Shown here: one piece after another, positions 1-39,822 of the stretch
Numbering within the stretch: the first letter of the stretch is position 1
Layout of the letters: every line of letters starts with the position of its first letter
IMG/VR virus record: IMGVR_UViG_3300045116_000081
Location: 1 to 39,822 of that record
Direction: 5' to 3' (one strand)
DNA from: a virus
Length of the DNA: 39,822 nucleotides
The notes under the pieces: generated by a model
The model's input: the letters and a program-made list of their open reading frames with translations, nothing else
What the model was told of the DNA's origin: nothing
Database searches by the model: none
Position numbers and translations under genes: made by a program

Positions 1-115
1 GTGGGTCTCTGATAATGCGCGGGTCTCTGGCGATGCGCGGGTCTCTGATAATGCGCGGGTCTCTGGCGATGCGCGGGTCTCTGGCGATGCGTGGGTCTCT
101 GGCGATGCGCGGGTC
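1..115 (+). repeat. Tandem 18-bp repeats, left end
   Basis: Copies of an 18-bp unit, gcgcgggtctctggcgat and variants (gcgtgggtc..., ...gataat), run head to tail in frame with the repeat protein. They continue at 39714-39822. Bases 1-16 are identical to 39807-39822. The array is distinctly more GC-rich than the rest of the window. Copy number may be collapsed or uncertain because the assembly ends lie inside it. Confidence 0.9.
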
Positions 116-289
116 TATGGCAGAATCAAGCTCATAGGCGGTTATTTCTACCACACGAAAGAAAAATCAGAGGAAATTGAAAAGGTTGAGTTAAATGATG
201 ATTATGAAATCTTATGTAGCAAACCTGAATTAGGTGAAGATGAAAATCTTGCAAAAAAAGCAGGAACTAAGACAAAGCACAAGAGTTGA
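2..289 (+). CDS. Hexapeptide-repeat protein, C-terminal part (gene continues from 39562)
   Basis: This is the 3' portion of a gene whose start lies at the other end of the window. The frame opens at base 2 without a start codon and reads repeated hexapeptides of the form (R/W)VSGDA or RVSDNA. It then switches to a non-repetitive tail with YFYHTK and a charged, lysine-rich end before TGA. Merged through the 16-base end overlap, the whole protein is about 177 residues. Repeats with a hydrophobic residue every six positions are typical of left-handed beta-helices. Related proteins with a similar N-terminus ending in a GGWVEKE-like motif are common in phages and prophages, but their role is unknown to me. 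No enzymatic motif is visible. Confidence 0.75.
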   Translation, partial: WVSDNARVSGDARVSDNARVSGDARVSGDAWVSGDARVYGRIKLIGGYFYHTKEKSEEIEKVELNDDYEILCSKPELGEDENLAKKAGTKTKHKS

Positions 290-355
290 TTAACAAGTCA
301 AATGAATTTAAAAATAAGGCGGATGAATTATGAAAGAAAAATATGGGGTAGAAAT

Positions 356-613
356 ATGAGATATGAAAATAAGATAATTTTTCGGATGAGAAATTATAAA
401 ATAGACAAAAATTTATTGATTGAGGTTCTATCATATTTATCTCCGCGAGAACAAAAGATTATTAAGATGTATTTTGGTTTGGAAGATTATTTTTACACTT
501 TTGAAGAAATAGGTAAAGAGTTTGGCGTGACGAGAGAAAGAATAAGACAGATTTTAGATAAATCCATTGAAAAAATTAGGGAATATAAATTACGCGAACA
601 ACAATTAGACTAA
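356..613 (+). CDS. Sigma-70 region 4-like DNA-binding protein
   Basis: The 85-residue product matches region 4 of primary sigma factors. It has LSPREQ at residues 28-33, then a helix-turn-helix at about 48-67 ending in GVTRERIRQI, the recognition helix that contacts the -35 box. Regions 1 to 3, including the -10-reading region 2, are absent. This start has GGGG seven bases upstream; ATGs at 302 and 323 are in frame but have no well-spaced ribosome binding site. In phages, proteins that mimic or replace sigma region 4 can redirect host RNA polymerase, and that is a reasonable inference here given the two promoter classes in the window. It could equally be a plain activator with a sigma-4-type fold. 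Confidence 0.75.
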   Translation: MRYENKIIFRMRNYKIDKNLLIEVLSYLSPREQKIIKMYFGLEDYFYTFEEIGKEFGVTRERIRQILDKSIEKIREYKLREQQLD

Positions 614-819
614 CAATTAAGCGATGAATCCAAGAACAAATAAACAAAATCTTGGATAGAGTGTGTAACAACACCTTGCCTAAGTCTTGAGATATAAATA
701 GCCATTGTGCGTATCTTGCTAACAGCGAGAGTCTTAAAAGGAATAAGGTCAAAAGATATGGCAGAAAATCCCAACAGGTAGTTGATTGAATCAAACCATA
801 ACTTAGAACTGGAGGAACA
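614..819 (+). other. Gene-free stretch with small hairpins
   Basis: No convincing gene is seen in these 206 bases. Three possible stem-loops are present: ATCCAAG/CTTGGAT around 626-656, a GTGT/ACAC hairpin near 661-676, and CTTGCT/AGCGAG with a 3-base loop near 716-730. None is followed by a T run. It could be a structured leader for the small genes that follow, or simple spacer. Confidence 0.3.
799..816 (+). repeat. Duplicated translation-initiation leader, copy 1
   Basis: The 18-base string TAACTTAGAACTGGAGGA lies just before the start codon at 820. It recurs exactly at 980-997 before the next gene. It includes the ribosome binding site GGAGGA. Confidence 0.85.
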
Positions 820-978
820 ATGAAATTAAAATTTAATAATCGTGAGAATGCAGAGCGAGTAGCGAATATTTTACTTTTAGATGGTTATCAAGTAAAAATC
901 ACGGAAGAAAAATTTAATATTACTGAAAATAGTTGGGTAATTAAACATTGTATTATTTATGAAGAACCCAAAAAATAA
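820..978 (+). CDS. Small hypothetical protein (52 aa)
   Basis: A short open frame starts with ATG four bases after GGAGGA. It encodes a charged 52-residue protein (MKLKFNNRENAERVANILL...) with no recognised domain, Cys pattern or membrane segment. The repeated 18-base leader supports real translation. It lies between the sigma-4-like gene and a run of small presumptive regulators. Function unknown. Confidence 0.6.
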   Translation: MKLKFNNRENAERVANILLLDGYQVKITEEKFNITENSWVIKHCIIYEEPKK

Positions 979-979
979 C

Positions 980-997
980 TAACTTAGAACTGGAGGA
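980..997 (+). repeat. Duplicated translation-initiation leader, copy 2
   Basis: Exact second copy of the 18-base leader at 799-816, ending three bases before the GTG start at 1001. Confidence 0.85.
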
Positions 998-1000
998 GAA

Positions 1001-1162
1001 GTGAAAGCAGAAATAAAATGGATAATAGATGATGACCTTAAAAATGGTCTTTGGATGATAATTGACGAACGAGAAATGATGTGGGCGATAGAAGAAGACG
1101 AGGTTGAACCGATAAGAGACGCCTGCAATAAGTATTTAGCTGAATTAACAAAAGATAAGTAA
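1001..1162 (+). CDS. Small acidic hypothetical protein (53 aa)
   Basis: The GTG start lies three bases after GGAGGA in the duplicated leader. The product (MKAEIKWIIDDDLKNGLWMI...) is acidic and rich in Ile, Met and Trp, with no recognised domain. Because it shares the leader but not the protein sequence with the preceding gene, the two may be expressed at similar levels. Function unknown. Confidence 0.55.
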   Translation: MKAEIKWIIDDDLKNGLWMIIDEREMMWAIEEDEVEPIRDACNKYLAELTKDK

Positions 1163-1184
1163 TAAGGAAGGATAGAAAGAACAT

Positions 1185-1382
1185 ATGAAAAAAGAACCAA
1201 TGGTAGCATTATTTGTCAGGATACCAGAAAGCGATCATAAAGCTTTGAAGCAAATTGCAGAGTTTTATCGGTCAGAGATGAGCCCTATAATCAGACCATA
1301 CATTAAACAGGGAATTATCGCTGAGTCAAAAAAAATCACCACAATGATAGCAGACAGCCAAAAAAGTGATATAATAAAGTAA
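1185..1382 (+). CDS. Ribbon-helix-helix-like small protein
   Basis: The 65-residue protein has an N-terminal beta-strand-like segment (MVALFVRIPESDHKALKQIA) followed by two helices. This is the pattern of CopG/Arc-type ribbon-helix-helix DNA-binding proteins: a strand with alternating exposed residues, then 'ALKQIAEF' and 'MSPIIRPYIKQGI'. A purine-rich ribosome binding site lies upstream. It could be a phage transcription repressor. The assignment rests on pattern only; the strand contains few of the usual polar DNA-contacting residues. Confidence 0.5.
   Translation: MKKEPMVALFVRIPESDHKALKQIAEFYRSEMSPIIRPYIKQGIIAESKKITTMIADSQKSDIIK
1366..1375 (+). promoter_or_regulatory. Extended -10 promoter (GTGATATAAT)
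   Basis: This exact copy of GTGATATAAT contains TGnTATAAT, the extended -10 element. It sits at the 3' end of the ribbon-helix-helix-like gene and about 30 bases before the start at 1405. No TTGACA-like -35 is seen 16-18 bases upstream. It probably drives the 1405-GroES-GroEL block. Confidence 0.7.
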
Positions 1383-1404
1383 ATTAAGTAGAAAGGAAGT
1401 CAAC

Positions 1405-1716
1405 ATGGCAAAGACCATTAGAGGACTACAAACTGTCCTATTAAATCAAAAAGGGGAGAAGTACGAAGGAGACCCAACAATCAAGGATGAAGTGTTGGAA
1501 GCTCTCTTTATCACTCAAAGCGAAAAACCAGCGGACGCAATCCGCAAACAAACTAAAATAATCCCTCACTTAAATGCATCTAAGGACGCAGTTACATTTG
1601 AAGACTCTGATTATGAGATCGTCAAAGCGGCAGTCGAAAAAAATATCAAGGGATGGAGAGATGGTGTTTGGGGACAGATTCTTTTGATCATGGTAGAGAA
1701 TGTTTCAAACGAATAA
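1405..1716 (+). CDS. Hypothetical phage protein (103 aa)
   Basis: The 103-residue soluble protein begins MAKTIRGLQTVLLNQKGEKY and is preceded by GAAAGGAAG. Its middle contains 'ALFITQSEKPADAIRKQ' and it ends with an amphipathic helix rich in Trp, Gly and Val. I recognise no domain. It is the first gene after the promoter at 1366 and lies directly upstream of the GroES-like gene, so it may be co-transcribed with the chaperonin genes. Confidence 0.6.
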   Translation: MAKTIRGLQTVLLNQKGEKYEGDPTIKDEVLEALFITQSEKPADAIRKQTKIIPHLNASKDAVTFEDSDYEIVKAAVEKNIKGWRDGVWGQILLIMVENVSNE

Positions 1717-1724
1717 GGAGGAAT

Positions 1725-2051
1725 ATGATACAGCCAGATTATGGTTATGCTTTAGTTAGAGATATTAAAAAAAACAAAATAGGTGAAGTATTTATCGCCG
1801 GGGATGAAAAAAAAGAAAATGGTGTTAAGGCTGAACTTATTTGTGTCAGGCGGATTGATTCGGTAGATTGCCGGTCTTTGGAAGATAGTTTGCGTATTCT
1901 TAAGTCAGAAGAAGCAGAACAAGCGGTGGGTGAATTGGCAAGAGCAATTATCATTTACAAAAAATACGCAGATTTCAGTATACCTGGTGAGGACGAAGAC
2001 CTTAAAATCATTGATGTCAAAGATATCATCGCATATGTAAACGAAGAATAA
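1725..2051 (+). CDS. groES-like: GroES-like co-chaperonin
   Basis: The 108-residue product starts at an ATG with AAGGAGG five bases upstream. It follows the GroES pattern: an N-terminal PDYGYALVR strand (compare PLHDRVIVK), a short mobile-loop-like segment with hydrophobic tripeptide VFI after GE, a central insertion (about residues 50-75) where GroES has its roof hairpin, then AIIIYKKYADFSI and a C-terminal IIDVKDIIAYVNEE resembling the GroES ending (EKDILAIVE type). It is a few residues longer than the typical 95-97. It lies 135 bp upstream of the GroEL start, the usual groES-groEL order. Sequence identity looks low, so this rests on pattern plus context. Confidence 0.7.
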   Translation: MIQPDYGYALVRDIKKNKIGEVFIAGDEKKENGVKAELICVRRIDSVDCRSLEDSLRILKSEEAEQAVGELARAIIIYKKYADFSIPGEDEDLKIIDVKDIIAYVNEE

Positions 2052-2059
2052 GGGGGAAT

Positions 2060-2227
2060 ATGAACGGGAAAGTATCACGAAAATTGCGAGAGATGTCAAA
2101 AGGCGACAAGAAACTACACAAAATATTAAAAAAAGCATGGATCATGACTCCATGGAATGAGAAAAAGATTAAGGAGAACATTCAAAATGTCCAAAAAAAT
2201 CTTATTCGGGCAGGAAGCCAAATCTAA
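2060..2227 (+). CDS. Small basic hypothetical protein overlapping groEL start
   Basis: A 55-residue lysine- and arginine-rich protein (MNGKVSRKLREMSKGDKKL..., with a central TPWNEKKIKEN) is preceded by AGGGGG. Its last 41 bases overlap the first 41 of groEL in another frame, suggesting translational coupling. No domain is recognised. The GroEL ribosome binding site AAGGAG lies inside this gene. Confidence 0.55.
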   Translation: MNGKVSRKLREMSKGDKKLHKILKKAWIMTPWNEKKIKENIQNVQKNLIRAGSQI

Positions 2228-3821
2228 GTTAATGGATGGTATTAAGAAAGTATCAGATGCAGTTGGTAGCACTCTGGGACCTAAAGCGAACAACGTCGCC
2301 ATTGATCGGGCGTGGGGTTCGCCTTTAGTATTACATGATGGTGTAAGTGTTGCCAAAGAGATTGATTTAGAAGACCAGTTTGAGAATATGGGAGCTCAAC
2401 TCATCAAAGAAGCGGCTCAAAAAACCAACGATATGGCAGGAGACGGGACTACAACGGCTACATTATTGACAGCAGGTATAGTGGCTATGGCACTTAAAAA
2501 CATCGCAGCTGGTGCCAATGCCATGCTCTTAAGAAAAGGGATAGAGATTGCAGTGGATGATTTAGTAGACATGTTGGATTCATTTGCACAGCCAGTCGAT
2601 ACTCAAGATAAAATAAAAAGCGTTGCTGTTATCAGTGCCCAGGATGAAAAGATTGGCACTCTTATTTCTAACGCAATCGAAAAATTAGGCAAAGAGAGCA
2701 TCATTGTCGTGGAAGAAAGTGGAGAGACAGATATCACCATCGACTATAAAGAGGGCATGAACTTCGACAAGGGGTTTATTAGCCCTTATTTTATTACTAA
2801 TCCCGAGCTTGGAGAGTCGGCATTGGAAGAGCCTATGATAGTGGTTACAGATACTAAGATCACGACTGTACCTCAATTTGCGTCTTTTATGCAAAATATC
2901 ACAGCATTAAATAATGGGGCGGTGCCAAAATCAATATTCCTTATTGTGGGAGAGCTATCAGGTAACCCATTAGCCAGTTTTGTAGTGAATAAGGTCAAGG
3001 GTGTGTTTAATGTTTGTGCAGTTCAGGCACCAAATTTTGGAGACAAACAAAAAGAGATATTAGAGGATATAGTAGCGGTCACTGGTGGGACATTCATTAG
3101 CGAAGCAAAGGGATTGAGTATAGATAAAATGACCCTTGAAGACTTCGGTAAAGCTAAAAGAATCATTGTGACTAAAGACGGCACTACAATTGTTGACGGT
3201 GGAGGAGACAAAAAAAGGATAGATTCAAGGATCAAAGAGTTAAAAAACCAATTAAGAAGTTGCGAAAACGAGTTTGAAAGAGAGAAACTGGAAGAGCGTT
3301 TGGCTAAATTAACCAGTGGTATTGCAGTCATCAATGTCGGAGCAAATTCAGAGATGGAAATGAAAGAAAAAAAAGAACGATGCATCGACGCAATAAATGC
3401 CACCAAAGCAGCCATTTCAGATGGAGTAGTACCTGGTGGTGAGACGGCTCTATTAAGAGCGGCTTATAACCTCAATGAAAAAAATATCGATCTGATTAGT
3501 GATGTGGCTTTGGGATACAAAATGGTTTTATCTGCCTGTGGATATCCTTTCGAGGTGTTGATGGATAACTCAGGATTCAATGATGGTCAGATGAGAGAAA
3601 AACTTATCACGGCTTGGGAATACGATGATAAATCGAACATCGGTGTAGATGTGATGGATGGTATGCTCAAAAATATGGTTGAGGCAGGTATCATTGACCC
3701 AGTAAAAGTAACCAAATCAGCACTTAGAAATGCCGCCAGCACAGCAATTATGGTATTTACAACCAATACTTTAATAAGCGAGGTCAAAGAAAAGAAAGAA
3801 AGCGATGGATTTGTCGGATAG
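2187..3821 (+). CDS. groL: Phage-encoded chaperonin GroEL (Cpn60)
   Basis: The 544-residue product aligns in pattern over the whole of bacterial GroEL (548 in E. coli). The equatorial domain has GPK at 31-33, the DGVSVAKE loop with D51, and GDGTTT at 85-90, the ATP-binding signature including the D87 equivalent. The apical domain has PYFITNPE and a NFGD segment. The D398-equivalent aspartate lies near residue 400, GVVPGGE at 413-419, and the ATP-contacting Asp of GIIDPVKVTKSAL near 504. All key ATPase residues are present, so it should be active. The usual Gly-Gly-Met tail is missing (it ends in SDGFVG). The start at 2187 has AAGGAG upstream; an in-frame ATG at 2157 lacks one. It presumably forms a ring with the GroES-like partner encoded upstream and folds capsid or other virion proteins. 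Confidence 0.97.
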   Translation: MSKKILFGQEAKSKLMDGIKKVSDAVGSTLGPKANNVAIDRAWGSPLVLHDGVSVAKEIDLEDQFENMGAQLIKEAAQKTNDMAGDGTTTATLLTAGIVAMALKNIAAGANAMLLRKGIEIAVDDLVDMLDSFAQPVDTQDKIKSVAVISAQDEKIGTLISNAIEKLGKESIIVVEESGETDITIDYKEGMNFDKGFISPYFITNPELGESALEEPMIVVTDTKITTVPQFASFMQNITALNNGAVPKSIFLIVGELSGNPLASFVVNKVKGVFNVCAVQAPNFGDKQKEILEDIVAVTGGTFISEAKGLSIDKMTLEDFGKAKRIIVTKDGTTIVDGGGDKKRIDSRIKELKNQLRSCENEFEREKLEERLAKLTSGIAVINVGANSEMEMKEKKERCIDAINATKAAISDGVVPGGETALLRAAYNLNEKNIDLISDVALGYKMVLSACGYPFEVLMDNSGFNDGQMREKLITAWEYDDKSNIGVDVMDGMLKNMVEAGIIDPVKVTKSALRNAASTAIMVFTTNTLISEVKEKKESDGFVG

Positions 3822-3829
3822 GAGACTGA

Positions 3830-4081
3830 ATGATAACTTTCGCACTTAGTTTTCTGGCAGGGGTTATCGTGGCGTTTGTATCATTAGCGTTCGGATATAG
3901 GTATGGATTAAGGGCGGGAATTAGAGAATCAAGCAATCAGGAATACACATTTCAGAAAGCAACTATGGTGAAGAAACCCAAAAAAACACCTGATTCTGGT
4001 CCTATCAAACCACTAACACACATAGAGAGATTAGCAGAGGATGACCCAGAAATAAGACGATTTAAGGAGCTAGTCAAATGA
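3830..4081 (+). CDS. Small single-pass membrane protein
   Basis: The 83-residue product starts with a strongly hydrophobic segment (residues 2-24, ITFALSFLAGVIVAFVSLAF), then YRYGLRAG and a charged, soluble tail. This predicts an N-terminal membrane anchor with a cytoplasmic domain. A GGAG site lies upstream, and its end overlaps the next start as ATGA. Function unknown; a role in membrane-linked assembly or superinfection exclusion is possible but unsupported. Confidence 0.6.
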   Translation: MITFALSFLAGVIVAFVSLAFGYRYGLRAGIRESSNQEYTFQKATMVKKPKKTPDSGPIKPLTHIERLAEDDPEIRRFKELVK

Positions 4082-4398
4082 TATGTGGTAATTGTGGGAA
4101 GCAATCAAGCCGAATCAAAATCCTTAGCGACGGAACAGAGTATTGCAGCCACTGTGGTGGATTCTCTGAGGCAGGCGGTCCCAGGGTAGACGGAGTTTTA
4201 ACAAGAAATAGATTTAGTATTAAAAGCGATATGGATAAGCATGCAGTTGATACCATTCCACCGCACATTTACGACAAAGCAAGCAAAAAGCCAGTATTAA
4301 ACCCTGATTTTGCTAGGAATTACCCAGAAAAATTAGGAGATTATTTTTCGCCAAAAGAAATAAAAAAAGCAGGATTTAAGCCAAAAAAGAAAGGCTAA
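4078..4398 (+). CDS. Zinc-ribbon protein
   Basis: The 106-residue product has an N-terminal zinc-ribbon pattern, CGNCGK then YCSHCGG (two CxxC knuckles within residues 3-27). A soluble lysine-rich region follows, with a C-terminal YFSPKEIKKAGFKPKKKG tail. Zinc ribbons of this kind usually bind nucleic acid or partner proteins. The start overlaps the preceding stop by four bases. Precise function unknown. Confidence 0.6.
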   Translation: MICGNCGKQSSRIKILSDGTEYCSHCGGFSEAGGPRVDGVLTRNRFSIKSDMDKHAVDTIPPHIYDKASKKPVLNPDFARNYPEKLGDYFSPKEIKKAGFKPKKKG

Positions 4399-4399
4399 C

Positions 4400-4561
4400 A
4401 TGAAGTATCTGGATTTTTTAGCAAAACACTATGACGACTTGGAGAATCAAATTCATTCATTCGCTGTTGATAGCATCATTATTGAAGATCAATTAAAAAA
4501 CAGCACAGATGCCAAAAAGATTGAGGACATGACCAAAGCATTGCAAATGATAGAATTATAA
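4400..4561 (+). CDS. Small hypothetical protein (53 aa)
   Basis: A 53-residue acidic helical protein (MKYLDFLAKHYDDLENQIHS...) begins directly after the previous stop, with AGAAAGG as possible ribosome binding site. No domain recognised. Its tight spacing within the operon supports it as real. Confidence 0.5.
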   Translation: MKYLDFLAKHYDDLENQIHSFAVDSIIIEDQLKNSTDAKKIEDMTKALQMIEL

Positions 4562-4613
4562 GCGGGTGGAACTAAAGTCAGAATGAACTATGTTATGAAG
4601 GAGATGCATAAAG

Positions 4614-5864
4614 ATGGATAGGTTAAAATGGACTACTGTTAAACGTAAAATAAAAGACTTGATTCCTTATGAATTCAACCCCAGACAGATGACCAACGAG
4701 CAGGTGGAAAGCTTAAAGGAATCACTAAACAAATTTGATTTGGTAGAGATACCAGCCATTGATGTAGATAATAAGATTATCGCAGGTCACCAAAGACTAA
4801 AGATTATGATGATGCTAAATCGTGAGGATGAAGAAATAGATGTCAGGATTCCAAACAGGAAGCTAACAGACGATGAGTTTCGGGAGTATAATATCAGGTC
4901 AAACAAAAATACCGCTGATTGGGATCTGGATATGCTTTCAGCAAATTTTGAGTTTGAGGAACTGACATCATGGGGCTTTCAACCATCAGAGGTGGAAAAG
5001 CTGTTTGATATTGTATCAGAGGATGAATTCAACACTGAGGAAGAAATTTCGAAGATAACCAACCCCATTTCAAAAACAGGAGATATCTACAAGTTGGGAA
5101 ACCACAGGCTCATGTGCGGTGATTCAACTAAATCTGATGATATACATAAATTACTAGATGGAGTAACAGCAAAGATGATATTTACTTCACCGCCATATAA
5201 TATGGCTGGTGGTCTATACAAGAATTATCAAGATAACCTACAGAGTGAAGAATTTATAGAATTTAATATTAAGGTTATAGGAGAATACATTAAATACCTA
5301 AAAGGATACATATTTTGGAACTTAAGCTACAATAAAAATGCCAGGTCCGAATTTATTGACATATTTTATTTACTAGTTAGACAGTTAGGAACCAAATTCT
5401 TGGAGTTAATAGTTTGGGATAAGGGTCATGGTATGCCAGTGACAAGTAAAGATATGCTAACAAGAAGTTATGAAGATATTTTAGTAGTAACAAACGATGA
5501 TAACATTTCGCAAGAATTAGATTTGTTTTATTGCGGGACTACTGAGAGTCGTGCTTACTTTAATAAAAAAACACAAAAAGCGCTCACGAACTATTGGAGA
5601 ATAACCACTGATAAGACTCAATTAAAAGACATAAAAGCATGTTATCCTCTAAAACTACCTGAAAAAGCGATGAGGATTATGACTGAAGTGGGAGATATAA
5701 TTATTGATCCGTTTGGAGGATCTGGATCAACATTGATAGCGGCTGAACAGTTGGGAAGAGTTTGCTACACCATGGAATTAGACGAATCATATTGTGACAT
5801 TATAGTTAAGAGATGGGAACGATTCACTGGCGAAAAAGCGGAGGTGATGAATGAAGGAAATTAG
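4614..5864 (+). CDS. ParB-domain DNA methyltransferase (N4/N6, beta class)
   Basis: This 416-residue fusion starts with a ParB/Srx-like domain (about 8-100) carrying GHQRL at 58-62. An S-adenosylmethionine-dependent methyltransferase follows. Catalytic motif IV TSPPY at 191-195 precedes the cofactor motif DPFGGSGST at 365-373, the order of the beta class. TSPPY/SPPY indicates transfer to an exocyclic amino group (N6-adenine or N4-cytosine). Such ParB-MTase fusions are often found just before terminase genes in phages, as here, and probably protect phage DNA from host restriction or mark it. Target sequence cannot be read from the gene. The 5' part may help bind DNA. Confidence 0.9.
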
Positions 5865-5884
5865 GTTACAAATAAGGAGGGAAT

Positions 5885-6289
5885 ATCAAATATAATACTG
5901 AAGCAGTCCAAGCATATCTAGACAATGACGTTAAGAAGCTGGATGGATACACCGCAAAAAGAGAACCAGTCATAGTTTTGTTAGGTCATATTCAAAATGG
6001 TCACTTTTATGACACCGCTTGCTCTCTAGCACGAATAGATTACTCGACATTCAAAGAGTGGAAACAGAAGAAATCCGCTTTTTCCGCCGCCGTGGACATT
6101 GCAAATGCAAGGTCATTAGACGAAGCAAGAAGAAAAATAAAAGAACTGTCAAATGATCGCAGGGATTGGCGTGGTTGGGCTCACTTGGCGGCTATTAAAG
6201 ACAAGAGGTACCAAGAGCGTCAAGAGTTGGAAGTTGAAGGTAAAGTAGAGGGAGTGATTATTTATCGACCAGAGAAAAGGAAGGACTAA
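5885..6289 (+). CDS. terS: Terminase small subunit (probable), non-AUG start
   Basis: This gene sits between the methyltransferase and the large terminase. The part from 5978 onward contains a helix-turn-helix-like stretch (ACSLARIDYSTFKEWKQK) followed by a long charged helix and a short beta-rich tail (VEGVIIYRPE), as in small terminases that bind DNA and activate the large subunit. The frame is open back to 5876, and strong AAGGAGG at 5874-5880 lies just before ATC AAA TAT AAT, so translation may begin at ATC 5885 (134 aa). The nearest conventional alternative is TTG 5978 (103 aa), which has no ribosome binding site. No ATG exists in the upstream part of the frame. Confidence 0.65.
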   Translation: MKYNTEAVQAYLDNDVKKLDGYTAKREPVIVLLGHIQNGHFYDTACSLARIDYSTFKEWKQKKSAFSAAVDIANARSLDEARRKIKELSNDRRDWRGWAHLAAIKDKRYQERQELEVEGKVEGVIIYRPEKRKD

Positions 6290-6290
6290 T

Positions 6291-7733
6291 GTGGAAGAGT
6301 GGCGACCTCATCCTGGACCTCAAGAAGAAGCCTTAACACGAAATGAGTTCGAAATACTTTATGGTGGAGCCAGGGGAGGTGGTAAAACTGATGCAGGTTT
6401 AGTTTGGCTTACAGAACTTGTTGGAAATCCTCGTTATCGGGCTTTAGTTATTCGTAGAAATGCTGACGACTTATCTGACTGGATCGACAGGGCAAGACGC
6501 ATGTACTCAGTAATAGGGGCTCAAATTGCTTACAGACCTCCCATTATCAAGTTTCCATCGGGTGCTACAATTAAAACAGGTCACTTAAAAGATGAGAACG
6601 CTTACGGGAAATACCAAGGTCACGAGTATCACCGTATTTTGATTGAGGAGCTGACTCAAATACCAAGCGAAAAAATGTATCTTCAGCTTATCGCTTCATG
6701 TCGTTCAACAATCAAGGAATTAGTGCCTCAAATATTTTTAACCACTAACCCTGGAGGCGTTGGTCACGGATGGGTAAAAAGAAGATTTGTGGATGTAGCA
6801 GAGCCAGGGAATGTTTTTATCGACCCAGATACAGGGAGAAGCAGAATATTTATTCCAGCTAAAATTGACGACAATCCACATTTGATTTCAAACGACCCTG
6901 GCTACATAAAAATGCTTGATGGGTTAAAAAAGACAGACGAGCAATTGTGGAAGGCATGGAGATTGGGCAGTTGGGAAGTATTCATTGGTCAGGTATTTAC
7001 AGAATTTAGATATGATATTCATGTCACAGATAGATTTGGCATTGATCTAAATAATTGCATTAAGATTATCAGCTTTGACTGGGGATATCGTGATCCAGGG
7101 TGTGCAACATGGATTGCATTGTCACCCGAGAATAAGTATGGTGTCCATCACGCTTTTGTTTACAGGGAACTTTATCAAAATCAAAAGACACCAGAAAAGT
7201 GGGCGGAAGAAATATCAATATTCACCAAACTGGAAGATACAAAGTTTATGGTTTTGCCACATGACTGTTTTAGTGAAGCAAAGGGATCTAGAACGATTGC
7301 CAGCACTTTCGCACAAAAATTAAAAACGAGAATCATTATGGGGAACACCTTAGCCAAGAATGCAAGAATTAATAGGGCGGCTATAACTCACCAGTTTTTA
7401 AGTGAATCGTCCGATGGTTTTCCTTATGTGCAGGTTCATCCTAAATGTTTGAATCTTATCAGGACATTGCCAGAACTGGTATATGACGATACAAATGTGG
7501 AGGATGTGGACACCGATGGGGAAGATCACGCCTATGACGCATTAAGTTTGGGACTTATGACCTTGACGGAAAAATTCAAACTTGATTCTGGTCCTGTTAA
7601 AGCCAGGTCTGCACGCATTGTAACCAGACCAATTATTACGACAAAGCAAGGCGACTATATGGGACAAGACTTTTGGGAAAAAATAAAGGAGGATTTGGTC
7701 AGTAAAAAAGGCGGCAATGTAGAGTTCAAATGA
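6291..7733 (+). CDS. terL: Terminase large subunit
   Basis: The 480-residue DNA-packaging motor starts with GTG one base after the previous stop. The ATPase has Walker A GGARGGGKT at 25-33, Walker B ILIEEL at 116-121 with its catalytic glutamates, and the coupling motif TTNPGG near 150. The RNase H-like nuclease begins with ISFDWGYRDPG and ends with a DHAYDAL motif, giving acidic metal ligands. Length is normal for the family. It cuts concatemeric DNA and pumps it into the prohead through the portal encoded downstream. Confidence 0.95.
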   Translation: MEEWRPHPGPQEEALTRNEFEILYGGARGGGKTDAGLVWLTELVGNPRYRALVIRRNADDLSDWIDRARRMYSVIGAQIAYRPPIIKFPSGATIKTGHLKDENAYGKYQGHEYHRILIEELTQIPSEKMYLQLIASCRSTIKELVPQIFLTTNPGGVGHGWVKRRFVDVAEPGNVFIDPDTGRSRIFIPAKIDDNPHLISNDPGYIKMLDGLKKTDEQLWKAWRLGSWEVFIGQVFTEFRYDIHVTDRFGIDLNNCIKIISFDWGYRDPGCATWIALSPENKYGVHHAFVYRELYQNQKTPEKWAEEISIFTKLEDTKFMVLPHDCFSEAKGSRTIASTFAQKLKTRIIMGNTLAKNARINRAAITHQFLSESSDGFPYVQVHPKCLNLIRTLPELVYDDTNVEDVDTDGEDHAYDALSLGLMTLTEKFKLDSGPVKARSARIVTRPIITTKQGDYMGQDFWEKIKEDLVSKKGGNVEFK

Positions 7734-7736
7734 AAA

Positions 7737-7746
7737 GTGATATAAT
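7737..7746 (+). promoter_or_regulatory. Extended -10 promoter (GTGATATAAT)
   Basis: Exact copy of the 10-base element, overlapping the end of terL. The expected start of transcription (about 7753) coincides with the ATG of the next gene, so that gene would have a leaderless message. No -35 is visible. Confidence 0.65.
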
Positions 7747-7752
7747 AAGAGT

Positions 7753-8025
7753 ATGCATACACCCATGGCAATAAATGGTAAACAGCCACACATAACAATC
7801 ATATTAGACGACAGCAAAGAGGATGAGAAAATATTGAAGCAGTTTCATTGTCCTGTCTGTGGGAAGGTTGTGTTTGAATACTACTCGACAATTAAAATGA
7901 TCGTGCCGGGGTATAATGGCGGAGTAAACAATCCAAAGGTTATTCAGTGTCATGGTAAAATTCAGCTTTATGTCAATGGCGAATACATAAATACAAAGTG
8001 TAAATCTAAATTTTGGGTGGTGTAA
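7753..8025 (+). CDS. Zinc-binding small protein, possibly leaderless
   Basis: The 90-residue product carries FHCPVCGK, and further Cys and His residues later (QCHGK, TKCKS), a plausible zinc site. The protein lies between terminase and portal, where small Com-like zinc proteins are sometimes found. Its ATG is at the predicted transcription start of the promoter at 7741, and there is no ribosome binding site; an in-frame ATG at 7765 also lacks one. Function unknown. Confidence 0.55.
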   Translation: MHTPMAINGKQPHITIILDDSKEDEKILKQFHCPVCGKVVFEYYSTIKMIVPGYNGGVNNPKVIQCHGKIQLYVNGEYINTKCKSKFWVV

Positions 8026-10095
8026 ATGAACGATACAATTATTGACCAATCACAAGCACTAAATCAAACAGGAGACTTAAAAGACGAAGGGATTATATTA
8101 CCAGAGTCCCCCCTTGATCTAAAAATAGACGACAAAGAGATACTTAATCTTGTTAGTAAAAAAATTGACGCATGTGAGAAGTATTTCAAAGACGAACTCA
8201 AGCTGGCAGATAGACGAAAGGTAAACGAGAACTTTTGGTTAGGGAAGCACTATAACGAATCAGAGCTAGAGCCGTGGCAGATTGGGTATAAGGACAACTT
8301 AATTTGGCAAGACTTGGAGACCCGTATCAGTATTGCGGCTGGGCGTTTGCCAGACATTATTGCGACACCTTCAGATGATAGTGATCTTGCTTTTGATAAA
8401 GCCAAAAACTTAGAGAAAACATTGGATATTCGTATCAATAACGATATGACTCAAAGGTTAATCAAAGACGGGCTAAGGCACCAGCATATTTATTTCACAG
8501 CTGCGGTTAAGTTTCGATGGGACAAAAACATTGGAGATAATGGGGACTTTGTTTATGAGCTCTGCAATCCATTGGCGATCGGAATGGACTACACCGCTAA
8601 GATACCCCACGATGGATTTACTGCAGACAATATGGAAATCATTTATGAGTGGTTGGAAGAACCAGTTGGAGTGATTATCGATAAGTTTCCCGGAAAACGT
8701 GATGATTTAATGAAGAAATTTGGATTTAAGGCTGGCACCGATAGACAAATGGCGACAAAGGCAAGATACTTGGAGATTTGGTTTACTTATTACGACAAGG
8801 GAGGAAATCAAATTGAGGGTGTTTGCTGGAAGTATGAGGACATCATTCTTGGTAAATCAAAAAATCCTTTTTATGATTGGAAAGGCGAAGACCAAGCGAA
8901 TTCGTTTAATGAGTATGGTATGCCAGTGGTTGAGAAAGCTTACAACAATTTCTTTGAAAAACCACGAAAACCTTACATTTTCTTTAGCCACCAAAATCTT
9001 GGTAAAAATCCAATAGACGATACGACACCAGTAGAACAGGCTATTCCGCTTCAAAGAAACATCAATAAGCGTGGTAGACAAATCACAGAAATTGCCGACA
9101 ATGCCATTCCAAAGAAAGCATTTAATGGCAATTATATTACTAAAGAACAAGCCAAAAGGGTATCCAACGACCCAAGTGAACATATTTACTTTGATGGCGA
9201 CAATCAGTTAGACGATGTGAGAAAAGCAGTAGTTGAGTTAAGGTCTAATCCGCCCGATCCTATTTTGTATAATGATTTAATTGGCAACAGAGCACAGGTT
9301 GACTCCAAATTTGCGACTCATGGAACGACACGTGGTGAGTCACAAGGAGAGTCAGGCATTTCAAAGCAGATTACTCGCGAGGGAGACCTTACTGTTTCGG
9401 ATGATATTGTGAACATTGTGGTTGAGCGTGTCATTTACGAGATGGCAAACTGGGCGACACAACTTATGAAATTGTTTTATACGGAGCAGCACTATATTAG
9501 GAAAATGGGCAAAGACGGAGAGATGGTATTTCTGACGCTATCTGGAGAAGAGATTGATGAAAACATTGGAATTGGTGTAAAAGCCAATAGCGTGGATAAA
9601 CAAACACGTCGAGTTCAAGCGATCGATTTGGCATCTAAACAGGCGATTGACCCACTTACTTTGTTTGAGGATATGGATATGCCAAATCCAAAGGAAAGAA
9701 CAAGGCGATTATTGTCATTCTTGATGGGAGAAACCGACGGATACGCCAGATACATGGCAGAAGCTGGTATAGAGTTCGAGTCAGCTAAACCAAACGCACC
9801 ACAGGGGGATACAGGGGTTCCTGCAACAGGTTCACCTCAGGGAATGGACGCAAATCAGGCTCAAACCGACCTACAACGTGTTTTAGGTGGCGAGGATGTG
9901 CAACCGACGGATATTCCTAGCGAAGACTATGTAAACACATTAATGCAGTTCGGTCAAAGCCCGGACTTTGATAATTTAGATCCGCAACAGCAAAATAATT
10001 TTGTTGGCTATATTGGTAAACTTAGGTCTATGGTTGACTCAAACTTGAATACTGCGCCACCTTCTGGTAATAGTATGACTATGCAACAGGGGTGA
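8026..10095 (+). CDS. Portal protein
   Basis: The 689-residue protein directly follows the terminase block. Its N-terminal half has features of podovirus-type portals: the early DRRKVNENFWLG, a DLETRISIAAGRLPDIIATP stretch, and a later AIPLQRNINKRGRQITEIAD helical segment. The C-terminal 120 residues are Gln-, Pro- and Gly-rich and probably disordered. It forms the dodecameric ring at one capsid vertex through which terL packages DNA. The next gene starts at its stop codon. Confidence 0.88.
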   Translation: MNDTIIDQSQALNQTGDLKDEGIILPESPLDLKIDDKEILNLVSKKIDACEKYFKDELKLADRRKVNENFWLGKHYNESELEPWQIGYKDNLIWQDLETRISIAAGRLPDIIATPSDDSDLAFDKAKNLEKTLDIRINNDMTQRLIKDGLRHQHIYFTAAVKFRWDKNIGDNGDFVYELCNPLAIGMDYTAKIPHDGFTADNMEIIYEWLEEPVGVIIDKFPGKRDDLMKKFGFKAGTDRQMATKARYLEIWFTYYDKGGNQIEGVCWKYEDIILGKSKNPFYDWKGEDQANSFNEYGMPVVEKAYNNFFEKPRKPYIFFSHQNLGKNPIDDTTPVEQAIPLQRNINKRGRQITEIADNAIPKKAFNGNYITKEQAKRVSNDPSEHIYFDGDNQLDDVRKAVVELRSNPPDPILYNDLIGNRAQVDSKFATHGTTRGESQGESGISKQITREGDLTVSDDIVNIVVERVIYEMANWATQLMKLFYTEQHYIRKMGKDGEMVFLTLSGEEIDENIGIGVKANSVDKQTRRVQAIDLASKQAIDPLTLFEDMDMPNPKERTRRLLSFLMGETDGYARYMAEAGIEFESAKPNAPQGDTGVPATGSPQGMDANQAQTDLQRVLGGEDVQPTDIPSEDYVNTLMQFGQSPDFDNLDPQQQNNFVGYIGKLRSMVDSNLNTAPPSGNSMTMQQG

Positions 10096-10097
10096 TA

Positions 10098-11144
10098 ATG
10101 AACGAAGAAGAAATAAAAAAATGGTTCCAGCAAAATGTCTTGACTAAAGAACCCGGCAGGAAGTTTGGAGCTATGCAAATGACTCCAAAGCCATCGACAA
10201 AATTGCAAGACAATCCTCAAGCCAAATCGTTTTATGACACGATTGGTCGTTTTATTGTTGATACTTTGAGGGCGACACCTCGCACAGCAGGTCAGGTGGC
10301 TTTAACTTTAAGCGGTGGCAAGTCATTCCAGCCTGGCACTGGGGTGGCACCTAAGGTGGAGAAGTTCCTGTTTGGTGATCAACCAATTGACACGCTTCAA
10401 GACAGGGTCGCATACAATAAAAAATACCTGGAGAACCTAGGGGCTAGCAAAGCGTCCTTGCCTTTAGCTTTGGCTTTAACAACGGCTGGAGCTGGATTTG
10501 ATTTAGTCCCAGCGGGAGGTCCTGGTAAAAAAGCATTACAGAAGGTTGGAATGGAAGGTGTTGAGAAACTGGCTCAAAAGGCTACACCAGAAGTATTATC
10601 ATCTATGAGTAAAAAGTTAACAAACTTTATAGACGCTAAAAAATTAATAATGTATGAGCCAGCTATTAATAAAGAAACAGCAATAGAAGATTTGAAACAA
10701 ATCTCCAATATCCAGAAAAAGATTAGAGAAGGAAAACAAGTTAAACCAATAGAGGTTAGAATTGGTCAAGAAGGGGAACTAGGAGTAGAAGATGGTAAAC
10801 ACCGATTACAAGCATTCATAAACGAAGAAGTTAATCAAGTACCGATTAAGATTCAACAACCATCTAATGAAGAAAATAAAGTTTTATTAAAATATCTTGA
10901 CCAAAGAGGAAGCATATCTGATCCTAATATTATTAAGAAGGCAGAGAATATAGCTATTAAATATGGACTAATAAATCATACTAACGCAACACAAGGATTC
11001 GATAATATTATTGAAAATTATATCAATCAAAGTGGTATATTAAGGCAATGGACTAAAGATACAACCGGAAAATTTAGCGGTAGTGTATCAGTTGGAGATT
11101 ACCAAGCAAGACTTGACCGATTAAAAGAACGCATTAATTTGTGA
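10098..11144 (+). CDS. Virion-associated protein with C-terminal ParB-like domain
   Basis: The 348-residue protein begins at an ATG just after the portal stop (a GTG at 10092 is also in frame). The first 170 residues are unknown but include a hydrophobic, Ala/Leu/Gly-rich stretch (about 118-142). Residues about 175-340 are AT-richer in coding sequence and contain a ParB/sulfiredoxin-like core: IEVRIGQEGELGV, then DGKHRL at 232-237, then VPIKI. The DG(x)HRL motif is the nucleotide-binding signature of ParB-like domains. The change in composition suggests a swapped domain, perhaps an injected effector or nuclease. The exact activity cannot be stated. Confidence 0.6.
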   Translation: MNEEEIKKWFQQNVLTKEPGRKFGAMQMTPKPSTKLQDNPQAKSFYDTIGRFIVDTLRATPRTAGQVALTLSGGKSFQPGTGVAPKVEKFLFGDQPIDTLQDRVAYNKKYLENLGASKASLPLALALTTAGAGFDLVPAGGPGKKALQKVGMEGVEKLAQKATPEVLSSMSKKLTNFIDAKKLIMYEPAINKETAIEDLKQISNIQKKIREGKQVKPIEVRIGQEGELGVEDGKHRLQAFINEEVNQVPIKIQQPSNEENKVLLKYLDQRGSISDPNIIKKAENIAIKYGLINHTNATQGFDNIIENYINQSGILRQWTKDTTGKFSGSVSVGDYQARLDRLKERINL

Positions 11145-11150
11145 TATAAT
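11141..11150 (+). promoter_or_regulatory. Extended -10 promoter (GTGATATAAT)
   Basis: Exact copy overlapping the stop of the previous gene, followed by AAAGAGG and an ATG at 11169. No -35 at the correct distance. Likely drives the small genes, the scaffold and perhaps the capsid. Confidence 0.7.
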
Positions 11151-11168
11151 AAACTAAAGAGGTTTAAT

Positions 11169-11336
11169 ATGCCACTTCTATCGGGAAAGAAAAACATAGG
11201 AAAAAACATTAGCGAGCTTCATTCAGGTAAAACATACGCCAAGACAAAAGCTAAATACGGCAAAGAAAAAGCAAATAAACAGGCAATTGCCATTGCTATG
11301 AAAAAGGCAAGGATTCGAGAGAGGGTGTCGGAATGA
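11169..11336 (+). CDS. Small conserved phage protein (55 aa)
   Basis: The 55-residue basic protein (MPLLSGKKNIGKNISELHSG...) has a C-terminal AIAIAMKKAR helix and belongs to a widespread type of tiny phage proteins encoded near capsid genes (MPLLSGK...NI..NI pattern). AAAGAGG precedes the ATG. The function of this type is not known to me; DNA binding or a head-associated role is possible from the charge. Its end overlaps the next start (ATGA). Confidence 0.7.
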   Translation: MPLLSGKKNIGKNISELHSGKTYAKTKAKYGKEKANKQAIAIAMKKARIRERVSE

Positions 11337-11662
11337 AAGACAAAGTAGCAAAAATTGAAAAGATGCCTCCATCAGTTTATGTGGATGAAAAACAACTCCC
11401 GGCTATTCGTGATTGGAAAGTGGGGGAGACATACGACATGCTTATTAAAGCTAAAATGGTGGGATCAAATGTTGACATGGAAGGCGGCATGATTATGGAA
11501 AGTGCTGACATGAAGAAAAAAATGAGCAAAAAACCGATGATGTCAGCTCGTTTTCATATCATAGACATGGAACCAATGAAAGATGAAATGGCTGAGTATG
11601 ACGAGGAAGATATTGCTAAGTCAGAAAAAATGTCACGACTTAAAGAAAAAATTGAAGATTAA
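11333..11662 (+). CDS. Hypothetical Met- and Lys-rich protein (109 aa)
   Basis: The 109-residue soluble protein overlaps the previous stop by four bases. It contains a compact IRDWKVGETYDMLIKAKMV segment that looks like beta strands, a Met-rich loop, and a charged helical tail. No domain is recognised. Its place directly before the scaffold suggests a head-assembly role, which is inference only. Confidence 0.6.
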   Translation: MKDKVAKIEKMPPSVYVDEKQLPAIRDWKVGETYDMLIKAKMVGSNVDMEGGMIMESADMKKKMSKKPMMSARFHIIDMEPMKDEMAEYDEEDIAKSEKMSRLKEKIED

Positions 11663-11696
11663 TTAATAATTTACAAAAGAAAGGAGACCATTAAAA

Positions 11697-12425
11697 ATGG
11701 CAACCGAATTAGACAATGCCGCCTTAGAAGGCGAACAAGAACTCGATAAGAAGGAAGAGGAGAAAAAAGAGGAAGAGACTAAAGAAGACCCGCTCAAATC
11801 ATTGAGCGAGAACATGGCTAGTATTAGCGAGAACATCAGCCAGGTGGTTGGTCGTTTGGACTCTTTGGAAGAAAAAATCAATCAACCAAAAGAGGAAAAG
11901 ACTCCAGTAGAGGAAGAAAATAAAGATGAAGGATGGAAGCCTAAGTCATGGGATGATGTGCCAGAAAAAGCGAGAGAGATCACTGAGCAGGTTTTAGAGG
12001 AAAAAGAACAAGAGCGTCAGGAAAAAATCAAGCAGGTTGAGGAGCAACGAAAGAAAATAGACGACGAGATTGATAAGGAAGTAGACGAGTTAATCAAAGC
12101 GGGTATGTTACCAGCGATAGGTAATCAGGAAGACCCTGAGGACCCAGGCAAGGTCGCCAGACGAGAGTTGTTTGGTTGGGCGGCATTTAATGATAATCTA
12201 GACTTGAAAAAGATGGCAACGACACTTAAGACCATGCACGACAACAACATGCGGTTTAATTACAAAACTGGATTTATTGAAGCAGCTAAAAAACCACAGC
12301 CAGAAGGCACAAATGTGCCAGTAGGTAGTTCATCTAGCCGCAGTGGAGGCACAGGCGGAGGTCCTACTTATGCGGAAATTCACAACATGAGCATGGATAC
12401 TATGGTCAGAAAAATATCAGAATAA
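11697..12425 (+). CDS. Scaffold protein (probable)
   Basis: The 242-residue protein is extremely acidic and lysine-rich, with long coiled-coil stretches (about 15-75 and 100-150). It lies immediately before the major capsid gene, the usual place and character of capsid scaffolds. The C-terminal part has a Ser/Gly-rich linker followed by a short helix (AEIHNMSMDTMVRKISE), like capsid-binding ends of scaffolds. A clear AAAGGAGA ribosome site is present. Confidence 0.75.
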   Translation: MATELDNAALEGEQELDKKEEEKKEEETKEDPLKSLSENMASISENISQVVGRLDSLEEKINQPKEEKTPVEEENKDEGWKPKSWDDVPEKAREITEQVLEEKEQERQEKIKQVEEQRKKIDDEIDKEVDELIKAGMLPAIGNQEDPEDPGKVARRELFGWAAFNDNLDLKKMATTLKTMHDNNMRFNYKTGFIEAAKKPQPEGTNVPVGSSSSRSGGTGGGPTYAEIHNMSMDTMVRKISE

Positions 12426-12438
12426 CAGGTTCGACCCC

Positions 12439-12468
12439 TTGACAAAATCAAAACAAACAGAATAAAAT
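12439..12468 (+). promoter_or_regulatory. Promoter upstream of major capsid gene
   Basis: TTGACA at 12439-12444 and TAAAAT at 12463-12468 are 18 bases apart. A second -10-like TAGAAT lies at 12474-12479. This is the only -35-containing promoter seen in the structural half, and would boost capsid expression. It is followed about 20 bases later by a terminator-like hairpin. Confidence 0.6.
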
Positions 12469-12488
12469 ATAGATAGAATGCTTAAAAG

Positions 12489-12513
12489 CAGTCCACCCCT
12501 TGTGGGCTGTTTT
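12489..12513 (+). terminator. Hairpin with T run before major capsid gene
   Basis: CAGTCCAC at 12489-12496 pairs with GTGGGCTG at 12502-12509 (8 pairs, one G-U) around a CCCTT loop, followed by TTTT. It may terminate part of the scaffold transcript or act as an attenuator or 5' stabilising hairpin in the capsid leader. Confidence 0.65.
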
Positions 12514-12547
12514 AGTATAAGAAAAATAATAAATAGAAAGGATCACT

Positions 12548-13627
12548 ATGACTTTTTCAGAAAGAGTCTTAGCTCTTACTCAGGACTATCTATTACCGAA
12601 AGTGGTAGACAATGTCTTGAATAGCAACATTTTAGCGTTGCGTTTGATCGGTAACGCCAAACAAGGAAAAGGCGAATCGATTAAGAAAGCCATCAAGTAT
12701 CAAAACTCTGGAACGGCGACTTCGTTCGCTGGGTTGGATACTTTCAGTGCTGCTCAATTGGACACCAAAGTCCGCATGTCTTTTGATATGCGAGCTGTCC
12801 GTCAGCCTGTGGCTATCAGTGGTATGGAAGCTACTGCCAACGCAGTTAGCGAAACACAAGTTACTGATTTGGTAAAAGAGGCTCTTGAAGAGTCACAGAT
12901 GGAATTAATTGACTACATTGGCACGATGCTTTATGGCACCGGCACAGGTAATGGGAACAAAGACCTTATCGGTATTGGTGCTATTGTCGACGATGGTACT
13001 GATGTGTCAACCATTGGTGGTCTGTCCCGATCAACCTATAGCGTGTTGAATGCTACCAGAACTGCTTCTGGCGGTACTTTAACTCTTAATAAGTTAGCGA
13101 CCCTTTACTCAGCCATTTCATCCGGTGCTGGTCAAACCACCCCAACCTTAATCATTTCTAATGAGACCGTTTGGGACCTTTATGAGAGTTTGTTAACTCC
13201 GATCGTTCGTGAGAACTACTCCATGATGGGTTACTATCAAGTCGGTATTAATGGTGGTGCTACACGAAGCAAAGAAGGTCTTCATGGCACACAAGGTTTT
13301 GTGGCTCTTAGCTACAAAGGCGTGCCATGGGTTCGTGACGAAAAAGCGACTGCCCAAAATGTCTTCATGCTTAATGAGAACTGGATGGATTTCTACGGTT
13401 GGGACGCACCTGCTTCAACTGGTTACAAGAAAATTTCACTCGGTCAAGGTACGGTTGAAGGTGTCTACGCCGAATCTCCAATGAGCCAATTCAGCGGCTT
13501 TAACTGGAGCGGTTTCCAAACCCCGACCAATCAGTTCGGTACCATTGCCGATCTTATCTTGATGGGCAACCTGACTTCTTGGCAACCTCGCCGCCACGGT
13601 CGTTTGACTGGTGTAACTGGTGTATAA
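12548..13627 (+). CDS. Major capsid protein (HK97 fold)
   Basis: The 359-residue protein follows the scaffold and has the layout of HK97-type capsid proteins. There is an N-terminal helical segment, and an E-loop and spine region (SFDMRAVRQPVAISGMEATANA, then a helix with DLVKEALEESQMELIDYIGTMLYGTGTG). A P-domain contains LIISNETVWDLYESLL. A C-terminal beta-rich domain includes GVPWVRDEKA. Codon choice is less AT-rich than in neighbours, in keeping with very high expression. It forms the shell and is a likely client of the phage chaperonin. Confidence 0.88.
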   Translation: MTFSERVLALTQDYLLPKVVDNVLNSNILALRLIGNAKQGKGESIKKAIKYQNSGTATSFAGLDTFSAAQLDTKVRMSFDMRAVRQPVAISGMEATANAVSETQVTDLVKEALEESQMELIDYIGTMLYGTGTGNGNKDLIGIGAIVDDGTDVSTIGGLSRSTYSVLNATRTASGGTLTLNKLATLYSAISSGAGQTTPTLIISNETVWDLYESLLTPIVRENYSMMGYYQVGINGGATRSKEGLHGTQGFVALSYKGVPWVRDEKATAQNVFMLNENWMDFYGWDAPASTGYKKISLGQGTVEGVYAESPMSQFSGFNWSGFQTPTNQFGTIADLILMGNLTSWQPRRHGRLTGVTGV

Positions 13628-13660
13628 ATATCAAATAATAAACTTTAGAAAGGAACAACA

Positions 13661-14380
13661 ATGGATTTAATTCAAGGTTTATACGACGAATCTTCCACTC
13701 CGAACCATAAACTCGGTGAGCTTTATATCGATCCGTGGGGTCGAAAATTTCGATACGTCCAAAATGGTGGAGTGGCTTTAACTACTGGTAATCTACTCCA
13801 AGAAGCTGCCGAGGATACCAATTATCGTTCAATGGTTGTAGCTGCTGCTGTTGCCATCGGTGACACGATGATTTCTGTTACGCTTGGCGGAACAGCGGTT
13901 ACTGATAACCAATTCGAAGGTGGTGACTTAGTAGTTGAATCTTCAACTGGAATTGGTCAAGCATTCAAAATCATAAGACACGACGTGCAAACAAGCACAA
14001 ATGGAACATGCAAATTCTATGTTGACCGACCAGTTAAAATTGCACTTACTACATCATCTCAAGTGTCAGTTCGCAAGAATTCTTATGATGGAGTGATTGC
14101 TTTCCCGACTACGCCGACAGGTGCCCCTGTTGGAGTAGCATTATATGCTATGACGATTGCTTATTACGGTTGGATTCAGTCTGGTGGTGATTGCCCGGTC
14201 CTTTTCGATAACCAAACCAATTCTGCAGCTGACGAATCAGCTATTATGCCTTCTCGTGATGTTGCGGGTAGCGTTACAGCAGTTACAGAAGCATTAGCAG
14301 CTCCAGTTCATATTGGTTGGGGCAGAGAGCAGGTTTCCGTTGATAGCACGATGGGTTTTGCACATTTGATCATCGACTAA
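13661..14380 (+). CDS. Structural protein, possible capsid decoration or minor head protein
   Basis: The 239-residue beta-rich protein directly follows the capsid gene with its own AGAAAGGA site. Runs such as GDTMISVTLGGTAV and VGVALYAMTIAYYGWIQSGGDCPVLF are typical of small beta-barrel virion proteins. It ends with GFAHLIID. Its place suggests a head-decoration protein in near-stoichiometric amount. Domain not recognised. Confidence 0.6.
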   Translation: MDLIQGLYDESSTPNHKLGELYIDPWGRKFRYVQNGGVALTTGNLLQEAAEDTNYRSMVVAAAVAIGDTMISVTLGGTAVTDNQFEGGDLVVESSTGIGQAFKIIRHDVQTSTNGTCKFYVDRPVKIALTTSSQVSVRKNSYDGVIAFPTTPTGAPVGVALYAMTIAYYGWIQSGGDCPVLFDNQTNSAADESAIMPSRDVAGSVTAVTEALAAPVHIGWGREQVSVDSTMGFAHLIID

Positions 14381-14625
14381 CTTAAATAATAAAAACATGA
14401 CAAGGAGGTCTCGTCTTGATTATAGACGAGAACCTCCAACCTCATGATTATTATATAAACATCACTGATAAAAGGATTAACCTTAATCGGTGATGACAAC
14501 CTGTTGGAACCATATACATACCTATTTTAGAATTGTTAAAAATAAAACGCTCATTGACGAGTAAATTCAGGATGAGCAAAGGAAAAATAACCTCCTTTGT
14601 GAGGTCTTTTTTAGAAAGGACACCC
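14381..14625 (+). ncRNA. Highly structured 245-nt leader with terminator/antiterminator
   Basis: Stem A pairs 14404-14416 with 14424-14437 (13 pairs, one bulged A), with an outer CATGA/TCATG helix at 14396-14400 and 14442-14446. Stem B pairs 14460-14469 with 14486-14495 (10 pairs), with an inner AAGG/CCTT. Stem C pairs GCTCAT 14549-14554 with ATGAGC 14572-14577. At the 3' end CAAAGGA 14577-14583 can pair with TCCTTTG 14593-14599, which excludes the terminator stem 14590-14605. Stem A also hides an AAGGAGG. Two coupled micro-frames (TTG 14416-14493 and ATG 14493-14564) fit inside but may be fortuitous. No known riboswitch class is recognised. Confidence 0.6.
14590..14612 (+). terminator. Intrinsic terminator at end of structured leader
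   Basis: ACCTC at 14590-14594 pairs with GAGGT at 14601-14605, followed by C and six T at 14607-14612. The stem is short, and the competing upstream pairing could prevent it, so conditional termination is plausible. Confidence 0.55.
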
Positions 14626-14871
14626 ATGGCTTCAAAAAAGAAAGCTGTAGAGGCTGAAGAATCAAAAGTTGCCCCTAAAATTTACAAGGGGTATGACATC
14701 AAATGGCTCCGTGGAGAGCCAGAACATCCGCATTATGAATTAGTTGCGGAATACGACAAAAAGTATGCTTCTAATGAAGCAGTCGTAGAGGAAGAGGAAG
14801 TAGAGGAAGAGGAAGTGGTCGAAGAATCTAATGATGAAGTAGAAGACTTAGAATCTGTCGAAGAAAAGTAA
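14626..14871 (+). CDS. Acidic small protein
   Basis: The 81-residue protein starts MASKKKAVEAEESK after AGAAAGGA. An upstream in-frame extension from 14572 or 14533 would run through the terminator and is unlikely. It has a compact central part (IYKGYDIKWLRGEPEHPHYELVAEYDKKYA) and a tail made almost only of Glu, Val and Asp. The charge pattern could suit a capsid-binding or DNA-mimicking role, but no family is recognised. It is the gene controlled by the structured leader. Confidence 0.6.
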   Translation: MASKKKAVEAEESKVAPKIYKGYDIKWLRGEPEHPHYELVAEYDKKYASNEAVVEEEEVEEEEVVEESNDEVEDLESVEEK

Positions 14872-14896
14872 ATTAATAGAATAGAAAGGAACTATT

Positions 14897-15868
14897 ATGG
14901 GAAAAGCACGAGATTACATTCCAGCGTTAAAATACGGACATAAAATTATGCCCGAGGACTTAGCTGGCATGTTGGGTTTGCCGTCAGTTGGCGAGATTTT
15001 TTATGTTGATCCTGGCGTATCATCCAGCGGTGGTGGCAAATCTGCTGACGACGCGTACAAGACATTAGCAGAGGCTTATGCGGCTATGTCTGCCGACAAC
15101 GATGATGTTGTTGTCATCGCTCCTTCAAGTGCAACTGGTAGAACAACCGAAACATCACCTATTGTTTGGGCAAAACGACGTACGCACATTGTTGGTAATG
15201 GTCCTTTGAGAAAAGGTTGGAATCGTGCAGGTATCAGTTTCAGTTCAGCCGTCACAACCCCGTCTTTCACTATTTCTGCCAATAACTGCTCATTCACGAA
15301 CTTCATGTTCTATCAGCCGAACGACATCAATGTCATGGTGAGTTTAACTGGCGAATATAATACGTTTAACTTTGTTCACTTCGCTGGTATCGCCAACGCT
15401 ACGACTGGTGATGACACCGCCGCAAGATGTTTAGTAATCGACGAATCCGACGACAACCAATTCAACGACTGTATGTTCGGTGTCGACACTGTGTTAAACT
15501 CTGCGGCTAACGCCATCGTTGAGTTATCAGGTAATACTGCGGTTGCTCGCACGCAATTCAATAACTGTATTTGGAGCATCGTTTGCGACAATGCGGGTCC
15601 TGTCATGGTCAAGTTTACTGGTGCTTATTCGTCTGAGGTTTACACCATTTTCCGAGACTGTCTATTCTTAAATACTCGTGGTGGCGTGACCACAATGACT
15701 TCTGCTTTAACCGTTCCGGCTTCAGTAAATGGTAAAATAATTTTTGATAACTGCTGGTGGTTAGGAATGACTGATTTACCAGACGCTAACGTGGCAAATG
15801 TCTATGTGAACAATCCTGTTGTGGATACTGCTGACGCTGGTGTTTTGATCGTTCACGCAAACAGCTAA
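14897..15868 (+). CDS. Right-handed beta-helix structural protein
   Basis: The 323-residue protein has an N-terminal attachment segment (about 1-30). The motif EIFYVDPGVSSSGGGKSADDAYKT then opens many phage and pectate-lyase-type beta-helix proteins. Rungs rich in Asn and hydrophobics follow (NNCSFTNFMF, NQFNDCMF, TQFNNCIW, FRDCLFLNT, IIFDNCWWLG). The rungs recur about every 25-35 residues. Its place next to capsid genes, far from the tail fibres, suggests a head spike or decoration rather than a tailspike. A strong terminator follows. Confidence 0.75.
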   Translation: MGKARDYIPALKYGHKIMPEDLAGMLGLPSVGEIFYVDPGVSSSGGGKSADDAYKTLAEAYAAMSADNDDVVVIAPSSATGRTTETSPIVWAKRRTHIVGNGPLRKGWNRAGISFSSAVTTPSFTISANNCSFTNFMFYQPNDINVMVSLTGEYNTFNFVHFAGIANATTGDDTAARCLVIDESDDNQFNDCMFGVDTVLNSAANAIVELSGNTAVARTQFNNCIWSIVCDNAGPVMVKFTGAYSSEVYTIFRDCLFLNTRGGVTTMTSALTVPASVNGKIIFDNCWWLGMTDLPDANVANVYVNNPVVDTADAGVLIVHANS

Positions 15869-15889
15869 TCTGTGATAATATAACCATTG

Positions 15890-15917
15890 AGGGAGCATGG
15901 CATCCAGCTCCCTTTTT
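15890..15917 (+). terminator. Intrinsic terminator
   Basis: AGGGAGC at 15890-15896 pairs with GCTCCCT at 15907-15913 around a 10-base loop, ending in five T. It ends the capsid-region transcript just before the promoter at 15936. Confidence 0.85.
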
Positions 15918-15935
15918 GGTTGTTTATTTATTTTT

Positions 15936-15945
15936 GTGATATAAT
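15936..15945 (+). promoter_or_regulatory. Extended -10 promoter (GTGATATAAT)
   Basis: Exact copy of the 10-base element, placed after the terminator and before AAAGAGG and an ATG at 15967. No -35 visible. Confidence 0.75.
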
Positions 15946-15966
15946 ATAGCCAAAGAGGATTTGAAT

Positions 15967-16470
15967 ATGCAAACTCAATCATCATTTTATCGTGATGCTA
16001 ACCGTGTACCGATTACGACAGACGGTTTAATTACAAAGAAAACTATTACTTTTGATGGTGGTACTACCGATGCATGGGGAGATGATAACGGTGCATTGGA
16101 TGGTGCCGCTATTTTTACTGTCACAGGATTGGTGTTTGCAAGGGTGATAGGGGTTTGCACCACTAATCTTACCGGAAACACAGCCACGGTAGAGGTTGGT
16201 ATTTCTGGTGCGACATCAATCTTTATGCCTACAGAAACAGCTACTCAAATTGACGCTGGTCAGATTTGGATCAATGACGCAGGGAATGCCACTTATGCCA
16301 TAGTCGGTGAAGAAGAAGCGGCGGCTGATAACTTGCCACTATACCTATTAAATGGAAACGATATCATATTGACTGTTGGGACAGCAGATGTGACGGCTGG
16401 TGTTATTGATTTCTACTGTTTGTGGAGACCAATTTCAACCGATGCAGACGTAGAAGCTTCAACCAATTAA
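15967..16470 (+). CDS. Small beta-rich structural protein
   Basis: The 167-residue product (MQTQSSFYRDANRVPITTDG...) follows AAAGAGG at the usual distance; a TTG two codons earlier is less well spaced. It is rich in Thr, Gly, Ala and short beta strands, with a VIDFYCLWRPIST end typical of small phage virion proteins. Likely a head or decoration protein. No family named. Confidence 0.6.
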   Translation: MQTQSSFYRDANRVPITTDGLITKKTITFDGGTTDAWGDDNGALDGAAIFTVTGLVFARVIGVCTTNLTGNTATVEVGISGATSIFMPTETATQIDAGQIWINDAGNATYAIVGEEEAAADNLPLYLLNGNDIILTVGTADVTAGVIDFYCLWRPISTDADVEASTN

Positions 16471-16505
16471 TAAATAATATAAATTTAGAAGGGAGAGCAT
16501 TGAAA

Positions 16506-17114
16506 ATGCCAAACGAATCAGCCCAAGACATTTTAATTGTCAAAAACATCGACCTGAACTGCAATGATGTGGACGAAGAAGGAAACTCACATCAGGATTT
16601 TTTTCAAGTTAAGTGGGATAGTTACCCACAACGTATTCGACCAGGACTCACAAGACGAATGCCACGTTATTTAGCTGAGCATTTTGCCAAACATCTGGCT
16701 GATCATGTGTTAATTAAGAAAGAAACAAGCGAAGGTAAAGTCGGATTGATAAATCATCCCGTGGAAAGACCAAAAGTATTATCAGAAATTCTTGTGGCGG
16801 TGGATGAATACTATTTACCACAAGATAAAAAGTCAGACGGAGAGAAAATTTCCGATGAAGTCGACAAAATGAACGTAGAACAGGAGATTGATCTTGGAGA
16901 AGTGCCAAACAAAGCAGTTGGGGTGTTGGCAAAAGGTACCGATGTACCAGTTGATGAAGAAAAATCGAACACAGAGGCACCTGTGGTCAATTTAAACGAT
17001 GAAAATAAGCTTCCAAGTATAAATGAGCTAAGAAAAGCATGTAAAGATATGGGAATTGAAGTATTAAACACCGACACTAAGGAAGTATTAGCCAAAAAGC
17101 TTAGAGAGTTTTAA
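16506..17114 (+). CDS. Hypothetical protein with C-terminal SAP/HeH-like motif
   Basis: The 202-residue protein starts at ATG 16506 with GAAGGGAGAG eight bases upstream. The N-terminal half (to about 95) is compact and includes FFQVKWDSYPQRIRPGLTRRM and a basic helix. An acidic linker follows. The last 35 residues (PSINELRKACKDMGIEVL..., ending VLAKKLREF) match the helix-extended-helix pattern of SAP or Rho-N-type nucleic-acid-binding motifs. Its place among structural genes suggests a head-completion or DNA-associated protein. Confidence 0.55.
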   Translation: MPNESAQDILIVKNIDLNCNDVDEEGNSHQDFFQVKWDSYPQRIRPGLTRRMPRYLAEHFAKHLADHVLIKKETSEGKVGLINHPVERPKVLSEILVAVDEYYLPQDKKSDGEKISDEVDKMNVEQEIDLGEVPNKAVGVLAKGTDVPVDEEKSNTEAPVVNLNDENKLPSINELRKACKDMGIEVLNTDTKEVLAKKLREF

Positions 17115-17716
17115 TGCAACAAAATCCTTTTGACGCAGCCAAATTAGAGCTGGAAAAACTGGAAATAAGAAAACAGGAGTTGATGCATATCCTGCCCGGT
17201 TTGGAGTCAAAAGCTAAAAACATTGATATTGAGATAATTTCTAAACAGAAAATTGTTGATAAGTTAAATCGTGACATTGCTTTAGCCCAAGAAAACCTAA
17301 AAAAGGAGCAGGAGTTAAACGAAAAAGAAAAAGATCTTATCGAAGAAAAATTGAAACTAAGAGAGGAAATTAAGGCATTGGGAGATTCAGAGGCACAATT
17401 CAATGAAAAGGAAGCTAAACTTGAAGAGCTGGAAATAAACTTAGAACAACAAAGAATATCGGTGGAACAGCGTGCAGTCAGTATCGAAAATACAGCTAAA
17501 AGCGTTATGGAAATGGAATCTAAAATAAGACCGTTGCTTGATAAGATTGAAAAACAAGCTGAAGAATTAAACAAATATCATCGGGACTTAAAAATTAAAG
17601 AGGACACAATCAGATCAAGGGCTTTTGTGTTAAAGCAGAAAGAAAATGAAATCCATAAACGAGAGGTAATGTTAAACGATAGGATTGATACAATAAAAAC
17701 TCACGAGAAATTGTGA
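17114..17716 (+). CDS. Long coiled-coil protein
   Basis: The 200-residue product is almost wholly heptad-patterned and charged (for example KLELEKLEIRKQELMHI and EEKLKLREEIKALG), predicting a single rod-like coiled coil. Its ATG overlaps the previous stop (TAATG), so translation is probably coupled. It might be a structural rod or assembly factor. The promoter at 17713 overlaps its stop codon. Confidence 0.6.
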   Translation: MQQNPFDAAKLELEKLEIRKQELMHILPGLESKAKNIDIEIISKQKIVDKLNRDIALAQENLKKEQELNEKEKDLIEEKLKLREEIKALGDSEAQFNEKEAKLEELEINLEQQRISVEQRAVSIENTAKSVMEMESKIRPLLDKIEKQAEELNKYHRDLKIKEDTIRSRAFVLKQKENEIHKREVMLNDRIDTIKTHEKL

Positions 17717-17722
17717 TATAAT
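17713..17722 (+). promoter_or_regulatory. Extended -10 promoter (GTGATATAAT)
   Basis: Exact copy followed by TTAAGAGG. The expected transcript begins near 17729 and meets a terminator hairpin after roughly 15-35 bases, an unusual order. Confidence 0.7.
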
Positions 17723-17743
17723 TAAGTTAAGAGGCTTTGAAAG

Positions 17744-17766
17744 ACCCATCAAATAATGGGTTTTTT
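17744..17766 (+). terminator. Intrinsic terminator directly after a promoter
   Basis: ACCCAT at 17744-17749 pairs with ATGGGT at 17756-17761 (loop CAAATA), followed by T residues to 17766. It could end the upstream operon while also attenuating the promoter at 17713. Confidence 0.75.
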
Positions 17767-17781
17767 AATTAGGAGAATACT

Positions 17782-18291
17782 ATGTCCAGACCAAAAGGAA
17801 TACCCGCATGGAATAAAGGAATGAAAGAACAAGCAGAAATCGATGAAATAAATTTGGCTTATGACCTTGCCGAGATGGTTATCGATGCCAGGATTAAAAA
17901 AGGCTTAACACAACAAGAGTTAGCGAATTTATCTGGCATGCTGCAACCAGCAATAGCCAGGATCGAATCTGGAGAAGGCATCCCTTCGTTATCATCCCTC
18001 CAAAAAATAGCAAAAGCATTGGGGACGAAACTAATTGCTCCGAAATTTGAAATGTTAGTAGAGGAAATAGATTTTTCGTATTTAGCAGAAACATCAATAC
18101 AAAAGGACATTAAGGAGGCGGCGATTCCTTTATATTTGCGATTTTTCCAATTATGGTCGCAATATCCAGAACTTAGATATAATATTAATAATGGCATTAC
18201 ATTATGCCACGCTCATCATCCTAAGAAGAGAGCGGAAGAAAAACAATTAATGCCTCTACTTAAAGGATTAGTTGCTTTAGATAGGAGTTAA
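17782..18291 (+). CDS. XRE-type HTH protein embedded in HNH-endonuclease remnants
   Basis: The 169-residue chimera has three parts. It opens with KGIPAWNKGM, the NUMOD3-like motif that often precedes HNH homing endonucleases. Residues about 27-85 are an XRE/Cro helix-turn-helix (GLTQQELANLSGML, then AIARIESGEGIPSLSSLQKIAKAL). The end (127-150) reads QYPELRYNINNGITLCHAHH, the characteristic last part of phage HNH nucleases. The first catalytic half of HNH is missing, so nuclease activity is doubtful. It could be a DNA-binding regulator born from a homing endonuclease. It sits behind a promoter-terminator pair. Confidence 0.75.
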   Translation: MSRPKGIPAWNKGMKEQAEIDEINLAYDLAEMVIDARIKKGLTQQELANLSGMLQPAIARIESGEGIPSLSSLQKIAKALGTKLIAPKFEMLVEEIDFSYLAETSIQKDIKEAAIPLYLRFFQLWSQYPELRYNINNGITLCHAHHPKKRAEEKQLMPLLKGLVALDRS

Positions 18292-18292
18292 T

Positions 18293-18733
18293 TTGGCAGA
18301 TGCAAAACGTGATGCAAATAGAATAGCGACTCTATTAGGCGTGTCAAACGCAGACAATATCACTCCTTTACTTATTTTACTTGATTCAGTGACCTCTAGG
18401 TTACTGGTCAACTCAACAATTACTGGGAATGTGTCTGTTGTATCAGGTGTTACTGGTATTGCAGATGGACGAAAGGTAGTGGCAACGGCTGGGTCAAGAG
18501 AAACGTTGGTAGCCGCAACTACTTCCTGTAAAAAGGTAGATATTGTTGCAGAACTTGATAATACTGGAGTCATTGTAGTTGGTGGTTCAACTGTGGTGGC
18601 AGCAGCAGCAACACGACGAGGTGTACCACTCGAAGCAGGAGACTCATACTCAATGGAAATAGACGACCTTGTCGACATTTATCTTGATACAACTGTAAAT
18701 GGAGACGGTGTCACGTTCATTTATTACACATAA
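18293..18733 (+). CDS. Small virion protein, likely tail or head-fibre associated
   Basis: The 146-residue product uses a TTG start with AGGAG six to seven bases upstream. The sequence (VSVVSGVTGIADGRKVVATAG, then VGGSTVVAAAATRRGVPLEAGDS and GDGVTFIYY) resembles a small beta-sandwich domain found in many phage structural proteins, with the typical I(V)VGGSxVVA and GVPLxAGDS strands. It directly precedes the large fibre gene and may be its partner. Confidence 0.65.
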   Translation: MADAKRDANRIATLLGVSNADNITPLLILLDSVTSRLLVNSTITGNVSVVSGVTGIADGRKVVATAGSRETLVAATTSCKKVDIVAELDNTGVIVVGGSTVVAAAATRRGVPLEAGDSYSMEIDDLVDIYLDTTVNGDGVTFIYYT

Positions 18734-18742
18734 GGAGATTAT

Positions 18743-21649
18743 ATGAGTTCAAATAGAGTAGAACGGTCACAAAGGAATATTGGTCCCAATAAAATGTATT
18801 TTGCGGAGATTAGCACACCTACTACTAATCCAGCATCAAATGGTATTTTTTTGTATGCCAAGGATGATGGAGCTGGAGTAACTGTATTATTCACCATGGA
18901 CTCAAATGGAACAGAATCTCAGCTTGGGACTGGTGGAGGCGGTGGGGGGGCAACTACTTTAGACGCACTCAACGACGTTACCATATCGAGCATTGCCAAC
19001 CTCAATGCATTAATTTACAATGCGACCTCATCTCAATGGGAGAATGTGGCATTAGATCACACGGTTCACTTATCAAATGTAGGAACTAATACGCACGCTC
19101 AAATAGACTCCCATATTTCAGCTTCAACTAGCGTTCATGGCATAACAAATACTTCAGACCTGGCATTAATTAGCGGAAGCGTTGCTCAGTTTGCGAATCA
19201 TTCCCATACTGTTTTAACAGATATAGGGACAAATACACACGCTCAAATAGACACTCACATCGCAAACTCTGGGATTCATCCGACAGACAGCGGACTGGTT
19301 CATACAACTGGGAATGAGACGGTCAACGGAATAAAAACATTCGGTTCTATACCTATTTTGCCAGCATCTAACCCAACAACTGATAATCAAGCAGTTAGAA
19401 AGGCATACGTTGATTCTATCGCTATGGGTCTTATTCCAAAAGACGCTTGTGTAGCTGCTACAACAGGTAATATTACACTATCAGGAGAACAAACTATTGA
19501 CGGAGTATCAGTAGTAGCTGGGAATCGTGTTTTGGTTAAGAACCAATCAACAGGAACACAAAATGGTATTTATGTGGCTTCTGCTGGTGCATGGAGCCGT
19601 GCGACTGATTATGACGCATCTGCTGAAGTCCAAGAGGGAACATTTACATTTGTATCTAGTGGAACCGTTAACGGTGGGTACCAATTTGTTCAATTAACTG
19701 TCGATCCTATTCTAGATACTAATACTTTGTCATTTTCTCAAGTTGGACAGACTACTTCATATACTGGCTCGCTTGGAGTAGAGTTAGTGGGAAATGATTT
19801 CAGAGCTGACTTGCTAGCTAGTGGTGCTTTGGGATTAACTGGCAATGAACTTAAGGTTAATGTCGATAACTCATCAATTGAGATATCTAGTAATGCTTTG
19901 CAAATAAAAGCACTCGGTGTTACTAATGCCATGTTGGCTGGTTCAATTGATTTAACTACCAAAGTGACAGGAGATTTACCATTCGCTAACTTGGCACAAG
20001 GTTCTGCTTTGTCAGTACTAGGCGTAACTGGAAATTCGACTGCTGACGTTGCTTCTATTGCGGCTGGATCTGATCATCAAGTTTTAAGGAGAAGCGGAAC
20101 TGCTTTAGCATTCGGAGCGGTCAATTTAGCCTCCGCTAATGCCGTAACTGGACTCTTGCCATCGGCTAACTTAGCGACTGTGGCGATAGCCCAAGGCGGA
20201 ACCAATATAACAACTTATACGACTGGTGATTTATTATACGCTTCTGCGACTAATACTTTATCTAAACTAGGAATCGGAGCGGAAGGTACTGTTTTAACTG
20301 TCGCCAGTGGAGTACCTGTTTGGGCGACTGCAACAGGAGGATCAGGTGCAGGAGCAGGAGGATCATTTGCCATTCCTAGGGCAGATAGAAGAAAAGTCGC
20401 ATTCGAGAACTTCTTTGGGGCTGGATCATCAGCCGGGTTTGCAAGTGTTTCGAATAGCTCTATGACATCAACAACTAACGATTCAACTATTCAAGGTGGA
20501 ACCATTACAACTGGTGCAGTAGCTGGATCTCAGGTTTATGCGCGCGTATTAAGCACGGTTATGTATCTTTTAAGAGGTCACAGCCCAACGTATATTTTTC
20601 ATTTCAAAACTGGTCCTGATATTACAGCCACCCGTATTTGGGCTGGATTACTTTCGGCAGCACCAACCAACGCAGATACATTAGGAACAACTCATGGATT
20701 GGCGTTGAGATACTCAAGTGTAGCAGGAGACACAACATGGAAGTATATTACTAGCGATGGATCAAGCCAAACCGTAACAGATTCTGGACTATCAGTCGCA
20801 ATTAATACTGTATATACATTGAAAATCGTTGTTGACGCAAGCGTACCAAACGTCACTTTTACTCTTAACGGCGGGAATAGTCAAACAATTACCACTACTC
20901 TTCCTGGAGCAACAACTGCATTAGGTATATACAATGCTTTAATCGGAACGACCACATCAACGAGAAGTATGATACTCTCAAGATTATATTGCGAGTGGGA
21001 AGGTTCACCGATTGCAGACACAGCTCCGGCTGATGCTACATATGTCACTCTTGGCACAAGCTCTGGTTTATCGAACGAAAGGGTTTTAACGGCTGGAGAA
21101 GGCATAGACTTAACAGACGCAGGTGCAGGATCAACCATCACTGTTTCAGGAGAGGATGCTACCGATTCCAATAAGGGTATCGTTGAACTTGCTATCGCAT
21201 CTGAAGTTAATACGGGAACCGATGCCACGAGAGCCATTACCCCTGATGCATTGGCTGGGTCTAATGCAGGAATTAGATACATCAATTCATCTCTAAACGG
21301 AACTACTGCTCTAACGACCAGCGAAAAAGTATATTTCAGGATTCCTGCAGCTTTCAACGGAATGAATTTGGTATCTGTAACCGCCAGTGTAGGGACAGGA
21401 GCCGCTGGATCATCTTCAAGTGGTACGCCAACATTCACTGTTAAAAATGTTACTGATAATAACCAGATGCTTTCAACATCATTAACTGTGGACGCTAATG
21501 AATACACTTCTGCAACAGCCGCTGTAGCCGCCGTAATTGATACAACTAAAGATGATGTAGCGACAGATGACTTAATAGAAATAGCGGTCACAACTTCTGG
21601 AACTGGTGTGACTTATGCGAATGTTACATGCGGATTCCAGTTACCATAG
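18743..21649 (+). CDS. Large tail fibre protein
   Basis: This 968-residue protein is the largest gene in the window. The N-terminus (residues 1-70, NIGPNKMYFAEISTPTTNPASNG) is an attachment domain followed by a polyglycine hinge. The THAQID(S/T)HI segment occurs twice, around residues 115 and 170. A region with VVAGNRVLVKNQSTGTQNGIYVA is a domain common in phage fibres. Residues about 560-770 form a jelly-roll or concanavalin-like lectin domain, followed by beta-rich C-terminal repeats. It probably binds host surface glycans. Confidence 0.82.
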   Translation: MSSNRVERSQRNIGPNKMYFAEISTPTTNPASNGIFLYAKDDGAGVTVLFTMDSNGTESQLGTGGGGGGATTLDALNDVTISSIANLNALIYNATSSQWENVALDHTVHLSNVGTNTHAQIDSHISASTSVHGITNTSDLALISGSVAQFANHSHTVLTDIGTNTHAQIDTHIANSGIHPTDSGLVHTTGNETVNGIKTFGSIPILPASNPTTDNQAVRKAYVDSIAMGLIPKDACVAATTGNITLSGEQTIDGVSVVAGNRVLVKNQSTGTQNGIYVASAGAWSRATDYDASAEVQEGTFTFVSSGTVNGGYQFVQLTVDPILDTNTLSFSQVGQTTSYTGSLGVELVGNDFRADLLASGALGLTGNELKVNVDNSSIEISSNALQIKALGVTNAMLAGSIDLTTKVTGDLPFANLAQGSALSVLGVTGNSTADVASIAAGSDHQVLRRSGTALAFGAVNLASANAVTGLLPSANLATVAIAQGGTNITTYTTGDLLYASATNTLSKLGIGAEGTVLTVASGVPVWATATGGSGAGAGGSFAIPRADRRKVAFENFFGAGSSAGFASVSNSSMTSTTNDSTIQGGTITTGAVAGSQVYARVLSTVMYLLRGHSPTYIFHFKTGPDITATRIWAGLLSAAPTNADTLGTTHGLALRYSSVAGDTTWKYITSDGSSQTVTDSGLSVAINTVYTLKIVVDASVPNVTFTLNGGNSQTITTTLPGATTALGIYNALIGTTTSTRSMILSRLYCEWEGSPIADTAPADATYVTLGTSSGLSNERVLTAGEGIDLTDAGAGSTITVSGEDATDSNKGIVELAIASEVNTGTDATRAITPDALAGSNAGIRYINSSLNGTTALTTSEKVYFRIPAAFNGMNLVSVTASVGTGAAGSSSSGTPTFTVKNVTDNNQMLSTSLTVDANEYTSATAAVAAVIDTTKDDVATDDLIEIAVTTSGTGVTYANVTCGFQLP

Positions 21650-21657
21650 GAGATTAA

Positions 21658-22038
21658 ATGAAAACTTTAGGAGATATCGGGGATTTAATTGATAAAAACC
21701 CAGAGTCAAAAGATGGCATAAAGTTAACCGCATTTTCAGAATTAGTATTGCCATTCAAATTTGAAACAAAAGGCGGAAAAGTTGTCGTGGTTGACTCCAT
21801 TAAAGTTAACGAAAAAATAGGGGCTTTGGAGTTATTTGTTTTAGTGGATGATAAGCCATGGAGTGGAGACGGCATCATGCAATTCATCAATCCGCCTATT
21901 TTAGTACCTGATGGAACTAAGTCAACAATTACAAATGAAATAGATGGCGAAAAATACGAATTGGAAGTGGATAATTTTAAGGAAGATTTAGACGAAGCAC
22001 TTAAGCAGATAGTTGAGCAAACGATCGGAGATAAATAA
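21658..22038 (+). CDS. Hypothetical virion-associated protein (126 aa)
   Basis: The 126-residue protein lies between fibre genes, nearly touching both. It has a beta-rich core (KLTAFSELVLPFKFETKGGKVVVVD) and an acidic C-terminal helix. A fibre chaperone or small tail component is possible from context. No family is recognised. Confidence 0.55.
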   Translation: MKTLGDIGDLIDKNPESKDGIKLTAFSELVLPFKFETKGGKVVVVDSIKVNEKIGALELFVLVDDKPWSGDGIMQFINPPILVPDGTKSTITNEIDGEKYELEVDNFKEDLDEALKQIVEQTIGDK

Positions 22039-22724
22039 TGGCTACTTTAACTATTTATCCAGATGCAAGCACAGGAGCAACAACTTGTGATGCTCCTATT
22101 CAAACTGCCGCAGAAGCGAGTTGGGCGGCGGCAAGAGGTGCTTCATCAGGAACAGCTTATCCGAATGATTCTAATACTTTTGTAATGCAAATTTTTCAAA
22201 ATGATTTAGGTGACGTTTTTAGGATTATTAGGTCTATATTTACTTTTGATACTTCGGTGGGCGGAACAAATCCGCTAAGCGGTGCTACTATAAACTCTGC
22301 GACCTTTTCTATTTATGGAACTTCTAAAGCAGACGCTGCTGGTTATGCTTATGACACCTGTGTAGTTGGTGCTACCCCTGCGGCAAATAATTCCATTGCT
22401 AATGGTGATTTTGACCAATTAGGAACAACACTTTATTCATCAGTTAAAACTTATGCTGATTTCTCTACCACTGGATACAATGACTATACTTTGAATGCTA
22501 CTGGTATCGCTGCTATTGCTACAACGGGGATTACAGCACTAGGTATTAGAAATAAAAACTATGATATAGATAATGTTTCGCCAGGATTAGGTCCTGAGCA
22601 AGGAACAGCAGAGAGAACAGATATTTATTTTGCAGACCAAACAGGTACGACTAATGACCCTAAGCTGGTAATAGATTATACGGCTGCAGCAACTACTTTT
22701 ATACCCATTGTTAGTATTATTTAG
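22038..22724 (+). CDS. DNRLRE-like beta-sandwich, possible adhesin
   Basis: The 228-residue protein overlaps the previous stop by one base. It shows the layout of DNRLRE/CBM-like beta-sandwich domains: an N-terminal strand TLTIYPDAST, then IRSIFTFDTS, ATINSATFSIYG, DYTLNATGIAAIATTGITALGIRN, and a final PKLVIDYTA. In phages such domains sit on fibres and bind sugars or polymers. Confidence 0.6.
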   Translation: MATLTIYPDASTGATTCDAPIQTAAEASWAAARGASSGTAYPNDSNTFVMQIFQNDLGDVFRIIRSIFTFDTSVGGTNPLSGATINSATFSIYGTSKADAAGYAYDTCVVGATPAANNSIANGDFDQLGTTLYSSVKTYADFSTTGYNDYTLNATGIAAIATTGITALGIRNKNYDIDNVSPGLGPEQGTAERTDIYFADQTGTTNDPKLVIDYTAAATTFIPIVSII

Positions 22725-22731
22725 GAATTAT

Positions 22732-22908
22732 ATGGCAAATCCCAATAATACAAATTGGACAGAAAATCAGGATTATGACGATAAATTTGCGTCATTACCG
22801 TCTTTTGATAGTGCAACATTAGAGTATGATGACTCAGATACCCCTTTCGATGGTGTGACACTTGCAGGGGAAACAAAGATTAAAGTTAATAGAACTGACT
22901 GGACATAA
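22732..22908 (+). CDS. Small acidic hypothetical protein (58 aa)
   Basis: The 58-residue product (MANPNNTNWTENQDYDDKFA...) starts at ATG 22732 with TAGGA upstream. It is rich in Asp and Thr and ends in NRTDWT. Possibly a fibre accessory piece; no domain recognised. Confidence 0.5.
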   Translation: MANPNNTNWTENQDYDDKFASLPSFDSATLEYDDSDTPFDGVTLAGETKIKVNRTDWT

Positions 22909-22909
22909 A

Positions 22910-22919
22910 GTGATATAAT
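22910..22919 (+). promoter_or_regulatory. Extended -10 promoter (GTGATATAAT)
   Basis: Exact copy just after the small gene stop, followed by AAGAGG and an ATG at 22937. No -35. Confidence 0.75.
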
Positions 22920-22936
22920 ATAATTAAGAGGTTTAC

Positions 22937-24127
22937 ATGGCAAATTTTCCTACAAGTTTACCTAGTGCCACTACGGCAGGTTCGACAGACAAATTAAATA
23001 GTCCGTCTCATTCTGGTTTACATACTTCAACCGATGCAGAACTGGCAGCAATTGCAGCAAAGGTTGGTATTGATAGTTCAGCAGTCACCACGAGCCACGA
23101 CTACAAATTATCAGGAGTGACGGGGACTGACAAGGCTGTGTCTAAAACTGGCACGGAGACTTTGACAAATAAAACTCTGACATCGCCGGTGCTGACAACA
23201 CCAAAGATTACCACCTCAATCAATGATTCTAGTGGGAACGAGGTTATCAAAACTCCAGCGACAGCGTCGGCTGTAAACGAGTTAACTGTTACTAACTCTG
23301 CAACTGGCAACGCCGTTCAGTTGAGTGCCACTGGAGATGATACAAACATTGATTTACAGCTTTCAGGAAAGGGGACTGGACGTGTTTGGATATTGGATGA
23401 TGATGGATGGATCAAGGCTAATGAAACATGGACATACGCTTCAACGACTACTTATGGTGGTTCATCTGGTCAAAATACGACATACGCTGGTACTTTCACT
23501 ATTTCAGGTGACAAAACAGGCAAATATTCAGCTGGGATGTTGGTAAAATTTACCCAGACAACTGTCAAATACGCAAAAATAACAAAAGTTGCATATGGAT
23601 CACCAAACACAACTGTTACAATATTCTTGGGTACTGACTACTCCATAGCCAATGCTTCAATTACCGATCCATTTTACTCTCATAAAGAAACCCCCTATGG
23701 TTTTCCAACAGATAAATTAAAATGGACCGTTGAGGTAGTGGTGGAAACAAATTCAACCCAATCGCCAGGGACGCAAGATGTATGGTATAACCACGCATCA
23801 ATTTCATTGCCTCTTGGAACACCAATTGGGTATTACAGAGCTAGATTATCTTTAAGTAATGGTGGAGCCGGTTGTGCTGGTCAGGTGACTTTATCAACAG
23901 CCAACGATTCAGAATCAGATAATGATTGGACTTCAGGATATGGAGGATATGCGTTTAACGTTTCAACGACTCGTAGCGGAGCAACTCTTACAACACTTAA
24001 GAGAATGGCGTTGGCTGCGGATGATATTCTGTATCTAAACTGGAGATGGACTGTCACGGCTTCTTCTATGACCGTATCTGGAATTTATGGGGCTTACGAG
24101 CCAACAATAATTCGATTTGAATATTAA
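22937..24127 (+). CDS. Second tail fibre or receptor-binding protein
   Basis: The 396-residue protein begins FPTSLPSATTAGSTDKLNSPSHSGLHT, a head common in fibres. It has the recurrent TGTETLTNKTLTSPVLTTPKI motif and a TNIDLQLSGKGTGRVWI segment, both typical of phage fibre shafts. The C-terminal 200 residues form a beta-rich head (about 190-396) with a jelly-roll look. It has its own promoter, so its dosage may be set apart from the first fibre. Confidence 0.78.
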   Translation: MANFPTSLPSATTAGSTDKLNSPSHSGLHTSTDAELAAIAAKVGIDSSAVTTSHDYKLSGVTGTDKAVSKTGTETLTNKTLTSPVLTTPKITTSINDSSGNEVIKTPATASAVNELTVTNSATGNAVQLSATGDDTNIDLQLSGKGTGRVWILDDDGWIKANETWTYASTTTYGGSSGQNTTYAGTFTISGDKTGKYSAGMLVKFTQTTVKYAKITKVAYGSPNTTVTIFLGTDYSIANASITDPFYSHKETPYGFPTDKLKWTVEVVVETNSTQSPGTQDVWYNHASISLPLGTPIGYYRARLSLSNGGAGCAGQVTLSTANDSESDNDWTSGYGGYAFNVSTTRSGATLTTLKRMALAADDILYLNWRWTVTASSMTVSGIYGAYEPTIIRFEY

Positions 24128-24137
24128 GAGGTGATCA

Positions 24138-25046
24138 ATGTTAATTTGGGACGATGCTATAACAATATGTCAAGACGAATCGCAGGACTCTTCAGCGACA
24201 TCATTAGTTACTTTCAAAAGGTATATGAATTTGGGGTATAAAAAGATTTTGGCTCAACTCGGGAGACCAGTCACAGAAAACACCAAAACGGCTTTGACTG
24301 TAGCGAGCCAAGCCGCATATCAAGTACCGCCAGATTTTTTATTTATCAAATCTATTACTGTGACTGTTGGTTCGACGGTTTATCCTTTAATCGAAGAGGA
24401 GAGCCAAGAGAACTGGGACTTATTAAATATGACCGTTCAAACCGCTAGCATTCCTGAGAAGTTTTTTGTAAGACCAAGATTTGGGTATGGCGGAGCGGAA
24501 ATAGCTTTGTATCCAGTACCGAGCACCGCAGGATACACTATCACTATGGTATACGAGTCAACTGATAGGGATTTATCAAGAGACAAGTATATTACTGGCA
24601 CTGTTGCTTTAACTGGTGGAAGCGCCACTGTTACTGGAACTGGCACAACCTGGATTAGCCCTATGGTGGGTAGATATTTCAGTGTCAATGACGAATATGG
24701 AGACGGATACTGGTATCGGATAGTGAGTAGAATAAGCAATACATCTATTACATTAGAAAACGTATATGAGGGAGAAACGACATCTGCAAAATCATACGTT
24801 ATTGCGGAGGCTTTCAACTTACCAGAAGAAATGCAAGATTTACCTTGCCATTATGCACTGTCAAGATATTACAGCGGTAAACAAAATAGCGAGAAGATGT
24901 CAGAACACTTAGCTATTTTCAAAGCTGGGTTAGTTGATGGAAAAAGGACACACGGCACTAAAAGCAGAAACAGCATCATAAGAGATAGCTGGATCAGCAG
25001 GGCTCCGACATACCCTTATCATTTTCCAAGACAAATAACCAGCTAG
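24138..25046 (+). CDS. Head-tail adaptor-like protein (probable)
   Basis: The 302-residue protein begins with a helical domain (about 1-45, TFKRYMNLGYKKILAQLG). A beta domain follows containing YQVPPDFLFIKSITVTVGSTVYPL, an inserted beta region with GTGTTWISPMVGRYFSV, and a C-terminal helical return (LPEEMQDLPCHYALSRYYSGK). This order, helices then 'PPDFLxI' strands then helices, is typical of podovirus adaptor proteins that dock under the portal. The following gene looks like a nozzle, which supports the call. Confidence 0.6.
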   Translation: MLIWDDAITICQDESQDSSATSLVTFKRYMNLGYKKILAQLGRPVTENTKTALTVASQAAYQVPPDFLFIKSITVTVGSTVYPLIEEESQENWDLLNMTVQTASIPEKFFVRPRFGYGGAEIALYPVPSTAGYTITMVYESTDRDLSRDKYITGTVALTGGSATVTGTGTTWISPMVGRYFSVNDEYGDGYWYRIVSRISNTSITLENVYEGETTSAKSYVIAEAFNLPEEMQDLPCHYALSRYYSGKQNSEKMSEHLAIFKAGLVDGKRTHGTKSRNSIIRDSWISRAPTYPYHFPRQITS

Positions 25047-25053
25047 GAGTGGT

Positions 25054-26496
25054 ATGTCTAAAAGAATTTTAAATATCAAAAACTTTCACGGAGGAATTTC
25101 CGAATCCGAAAAAGTTGGGATTGCCGGGGCTTTTTATTTTGGCGAAAGATTAAATATTTATGACGAGCCGAGCAAAGTTAAAATAATGCCTAAAACAACC
25201 AAGGTGTCAGGATCTACTGTCACAGGTTTAGTTAAATGGATAGAGGACGGTAAGCCCTGGGTTGACAGCAAATATTTTTATGATGAAAACGGAGTTATTT
25301 ACAAAGAAGATAATCTTGGATCTTGGTCTAGTTTAAGATCTGTCACGGAGTCAGATGGTCAAGGCATGGTAATTCATAATAATGGTCTATTTTATGCTCG
25401 CAGAAAATCGATAGGTTATTACGGACCTTTGAGTGGATCACCGTCGTTTGATGACGACTGGAACGAAATTTCTGACGTGACTGATTTTAAGTTCGCACCA
25501 ATGAAGGCATTTAAGGAAGGATTCGCTGTTGGTCACAACAATAAGCTCGGATGGTGGGATGGTTCTGTTTGGAAAAGCGAAAAGTTATCGTTTCCATCTG
25601 GTTTTAAGGTTATTTCTTTAGATGTAGTTGACGAGTTCTTAGCCATTGGATGCGTTAGGGGAAATGACTTTGTTAAAAATGACGATGGTTATATTTTCTT
25701 TTGGGATGGAACTGCCAGCACTTATAATTATTTCTATCAAACGGACGGTCCCGTCAACGTGGTTGGGAACACAAAAAATAGGTTGATTTCTGTCATAGGT
25801 ATGACTGGAGACATTTACTTAAATGCCAATCCTTTTACATCGGCTAGTACCATTCCTTTTGTGGATATTGGTACCTATGCCAGAGCATACCCTGGGGCTA
25901 TAACCAAATGGAGAGGTAAAACATTTATAGGTTTTGCTGGAATTACAGACACCGCAGACCTTTATCACGGAGTGTACTCATGGGGTTCTAAAAGCGATAA
26001 ATTCGCAGAATCGCTCAATTACTGCTTCACTATCTCAACAGGCAGTAAAAATGGCACCACCGTGGCTGTGGGGGCTGTCAAAGGCATAGGAAACGACCTT
26101 TATATCGGATGGAAAGACGGCGCTTCTTATGGTGTAGATAAGGTTTCATATAATGGTGAACCTTATGCCAACGCTTCATATGAAAGCTTAATTTTCGACT
26201 TTGATCAGCTTTATTCGGAAAAACTGGCTATTAAGGTCAAGGCAGTGCATTTACCTTTGTTGGACGGAGAAAGTATCCAACTTGGATACAAAACAAATAG
26301 AGCCAGTAGCTATACGATGGGAACGGCTAACTCTACGGTCGGGTCTACGGAAACGTCAATTAGCATACCTGCTTCAGATGCAAGGTTTATAGAGTTTCAA
26401 TGGAAATGTGTACTATCCACTACTGGATCAACTTCACCGACAATTACATACATAGGTCTTCTGTTTGACGATATGAGTCAAGAAAAGGACTACTAA
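25054..26496 (+). CDS. Propeller-like tail (nozzle) protein
   Basis: The 480-residue protein starts NIKNFHGGISESEKVGIAGAFYFGERLNI and then shows repeated beta-blade-like units (LGWWDGSVWKSEKLSF, YIFFWDGTASTYNYFYQ, VYSWGSKSDKFAES, LYIGWKDGASYGVDKV). This suggests a beta-propeller, as in nozzle proteins of podovirus tails. The C-terminal 110 residues are a separate beta domain. The gene order adaptor-nozzle fits. The blade count is not certain. Confidence 0.6.
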   Translation: MSKRILNIKNFHGGISESEKVGIAGAFYFGERLNIYDEPSKVKIMPKTTKVSGSTVTGLVKWIEDGKPWVDSKYFYDENGVIYKEDNLGSWSSLRSVTESDGQGMVIHNNGLFYARRKSIGYYGPLSGSPSFDDDWNEISDVTDFKFAPMKAFKEGFAVGHNNKLGWWDGSVWKSEKLSFPSGFKVISLDVVDEFLAIGCVRGNDFVKNDDGYIFFWDGTASTYNYFYQTDGPVNVVGNTKNRLISVIGMTGDIYLNANPFTSASTIPFVDIGTYARAYPGAITKWRGKTFIGFAGITDTADLYHGVYSWGSKSDKFAESLNYCFTISTGSKNGTTVAVGAVKGIGNDLYIGWKDGASYGVDKVSYNGEPYANASYESLIFDFDQLYSEKLAIKVKAVHLPLLDGESIQLGYKTNRASSYTMGTANSTVGSTETSISIPASDARFIEFQWKCVLSTTGSTSPTITYIGLLFDDMSQEKDY

Positions 26497-27314
26497 TGAC
26501 AAAAAAAGACAATACGGATTCAAAATTTCCAGAGATACCGAATGTTTATCCCGATCAAAGTAAAAGGCTCCAACAAAGGGATATTTTCCCTACTCGTATT
26601 CCAAGCAGGTTATTAAGTAGTAGTGAGGAAGCATTAAAAGACGAGCAACATGGATCAAGGGGACCTATTACTAACGCCCACGGTTGGGATGATATAAACA
26701 AAGCAGGTTCTTCTTTATTAGATATTGAAGAACGAAAAATAGGCGGATCTCAAAATAACACTGAGTTTGAGGCAGATGGCACACTAAAAATGAATGGAAC
26801 AGCGACGGTTTGGAATGATATTAACACAACAGCTTTTGGTTTAGGTAAGGGAGCTGCCGCACCAGACCAAGTTACAATACTTGCCAGCGGAAATTTGGAG
26901 GGATTGGCATTTGATGGAAACGCTACATCAGAGTCATTATTTGGATCATTGGAAATATTACACGATTTCAAACTTGGTTCAGACGTATTTTTTCACCTTC
27001 ATTGGATGCCAACTACGGCAAATGCAGGAAATGTCAAATGGTTTTTAGATTATTCTATGCAGTCACCGAATTTTGCTTTTCCAGCACCCACAACTATATC
27101 TGTAGTTCAGGAGGCAAGTGGGGAAGCATGGAATCATCAGTTAATTAGTTTTCTCGGTATTCCTGTTTATCATATCGGGACGCAATTTACTTTCAAACTT
27201 TATCGGACACCAACAGACGCAGAAGATACATACCCCAACGATGCTGTTGTATTAAGTTTTGGTTTGCATTATGAAATAGATACACTTGGAAGCCGAGACA
27301 TTTATATCAAGTAG
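26496..27314 (+). CDS. Conserved structural protein
   Basis: The 272-residue product overlaps the preceding stop by one base. A polar, probably disordered N-terminus (1-75) is followed by a beta-rich domain containing SLEILHDFKLGSDVFFHLHWMPTTANAG and later HYEIDTLGSRDIY. This domain is a recognisable but functionally unassigned type in phage tail regions. Likely a virion component attached to the nozzle or fibres. Confidence 0.55.
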   Translation: MTKKDNTDSKFPEIPNVYPDQSKRLQQRDIFPTRIPSRLLSSSEEALKDEQHGSRGPITNAHGWDDINKAGSSLLDIEERKIGGSQNNTEFEADGTLKMNGTATVWNDINTTAFGLGKGAAAPDQVTILASGNLEGLAFDGNATSESLFGSLEILHDFKLGSDVFFHLHWMPTTANAGNVKWFLDYSMQSPNFAFPAPTTISVVQEASGEAWNHQLISFLGIPVYHIGTQFTFKLYRTPTDAEDTYPNDAVVLSFGLHYEIDTLGSRDIYIK

Positions 27315-27322
27315 TCAAAATT

Positions 27323-27332
27323 GTGATATAAT
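27323..27332 (+). promoter_or_regulatory. Extended -10 promoter (GTGATATAAT)
   Basis: Exact copy after the previous stop. The predicted start of transcription near 27339 lies only a dozen bases before a terminator hairpin. Confidence 0.7.
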
Positions 27333-27350
27333 TAAATTAAGAACGCCTAG

Positions 27351-27373
27351 AGCAGTCGAAAAACTGCTTTTTT
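27351..27373 (+). terminator. Intrinsic terminator directly after a promoter
   Basis: AGCAGT at 27351-27356 pairs with ACTGCT at 27363-27368 (loop CGAAAA) and ends in six T. It may stop the tail transcript, and would also limit transcripts from 27339. Confidence 0.8.
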
Positions 27374-27385
27374 AATAGGAGAATT

Positions 27386-28486
27386 ATGGCAACATCATCA
27401 GAAGTCGCAGCAGCCTATAAGGATGTATTGAAGAGGGACGTTGACCCCAGTGGGCTAAAAACATACACATCGAATAATATGTCAGCCGACCAGGTTCGTG
27501 CTGATTTGGCTAAGTCAGCGGAATATGCTAGAAGATTTGGTGGTAGTACTTCTGCTGCTAAAACGACAAGCTTGACTGATTTTGCGTCACAACAAGCAGC
27601 TCAATTTCAAAAACTTTTGGCTCAACAAAAAAAAGAACAAGAGAAACTGTTTAAGAAATATGAAGCTAAAATAGGAAGCCAAGAAAAACTAACTGATGCT
27701 TATGGTCGTATGCAAGGGGAGTACGGAGTGCCAGAACTTGAGAAACAAGCCGGGGTTTTCAAAGAGCAAATATTTACTGTCAAAAATTTACTAGATAGAC
27801 TTGATGAAGATGTATCAACAAGGACTAAAGATTACTTAGTAAACGAAGCTCAAAAAAATAGGCAAATTGCTGCAGAGGGCGGAGAACTAAGAACACAGCT
27901 TGGAAGATTGGGGACTGGTCTTGAGCCTGTATCAGAAATGCTTAGCACTACTCAAAGCAAGATTGCTACTGCTTTAGGTTTATTACAGGAAGATCAACAA
28001 AAAGAATTACAACCTCTTATTATGCGTATTGAGTCATTAGGAGATAGGTTTTCAAGAGAGATCACTGGTTTTACTGCTTCCAGCCAAAATCAACTGTCAG
28101 CTTTACTTGATCAGATTCAAAGAGATAGGGATCTAAGCGATAGGGACTGGGAGTTAGCTCAAACATTGGCAGCGGAAGAACGACAATGGGCGAGGACAAA
28201 AGCAAACATTTCAACTGGTATCGCTAATAACAGCACTGCGGTTAATCAATTAGTAGAATTATTAAAAAATAGGACAAGTGTAGGAAGTGGTGGACCTAAT
28301 ACTTCTGGTGGTTCTAAAACAGCAGAAGATATGGATTCTTTAGTGAGAGAAACAACTCCGCCACAATCATCTAGTTCATCATCGACACCATTGTGGACAC
28401 CAAAACCATCAAATACATCATCTTTAGATACAAGTTTTCTAAATAATTGGTGGAATAAAGATCTACCATCATTATTAAGGAGATAA
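27386..28486 (+). CDS. Internal virion protein with DUF4214-like head
   Basis: The 366-residue protein starts with VAAAYKDVLKRDVDPSGLKTY, then about 25 residues later ends a DUF4214-type repeat (LAKSAEYARRF). Residues about 65-290 are long helices rich in Gln, Lys and Glu, and the last 70 are Ser/Pro-rich and probably disordered. It has the character of an ejection or internal core protein. The DUF4214 module is usually seen in surface-associated or protein-binding contexts. Confidence 0.6.
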   Translation: MATSSEVAAAYKDVLKRDVDPSGLKTYTSNNMSADQVRADLAKSAEYARRFGGSTSAAKTTSLTDFASQQAAQFQKLLAQQKKEQEKLFKKYEAKIGSQEKLTDAYGRMQGEYGVPELEKQAGVFKEQIFTVKNLLDRLDEDVSTRTKDYLVNEAQKNRQIAAEGGELRTQLGRLGTGLEPVSEMLSTTQSKIATALGLLQEDQQKELQPLIMRIESLGDRFSREITGFTASSQNQLSALLDQIQRDRDLSDRDWELAQTLAAEERQWARTKANISTGIANNSTAVNQLVELLKNRTSVGSGGPNTSGGSKTAEDMDSLVRETTPPQSSSSSSTPLWTPKPSNTSSLDTSFLNNWWNKDLPSLLRR

Positions 28487-28490
28487 AAAA

Positions 28491-30356
28491 ATGACACCAG
28501 AAGAATGGGAAGAACAATATAAGAAAAGAGTATTTGCGGCAGAGGCGGCAGGATGGTCTAAAAGTGACATAGATTCTGGTATGTCAGATTGGATCGAAAA
28601 AAATCCAAAGCCAATACATGAAGTCAAAGGTGGATGGAGAGATTGGGTATCTGAAGTTGGTGGTATAGTTGGTGGTATCGGTGGCGGAATTGTTGGTGGT
28701 GTTTTGGGCGGAGGTGTTGGAGCTGTACCAGGTGCTGTAGCTGGGGCTACTCTTTTAGGTGGAGCGGGACAGGCTCTAGAAAGTAAACTTAAAGGGGAGA
28801 AACAAAGCGCCGGGAAAATTGTACGCGAAGCAGCGTTATCTGGAGTCGGAGAATTAGCCGGAGCAGGCATAGCTCGTATAGGTGGTAAAGTAGTCGGAAA
28901 AGTTGGCAGTAAATTATCAAAATCTTCTATGGATGTTGTAAAAAAAGCATTTAAGCCAACAGCCACTATGATTTCTAAAACACCAGCGTTCAGTTCGTCT
29001 GATGATTTTGCTAAATTCTTTATTCAAGAAGGGAAGAACATTTCAGATGAAACAATATCGGCTCTACAAAAGAGTTATGACGATATAGCGAATAATCCTT
29101 CAATAAAATTTAATGGTGATGACGTAATAGACCACTTGCTCAAAAAAGCAACTGAATTAGAGTCTAAGGCTCCTCAGAAGTTCAAGGGCATGGCAAAACA
29201 ATTTATTCAAGAAGCAGAAAATATTCAGCAATCAATTGGCAGGGGTAATATCGCATTGTCTGATGTCGTTAAAATCAGAAAACAATACGATGAGTTAGTC
29301 AGAAACTTTGCAGCAGATGATTTTACTGATGTTTCAAATACAATGAGAAGATCTTTAATGGATTTTATTAATAATTCCGCTGACAAAGCTGGGGCTAAAG
29401 CTGCAGATGGGTCTTCTTTGGGAGAATTAGGTAAAAAACTAAATAAATTTTATGCTGCTAGAGATATTATTGAGGCAGGTTTAGCTAAAAGAGGTAATCG
29501 TGGACCTTTTACTTTACCCAATATCGCAGGAGGGGCGATTGGAGGGTCTTTGGGAGGAGTACCAGGTGCTGTAGCCGGATATGTTATTGGTAGCGCTGGA
29601 GAAAACCCGCGTATTATCGCTGGTGTAGCTAAAGCTCTTGGTGGATTGGGTAAAAAGTTTGAATCACAATCTTTGAAAGAACCAACTAAAAAAATAATTG
29701 ATATTATGGGTTCTTTGGGGCAAGTGACATCTCAAGCACTCGGTTCAATTTTTGAACAATTTGGATCTACGACATATTCCATTCCATCCAATACTTCGGA
29801 TGTTGTTTTTAGCCAAGATGGAGATGATAATAATCAACCTCTGATAACGAACGAAGAAATGGCAATGCTTTACTTAATGGATATACAAGAAACTAATGGG
29901 AAAAACATAACTAAATTAAAGACTGTGTTTGATTTATTATCACCTTCAGGATCAAATAAAAAATTATCTGAAGGAGATAAAAAGTTCGCTTTAGCGGAAC
30001 AAGAAGCATCCAAGGCTCTTAAAATTTTAGAATCAGGGAAAGCAACAACCGGAAAAATACCAGCAATAACGAGTAAATTTAGTGAATTCTTTGGTACACA
30101 AGACGTGAATACGACCGCTCTTAAGTCACAAATAGCAACAGCGAGAACAGCTGCACGTAATGCTTTGTTAGGCGCGAATATGAGCGATAAAGAGTTGGAG
30201 AGCTATCTTGATGCAGTATTCAGTTATTCTAATGAACCTGCTATCATAGCTCAAAAATTGAGATCATTCATCGGATCAATGAAAGATTACAGAACAAATA
30301 TTTCAGGACCTGAATTACCTTCGTCTGTATCTGGTGTAAATTTTGAAAATTATTAA
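28491..30356 (+). CDS. Internal virion/ejection protein with glycine zippers
   Basis: The 621-residue protein has two glycine-zipper regions likely to insert into membranes: residues about 52-95 (VGGIVGGIGGGIVGGVLGGG...) and about 342-375 (IAGGAIGGSLGGVPGAVAGY). The rest is helical. Such proteins are ejected with the DNA and form a channel across the host envelope in podoviruses. The absence of a tape measure gene strengthens this view. Confidence 0.6.
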   Translation: MTPEEWEEQYKKRVFAAEAAGWSKSDIDSGMSDWIEKNPKPIHEVKGGWRDWVSEVGGIVGGIGGGIVGGVLGGGVGAVPGAVAGATLLGGAGQALESKLKGEKQSAGKIVREAALSGVGELAGAGIARIGGKVVGKVGSKLSKSSMDVVKKAFKPTATMISKTPAFSSSDDFAKFFIQEGKNISDETISALQKSYDDIANNPSIKFNGDDVIDHLLKKATELESKAPQKFKGMAKQFIQEAENIQQSIGRGNIALSDVVKIRKQYDELVRNFAADDFTDVSNTMRRSLMDFINNSADKAGAKAADGSSLGELGKKLNKFYAARDIIEAGLAKRGNRGPFTLPNIAGGAIGGSLGGVPGAVAGYVIGSAGENPRIIAGVAKALGGLGKKFESQSLKEPTKKIIDIMGSLGQVTSQALGSIFEQFGSTTYSIPSNTSDVVFSQDGDDNNQPLITNEEMAMLYLMDIQETNGKNITKLKTVFDLLSPSGSNKKLSEGDKKFALAEQEASKALKILESGKATTGKIPAITSKFSEFFGTQDVNTTALKSQIATARTAARNALLGANMSDKELESYLDAVFSYSNEPAIIAQKLRSFIGSMKDYRTNISGPELPSSVSGVNFENY

Positions 30357-30486
30357 TCCAAGTCAAAATGTCGTAAAACAAATGGTAGAGAAAAAATAAC
30401 GATAATAAATAATATAAACTTAAGTATAATCATAGTAGCCAAAGTATAAATCAATATAAATAAAAAGTAAAGTATTAGGAGTAAAC
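30357..30486 (+). other. AT-rich gap before HNH gene
   Basis: The gap is strongly AT-rich, with a TATAAT-like hexamer near 30424 and no gene. It probably came with the inserted endonuclease or holds its promoter. No hairpin of note. Confidence 0.35.
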
Positions 30487-30894
30487 ATGCCGTGGGTTAA
30501 GGGACAGAGAGCACATAATAACAAAAATCATATGGTCACATGCAAAACCTGTGGTAAAGTTTTCAATTCCTCCCCATCAAATAATAGGAAGTTTTGTTCA
30601 AAAAAATGCTTCCATAATGATAAAAAAGAATGGTTACAAGGTAAAAACCATCCTATGTGGAATGGAGGAGTATCTATATCAACCGACGGATATTTAAGAA
30701 GAAGTGATGATAAATTTGTGCACAGACATCTGATTGAATTAAAAATTGGTAGAAAACTAACGAATAATGAAGTAATCCATCATATAAATAGAAATCGACA
30801 AGATAATAGATTAGAAAATTTAGTTATTATGACAAGAGAAGAACATATTAATTTTCATAGAAAGGATTTACATGCCTATTCCGCCCAATATTGA
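30487..30894 (+). CDS. HNH homing endonuclease
   Basis: The 135-residue protein has an N-terminal zinc finger (CKTCGKVF, then FCSKKCF), a linker (GKNHPMWNGGVSIS), a beta strand (DGYLRR) and the HNH core: VHRHLIEL, NEVIHHINRNRQDNRLENL, and EEHINFHRK. The HH/N/H residues are intact, so it should cut DNA. It is freestanding and inserted between virion genes; its last 23 bases overlap the next gene. This is a typical selfish phage endonuclease. Confidence 0.9.
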   Translation: MPWVKGQRAHNNKNHMVTCKTCGKVFNSSPSNNRKFCSKKCFHNDKKEWLQGKNHPMWNGGVSISTDGYLRRSDDKFVHRHLIELKIGRKLTNNEVIHHINRNRQDNRLENLVIMTREEHINFHRKDLHAYSAQY

Positions 30895-31189
30895 TTTATC
30901 ACTAATCCGAGAGGCTATGGCTAGACGAGCCAGCGGCGAAGTACCTGCTGGTGGTGCTGGCGTGCCTGCTATGGATCAATTAACTATACCTCAGGCAGCG
31001 ACACCAACTGGGGGAGCAAACACACCAACAACGCCTGTACCTCAGGCTAATCAATCATCGGTTAATGTGGCACCAAAGTTAGCCAGCGAAACAGCTGGGG
31101 CTGCTCAAGCTGCCACTGGTCCCAATTTTGACGATGAAACCAAAATGACAGCGAAGGCTTTAATTGCAAAATTATTGAAAGTAGTATAG
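30872..31189 (+). CDS. Ala/Pro-rich small protein
   Basis: The 105-residue product starts inside the HNH gene, using the AGAAAGG encoded by the HNH tail. It consists of a helix (LSLIREAMARRASGEV), a long Pro/Ala/Thr/Gly-rich linker and a C-terminal helix (DETKMTAKALIAKLLKVV). Such tether-like proteins are often minor virion parts. No family named. Confidence 0.6.
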   Translation: MPIPPNIDLSLIREAMARRASGEVPAGGAGVPAMDQLTIPQAATPTGGANTPTTPVPQANQSSVNVAPKLASETAGAAQAATGPNFDDETKMTAKALIAKLLKVV

Positions 31190-31197
31190 GGGACATT

Positions 31198-31512
31198 ATG
31201 GCGACACCATGCACCAAAGAACAAGTCATCGAGACTTTAATAAAAGGTCAGACAGAGACGGCACGACAATTGGGAGAGTTGGCTGATAAACAATCAGACC
31301 AGATCAGTCGTCTTATTAAAATTGAGACACTTTTGGACTCATTAATTAAGTATCAATTGGATGAGGCTGGAAAAAAATTATCAAATCACGAGTCACGCAT
31401 TTCTGACCTAGAAAATATCAAATGGAAAATAGTGGCTTTTGCTTCAGTCGGGAGTATCATTGGTGGTTTTGTATTCCAAGTAATAGTTAAGGCGATATCG
31501 GTTAAGTGGTAA
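31198..31512 (+). CDS. XhlA/holin-like protein with coiled coil and C-terminal membrane helix
   Basis: The 104-residue protein has a helical coiled-coil N-terminus (about 15-75) and one strongly hydrophobic helix near the end (IVAFASVGSIIGGFVFQVIV). This is the architecture of haemolysin XhlA-type and some holin-associated proteins that act with an endolysin and holin. It directly precedes the peptidase gene. Confidence 0.65.
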   Translation: MATPCTKEQVIETLIKGQTETARQLGELADKQSDQISRLIKIETLLDSLIKYQLDEAGKKLSNHESRISDLENIKWKIVAFASVGSIIGGFVFQVIVKAISVKW

Positions 31513-31528
31513 AAATTAAAGGAGAGAC

Positions 31529-32401
31529 ATGCTTTATTTATCTCAAAAAAATCCTGCATGGAAGGACATAAAACTAGGAACATGCTCAAAGGATACAATT
31601 GGAAGCTCGGGCTGTTTTGTTACAAGTCTTGGAATGTTAGCTGATATAACTCCTGATGTAGCAAATAAAATGATTATGGATGGTGGAGGATATGTAGACG
31701 GTTGCAACATAGGGGATCCTTACAAGATAGCAGAAATTCTTGGTTTGAATTATGAAGGTAAAACCACAGAATATCAAAACGATACTTGCATAGCCGAGAC
31801 GAATCATTATGCCGCTTCTGGTGTACCACAGCATTTCTTTATTTGGTTGGGTAATGGCAGGATTGTAGATTCATTAACAGGAGTAGAATCAGAGAATAAG
31901 TATAAAATAGTTAGTTTTCGGTTATTTAGACCGAAAGGAGTCGATATGGGATTCAGCGACGAACACATGCGTGCTTTGATAGAAAATGATTTCAGAGCAC
32001 AAAGGCAAAATTTACTTGGTAGCGTTGACGAAAAAGGTTTGCAGTCAGACGTGGATTTTAGGTTATCTCAAATTAAAGATGGATCTGTCCACGCCGCAGC
32101 AGAGCAGCACAATGATTATATGAAAGCCAAAGACTTGAAATGGATGAAGAAAGCAGATTGCGACAAGAAATGTGATATGGTCAGCAAAGATGCTTATGAA
32201 TTAGGAAAATCAGAATGTGTATGTCCAGAGCCGACAGCTGAAGTATTTGAATTAAAAGCCAGGGAAAAAGGTTTTATTAAAAAAAACGAATGTAAACCAT
32301 GCGAGCCATGGGTTAAGCAAACGACTCAAATTACATACTTGATTGACTGGGACAAGGTATTAGAATCTTGGAAAAAATTTACAAGTAGATTCCGTCGGTA
32401 A
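31529..32401 (+). CDS. C39-like papain-fold peptidase, putative endolysin
   Basis: The 290-residue protein begins LYLSQKNPAWKDIKLG, then TIGSSGCFVTSLGML with the catalytic Cys at 29. H102 lies in GVPQHFFIWL and D114 in GRIVDSL; together they form the Cys-His-Asp set of C39-like peptidases. The C-terminal 150 residues are helical with several Cys pairs (CDKKCD, CVCPE, CKPCE), perhaps a wall-binding or metal-binding domain. Placed after the XhlA-like gene, it probably cleaves peptidoglycan peptide cross-links. No signal peptide is seen, so a holin would release it. Confidence 0.7.
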   Translation: MLYLSQKNPAWKDIKLGTCSKDTIGSSGCFVTSLGMLADITPDVANKMIMDGGGYVDGCNIGDPYKIAEILGLNYEGKTTEYQNDTCIAETNHYAASGVPQHFFIWLGNGRIVDSLTGVESENKYKIVSFRLFRPKGVDMGFSDEHMRALIENDFRAQRQNLLGSVDEKGLQSDVDFRLSQIKDGSVHAAAEQHNDYMKAKDLKWMKKADCDKKCDMVSKDAYELGKSECVCPEPTAEVFELKAREKGFIKKNECKPCEPWVKQTTQITYLIDWDKVLESWKKFTSRFRR

Positions 32402-32424
32402 TTATATTAAAGGAGGACGGCACC

Positions 32425-32604
32425 TTGAAATGCGACTTTTCGGTAGGTCAGGTCGTCACTCTGGAGCAACTCAAGGAAAAAGGATTTAGCTGGACGCAAA
32501 GATATCCTTATCTTGAATGTTACTCCAACGGGCATGTATGGATTTATGTCCGTCATCACCATAATGGATGGGAAATCAAATCGATTCATTGCGGAGGGTA
32601 TTGA
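32425..32604 (+). CDS. Small hypothetical protein (59 aa), TTG start
   Basis: A 59-residue frame begins with TTG after the strong AAGGAGG at 32411-32417. The product is rich in Trp, Tyr and His (MKCDFSVGQVVTLEQLKEKG..., later YVRHHHNGWEIKSIHCGGY). It opens a cluster of four tiny genes that are noticeably GC-richer than the rest of the phage. The fourth gene (32846) has a similar outline, suggesting a shared small fold. Function unknown. Confidence 0.55.
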   Translation: MKCDFSVGQVVTLEQLKEKGFSWTQRYPYLECYSNGHVWIYVRHHHNGWEIKSIHCGGY

Positions 32605-32605
32605 G

Positions 32606-32779
32606 ATGACATTCAGTTTTGACATCAATTGCCCCAATTGCGGAGGGGAAATCTATCTCCTCTGCCTCGACAGAGACAGCAAACCTATCATTGGTTGTAT
32701 GCACTGTAACGCAGTTTTCCGCATCGAGACTGTTTCATTAACGACAATCACCAAAGGGGAGGATGTCAATAATGACTAA
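32606..32779 (+). CDS. Small zinc-ribbon protein (57 aa)
   Basis: The 57-residue product starts at ATG 32606, one base after the previous stop, with GGAGGG upstream. It contains INCPNCGG and GCMHCN, the two halves of a zinc ribbon, separated by a beta-hairpin. Likely metal-binding; role unknown. Confidence 0.6.
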   Translation: MTFSFDINCPNCGGEIYLLCLDRDSKPIIGCMHCNAVFRIETVSLTTITKGEDVNND

Positions 32780-32849
32780 GACCCAAGTTTTCATTATTAA
32801 ACGCAAAATGATTCGCAATCCTCGCACAGGAAAGGGGGTGAATAAATGA
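32772..32849 (+). CDS. Tiny basic protein (25 aa)
   Basis: The ATG at 32772 overlaps the end of the preceding gene, and its stop TGA overlaps the next ATG. Both ends suggest translational coupling. The product (MTKTQVFIIKRKMIRNP...) is basic and short. GGGGAGG lies upstream. Function unknown. Confidence 0.4.
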   Translation: MTKTQVFIIKRKMIRNPRTGKGVNK

Positions 32850-33022
32850 AACTGGTCGGGAAATCGATTCCTGCACACTCGCTGATCGAGATGGGTTGGC
32901 ATTACACAGGATATCGCTGCAACAAATACGAGATCTGGACTAAAGACGATTATGCTATATGTTGGGACAGGGAGACCAACAAGGTCATCTCTGTGGAAAA
33001 ACCGAAAGTCGACGGGAGGTGA
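32846..33022 (+). CDS. Small hypothetical protein (58 aa)
   Basis: The 58-residue product (MKLVGKSIPAHSLIEMGWHYTGY...) overlaps the preceding stop as ATGA, and AAGGGGGTG serves as ribosome site. It is rich in Trp, Tyr and Cys and resembles the protein at 32425 in length and outline (a G(W/F)xxT(G/Q)xY-type core, then a strand with WI/CW). Function unknown. Confidence 0.5.
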   Translation: MKLVGKSIPAHSLIEMGWHYTGYRCNKYEIWTKDDYAICWDRETNKVISVEKPKVDGR

Positions 33023-33032
33023 TCCTTATCTG

Positions 33033-33133
33033 TGTCAGACTAACACTCTGACAAGAGCGGAGCAGGGTAATTTCCTGCTCCCCTTTCCCTCGCCACTGTG
33101 GTTCGTCTCCACCATGGTGGCAAAGGAAAAGGG
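33033..33133 (+). other. Three consecutive hairpins before holin gene
   Basis: Hairpin 1: TGTCAGA 33033-33039 with TCTGACA 33047-33053. Hairpin 2: GGAGCAGG 33059-33066 with CCTGCTCC 33074-33081. Hairpin 3: CCCTTTCC 33081-33088 with GGAAAAGGG 33125-33133 (one bulged A), enclosing GCCAC/GTGGC. None has a long T run. This is probably a structured leader or processing site rather than a coding region. Confidence 0.55.
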
Positions 33134-33152
33134 AGACTAGAAAGGAGACGCA

Positions 33153-33431
33153 ATGACGGAAAGTATGCTTTTATTACTAGGTAGTATTGGAGCGGCTATT
33201 GCTGTTTTAGTGCAAATACTTAAAAGAACACCTGTACCGACTGATAGACCAAAGTTAGTTGTCACAATAATCGCCATTATCGTGGTGATTTGGTCTAATG
33301 CTTCAACTGGAAATTTCAACATGGCTGGCGTAGACAAAATGATTGGTGAGATCGGTGTTTTAGTTGGTGCAGCTATCGCTTTTTATGAAGTTGTGATCAA
33401 ATACATTGCTAATCTATGGAATAGAGCTTGA
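33153..33431 (+). CDS. Holin-like membrane protein
   Basis: The 92-residue protein has three hydrophobic segments: about 5-23 (MLLLLGSIGAAIAVLVQIL), 36-48 (LVVTIIAIIVVIW) and 66-84 (GVLVGAAIAFYEVVIKYI). This size and layout fit phage holins that open the membrane to release the endolysin. The gene has an AAAGGAGA site and follows the lysis cluster. Confidence 0.7.
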   Translation: MTESMLLLLGSIGAAIAVLVQILKRTPVPTDRPKLVVTIIAIIVVIWSNASTGNFNMAGVDKMIGEIGVLVGAAIAFYEVVIKYIANLWNRA

Positions 33432-33455
33432 CAAGCAAAAGCGTGGTGATATAAT
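33428..33455 (+). promoter_or_regulatory. Strong promoter with -35 and extended -10
   Basis: TTGACA at 33428-33433, a 16-base spacer, and TATAAT at 33450-33455 within an exact GTGATATAAT. It overlaps the holin stop codon and reads into the control region. It is the only promoter here combining both classes. Confidence 0.85.
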
Positions 33456-33461
33456 AAAGAT

Positions 33462-33560
33462 ATCAACTTCACTTGGTCCCAAAAGTTCTAAAGCTTTTGA
33501 GGTCATGAGCAAACAGAAGTGTTAGGTTTTCCCCTCCTTGCCTGGCACTTCTTTTGTTTT
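33462..33560 (+). ncRNA. Short RNA or attenuator downstream of promoter
   Basis: From the promoter at 33428, transcription would pass an inner CAAAAG/CTTTTG hairpin (33480-33499), then AGAAGTG 33515-33521 pairing with CACTTCT 33546-33552, followed by TTTGTTTTTG. That gives a transcript of about 100 bases. AAGTG could also pair with an earlier CACTT at 33470-33474, allowing an alternative fold. No open frame is seen. Confidence 0.45.
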
Positions 33561-33597
33561 TGTTGAAAAATGCGACACAAAGGCACACAGGGGTTTC

Positions 33598-33617
33598 TGT
33601 GGATATTCTGTGGATAA
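33598..33617 (+). promoter_or_regulatory. Two DnaA boxes
   Basis: TGTGGATAT at 33598-33606 and TGTGGATAA at 33609-33617; the second is the perfect consensus (complement TTATCCACA). They are spaced 11 bases apart, one helical turn. Further perfect copies lie at 34359-34367 and 36301-36309. They mark a possible replication origin controlled by host DnaA. Confidence 0.6.
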
Positions 33618-33700
33618 GTGAGCATTTTGTTGGTTAAAGCTTGACATATTATCGTATTGGTAGCACGATAGAAATACATTTGTACCGATTTCCTTCGGCT

Positions 33701-33829
33701 TGGTGCAGAAAAGCGGCATCCCCTCCGTCTTGTCTGCACCAGCTGGTGGGACTAAGAGAAGTTGAAATCCCCGGCTCCCCACTGGATGCCACCGGGGGAA
33801 GATAAGGAACGCCCAGGCGAGACCCTGGG
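33701..33829 (+). ncRNA. GC-rich structured element with complementary hairpin loops
   Basis: Hairpin 1 pairs TGGTGCAGA 33701-33709 with TCTGCACCA 33733-33741. Hairpin 2 pairs CCCCGG 33769-33774 with CCGGGG 33792-33797. The loop of hairpin 1 contains GGCATCC (33715-33721), which is the exact complement of GGATGCC (33784-33790) in the loop of hairpin 2, so a 7-pair kissing interaction is possible. Hairpin 3 pairs CCCAGG 33812-33817 with CCTGGG 33824-33829. The block is far GC-richer than its surroundings and has no credible gene on either strand. It could be an RNA regulating replication. No known class is recognised. Confidence 0.6.
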
Positions 33830-33883
33830 AGAGGTGTTTGCAAGGCAACCTAGGTTGAATTTACCTTAACAATTGGTGGACTG

Positions 33884-33960
33884 GTTAACACAAGTTAACT
33901 TACAAGTCTCTGGTTAACAAAGGAGCTATTCTTTGGTGTATCAAAAAACGCTGGTTAAAA
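33884..33960 (+). repeat. GTTAAC iteron-like repeats
   Basis: GTTAAC occurs at 33884, 33894 and 33913, with a partial CTGGTTAA at 33951 and another full copy at 34339. Three are embedded in CTGGTTAAC. Starts are 10, 19 and about 40 bases apart, close to multiples of a helical turn. Together with the DnaA boxes they suggest origin iterons or a repressor array. Confidence 0.55.
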
Positions 33961-34034
33961 AAACACATACTATATAGCCTAAGTATTAAGGATCCAGAGG
34001 TTTTGCAATCTAAGGGGACTAGAATGGGGATAAG

Positions 34035-34313
34035 ATGGATAACATTAAAGGACTAATTCAAAACAGACTAATCAAGAAATCTAAAACTAAAACCAACAAG
34101 TATTGGTTAATTGCCGAGGAAATTGCTAAAATCACCAGATCTACGACTGCAAGGTGGTTAAGAAGCGTTAAAACTCAAGAATACGCTGTCAATCGGGCTT
34201 TGGTGGAATTAAAGGAGGTTATTACCTCAGGGAAGATTAAAAATCCAATCGGTTATTTCGTTTTTTTGCTTAAAAAGTACTCAAAAATCCAGTGTGAACT
34301 TGACAAACGATAG
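34035..34313 (+). CDS. Small basic protein, possible replication-related
   Basis: The 92-residue basic protein (MDNIKGLIQNRLIKKSKTKTN...) directly follows the origin-like region, with GGGG before the ATG. It has a helical layout with TTARWLRSVKTQEYAVNRALVELKEVI and ends NPIGYFVFLLKKYSK. The NPxGYFxxLLKK ending recalls the last helix of some replication initiator proteins, so a shortened initiator or accessory factor is conceivable. Evidence is weak. Confidence 0.45.
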   Translation: MDNIKGLIQNRLIKKSKTKTNKYWLIAEEIAKITRSTTARWLRSVKTQEYAVNRALVELKEVITSGKIKNPIGYFVFLLKKYSKIQCELDKR

Positions 34314-34328
34314 CAGTTATTTTATAAT
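34300..34328 (+). promoter_or_regulatory. Early-type sigma-70 promoter 1
   Basis: TTGACA 34300-34305, a 17-base spacer beginning AACGATAGC, and TATAAT 34323-34328. It overlaps the end of the previous gene. The spacer start is shared with promoters at 35520 and 36250. Confidence 0.9.
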
Positions 34329-34334
34329 GGATAT

Positions 34335-34499
34335 ACTGGTTAACTGATTCTGGTTGCTTGTGGATAACTGCAACTGGTATCTAACTGACCAAATGTCTGA
34401 CCAAAGTTTACCACCTGGGATATTACCAGGATTCAATCGGTAATCTTGGAGATGCACCCAGCCAGAGGGCAATCTGGCGATTAAATTTAAGGAGGGTTT
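34335..34499 (+). other. Structured leader of gene at 34500
   Basis: This 165-base leader includes a GTTAAC site, a perfect DnaA box (34359-34367) lying in the loop of a GTTGC/GCAAC stem, overlapping CCTGG/CCAGG and ATTACC/GGTAAT pairings that exclude each other, and a GCCAGA/TCTGGC hairpin (34461-34478). No gene seen. It may regulate the early transcript. Confidence 0.45.
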
Positions 34500-34667
34500 A
34501 TGCAAAAATTCAGATTTGAGACAATCATTTGGATGATCGTCATTATGGCGCTTGTCTTGGTTGTCTTTTATTTTAGCCAGAAAACTCCAAACATTAAGGA
34601 ATACAACCGACATGTTTGTGAGACATATGGTTACCAGTCTGATTGCAAGACACCGCTTGCTAAATAA
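34500..34667 (+). CDS. Small membrane protein (55 aa)
   Basis: The ATG follows AAGGAGGG. The product has a single membrane helix (about 8-25, TIIWMIVIMALVLVVFYF) and a short tail with two Cys residues (HVCETYGYQSDC). It is the first gene of the early transcript from 34323. Phage early membrane peptides may exclude superinfection or alter host physiology; no evidence decides here. Confidence 0.6.
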   Translation: MQKFRFETIIWMIVIMALVLVVFYFSQKTPNIKEYNRHVCETYGYQSDCKTPLAK

Positions 34668-34688
34668 CACACATAAAAGGAAAGTTCT

Positions 34689-35051
34689 GTGTTTAAGACA
34701 TATTTTATCAAAAAGCGTAAGAAATACAGCAATAAACGCACGATTTACAAAAATCGATTATATGATAGTAAGCGTGAAGCCACAGACGCAATGAAACTGA
34801 ACCTCTTGATGGAGGCAGGTAAAATCAGGAGCATTACGCCTCAATATCGTTTGGATCTTAAATGCAACGGCAAGCACATCACAACTCATTTAGTGGATTT
34901 CATGGTGGTGTTAAATAATGGGAAAAAAAAGTTTGTGGAGACTAAGGGGTTTAGGACCGAGGTTTGGAGGGTTAAATGGAAACTGACCGAGGCTAATTTC
35001 CCGACAATTCCATATTTAGTTAATCCGACAGAAAGAGAATTGTTGGATTAA
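34689..35051 (+). CDS. DUF1064-like PD-(D/E)XK endonuclease
   Basis: The 120-residue protein (GTG start after AAAGGAAA) has the DUF1064 layout: KYSNKRTIYKNRLYDSKREATDAMKL, then AGKIRSITPQYRLDL, then HLVDFMVVLNNGKKKFVETKGFR and a final WKLTEANFP. The D (in VDF), E and K (in VETKG) form the metal and catalytic set of the restriction-like fold. Members are thought to be phage nucleases, possibly Holliday-junction or branch cleaving. Confidence 0.85.
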   Translation: MFKTYFIKKRKKYSNKRTIYKNRLYDSKREATDAMKLNLLMEAGKIRSITPQYRLDLKCNGKHITTHLVDFMVVLNNGKKKFVETKGFRTEVWRVKWKLTEANFPTIPYLVNPTERELLD

Positions 35052-35064
35052 GAAAGGAGACCAA

Positions 35065-35508
35065 GTGAAGTATCGAGAAGAATGCCCGCATTGCGGTCAA
35101 GTTGTAGCGGCGTATACACACAACATTAATGAGCCCATGATCAAGGCTTTTATTAAACTGGTCGAGCACTATGACGAATCGCACCGTCCAGTAAATATCA
35201 ACACAGATTTGGGTTTAGATCACAATCAAAAATGCAATTTGCCAAAGTTGCAGTATTACGGACTTATTATTCATACTCAGGACGGATGGGTGCCATCTGA
35301 ACTAGGGTATGATTTTTATTATGGAGAAGCTGAAGTGTTGTGTCCGGCGGCGACAATGGGCAATCAAGTTTTACCAGATGACCACCCGGCATGGAAAACA
35401 CATAGCACAAAAAGGTTCTACCGATCAATCAGCGATATTGCAGAGTACTTTTACAAAAAACGACCTGAGTATGCCAATGAGAAAAATAACCAAGGTAGTT
35501 TGTTTTAG
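35065..35508 (+). CDS. Zinc-finger regulatory-type protein
   Basis: The 147-residue protein (GTG start, AAAGGAGA upstream) starts KYREECPHCGQVVAAYTHNINEPMIKAFIKLVEHY, with a CPHCG knuckle and a helix. It continues with GLDHNQKCNLPKLQYYGLIIHTQDGWVPSELGYDFYYG, a winged-helix-like pattern. This type of small phage protein, zinc knuckle then winged helix, probably binds DNA. The C-terminal helix ends KKNNQGSLF-like. Function not established. Confidence 0.55.
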   Translation: MKYREECPHCGQVVAAYTHNINEPMIKAFIKLVEHYDESHRPVNINTDLGLDHNQKCNLPKLQYYGLIIHTQDGWVPSELGYDFYYGEAEVLCPAATMGNQVLPDDHPAWKTHSTKRFYRSISDIAEYFYKKRPEYANEKNNQGSLF

Positions 35509-35519
35509 GGGTTAATCGC

Positions 35520-35548
35520 TTGACAAACGATAGCATTTCTGTTATAAT
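35520..35548 (+). promoter_or_regulatory. Early-type sigma-70 promoter 2
   Basis: TTGACA 35520-35525, a 17-base spacer starting AACGATAGCA, and TATAAT 35543-35548. Shares 16 bases from -35 onward with the promoter at 34300. Confidence 0.9.
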
Positions 35549-35579
35549 GGTATAATGTTAAATAAAGAAAGGATGGGAA

Positions 35580-36245
35580 ATGTCTATCATTAAAGTCAAT
35601 CATCAGTATGGTAAGCGCCGATTTCGACAATATGTCGAGGTTAACCGCAAACCAGACACCAAAGAGCAAACGCTTCAGAAAATTTTCTGGGCGATCATGA
35701 TTCCTCTTACCATGTACTGTTGGTCACAATACATGGTCATGGAAGACGAGATCATGAAAAAGAAAGAATTAAAACCCCAAGTGCAAACCGTGCAGGAGGT
35801 TAACTTTTGCCCTTTAGAAAAAAAGGAAGAGGTTAAAGTTGAGACAAAGCATGAAATTGACCGAGCCAAAGTCATTGACGAATGGTTAAGTAATAAAACA
35901 AAAGGAAAGTCACCTCTTATAGGTTTAGGTCATGTTTTTGTGGAGGAAGCAGATGAGCATGGGTTTGATTGGCGGCTTTTAGCCGCTATTTCCTTAGCCG
36001 AGACCAGCGGTGCCACAAACGGCAGGACTTGTTTAGCTCGCCACAACGCTTGGGGTTGGGCATCATGCAGGGTAGGTTTTTCGTCTTACGAGGATGGCAT
36101 TCGCACCATTATGCATAAAATGAGCAATATGGGGTGCTATAAAGGTAAGTCATTGCATGATCAGCTGTATGCTTGGAACGGGTCTGTCCGATACTCTTAT
36201 ATTAAAGAGGTTATGGACTATATGAATGATATCTACACCTTTTGA
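35580..36245 (+). CDS. Membrane-anchored lysozyme/glucosaminidase-like protein
   Basis: The 221-residue protein has a short basic N-terminus, one membrane helix (about 33-52, IFWAIMIPLTMYCWSQYMV) and a linker. Its catalytic-like domain (about 100-221) has VFVEEADEHGFDWRLLAAISLAETSGATNG, then RHNAWGWASCRVGFSSYEDGIRTIMHKM. This is the pattern of lysozyme-fold glucosaminidases, with Glu (AET) as likely catalytic acid. It would act on peptidoglycan outside the membrane. Similar proteins are, from memory, frequent in Patescibacteria genomes. It lies away from the lysis cluster, under its own early promoter. Confidence 0.7.
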   Translation: MSIIKVNHQYGKRRFRQYVEVNRKPDTKEQTLQKIFWAIMIPLTMYCWSQYMVMEDEIMKKKELKPQVQTVQEVNFCPLEKKEEVKVETKHEIDRAKVIDEWLSNKTKGKSPLIGLGHVFVEEADEHGFDWRLLAAISLAETSGATNGRTCLARHNAWGWASCRVGFSSYEDGIRTIMHKMSNMGCYKGKSLHDQLYAWNGSVRYSYIKEVMDYMNDIYTF

Positions 36246-36249
36246 GGAC

Positions 36250-36278
36250 TTGACAAGCGATAGCGTAGGGTGTAGAAT
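36250..36278 (+). promoter_or_regulatory. Early-type sigma-70 promoter 3
   Basis: TTGACA 36250-36255, 17-base spacer beginning AGCGATAGCG, TAGAAT 36273-36278. Same design as 34300 and 35520. A perfect DnaA box follows at 36301-36309. Confidence 0.85.
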
Positions 36279-36300
36279 GGTTATAAGATCGATATAAGGC

Positions 36301-36309
36301 TGTGGATAA
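36301..36309 (+). promoter_or_regulatory. DnaA box in early leader
   Basis: TGTGGATAA, perfect match to the consensus, about 23 bases after the -10 of promoter 3. DnaA binding here could regulate transcription. Confidence 0.5.
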
Positions 36310-36331
36310 CTTTTGATGGGAGGTGATACAA

Positions 36332-36634
36332 GTGGAAGTTAATTACAAACCAAGTGAAGTGAAGTTAAGTAATTTTAACAATTGCCCTGGATCAGACATG
36401 GCAAGTGCTATTTTAACCAAAACATTCGGTAATAAATGGCAAGCCGTGGACTTGATCGACATGGACTATTGGGTGAACGACGAGGCAACATTGGTTTTTA
36501 CTGTGGGAGACCGTCAGAAAACTTATACTTTACTTCAAATGTTAAGGTTTGCCGATAGTTTCAAGGAACTTATGACAGACGAGTTCACATGGGCTGATAG
36601 CAATGCAGTTGTTGTCAGGATGTGGTGGGATTAG
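36332..36634 (+). CDS. Hypothetical early protein (100 aa)
   Basis: The GTG at 36332 is placed five bases after GGAGGTGA; the GTG at 36323 lies within that ribosome site and is unlikely. The soluble 100-residue product (MEVNYKPSEVKLSNFNNCPG..., then KWQAVDLIDMDYWVNDEATLVFTVGDR) has a mixed alpha-beta pattern. It comes just before the recombination genes. No family recognised. Confidence 0.55.
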   Translation: MEVNYKPSEVKLSNFNNCPGSDMASAILTKTFGNKWQAVDLIDMDYWVNDEATLVFTVGDRQKTYTLLQMLRFADSFKELMTDEFTWADSNAVVVRMWWD

Positions 36635-36636
36635 TT

Positions 36637-36670
36637 CGGGGGCTGGGTATTCCCCCGTGGCATACCCAGC
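36637..36670 (+). other. Bistable hairpin before recombination operon
   Basis: GCTGGGTAT 36642-36650 pairs perfectly with ATACCCAGC 36662-36670. CGGGGG 36637-36642 can instead pair with CCCCCG 36652-36657. The two stems exclude each other. No T run follows. Possible partial terminator or switch. Confidence 0.5.
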
Positions 36671-36704
36671 TTAATCCTTTAATCAATAATTATAAGGAGA
36701 CAAA

Positions 36705-37460
36705 ATGAATGAAGTTGAACAAGAACGACAAGACGAGATTCAAGAATACACAACCTCTATGGAAGAGAAATTGGAGGAACTACAAAAGCCAGCACAAGAG
36801 GATAAACGATCGATCACAAGTATTGCGATGAGTGCTAAAACATCTGTCATGGACCCAGTAGAGTATAGTCAACAATTGTTTATTGCTAAAACATTGATGG
36901 ATGGCAAGGCTATCCCACAGGGTTTTCAAAGCAAAGAGCAGGTATTTATGGCTATATTAGCTGGTAAAGAAATGGATATGGGACCCATCGAGGCAGTCAA
37001 TTCATTATACTTTGTTAACGGCAAGATTAGCTTGTATGGTGCAGGGTTGGTTTCAAGATTCAGAAAGTTTGGTTGGAGTATTAGATTTCAGGATGAATCA
37101 TCCGAAGAATGCACCGCAGTAGTCAGTAAAGATGGAGAAGAAATTCAAGAAACCTTTAAGTTTGAGGATGCGGAAAAATCAGGTTATACTAAGGATTACC
37201 GAGGATCATTGAAGTTTGGTTGGAAAGAGGGAATGAACAGGAAATTAAAGCTACGATACGGTGTGCTAAACATGATCGCAAAAACTTACTTGCCAGAAGT
37301 ACTAGGATCTGTCAGGGGGATTGTAGAAATTGAGGAAGATTTCACACCTAAGGGAGTGGATGTGGAAAATACAATCATGCCAAGTCCGTTGGATATGCAA
37401 CCAAAAGAAAAGTTGGAGCTTAATAAAAGTGTATTGAAAAAAATAGGAGGAGACAAATGA
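36705..37460 (+). CDS. RecT-like single-strand annealing protein
   Basis: The 251-residue protein carries features of RecT/Bet-type annealing proteins: QLFIAKTLMDGKAIPQGFQSKEQVFMAILAGKEMDMGPIEAVNSLYFVNGKISLYGAGLV, then a beta region, then KFEDAEKSGY and WKEGMNRKLKLRYGVLNMIAKTYLPEVLGS. It would anneal single strands during recombination and repair, with the exonuclease two genes downstream. Its N- and C-termini are charged and flexible. Confidence 0.85.
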   Translation: MNEVEQERQDEIQEYTTSMEEKLEELQKPAQEDKRSITSIAMSAKTSVMDPVEYSQQLFIAKTLMDGKAIPQGFQSKEQVFMAILAGKEMDMGPIEAVNSLYFVNGKISLYGAGLVSRFRKFGWSIRFQDESSEECTAVVSKDGEEIQETFKFEDAEKSGYTKDYRGSLKFGWKEGMNRKLKLRYGVLNMIAKTYLPEVLGSVRGIVEIEEDFTPKGVDVENTIMPSPLDMQPKEKLELNKSVLKKIGGDK

Positions 37461-37879
37461 TATTAACTATTGATACAGATGAAATAGCCAATCTGGTTGA
37501 AAAGGCACAGGATATTTACTTTTCTGAAAGCGGTGAACAGCATCTATTAAAGCTATTGGATATTCAGGACATGGTGGAGGAGGCTGTAAAATCAGCCAAA
37601 TCAAACTTGGAGAATGCTGGGTTGCAGATCAATCCAAACTTCAAGTCAATCGCAGGATCGAGAGTAAAAGTCAGTTACAGATTTTTTGGTGATAAGTATA
37701 AGATTTACGACGAGTCAATGTTAGATAAAAGCATGGTCACATCCAAGGTAAAATATGCCATTGACTCAGATAAAGTGGAAAAATACGAAGAGGAAAAAGG
37801 GCAATTACCAATGGGAATCACTCTATCTGATAGGGCAAAGACTATTTCGTTCAGACGATTAAGCGAAAAGGAGGAGTAA
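37457..37879 (+). CDS. Hypothetical protein between RecT and exonuclease
   Basis: The 140-residue protein overlaps the previous gene by four bases and the next by one, so the three form a coupled unit. It starts with helices (ILTIDTDEIANLVEKAQDIYF, then DMVEEAVKSAKSNLENAGLQI) followed by a beta-rich RVKVSYRFFGDKYKIYD. No family recognised, but its location suggests a recombination accessory. Confidence 0.6.
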   Translation: MILTIDTDEIANLVEKAQDIYFSESGEQHLLKLLDIQDMVEEAVKSAKSNLENAGLQINPNFKSIAGSRVKVSYRFFGDKYKIYDESMLDKSMVTSKVKYAIDSDKVEKYEEEKGQLPMGITLSDRAKTISFRRLSEKEE

Positions 37880-38475
37880 TGTGGTTATTCCAAGCAAGTT
37901 ATTCGGTACTTTCGCAATGGTCACAGGGAAATTATGACGATGCTATTAAGTCATACTTCAAACTCGAACGAAAAGACACCCCGGCGTTGTTACAGGGTAG
38001 GGAATGGCATGAAAAGTTTGAAAAGGAAGCAACAACCAACAAGCAAATTCCACTTATATTTAGGATTGATAAAGATGGAAACGAAAAGGATTGCGGAAAA
38101 CTTCTCAACCCAGTCACAGAGCAGTTTTTATCAGCTAAACTGGCAGACTGGTTGGAGTTAAGAGGTAAAATTGACCTTTATGATGGTGACTTAGTCATTG
38201 ATTGGAAAACTGGTGCCAACGATCCAGATAATCGGATGTCACGGATTCAAATTGGTTGCTACGCCATTTTAGGTAAACTTAACGATTTAGATTTCAAACG
38301 TGGGGAAATTTACCACTATAACCAATACACCAAAAAGGCTAGTTACCACGCATTTTGGATTACTCCAGATTTACTTGAAGAAACAATCGACTGGGTTCAG
38401 ACTGTTGCCAGCGAAATGTACCACTATTTAGTGGAAAATAATTTATTTGAAAGGTTCAGTAAAAATAGAATTTAG
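37879..38475 (+). CDS. PD-(D/E)XK exonuclease (RecB/Cas4-like)
   Basis: The 198-residue protein has a RecB-like nuclease core: LLQGREWHEKFEKEA (helix with the His), then LRGKIDLYDGDLVIDWKTG, where D and the D-x-K pair are the metal and catalytic residues, then QIGCYAIL (Q motif). It lacks the iron-sulphur Cys set of Cas4. With the RecT-like protein it makes a phage exonuclease/annealing pair. Confidence 0.85.
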   Translation: MWLFQASYSVLSQWSQGNYDDAIKSYFKLERKDTPALLQGREWHEKFEKEATTNKQIPLIFRIDKDGNEKDCGKLLNPVTEQFLSAKLADWLELRGKIDLYDGDLVIDWKTGANDPDNRMSRIQIGCYAILGKLNDLDFKRGEIYHYNQYTKKASYHAFWITPDLLEETIDWVQTVASEMYHYLVENNLFERFSKNRI

Positions 38476-38487
38476 TTTGTGATGAAA

Positions 38488-38562
38488 GCCGGGGTAGTTT
38501 AACGGTAGAATATCTGTTTTGTAAACAGAAGGTAGAGGTTCGATTCCTCTCCACCGGCTCCA
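38488..38562 (+). tRNA. tRNA-Thr (anticodon TGT)
   Basis: A cloverleaf can be drawn: D arm with GG in the loop, anticodon stem TCTGT/ACAGA around loop TTTGTAA, T arm AGAGG/CCTCT with TTCGATT, and an encoded CCA end. The acceptor stem GCCGGGG pairs with CC-A-CCGGC only if one A is bulged. The base before CCA is T, unusual for Thr tRNAs. ACA codons are common in this AT-rich genome, so it may support late translation. The odd acceptor may lower function. Confidence 0.85.
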
Positions 38563-38581
38563 AACAAACGAAGGCAAGCGA

Positions 38582-38743
38582 ATGAAAATTAAATTCATAG
38601 ATTGTAAATGCTGCGGTCAGTGTGCCAAAGTTCGACCAGATGTGTTCAAGTTTATTTACGGAGCACCTGTGGTCATAGACGGGGCGGAAACAACCAAAGA
38701 CTTGGAACAGGTTTGTGAACATATTAAAGTGGAAGAAGATTAA
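38582..38743 (+). CDS. Small ferredoxin-like protein (53 aa)
   Basis: The 53-residue product has C8, C11 and C14 in a CxxCxxC array, followed by PDVF at 19-22, a beta-hairpin (PVVIDGAETTKD) and C45. This spacing equals that of single-cluster bacterial ferredoxins, in which three Cys come from the first motif and the fourth from the end. The extra Cys normally in xCPDVF is Arg here, and the Pro after the last Cys is missing. C10 is an additional Cys. An iron-sulphur cluster is plausible but not certain. It neighbours a glutaredoxin gene. Confidence 0.6.
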   Translation: MKIKFIDCKCCGQCAKVRPDVFKFIYGAPVVIDGAETTKDLEQVCEHIKVEED

Positions 38744-38761
38744 TAGATAGGATACAAATAA

Positions 38762-39010
38762 ATGATTATAGTTTACTCAACGTCCGGGTGCCACGCTTGT
38801 CAGGTAGTTAAAACTTGGCTTATAAATAACAATCAAGAGTTTGAAATGGTAGATATCAGCAAATTAAGCACGCAGGAGCAGTTGGAATTGAACCAAAAAA
38901 CTGGTCATTTGGCGGTGCCGATCATCAAAATGGGAGAGAAGTATTTCTATAGTTTAGGTGAGTTAAAAAAAGAGTTAAGTATTTTTGATGATAGGAGCAG
39001 GCATGTTTGA
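38762..39010 (+). CDS. Glutaredoxin-like protein
   Basis: The 82-residue protein has a thioredoxin fold signature: IIVYSTSGCHACQVVKTWL with C10 and C13 as CHAC redox site, the VDISKLS strand, and LAVPIIKMGEKYFYSLGELKKEL with the cis-Pro (VP). Size fits small phage glutaredoxins or NrdH-type reductants. No ribonucleotide reductase is seen in the window, so it may serve a host enzyme or the ferredoxin-like partner. Confidence 0.85.
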   Translation: MIIVYSTSGCHACQVVKTWLINNNQEFEMVDISKLSTQEQLELNQKTGHLAVPIIKMGEKYFYSLGELKKELSIFDDRSRHV

Positions 39011-39071
39011 AGTAAACTATACAAAATAGAGGTCAAAAATGACTAAATATGAAGATGTGATTGAGGAATAA
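39003..39071 (+). other. Two micro-ORFs
   Basis: ATG 39003-39029 (MFEVNYTK) has GGAG upstream and overlaps the glutaredoxin end. ATG 39039-39071 (MTKYEDVIEE) has AGAGG and overlaps the next ATG (TAATG). They could be leader peptides coupling translation, or remnants of a decayed gene. Confidence 0.3.
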
Positions 39072-39247
39072 TGGAATACAAAGATAAAACATTTTGCGGA
39101 TTTTATAAGGAATGTGCCAATGGTGAAAATTGCGATAGAGCATTAACGCCAGAAGTAGAAAAAAACGCCAAAGAATGGTGGGGTGGAGATGACGCACCGA
39201 TTTGTCAATTTATAGATAAGCCAGAGTGCTTTAAGGAGCAAAAATGA
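39071..39247 (+). CDS. Cys-rich small phage protein (58 aa)
   Basis: The 58-residue product has the pattern FCGFYKECANGENCDRALTPE, then AKEWWGG and PICQFIDKPECF: five Cys residues well placed for a metal site. This type recurs in phage early regions (C..Y/H..C..G..C.RALTP). Role unknown; zinc binding is likely. Its end overlaps the next gene as ATGA. Confidence 0.6.
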   Translation: MEYKDKTFCGFYKECANGENCDRALTPEVEKNAKEWWGGDDAPICQFIDKPECFKEQK

Positions 39248-39360
39248 ATTTTAGCAAGTTGGATGAGGATTTTGACGGAACTTTTAATTATATTGCACCT
39301 TGTTTAAAAAAGATTGTCTACAAGGGGCACATATTTATGATGACCAAGGAAATCCAGTAG
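39244..39360 (+). CDS. Upstream frame of a probable -1 frameshift gene (38 aa)
   Basis: The ATG overlaps the previous stop. The frame reads MNFSKLDEDFDGTFNYIAPC, then TTA AAA. At 39303-39309 the sequence T TTA AAA is a canonical -1 slippery heptamer in the correct phase. Without a shift translation ends at 39360 as a 38-residue peptide. With it, reading continues in the frame ending at 39560. Confidence 0.5.
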   Translation: MNFSKLDEDFDGTFNYIAPCLKKIVYKGHIFMMTKEIQ

Positions 39361-39560
39361 AATTAAAAGATATCAAATCCTTCATCCACTCCGCCTTCAA
39401 AGAGATGCTGGAGGAGTGTTTACCACCATTGATTGATCATAGAAAACCACATATTAAAGAAAGTAAAAGCGAATTCAACAAAAACCGTGGGCACAATTCC
39501 TGCCGCCAAGAATTCTTAACCAATCTTAAAGAAAAATATCAAATAATTATTAAGGAGTAG
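39300..39560 (+). CDS. Downstream frame of probable -1 frameshift gene
   Basis: This frame opens at 39288 and has only a TTG at 39300 with no ribosome site, so it is probably reached by -1 slippage from the upstream frame. It encodes GAHIYDDQGNPVELKDIKS, then a helix (SAFKEMLEECLPPLID) and a basic Asn/Lys-rich tail. The fused protein would be about 104 residues. Function unknown. A sequencing or assembly error in the six-A run is the main alternative. Confidence 0.5.
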   Translation: MFKKDCLQGAHIYDDQGNPVELKDIKSFIHSAFKEMLEECLPPLIDHRKPHIKESKSEFNKNRGHNSCRQEFLTNLKEKYQIIIKE

Positions 39561-39561
39561 A

Positions 39562-39822
39562 ATGACCAAAAAGTACAAACTCACTTCGGAAACCAAGGAA
39601 AAGTATGGCGTGAAGCTCTATCGCATTGAAGCGTTAATGGATTTTGGGGATGTAAGAAATGGAGAAAAGGGTGGTTGGGTAGAGAAAGAGGGCAACCTAT
39701 CGCAAGAAGATAATGCGTGGGTCTCTGGCGATGCGGAGGTCTCTGGCGATGCGCGGGTCTCTGGCGATGCGCGGGTCTCTGGCGATGCGCGGGTCTCTGG
39801 CGATGCGTGGGTCTCTGATAAT
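39562..39822 (+). CDS. Hexapeptide-repeat protein, N-terminal part (continues at 17-289)
   Basis: The ATG follows AAGGAG. The N-terminal 50 residues (KYKLTSETKEKYGVKLYRIEAL..., then GGWVEKEGNLSQEDNAWV) match a head domain common to phage hexapeptide-repeat proteins. The WVSGDA/RVSGDA repeats then run to the window end in frame. Joined by the 16-base overlap the protein continues at base 17. Likely a left-handed beta-helix; biological role unknown. Confidence 0.75.
   Translation, partial: MTKKYKLTSETKEKYGVKLYRIEALMDFGDVRNGEKGGWVEKEGNLSQEDNAWVSGDAEVSGDARVSGDARVSGDARVSGDAWVSDN
39714..39822 (+). repeat. Tandem 18-bp repeats, right end
   Basis: Six units of the 18-bp repeat seen at 1-115. The last 16 bases equal the first 16 of the window. 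Confidence 0.9.

Follow-up and report, generated by a model that had tools for sequence, protein, structure and literature searches.

What does the GC-rich block at positions 33701–33829 of this phage genome encode, and does its function lie in a pair of kissing loops or elsewhere? The window, which is the whole stretch of DNA analyzed here, is a complete IMG/VR virus record of 39,822 bases and belongs to a tailed phage with genes for terminase, portal, major capsid and tail-fibre proteins. A preliminary description of the block proposed a structured regulatory RNA with functional loops, similar to plasmid copy-control RNAs and acting in replication. On balance, we lean slightly toward reading the larger region 33428–33830 as a phage small-RNA locus, whose C-rich-loop regulatory RNA would pair with Shine–Dalgarno sequences.

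The portal protein shares 37% identity with its counterpart in phage MW202566 and 25% with that of TM7 phage MG269973, the host of which is a Saccharibacterium. Because of these resemblances, a host among the Patescibacteria is probable. In addition, a related major capsid protein (44%) was found in one genome (G405) of the Berkelbacteria-type class, and Berkelbacteria-type Patescibacteria are the probable hosts.

The letters and the composition on which the preliminary description was built were confirmed. The heptamers GGCATCC (33715–33721) and GGATGCC (33784–33790), as read from the sequence, are exact complements; the three hairpins are present, with stems at 33701–33709/33733–33741, 33769–33774/33792–33797 and 33812–33817/33824–33829; and the G+C content of the block is 0.61 versus 0.40 for the window, which places the block in the top 0.2% of 129-base stretches. 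The first hairpin, hereafter hairpin B (33701–33741, plus strand), has the stem TGGTGCAGA/TCTGCACCA and carries CCCCTCC at 33720–33726 in its loop region, where the C-run is overlapped by GGCATCC, the first proposed kissing loop. Hairpin 2 (33769–33797, plus strand) is closed by CCCCGG/CCGGGG around a 17-nt loop containing GGATGCC, while hairpin 3 (33812–33829, plus strand), CCCAGG-CGAGAC-CCTGGG, has no T-run on the plus strand.

The kissing interaction itself received mixed support. Two strong hairpins with loops so complementary occurred in 0 of 300 dinucleotide shuffles under a strict stem cut-off, and comparable loop complementarity occurred in 6 of 200 shuffles under a looser one. In the minimum-energy fold, an inner 3-bp stem takes up the GG of GGCATCC, and GGATGCC is engaged with nearby GGCTCC. 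This local pairing of parts of both heptamers makes the kiss marginal in energy: freeing them costs ~8.8 kcal/mol, against −11.5 kcal/mol for the 7-bp duplex before the loop–loop penalty. The modeled GGCATCC/GGATGCC kiss is plausible from its complementarity and is best described as a possible, unproven contact. Taken by itself, the block shows no significant folding advantage over its shuffles (z −1.25 and z −1.69). No homologue of the block, close or distant, was found by blastn against phages and the host class or by pattern search; blastn in these sets returned nothing, or short matches in apparent coding stretches. The pattern GGCATCCCCTCCG...GGATGCC had three GC-rich matches in IMG/VR, which were taken as chance; the one inspected looks coding, and the other two have the same span. 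A 13-mer, CACGATAGAAATA, common to window positions 33664–33676 and the 5′ end of one host RNA was also dropped as a sign of homology, because an extended match was found in an unrelated stretch of another genome.

Repeats and DnaA-box-like sites lie near the block. DnaA-box-like TGTGGATAA occurs at 33609 and 34359, and CTGGTTAACA repeats occur at 33881, 33910 and 33951; these three iteron-like repeats, of the CTGGTTAA(C/A)A type, span 33881–33962 on the plus strand. Downstream, a 92-aa ORF (34035–34313, plus strand) occupies the position of a Phage_rep_O gene in phage G001; however, a domain search recognized no replication domain in it. Used as baits, RecT and this ORF retrieved no relatives. 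The Phage_rep_O gene of G001 (E 1.2e-24) follows both the RNA described below and a leader; this segment (L102:6055–6205) comprises a promoter and two hairpins with complementary loops (GGAAG/CTTCC plus a second short match) directly before the gene, and iteron-like repeats lie inside the gene. This arrangement in G001 lends some indirect support to the suggested replication role, and a function in the replication leader is possible.

Accordingly, 33640–33870 might be a structured leader of a replication operon that acts as a kissing or alternative-pairing switch, independently of any small RNA. We consider this rather unlikely. The G001 slot speaks for it (0 of 300 shuffles reach the CGGAAG complementarity of that leader), as does the window's own loop pair in the strict shuffle test. 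However, ~205 bases, repeats among them, separate the end of the block from the next ORF; that ORF has no recognizable replication domain; the kiss is marginal in energy; and the G001 and window leaders share no sequence homology.

The more specific comparison, with plasmid-type antisense copy-control RNAs, was not supported, and we regard such an RNA as highly improbable here. Those RNAs resemble the block in having complementary loops near replication elements, here represented by the repeats and DnaA-box-like sites. Yet in the window the complementarity lies within one strand, no antisense partner was found, and a scan of 33100–34500 gave no minus-strand consensus promoter, which is itself weak evidence. 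Nor was there a match to a known Rfam family, and the conserved RNA is encoded on host chromosomes with no replication gene seen next to it in the neighbourhoods examined.

The preliminary description had missed a promoter and a complete small-RNA gene (33428–33565) beginning ~240 bases upstream of the block and composed of promoter, leader, long hairpin and U-rich sequence, as well as a 23-base complementarity between 33459–33481 and 33747–33769. The promoter, TTGACA-16-TATAAT (33428–33455, plus strand), matches 12 of 12 consensus bases and has TG before the −10 element. The gene, copy A of a CCCCUCC-loop RNA (plus strand), would specify ~105 nt between a predicted start at 33461 and a predicted U-rich end at 33565, and its transcription from this promoter is expected from sequence. 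Computation places hairpin A (33507–33560, plus strand) at the end of the RNA starting at ~33461 (folding z −4.8 versus shuffles). Its apical loop is UUUCCCCUCCUU, with CCCCTCC at 33531–33537, so that the long hairpin displays the loop UUUUCCCCUCCUUG and is followed by U-rich sequence; the T-run after it may stop transcription before the block. Hairpin A scores 61.3 bits with model R1 and 43.3 bits with model R2, having been a training sequence of both, and phage G001 and seven host genomes contain its 20-mer AGGTTTTCCCCTCCTTGCCT unchanged. Rfam models gave no match in the window at gathering thresholds and only chance-level matches at permissive ones (E ≤ 5 around the region). The region does contain a structured RNA, as had been proposed, but the well-supported one is the hairpin at 33507–33560 with its relatives, not the kissing pair.

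These relatives are found in Patescibacteria chromosomes. When only the 18 loop letters were searched for in GTDB contigs, 20 matches were returned, seven of them in Patescibacteria-type contigs. Six of the seven are so named in their titles (four Berkelbacteria, one Nealsonbacteria and one Patescibacteria group), and the contig titled only “bacterium” was placed in the same class as the other copies. In all seven, a long hairpin of differing sequence closes precisely on the loop, a TTGACA-17-TATAAT-type promoter lies upstream, and a T-run follows, whereas no long stem surrounds the loop in any of the remaining 13 matches. The loop UUUUCCCCUCCUUG is identical over all letters in nine copies with differing stems, an identity that is partly due to selection because seven of the nine came from a search for those letters.

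The stems also covary. Among eight sequences, 15 of 29 pairs have two-sided changes, and the covariance model built from these eight brought in additional, diverged members from the same class. In an alignment of 18 sequences, 80% of cells are paired, compared with 54% in shuffles and 35–44% in slid versions, with compensatory changes in 11 of 11 modeled pairs. CCCCUCC is invariant across the 18 members and is all that the diverged members retain of the loop. Model R2, applied to 380 Patescibacteria, gave 12 matches at E ≤ 0.001, all in one class (12 of 36 sampled class members versus 0 of 344 other Patescibacteria), and at E ≤ 0.05 matched 30 of 55 genomes within the Berkelbacteria-type class; these later counts lean towards the family, because all but the first seven members were retrieved with models that include both loop and stem. 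We also took a sigma-70-type promoter 39–88 nt upstream of the motif as a family trait. Promoters with 10–12 of 12 consensus bases precede it in 15 of 16 copies (the window and 14 of 15 relatives tested), the exception being phage G001 (9 of 12; −10 element only, without a good −35).

Several host copies are flanked by DUF2130-like and thioredoxin genes, which are ordinary chromosomal neighbourhoods, and in at least three of them gene orientation excludes read-through from the upstream gene. A scan of one complete host genome showed that 10 of 45 CCCCUCC sites are enclosed by ≥9 pairs; only one strong promoter-bearing copy emerged, and another site lies in a lexA-like gene. No match to the Rfam 6C family was obtained in eight relative loci at E ≤ 0.5, and the literature searched contained no described small-RNA regulator for Patescibacteria. 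Together, copy A and its relatives apparently form an undescribed small-RNA family of one Patescibacteria class. Some host genomes have more than one such hairpin. G315 has three CCCCUCC hairpins with long stems at two loci (L212, minus strand, near 7179, 7044 and 5615), two in succession and the third elsewhere, and two of these share the same inner hairpin sequence. G023 carries a second such hairpin, which has an unrelated stem and a promoter of its own (L155:1501–1567).

The 3′ end of 16S rRNA in a complete host genome reads GGATCACCTCCTTTCT, which identifies CCUCC(UU) as anti-Shine–Dalgarno sequence. Based on this correspondence, we propose a mechanism for the small-RNA locus. The small RNA would be a phage copy, or a mimic, of the RNA encoded on Berkelbacteria-type Patescibacteria chromosomes. 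The unpaired loop UUUUCCCCUCCUUG of its terminator-type hairpin would present the anti-Shine–Dalgarno letters CCUCCUU, and the C-rich loops would pair with G-rich Shine–Dalgarno sites (GGAGGGG/AAGGAGG) of phage or host mRNAs, thereby blocking or otherwise retuning translation initiation. Hairpin B would supply a second binding loop, and a GGCAUCC/GGAUGCC contact, if formed, would cover part of its C-run and could serve as a cap or switch instead of a copy-number control. Stretches complementary to the loop do occur at start codons; examples are AAGGAGGGGAAATG in G001 and, in a host genome, a site that precedes an HU-like ORF. However, such sites are expected for any CCUCC loop and designate no specific target. 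The identity of the loop between phage and host points to a target or partner common to both.

That partner could also be a protein or the ribosome itself, with the conserved loop of the same RNA serving as a 16S 3′-end decoy or as a ligand of an RNA-binding protein. The resemblance of the loop to the 16S 3′ end CACCUCCUUU would fit such a role, as would the sameness of UUUUCCCCUCCUUG in nine copies beyond the anti-Shine–Dalgarno core while the stems differ, although this sameness arises partly by selection. We nevertheless judge it to be on the unlikely side: the loop is an inexact copy of the 16S tail (CCCCUCC versus CACCUCC), and the diverged members retain only CCCCUCC, which fits pairing with GGAGGGG. 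A conserved promoter-bearing RNA with an invariant anti-Shine–Dalgarno loop, present in about half of the sampled genomes of one class and in related-type phages, would offer a handle on post-transcriptional control in the barely culturable Patescibacteria, a marker linking phages to Patescibacteria hosts, and a case of a phage-borne host regulatory RNA.

Several observations connect this small RNA to the GC-rich block. On the plus strand of the window, CCCCTCC occurs only at 33531 and 33720, both within hairpin loops. With filters off, model R2, which was not trained on hairpin B, placed it second among the matches in the window, although weakly, at 13.9 bits and E 0.17. From these sequence features, hairpin B is probably a second CCCCUCC hairpin of the same kind. 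On the other side, its inner CGG/CCG stem ties up two of the motif's C residues together with the next G, and the promoter scan found no good second promoter for the block; a possible weak one, TTGACA-17-CACGAT (33641–33669, plus strand, 9 of 12 consensus bases), precedes hairpin B and falls below the scan cut-off. Furthermore, the 5′ arm of the small RNA (33459–33481, plus strand) is 87% complementary over 23 nt to a 3′ arm at 33747–33769 (plus strand). The duplex of the two arms, at −29.5 kcal/mol with the next partner at −25.7, is the best in the window apart from the RNA's own antisense. When a looser duplex test took in the entire 5′ region, only 4 of 1000 shuffles did better. Among the host small RNAs, no downstream complement of the 5′ part as strong as the window's was found. 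If transcription runs through, the predicted probability of the helix (P1) is near 1. In these models, 33747–33769 could either close P1 or pair in trans with the small RNA. The block is probably the second half, or downstream part, of the small-RNA locus, and the two may form one transcript or two that pair in trans.

Taken further, P1 might close a single large RNA of ~370 nt (33461–33830), an ornate RNA in which the kiss would be a tertiary contact. Ornate RNAs include ROOL, GOLLD and OLE; ROOL and GOLLD occur in phages and bacteria and have possible loop–loop contacts. The whole length does fold well (z −4.1, with 0 of 100 shuffles as good), and the P1 pairs have a probability near 1 in the full-length context. 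We nonetheless consider a single large RNA quite doubtful, as the folding of the isolated linker at 33560–33700 does not exceed chance (z +0.46), hairpin A resembles a terminator, and the relatives are short RNAs. Although a structured RNA in a phage recalls ROOL and GOLLD, the secure predicted transcript of the window is only ~105 nt, and the Rfam models of ROOL, GOLLD and OLE gave no match in the window at gathering thresholds or around the region. A more elaborate form of the Shine–Dalgarno-pairing model, in which a mimic of the host-class anti-Shine–Dalgarno-loop RNA adopts a two-loop form switched by P1 and the kiss and reprograms translation in its ultra-small host, appears similarly far from probable.

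Comparison with known small RNAs places the proposed loop pairing in context. IsrR of Staphylococcus and other small RNAs with C-rich motifs reportedly aim C-rich loops at Shine–Dalgarno sequences, as proposed here. IsrR differs in having several C-rich regions in a longer RNA and in belonging to a different phylum, and no homology is indicated. The 6C/B11 RNAs of mycobacteria and other Actinobacteria repress through the ribosome-binding site by C-rich loops, either of which suffices for repression (PMC10470900). They are similar to the window RNA in displaying C-rich loops on hairpins, of which the window has two, and in the proposed ribosome-binding-site pairing. However, the window loop is not a run of C but CCCCUCC flanked by UUU/UU, hairpin A is also of the terminator type, the window RNA is found in Patescibacteria and their phages, and the Rfam 6C covariance model matched neither the window at gathering nor the region at E ≤ 5. 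In RepG of Helicobacter pylori, a C/U-rich loop of the terminator hairpin binds a G-rich leader site (PMC8295292), a placement of the binding site that is also proposed for hairpin A. RepG targets variable G-repeats in one leader, whereas the window loop matches Shine–Dalgarno-type GGAGGGG, and the two RNAs are not known to be related in sequence.

Among related phages, blastn gave one strong match, a 21-mer in the hairpin A loop common to phage G001. The G001 copy is found at the corresponding site, downstream of a small membrane-protein gene whose position is matched in the window by the gene at 33153–33431, and its loop is immediately enclosed by an inner stem of only 6 bp. Phage G003 has a related hairpin with the loop UUUGCCCCUCCUU directly before the small gene that precedes groEL; another intergenic CCCCTCC hairpin lies ~1 kb before it (L106:3841–3945). 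A relaxed loop pattern had 24 matches in IMG/VR and revealed one further clear hairpin, a strong one with the loop TTTCCCCCTCCTT upstream of an ORF (L252:50–122). The phage carrying it is apparently unrelated, as the window's major capsid protein has no match in that record. A match in phage L028 was rejected since it falls inside an apparent ORF.

Elsewhere in the window, the phage encodes a GroEL (2157–3821; phrog_5725, E 7e-139), a ParB-like domain joined to an N6/N4 DNA methylase (4614–5864) and a tRNA-Thr (TGT; 38488–38562). The same 18-base tandem repeat is present at both window ends (3–121 and 39713–39817), and its plus-strand translation consists of DARVSG hexapeptide repeats. Because the two ends carry the same repeat, the record is probably circular, with the cut falling within a gene of hexapeptide repeats.
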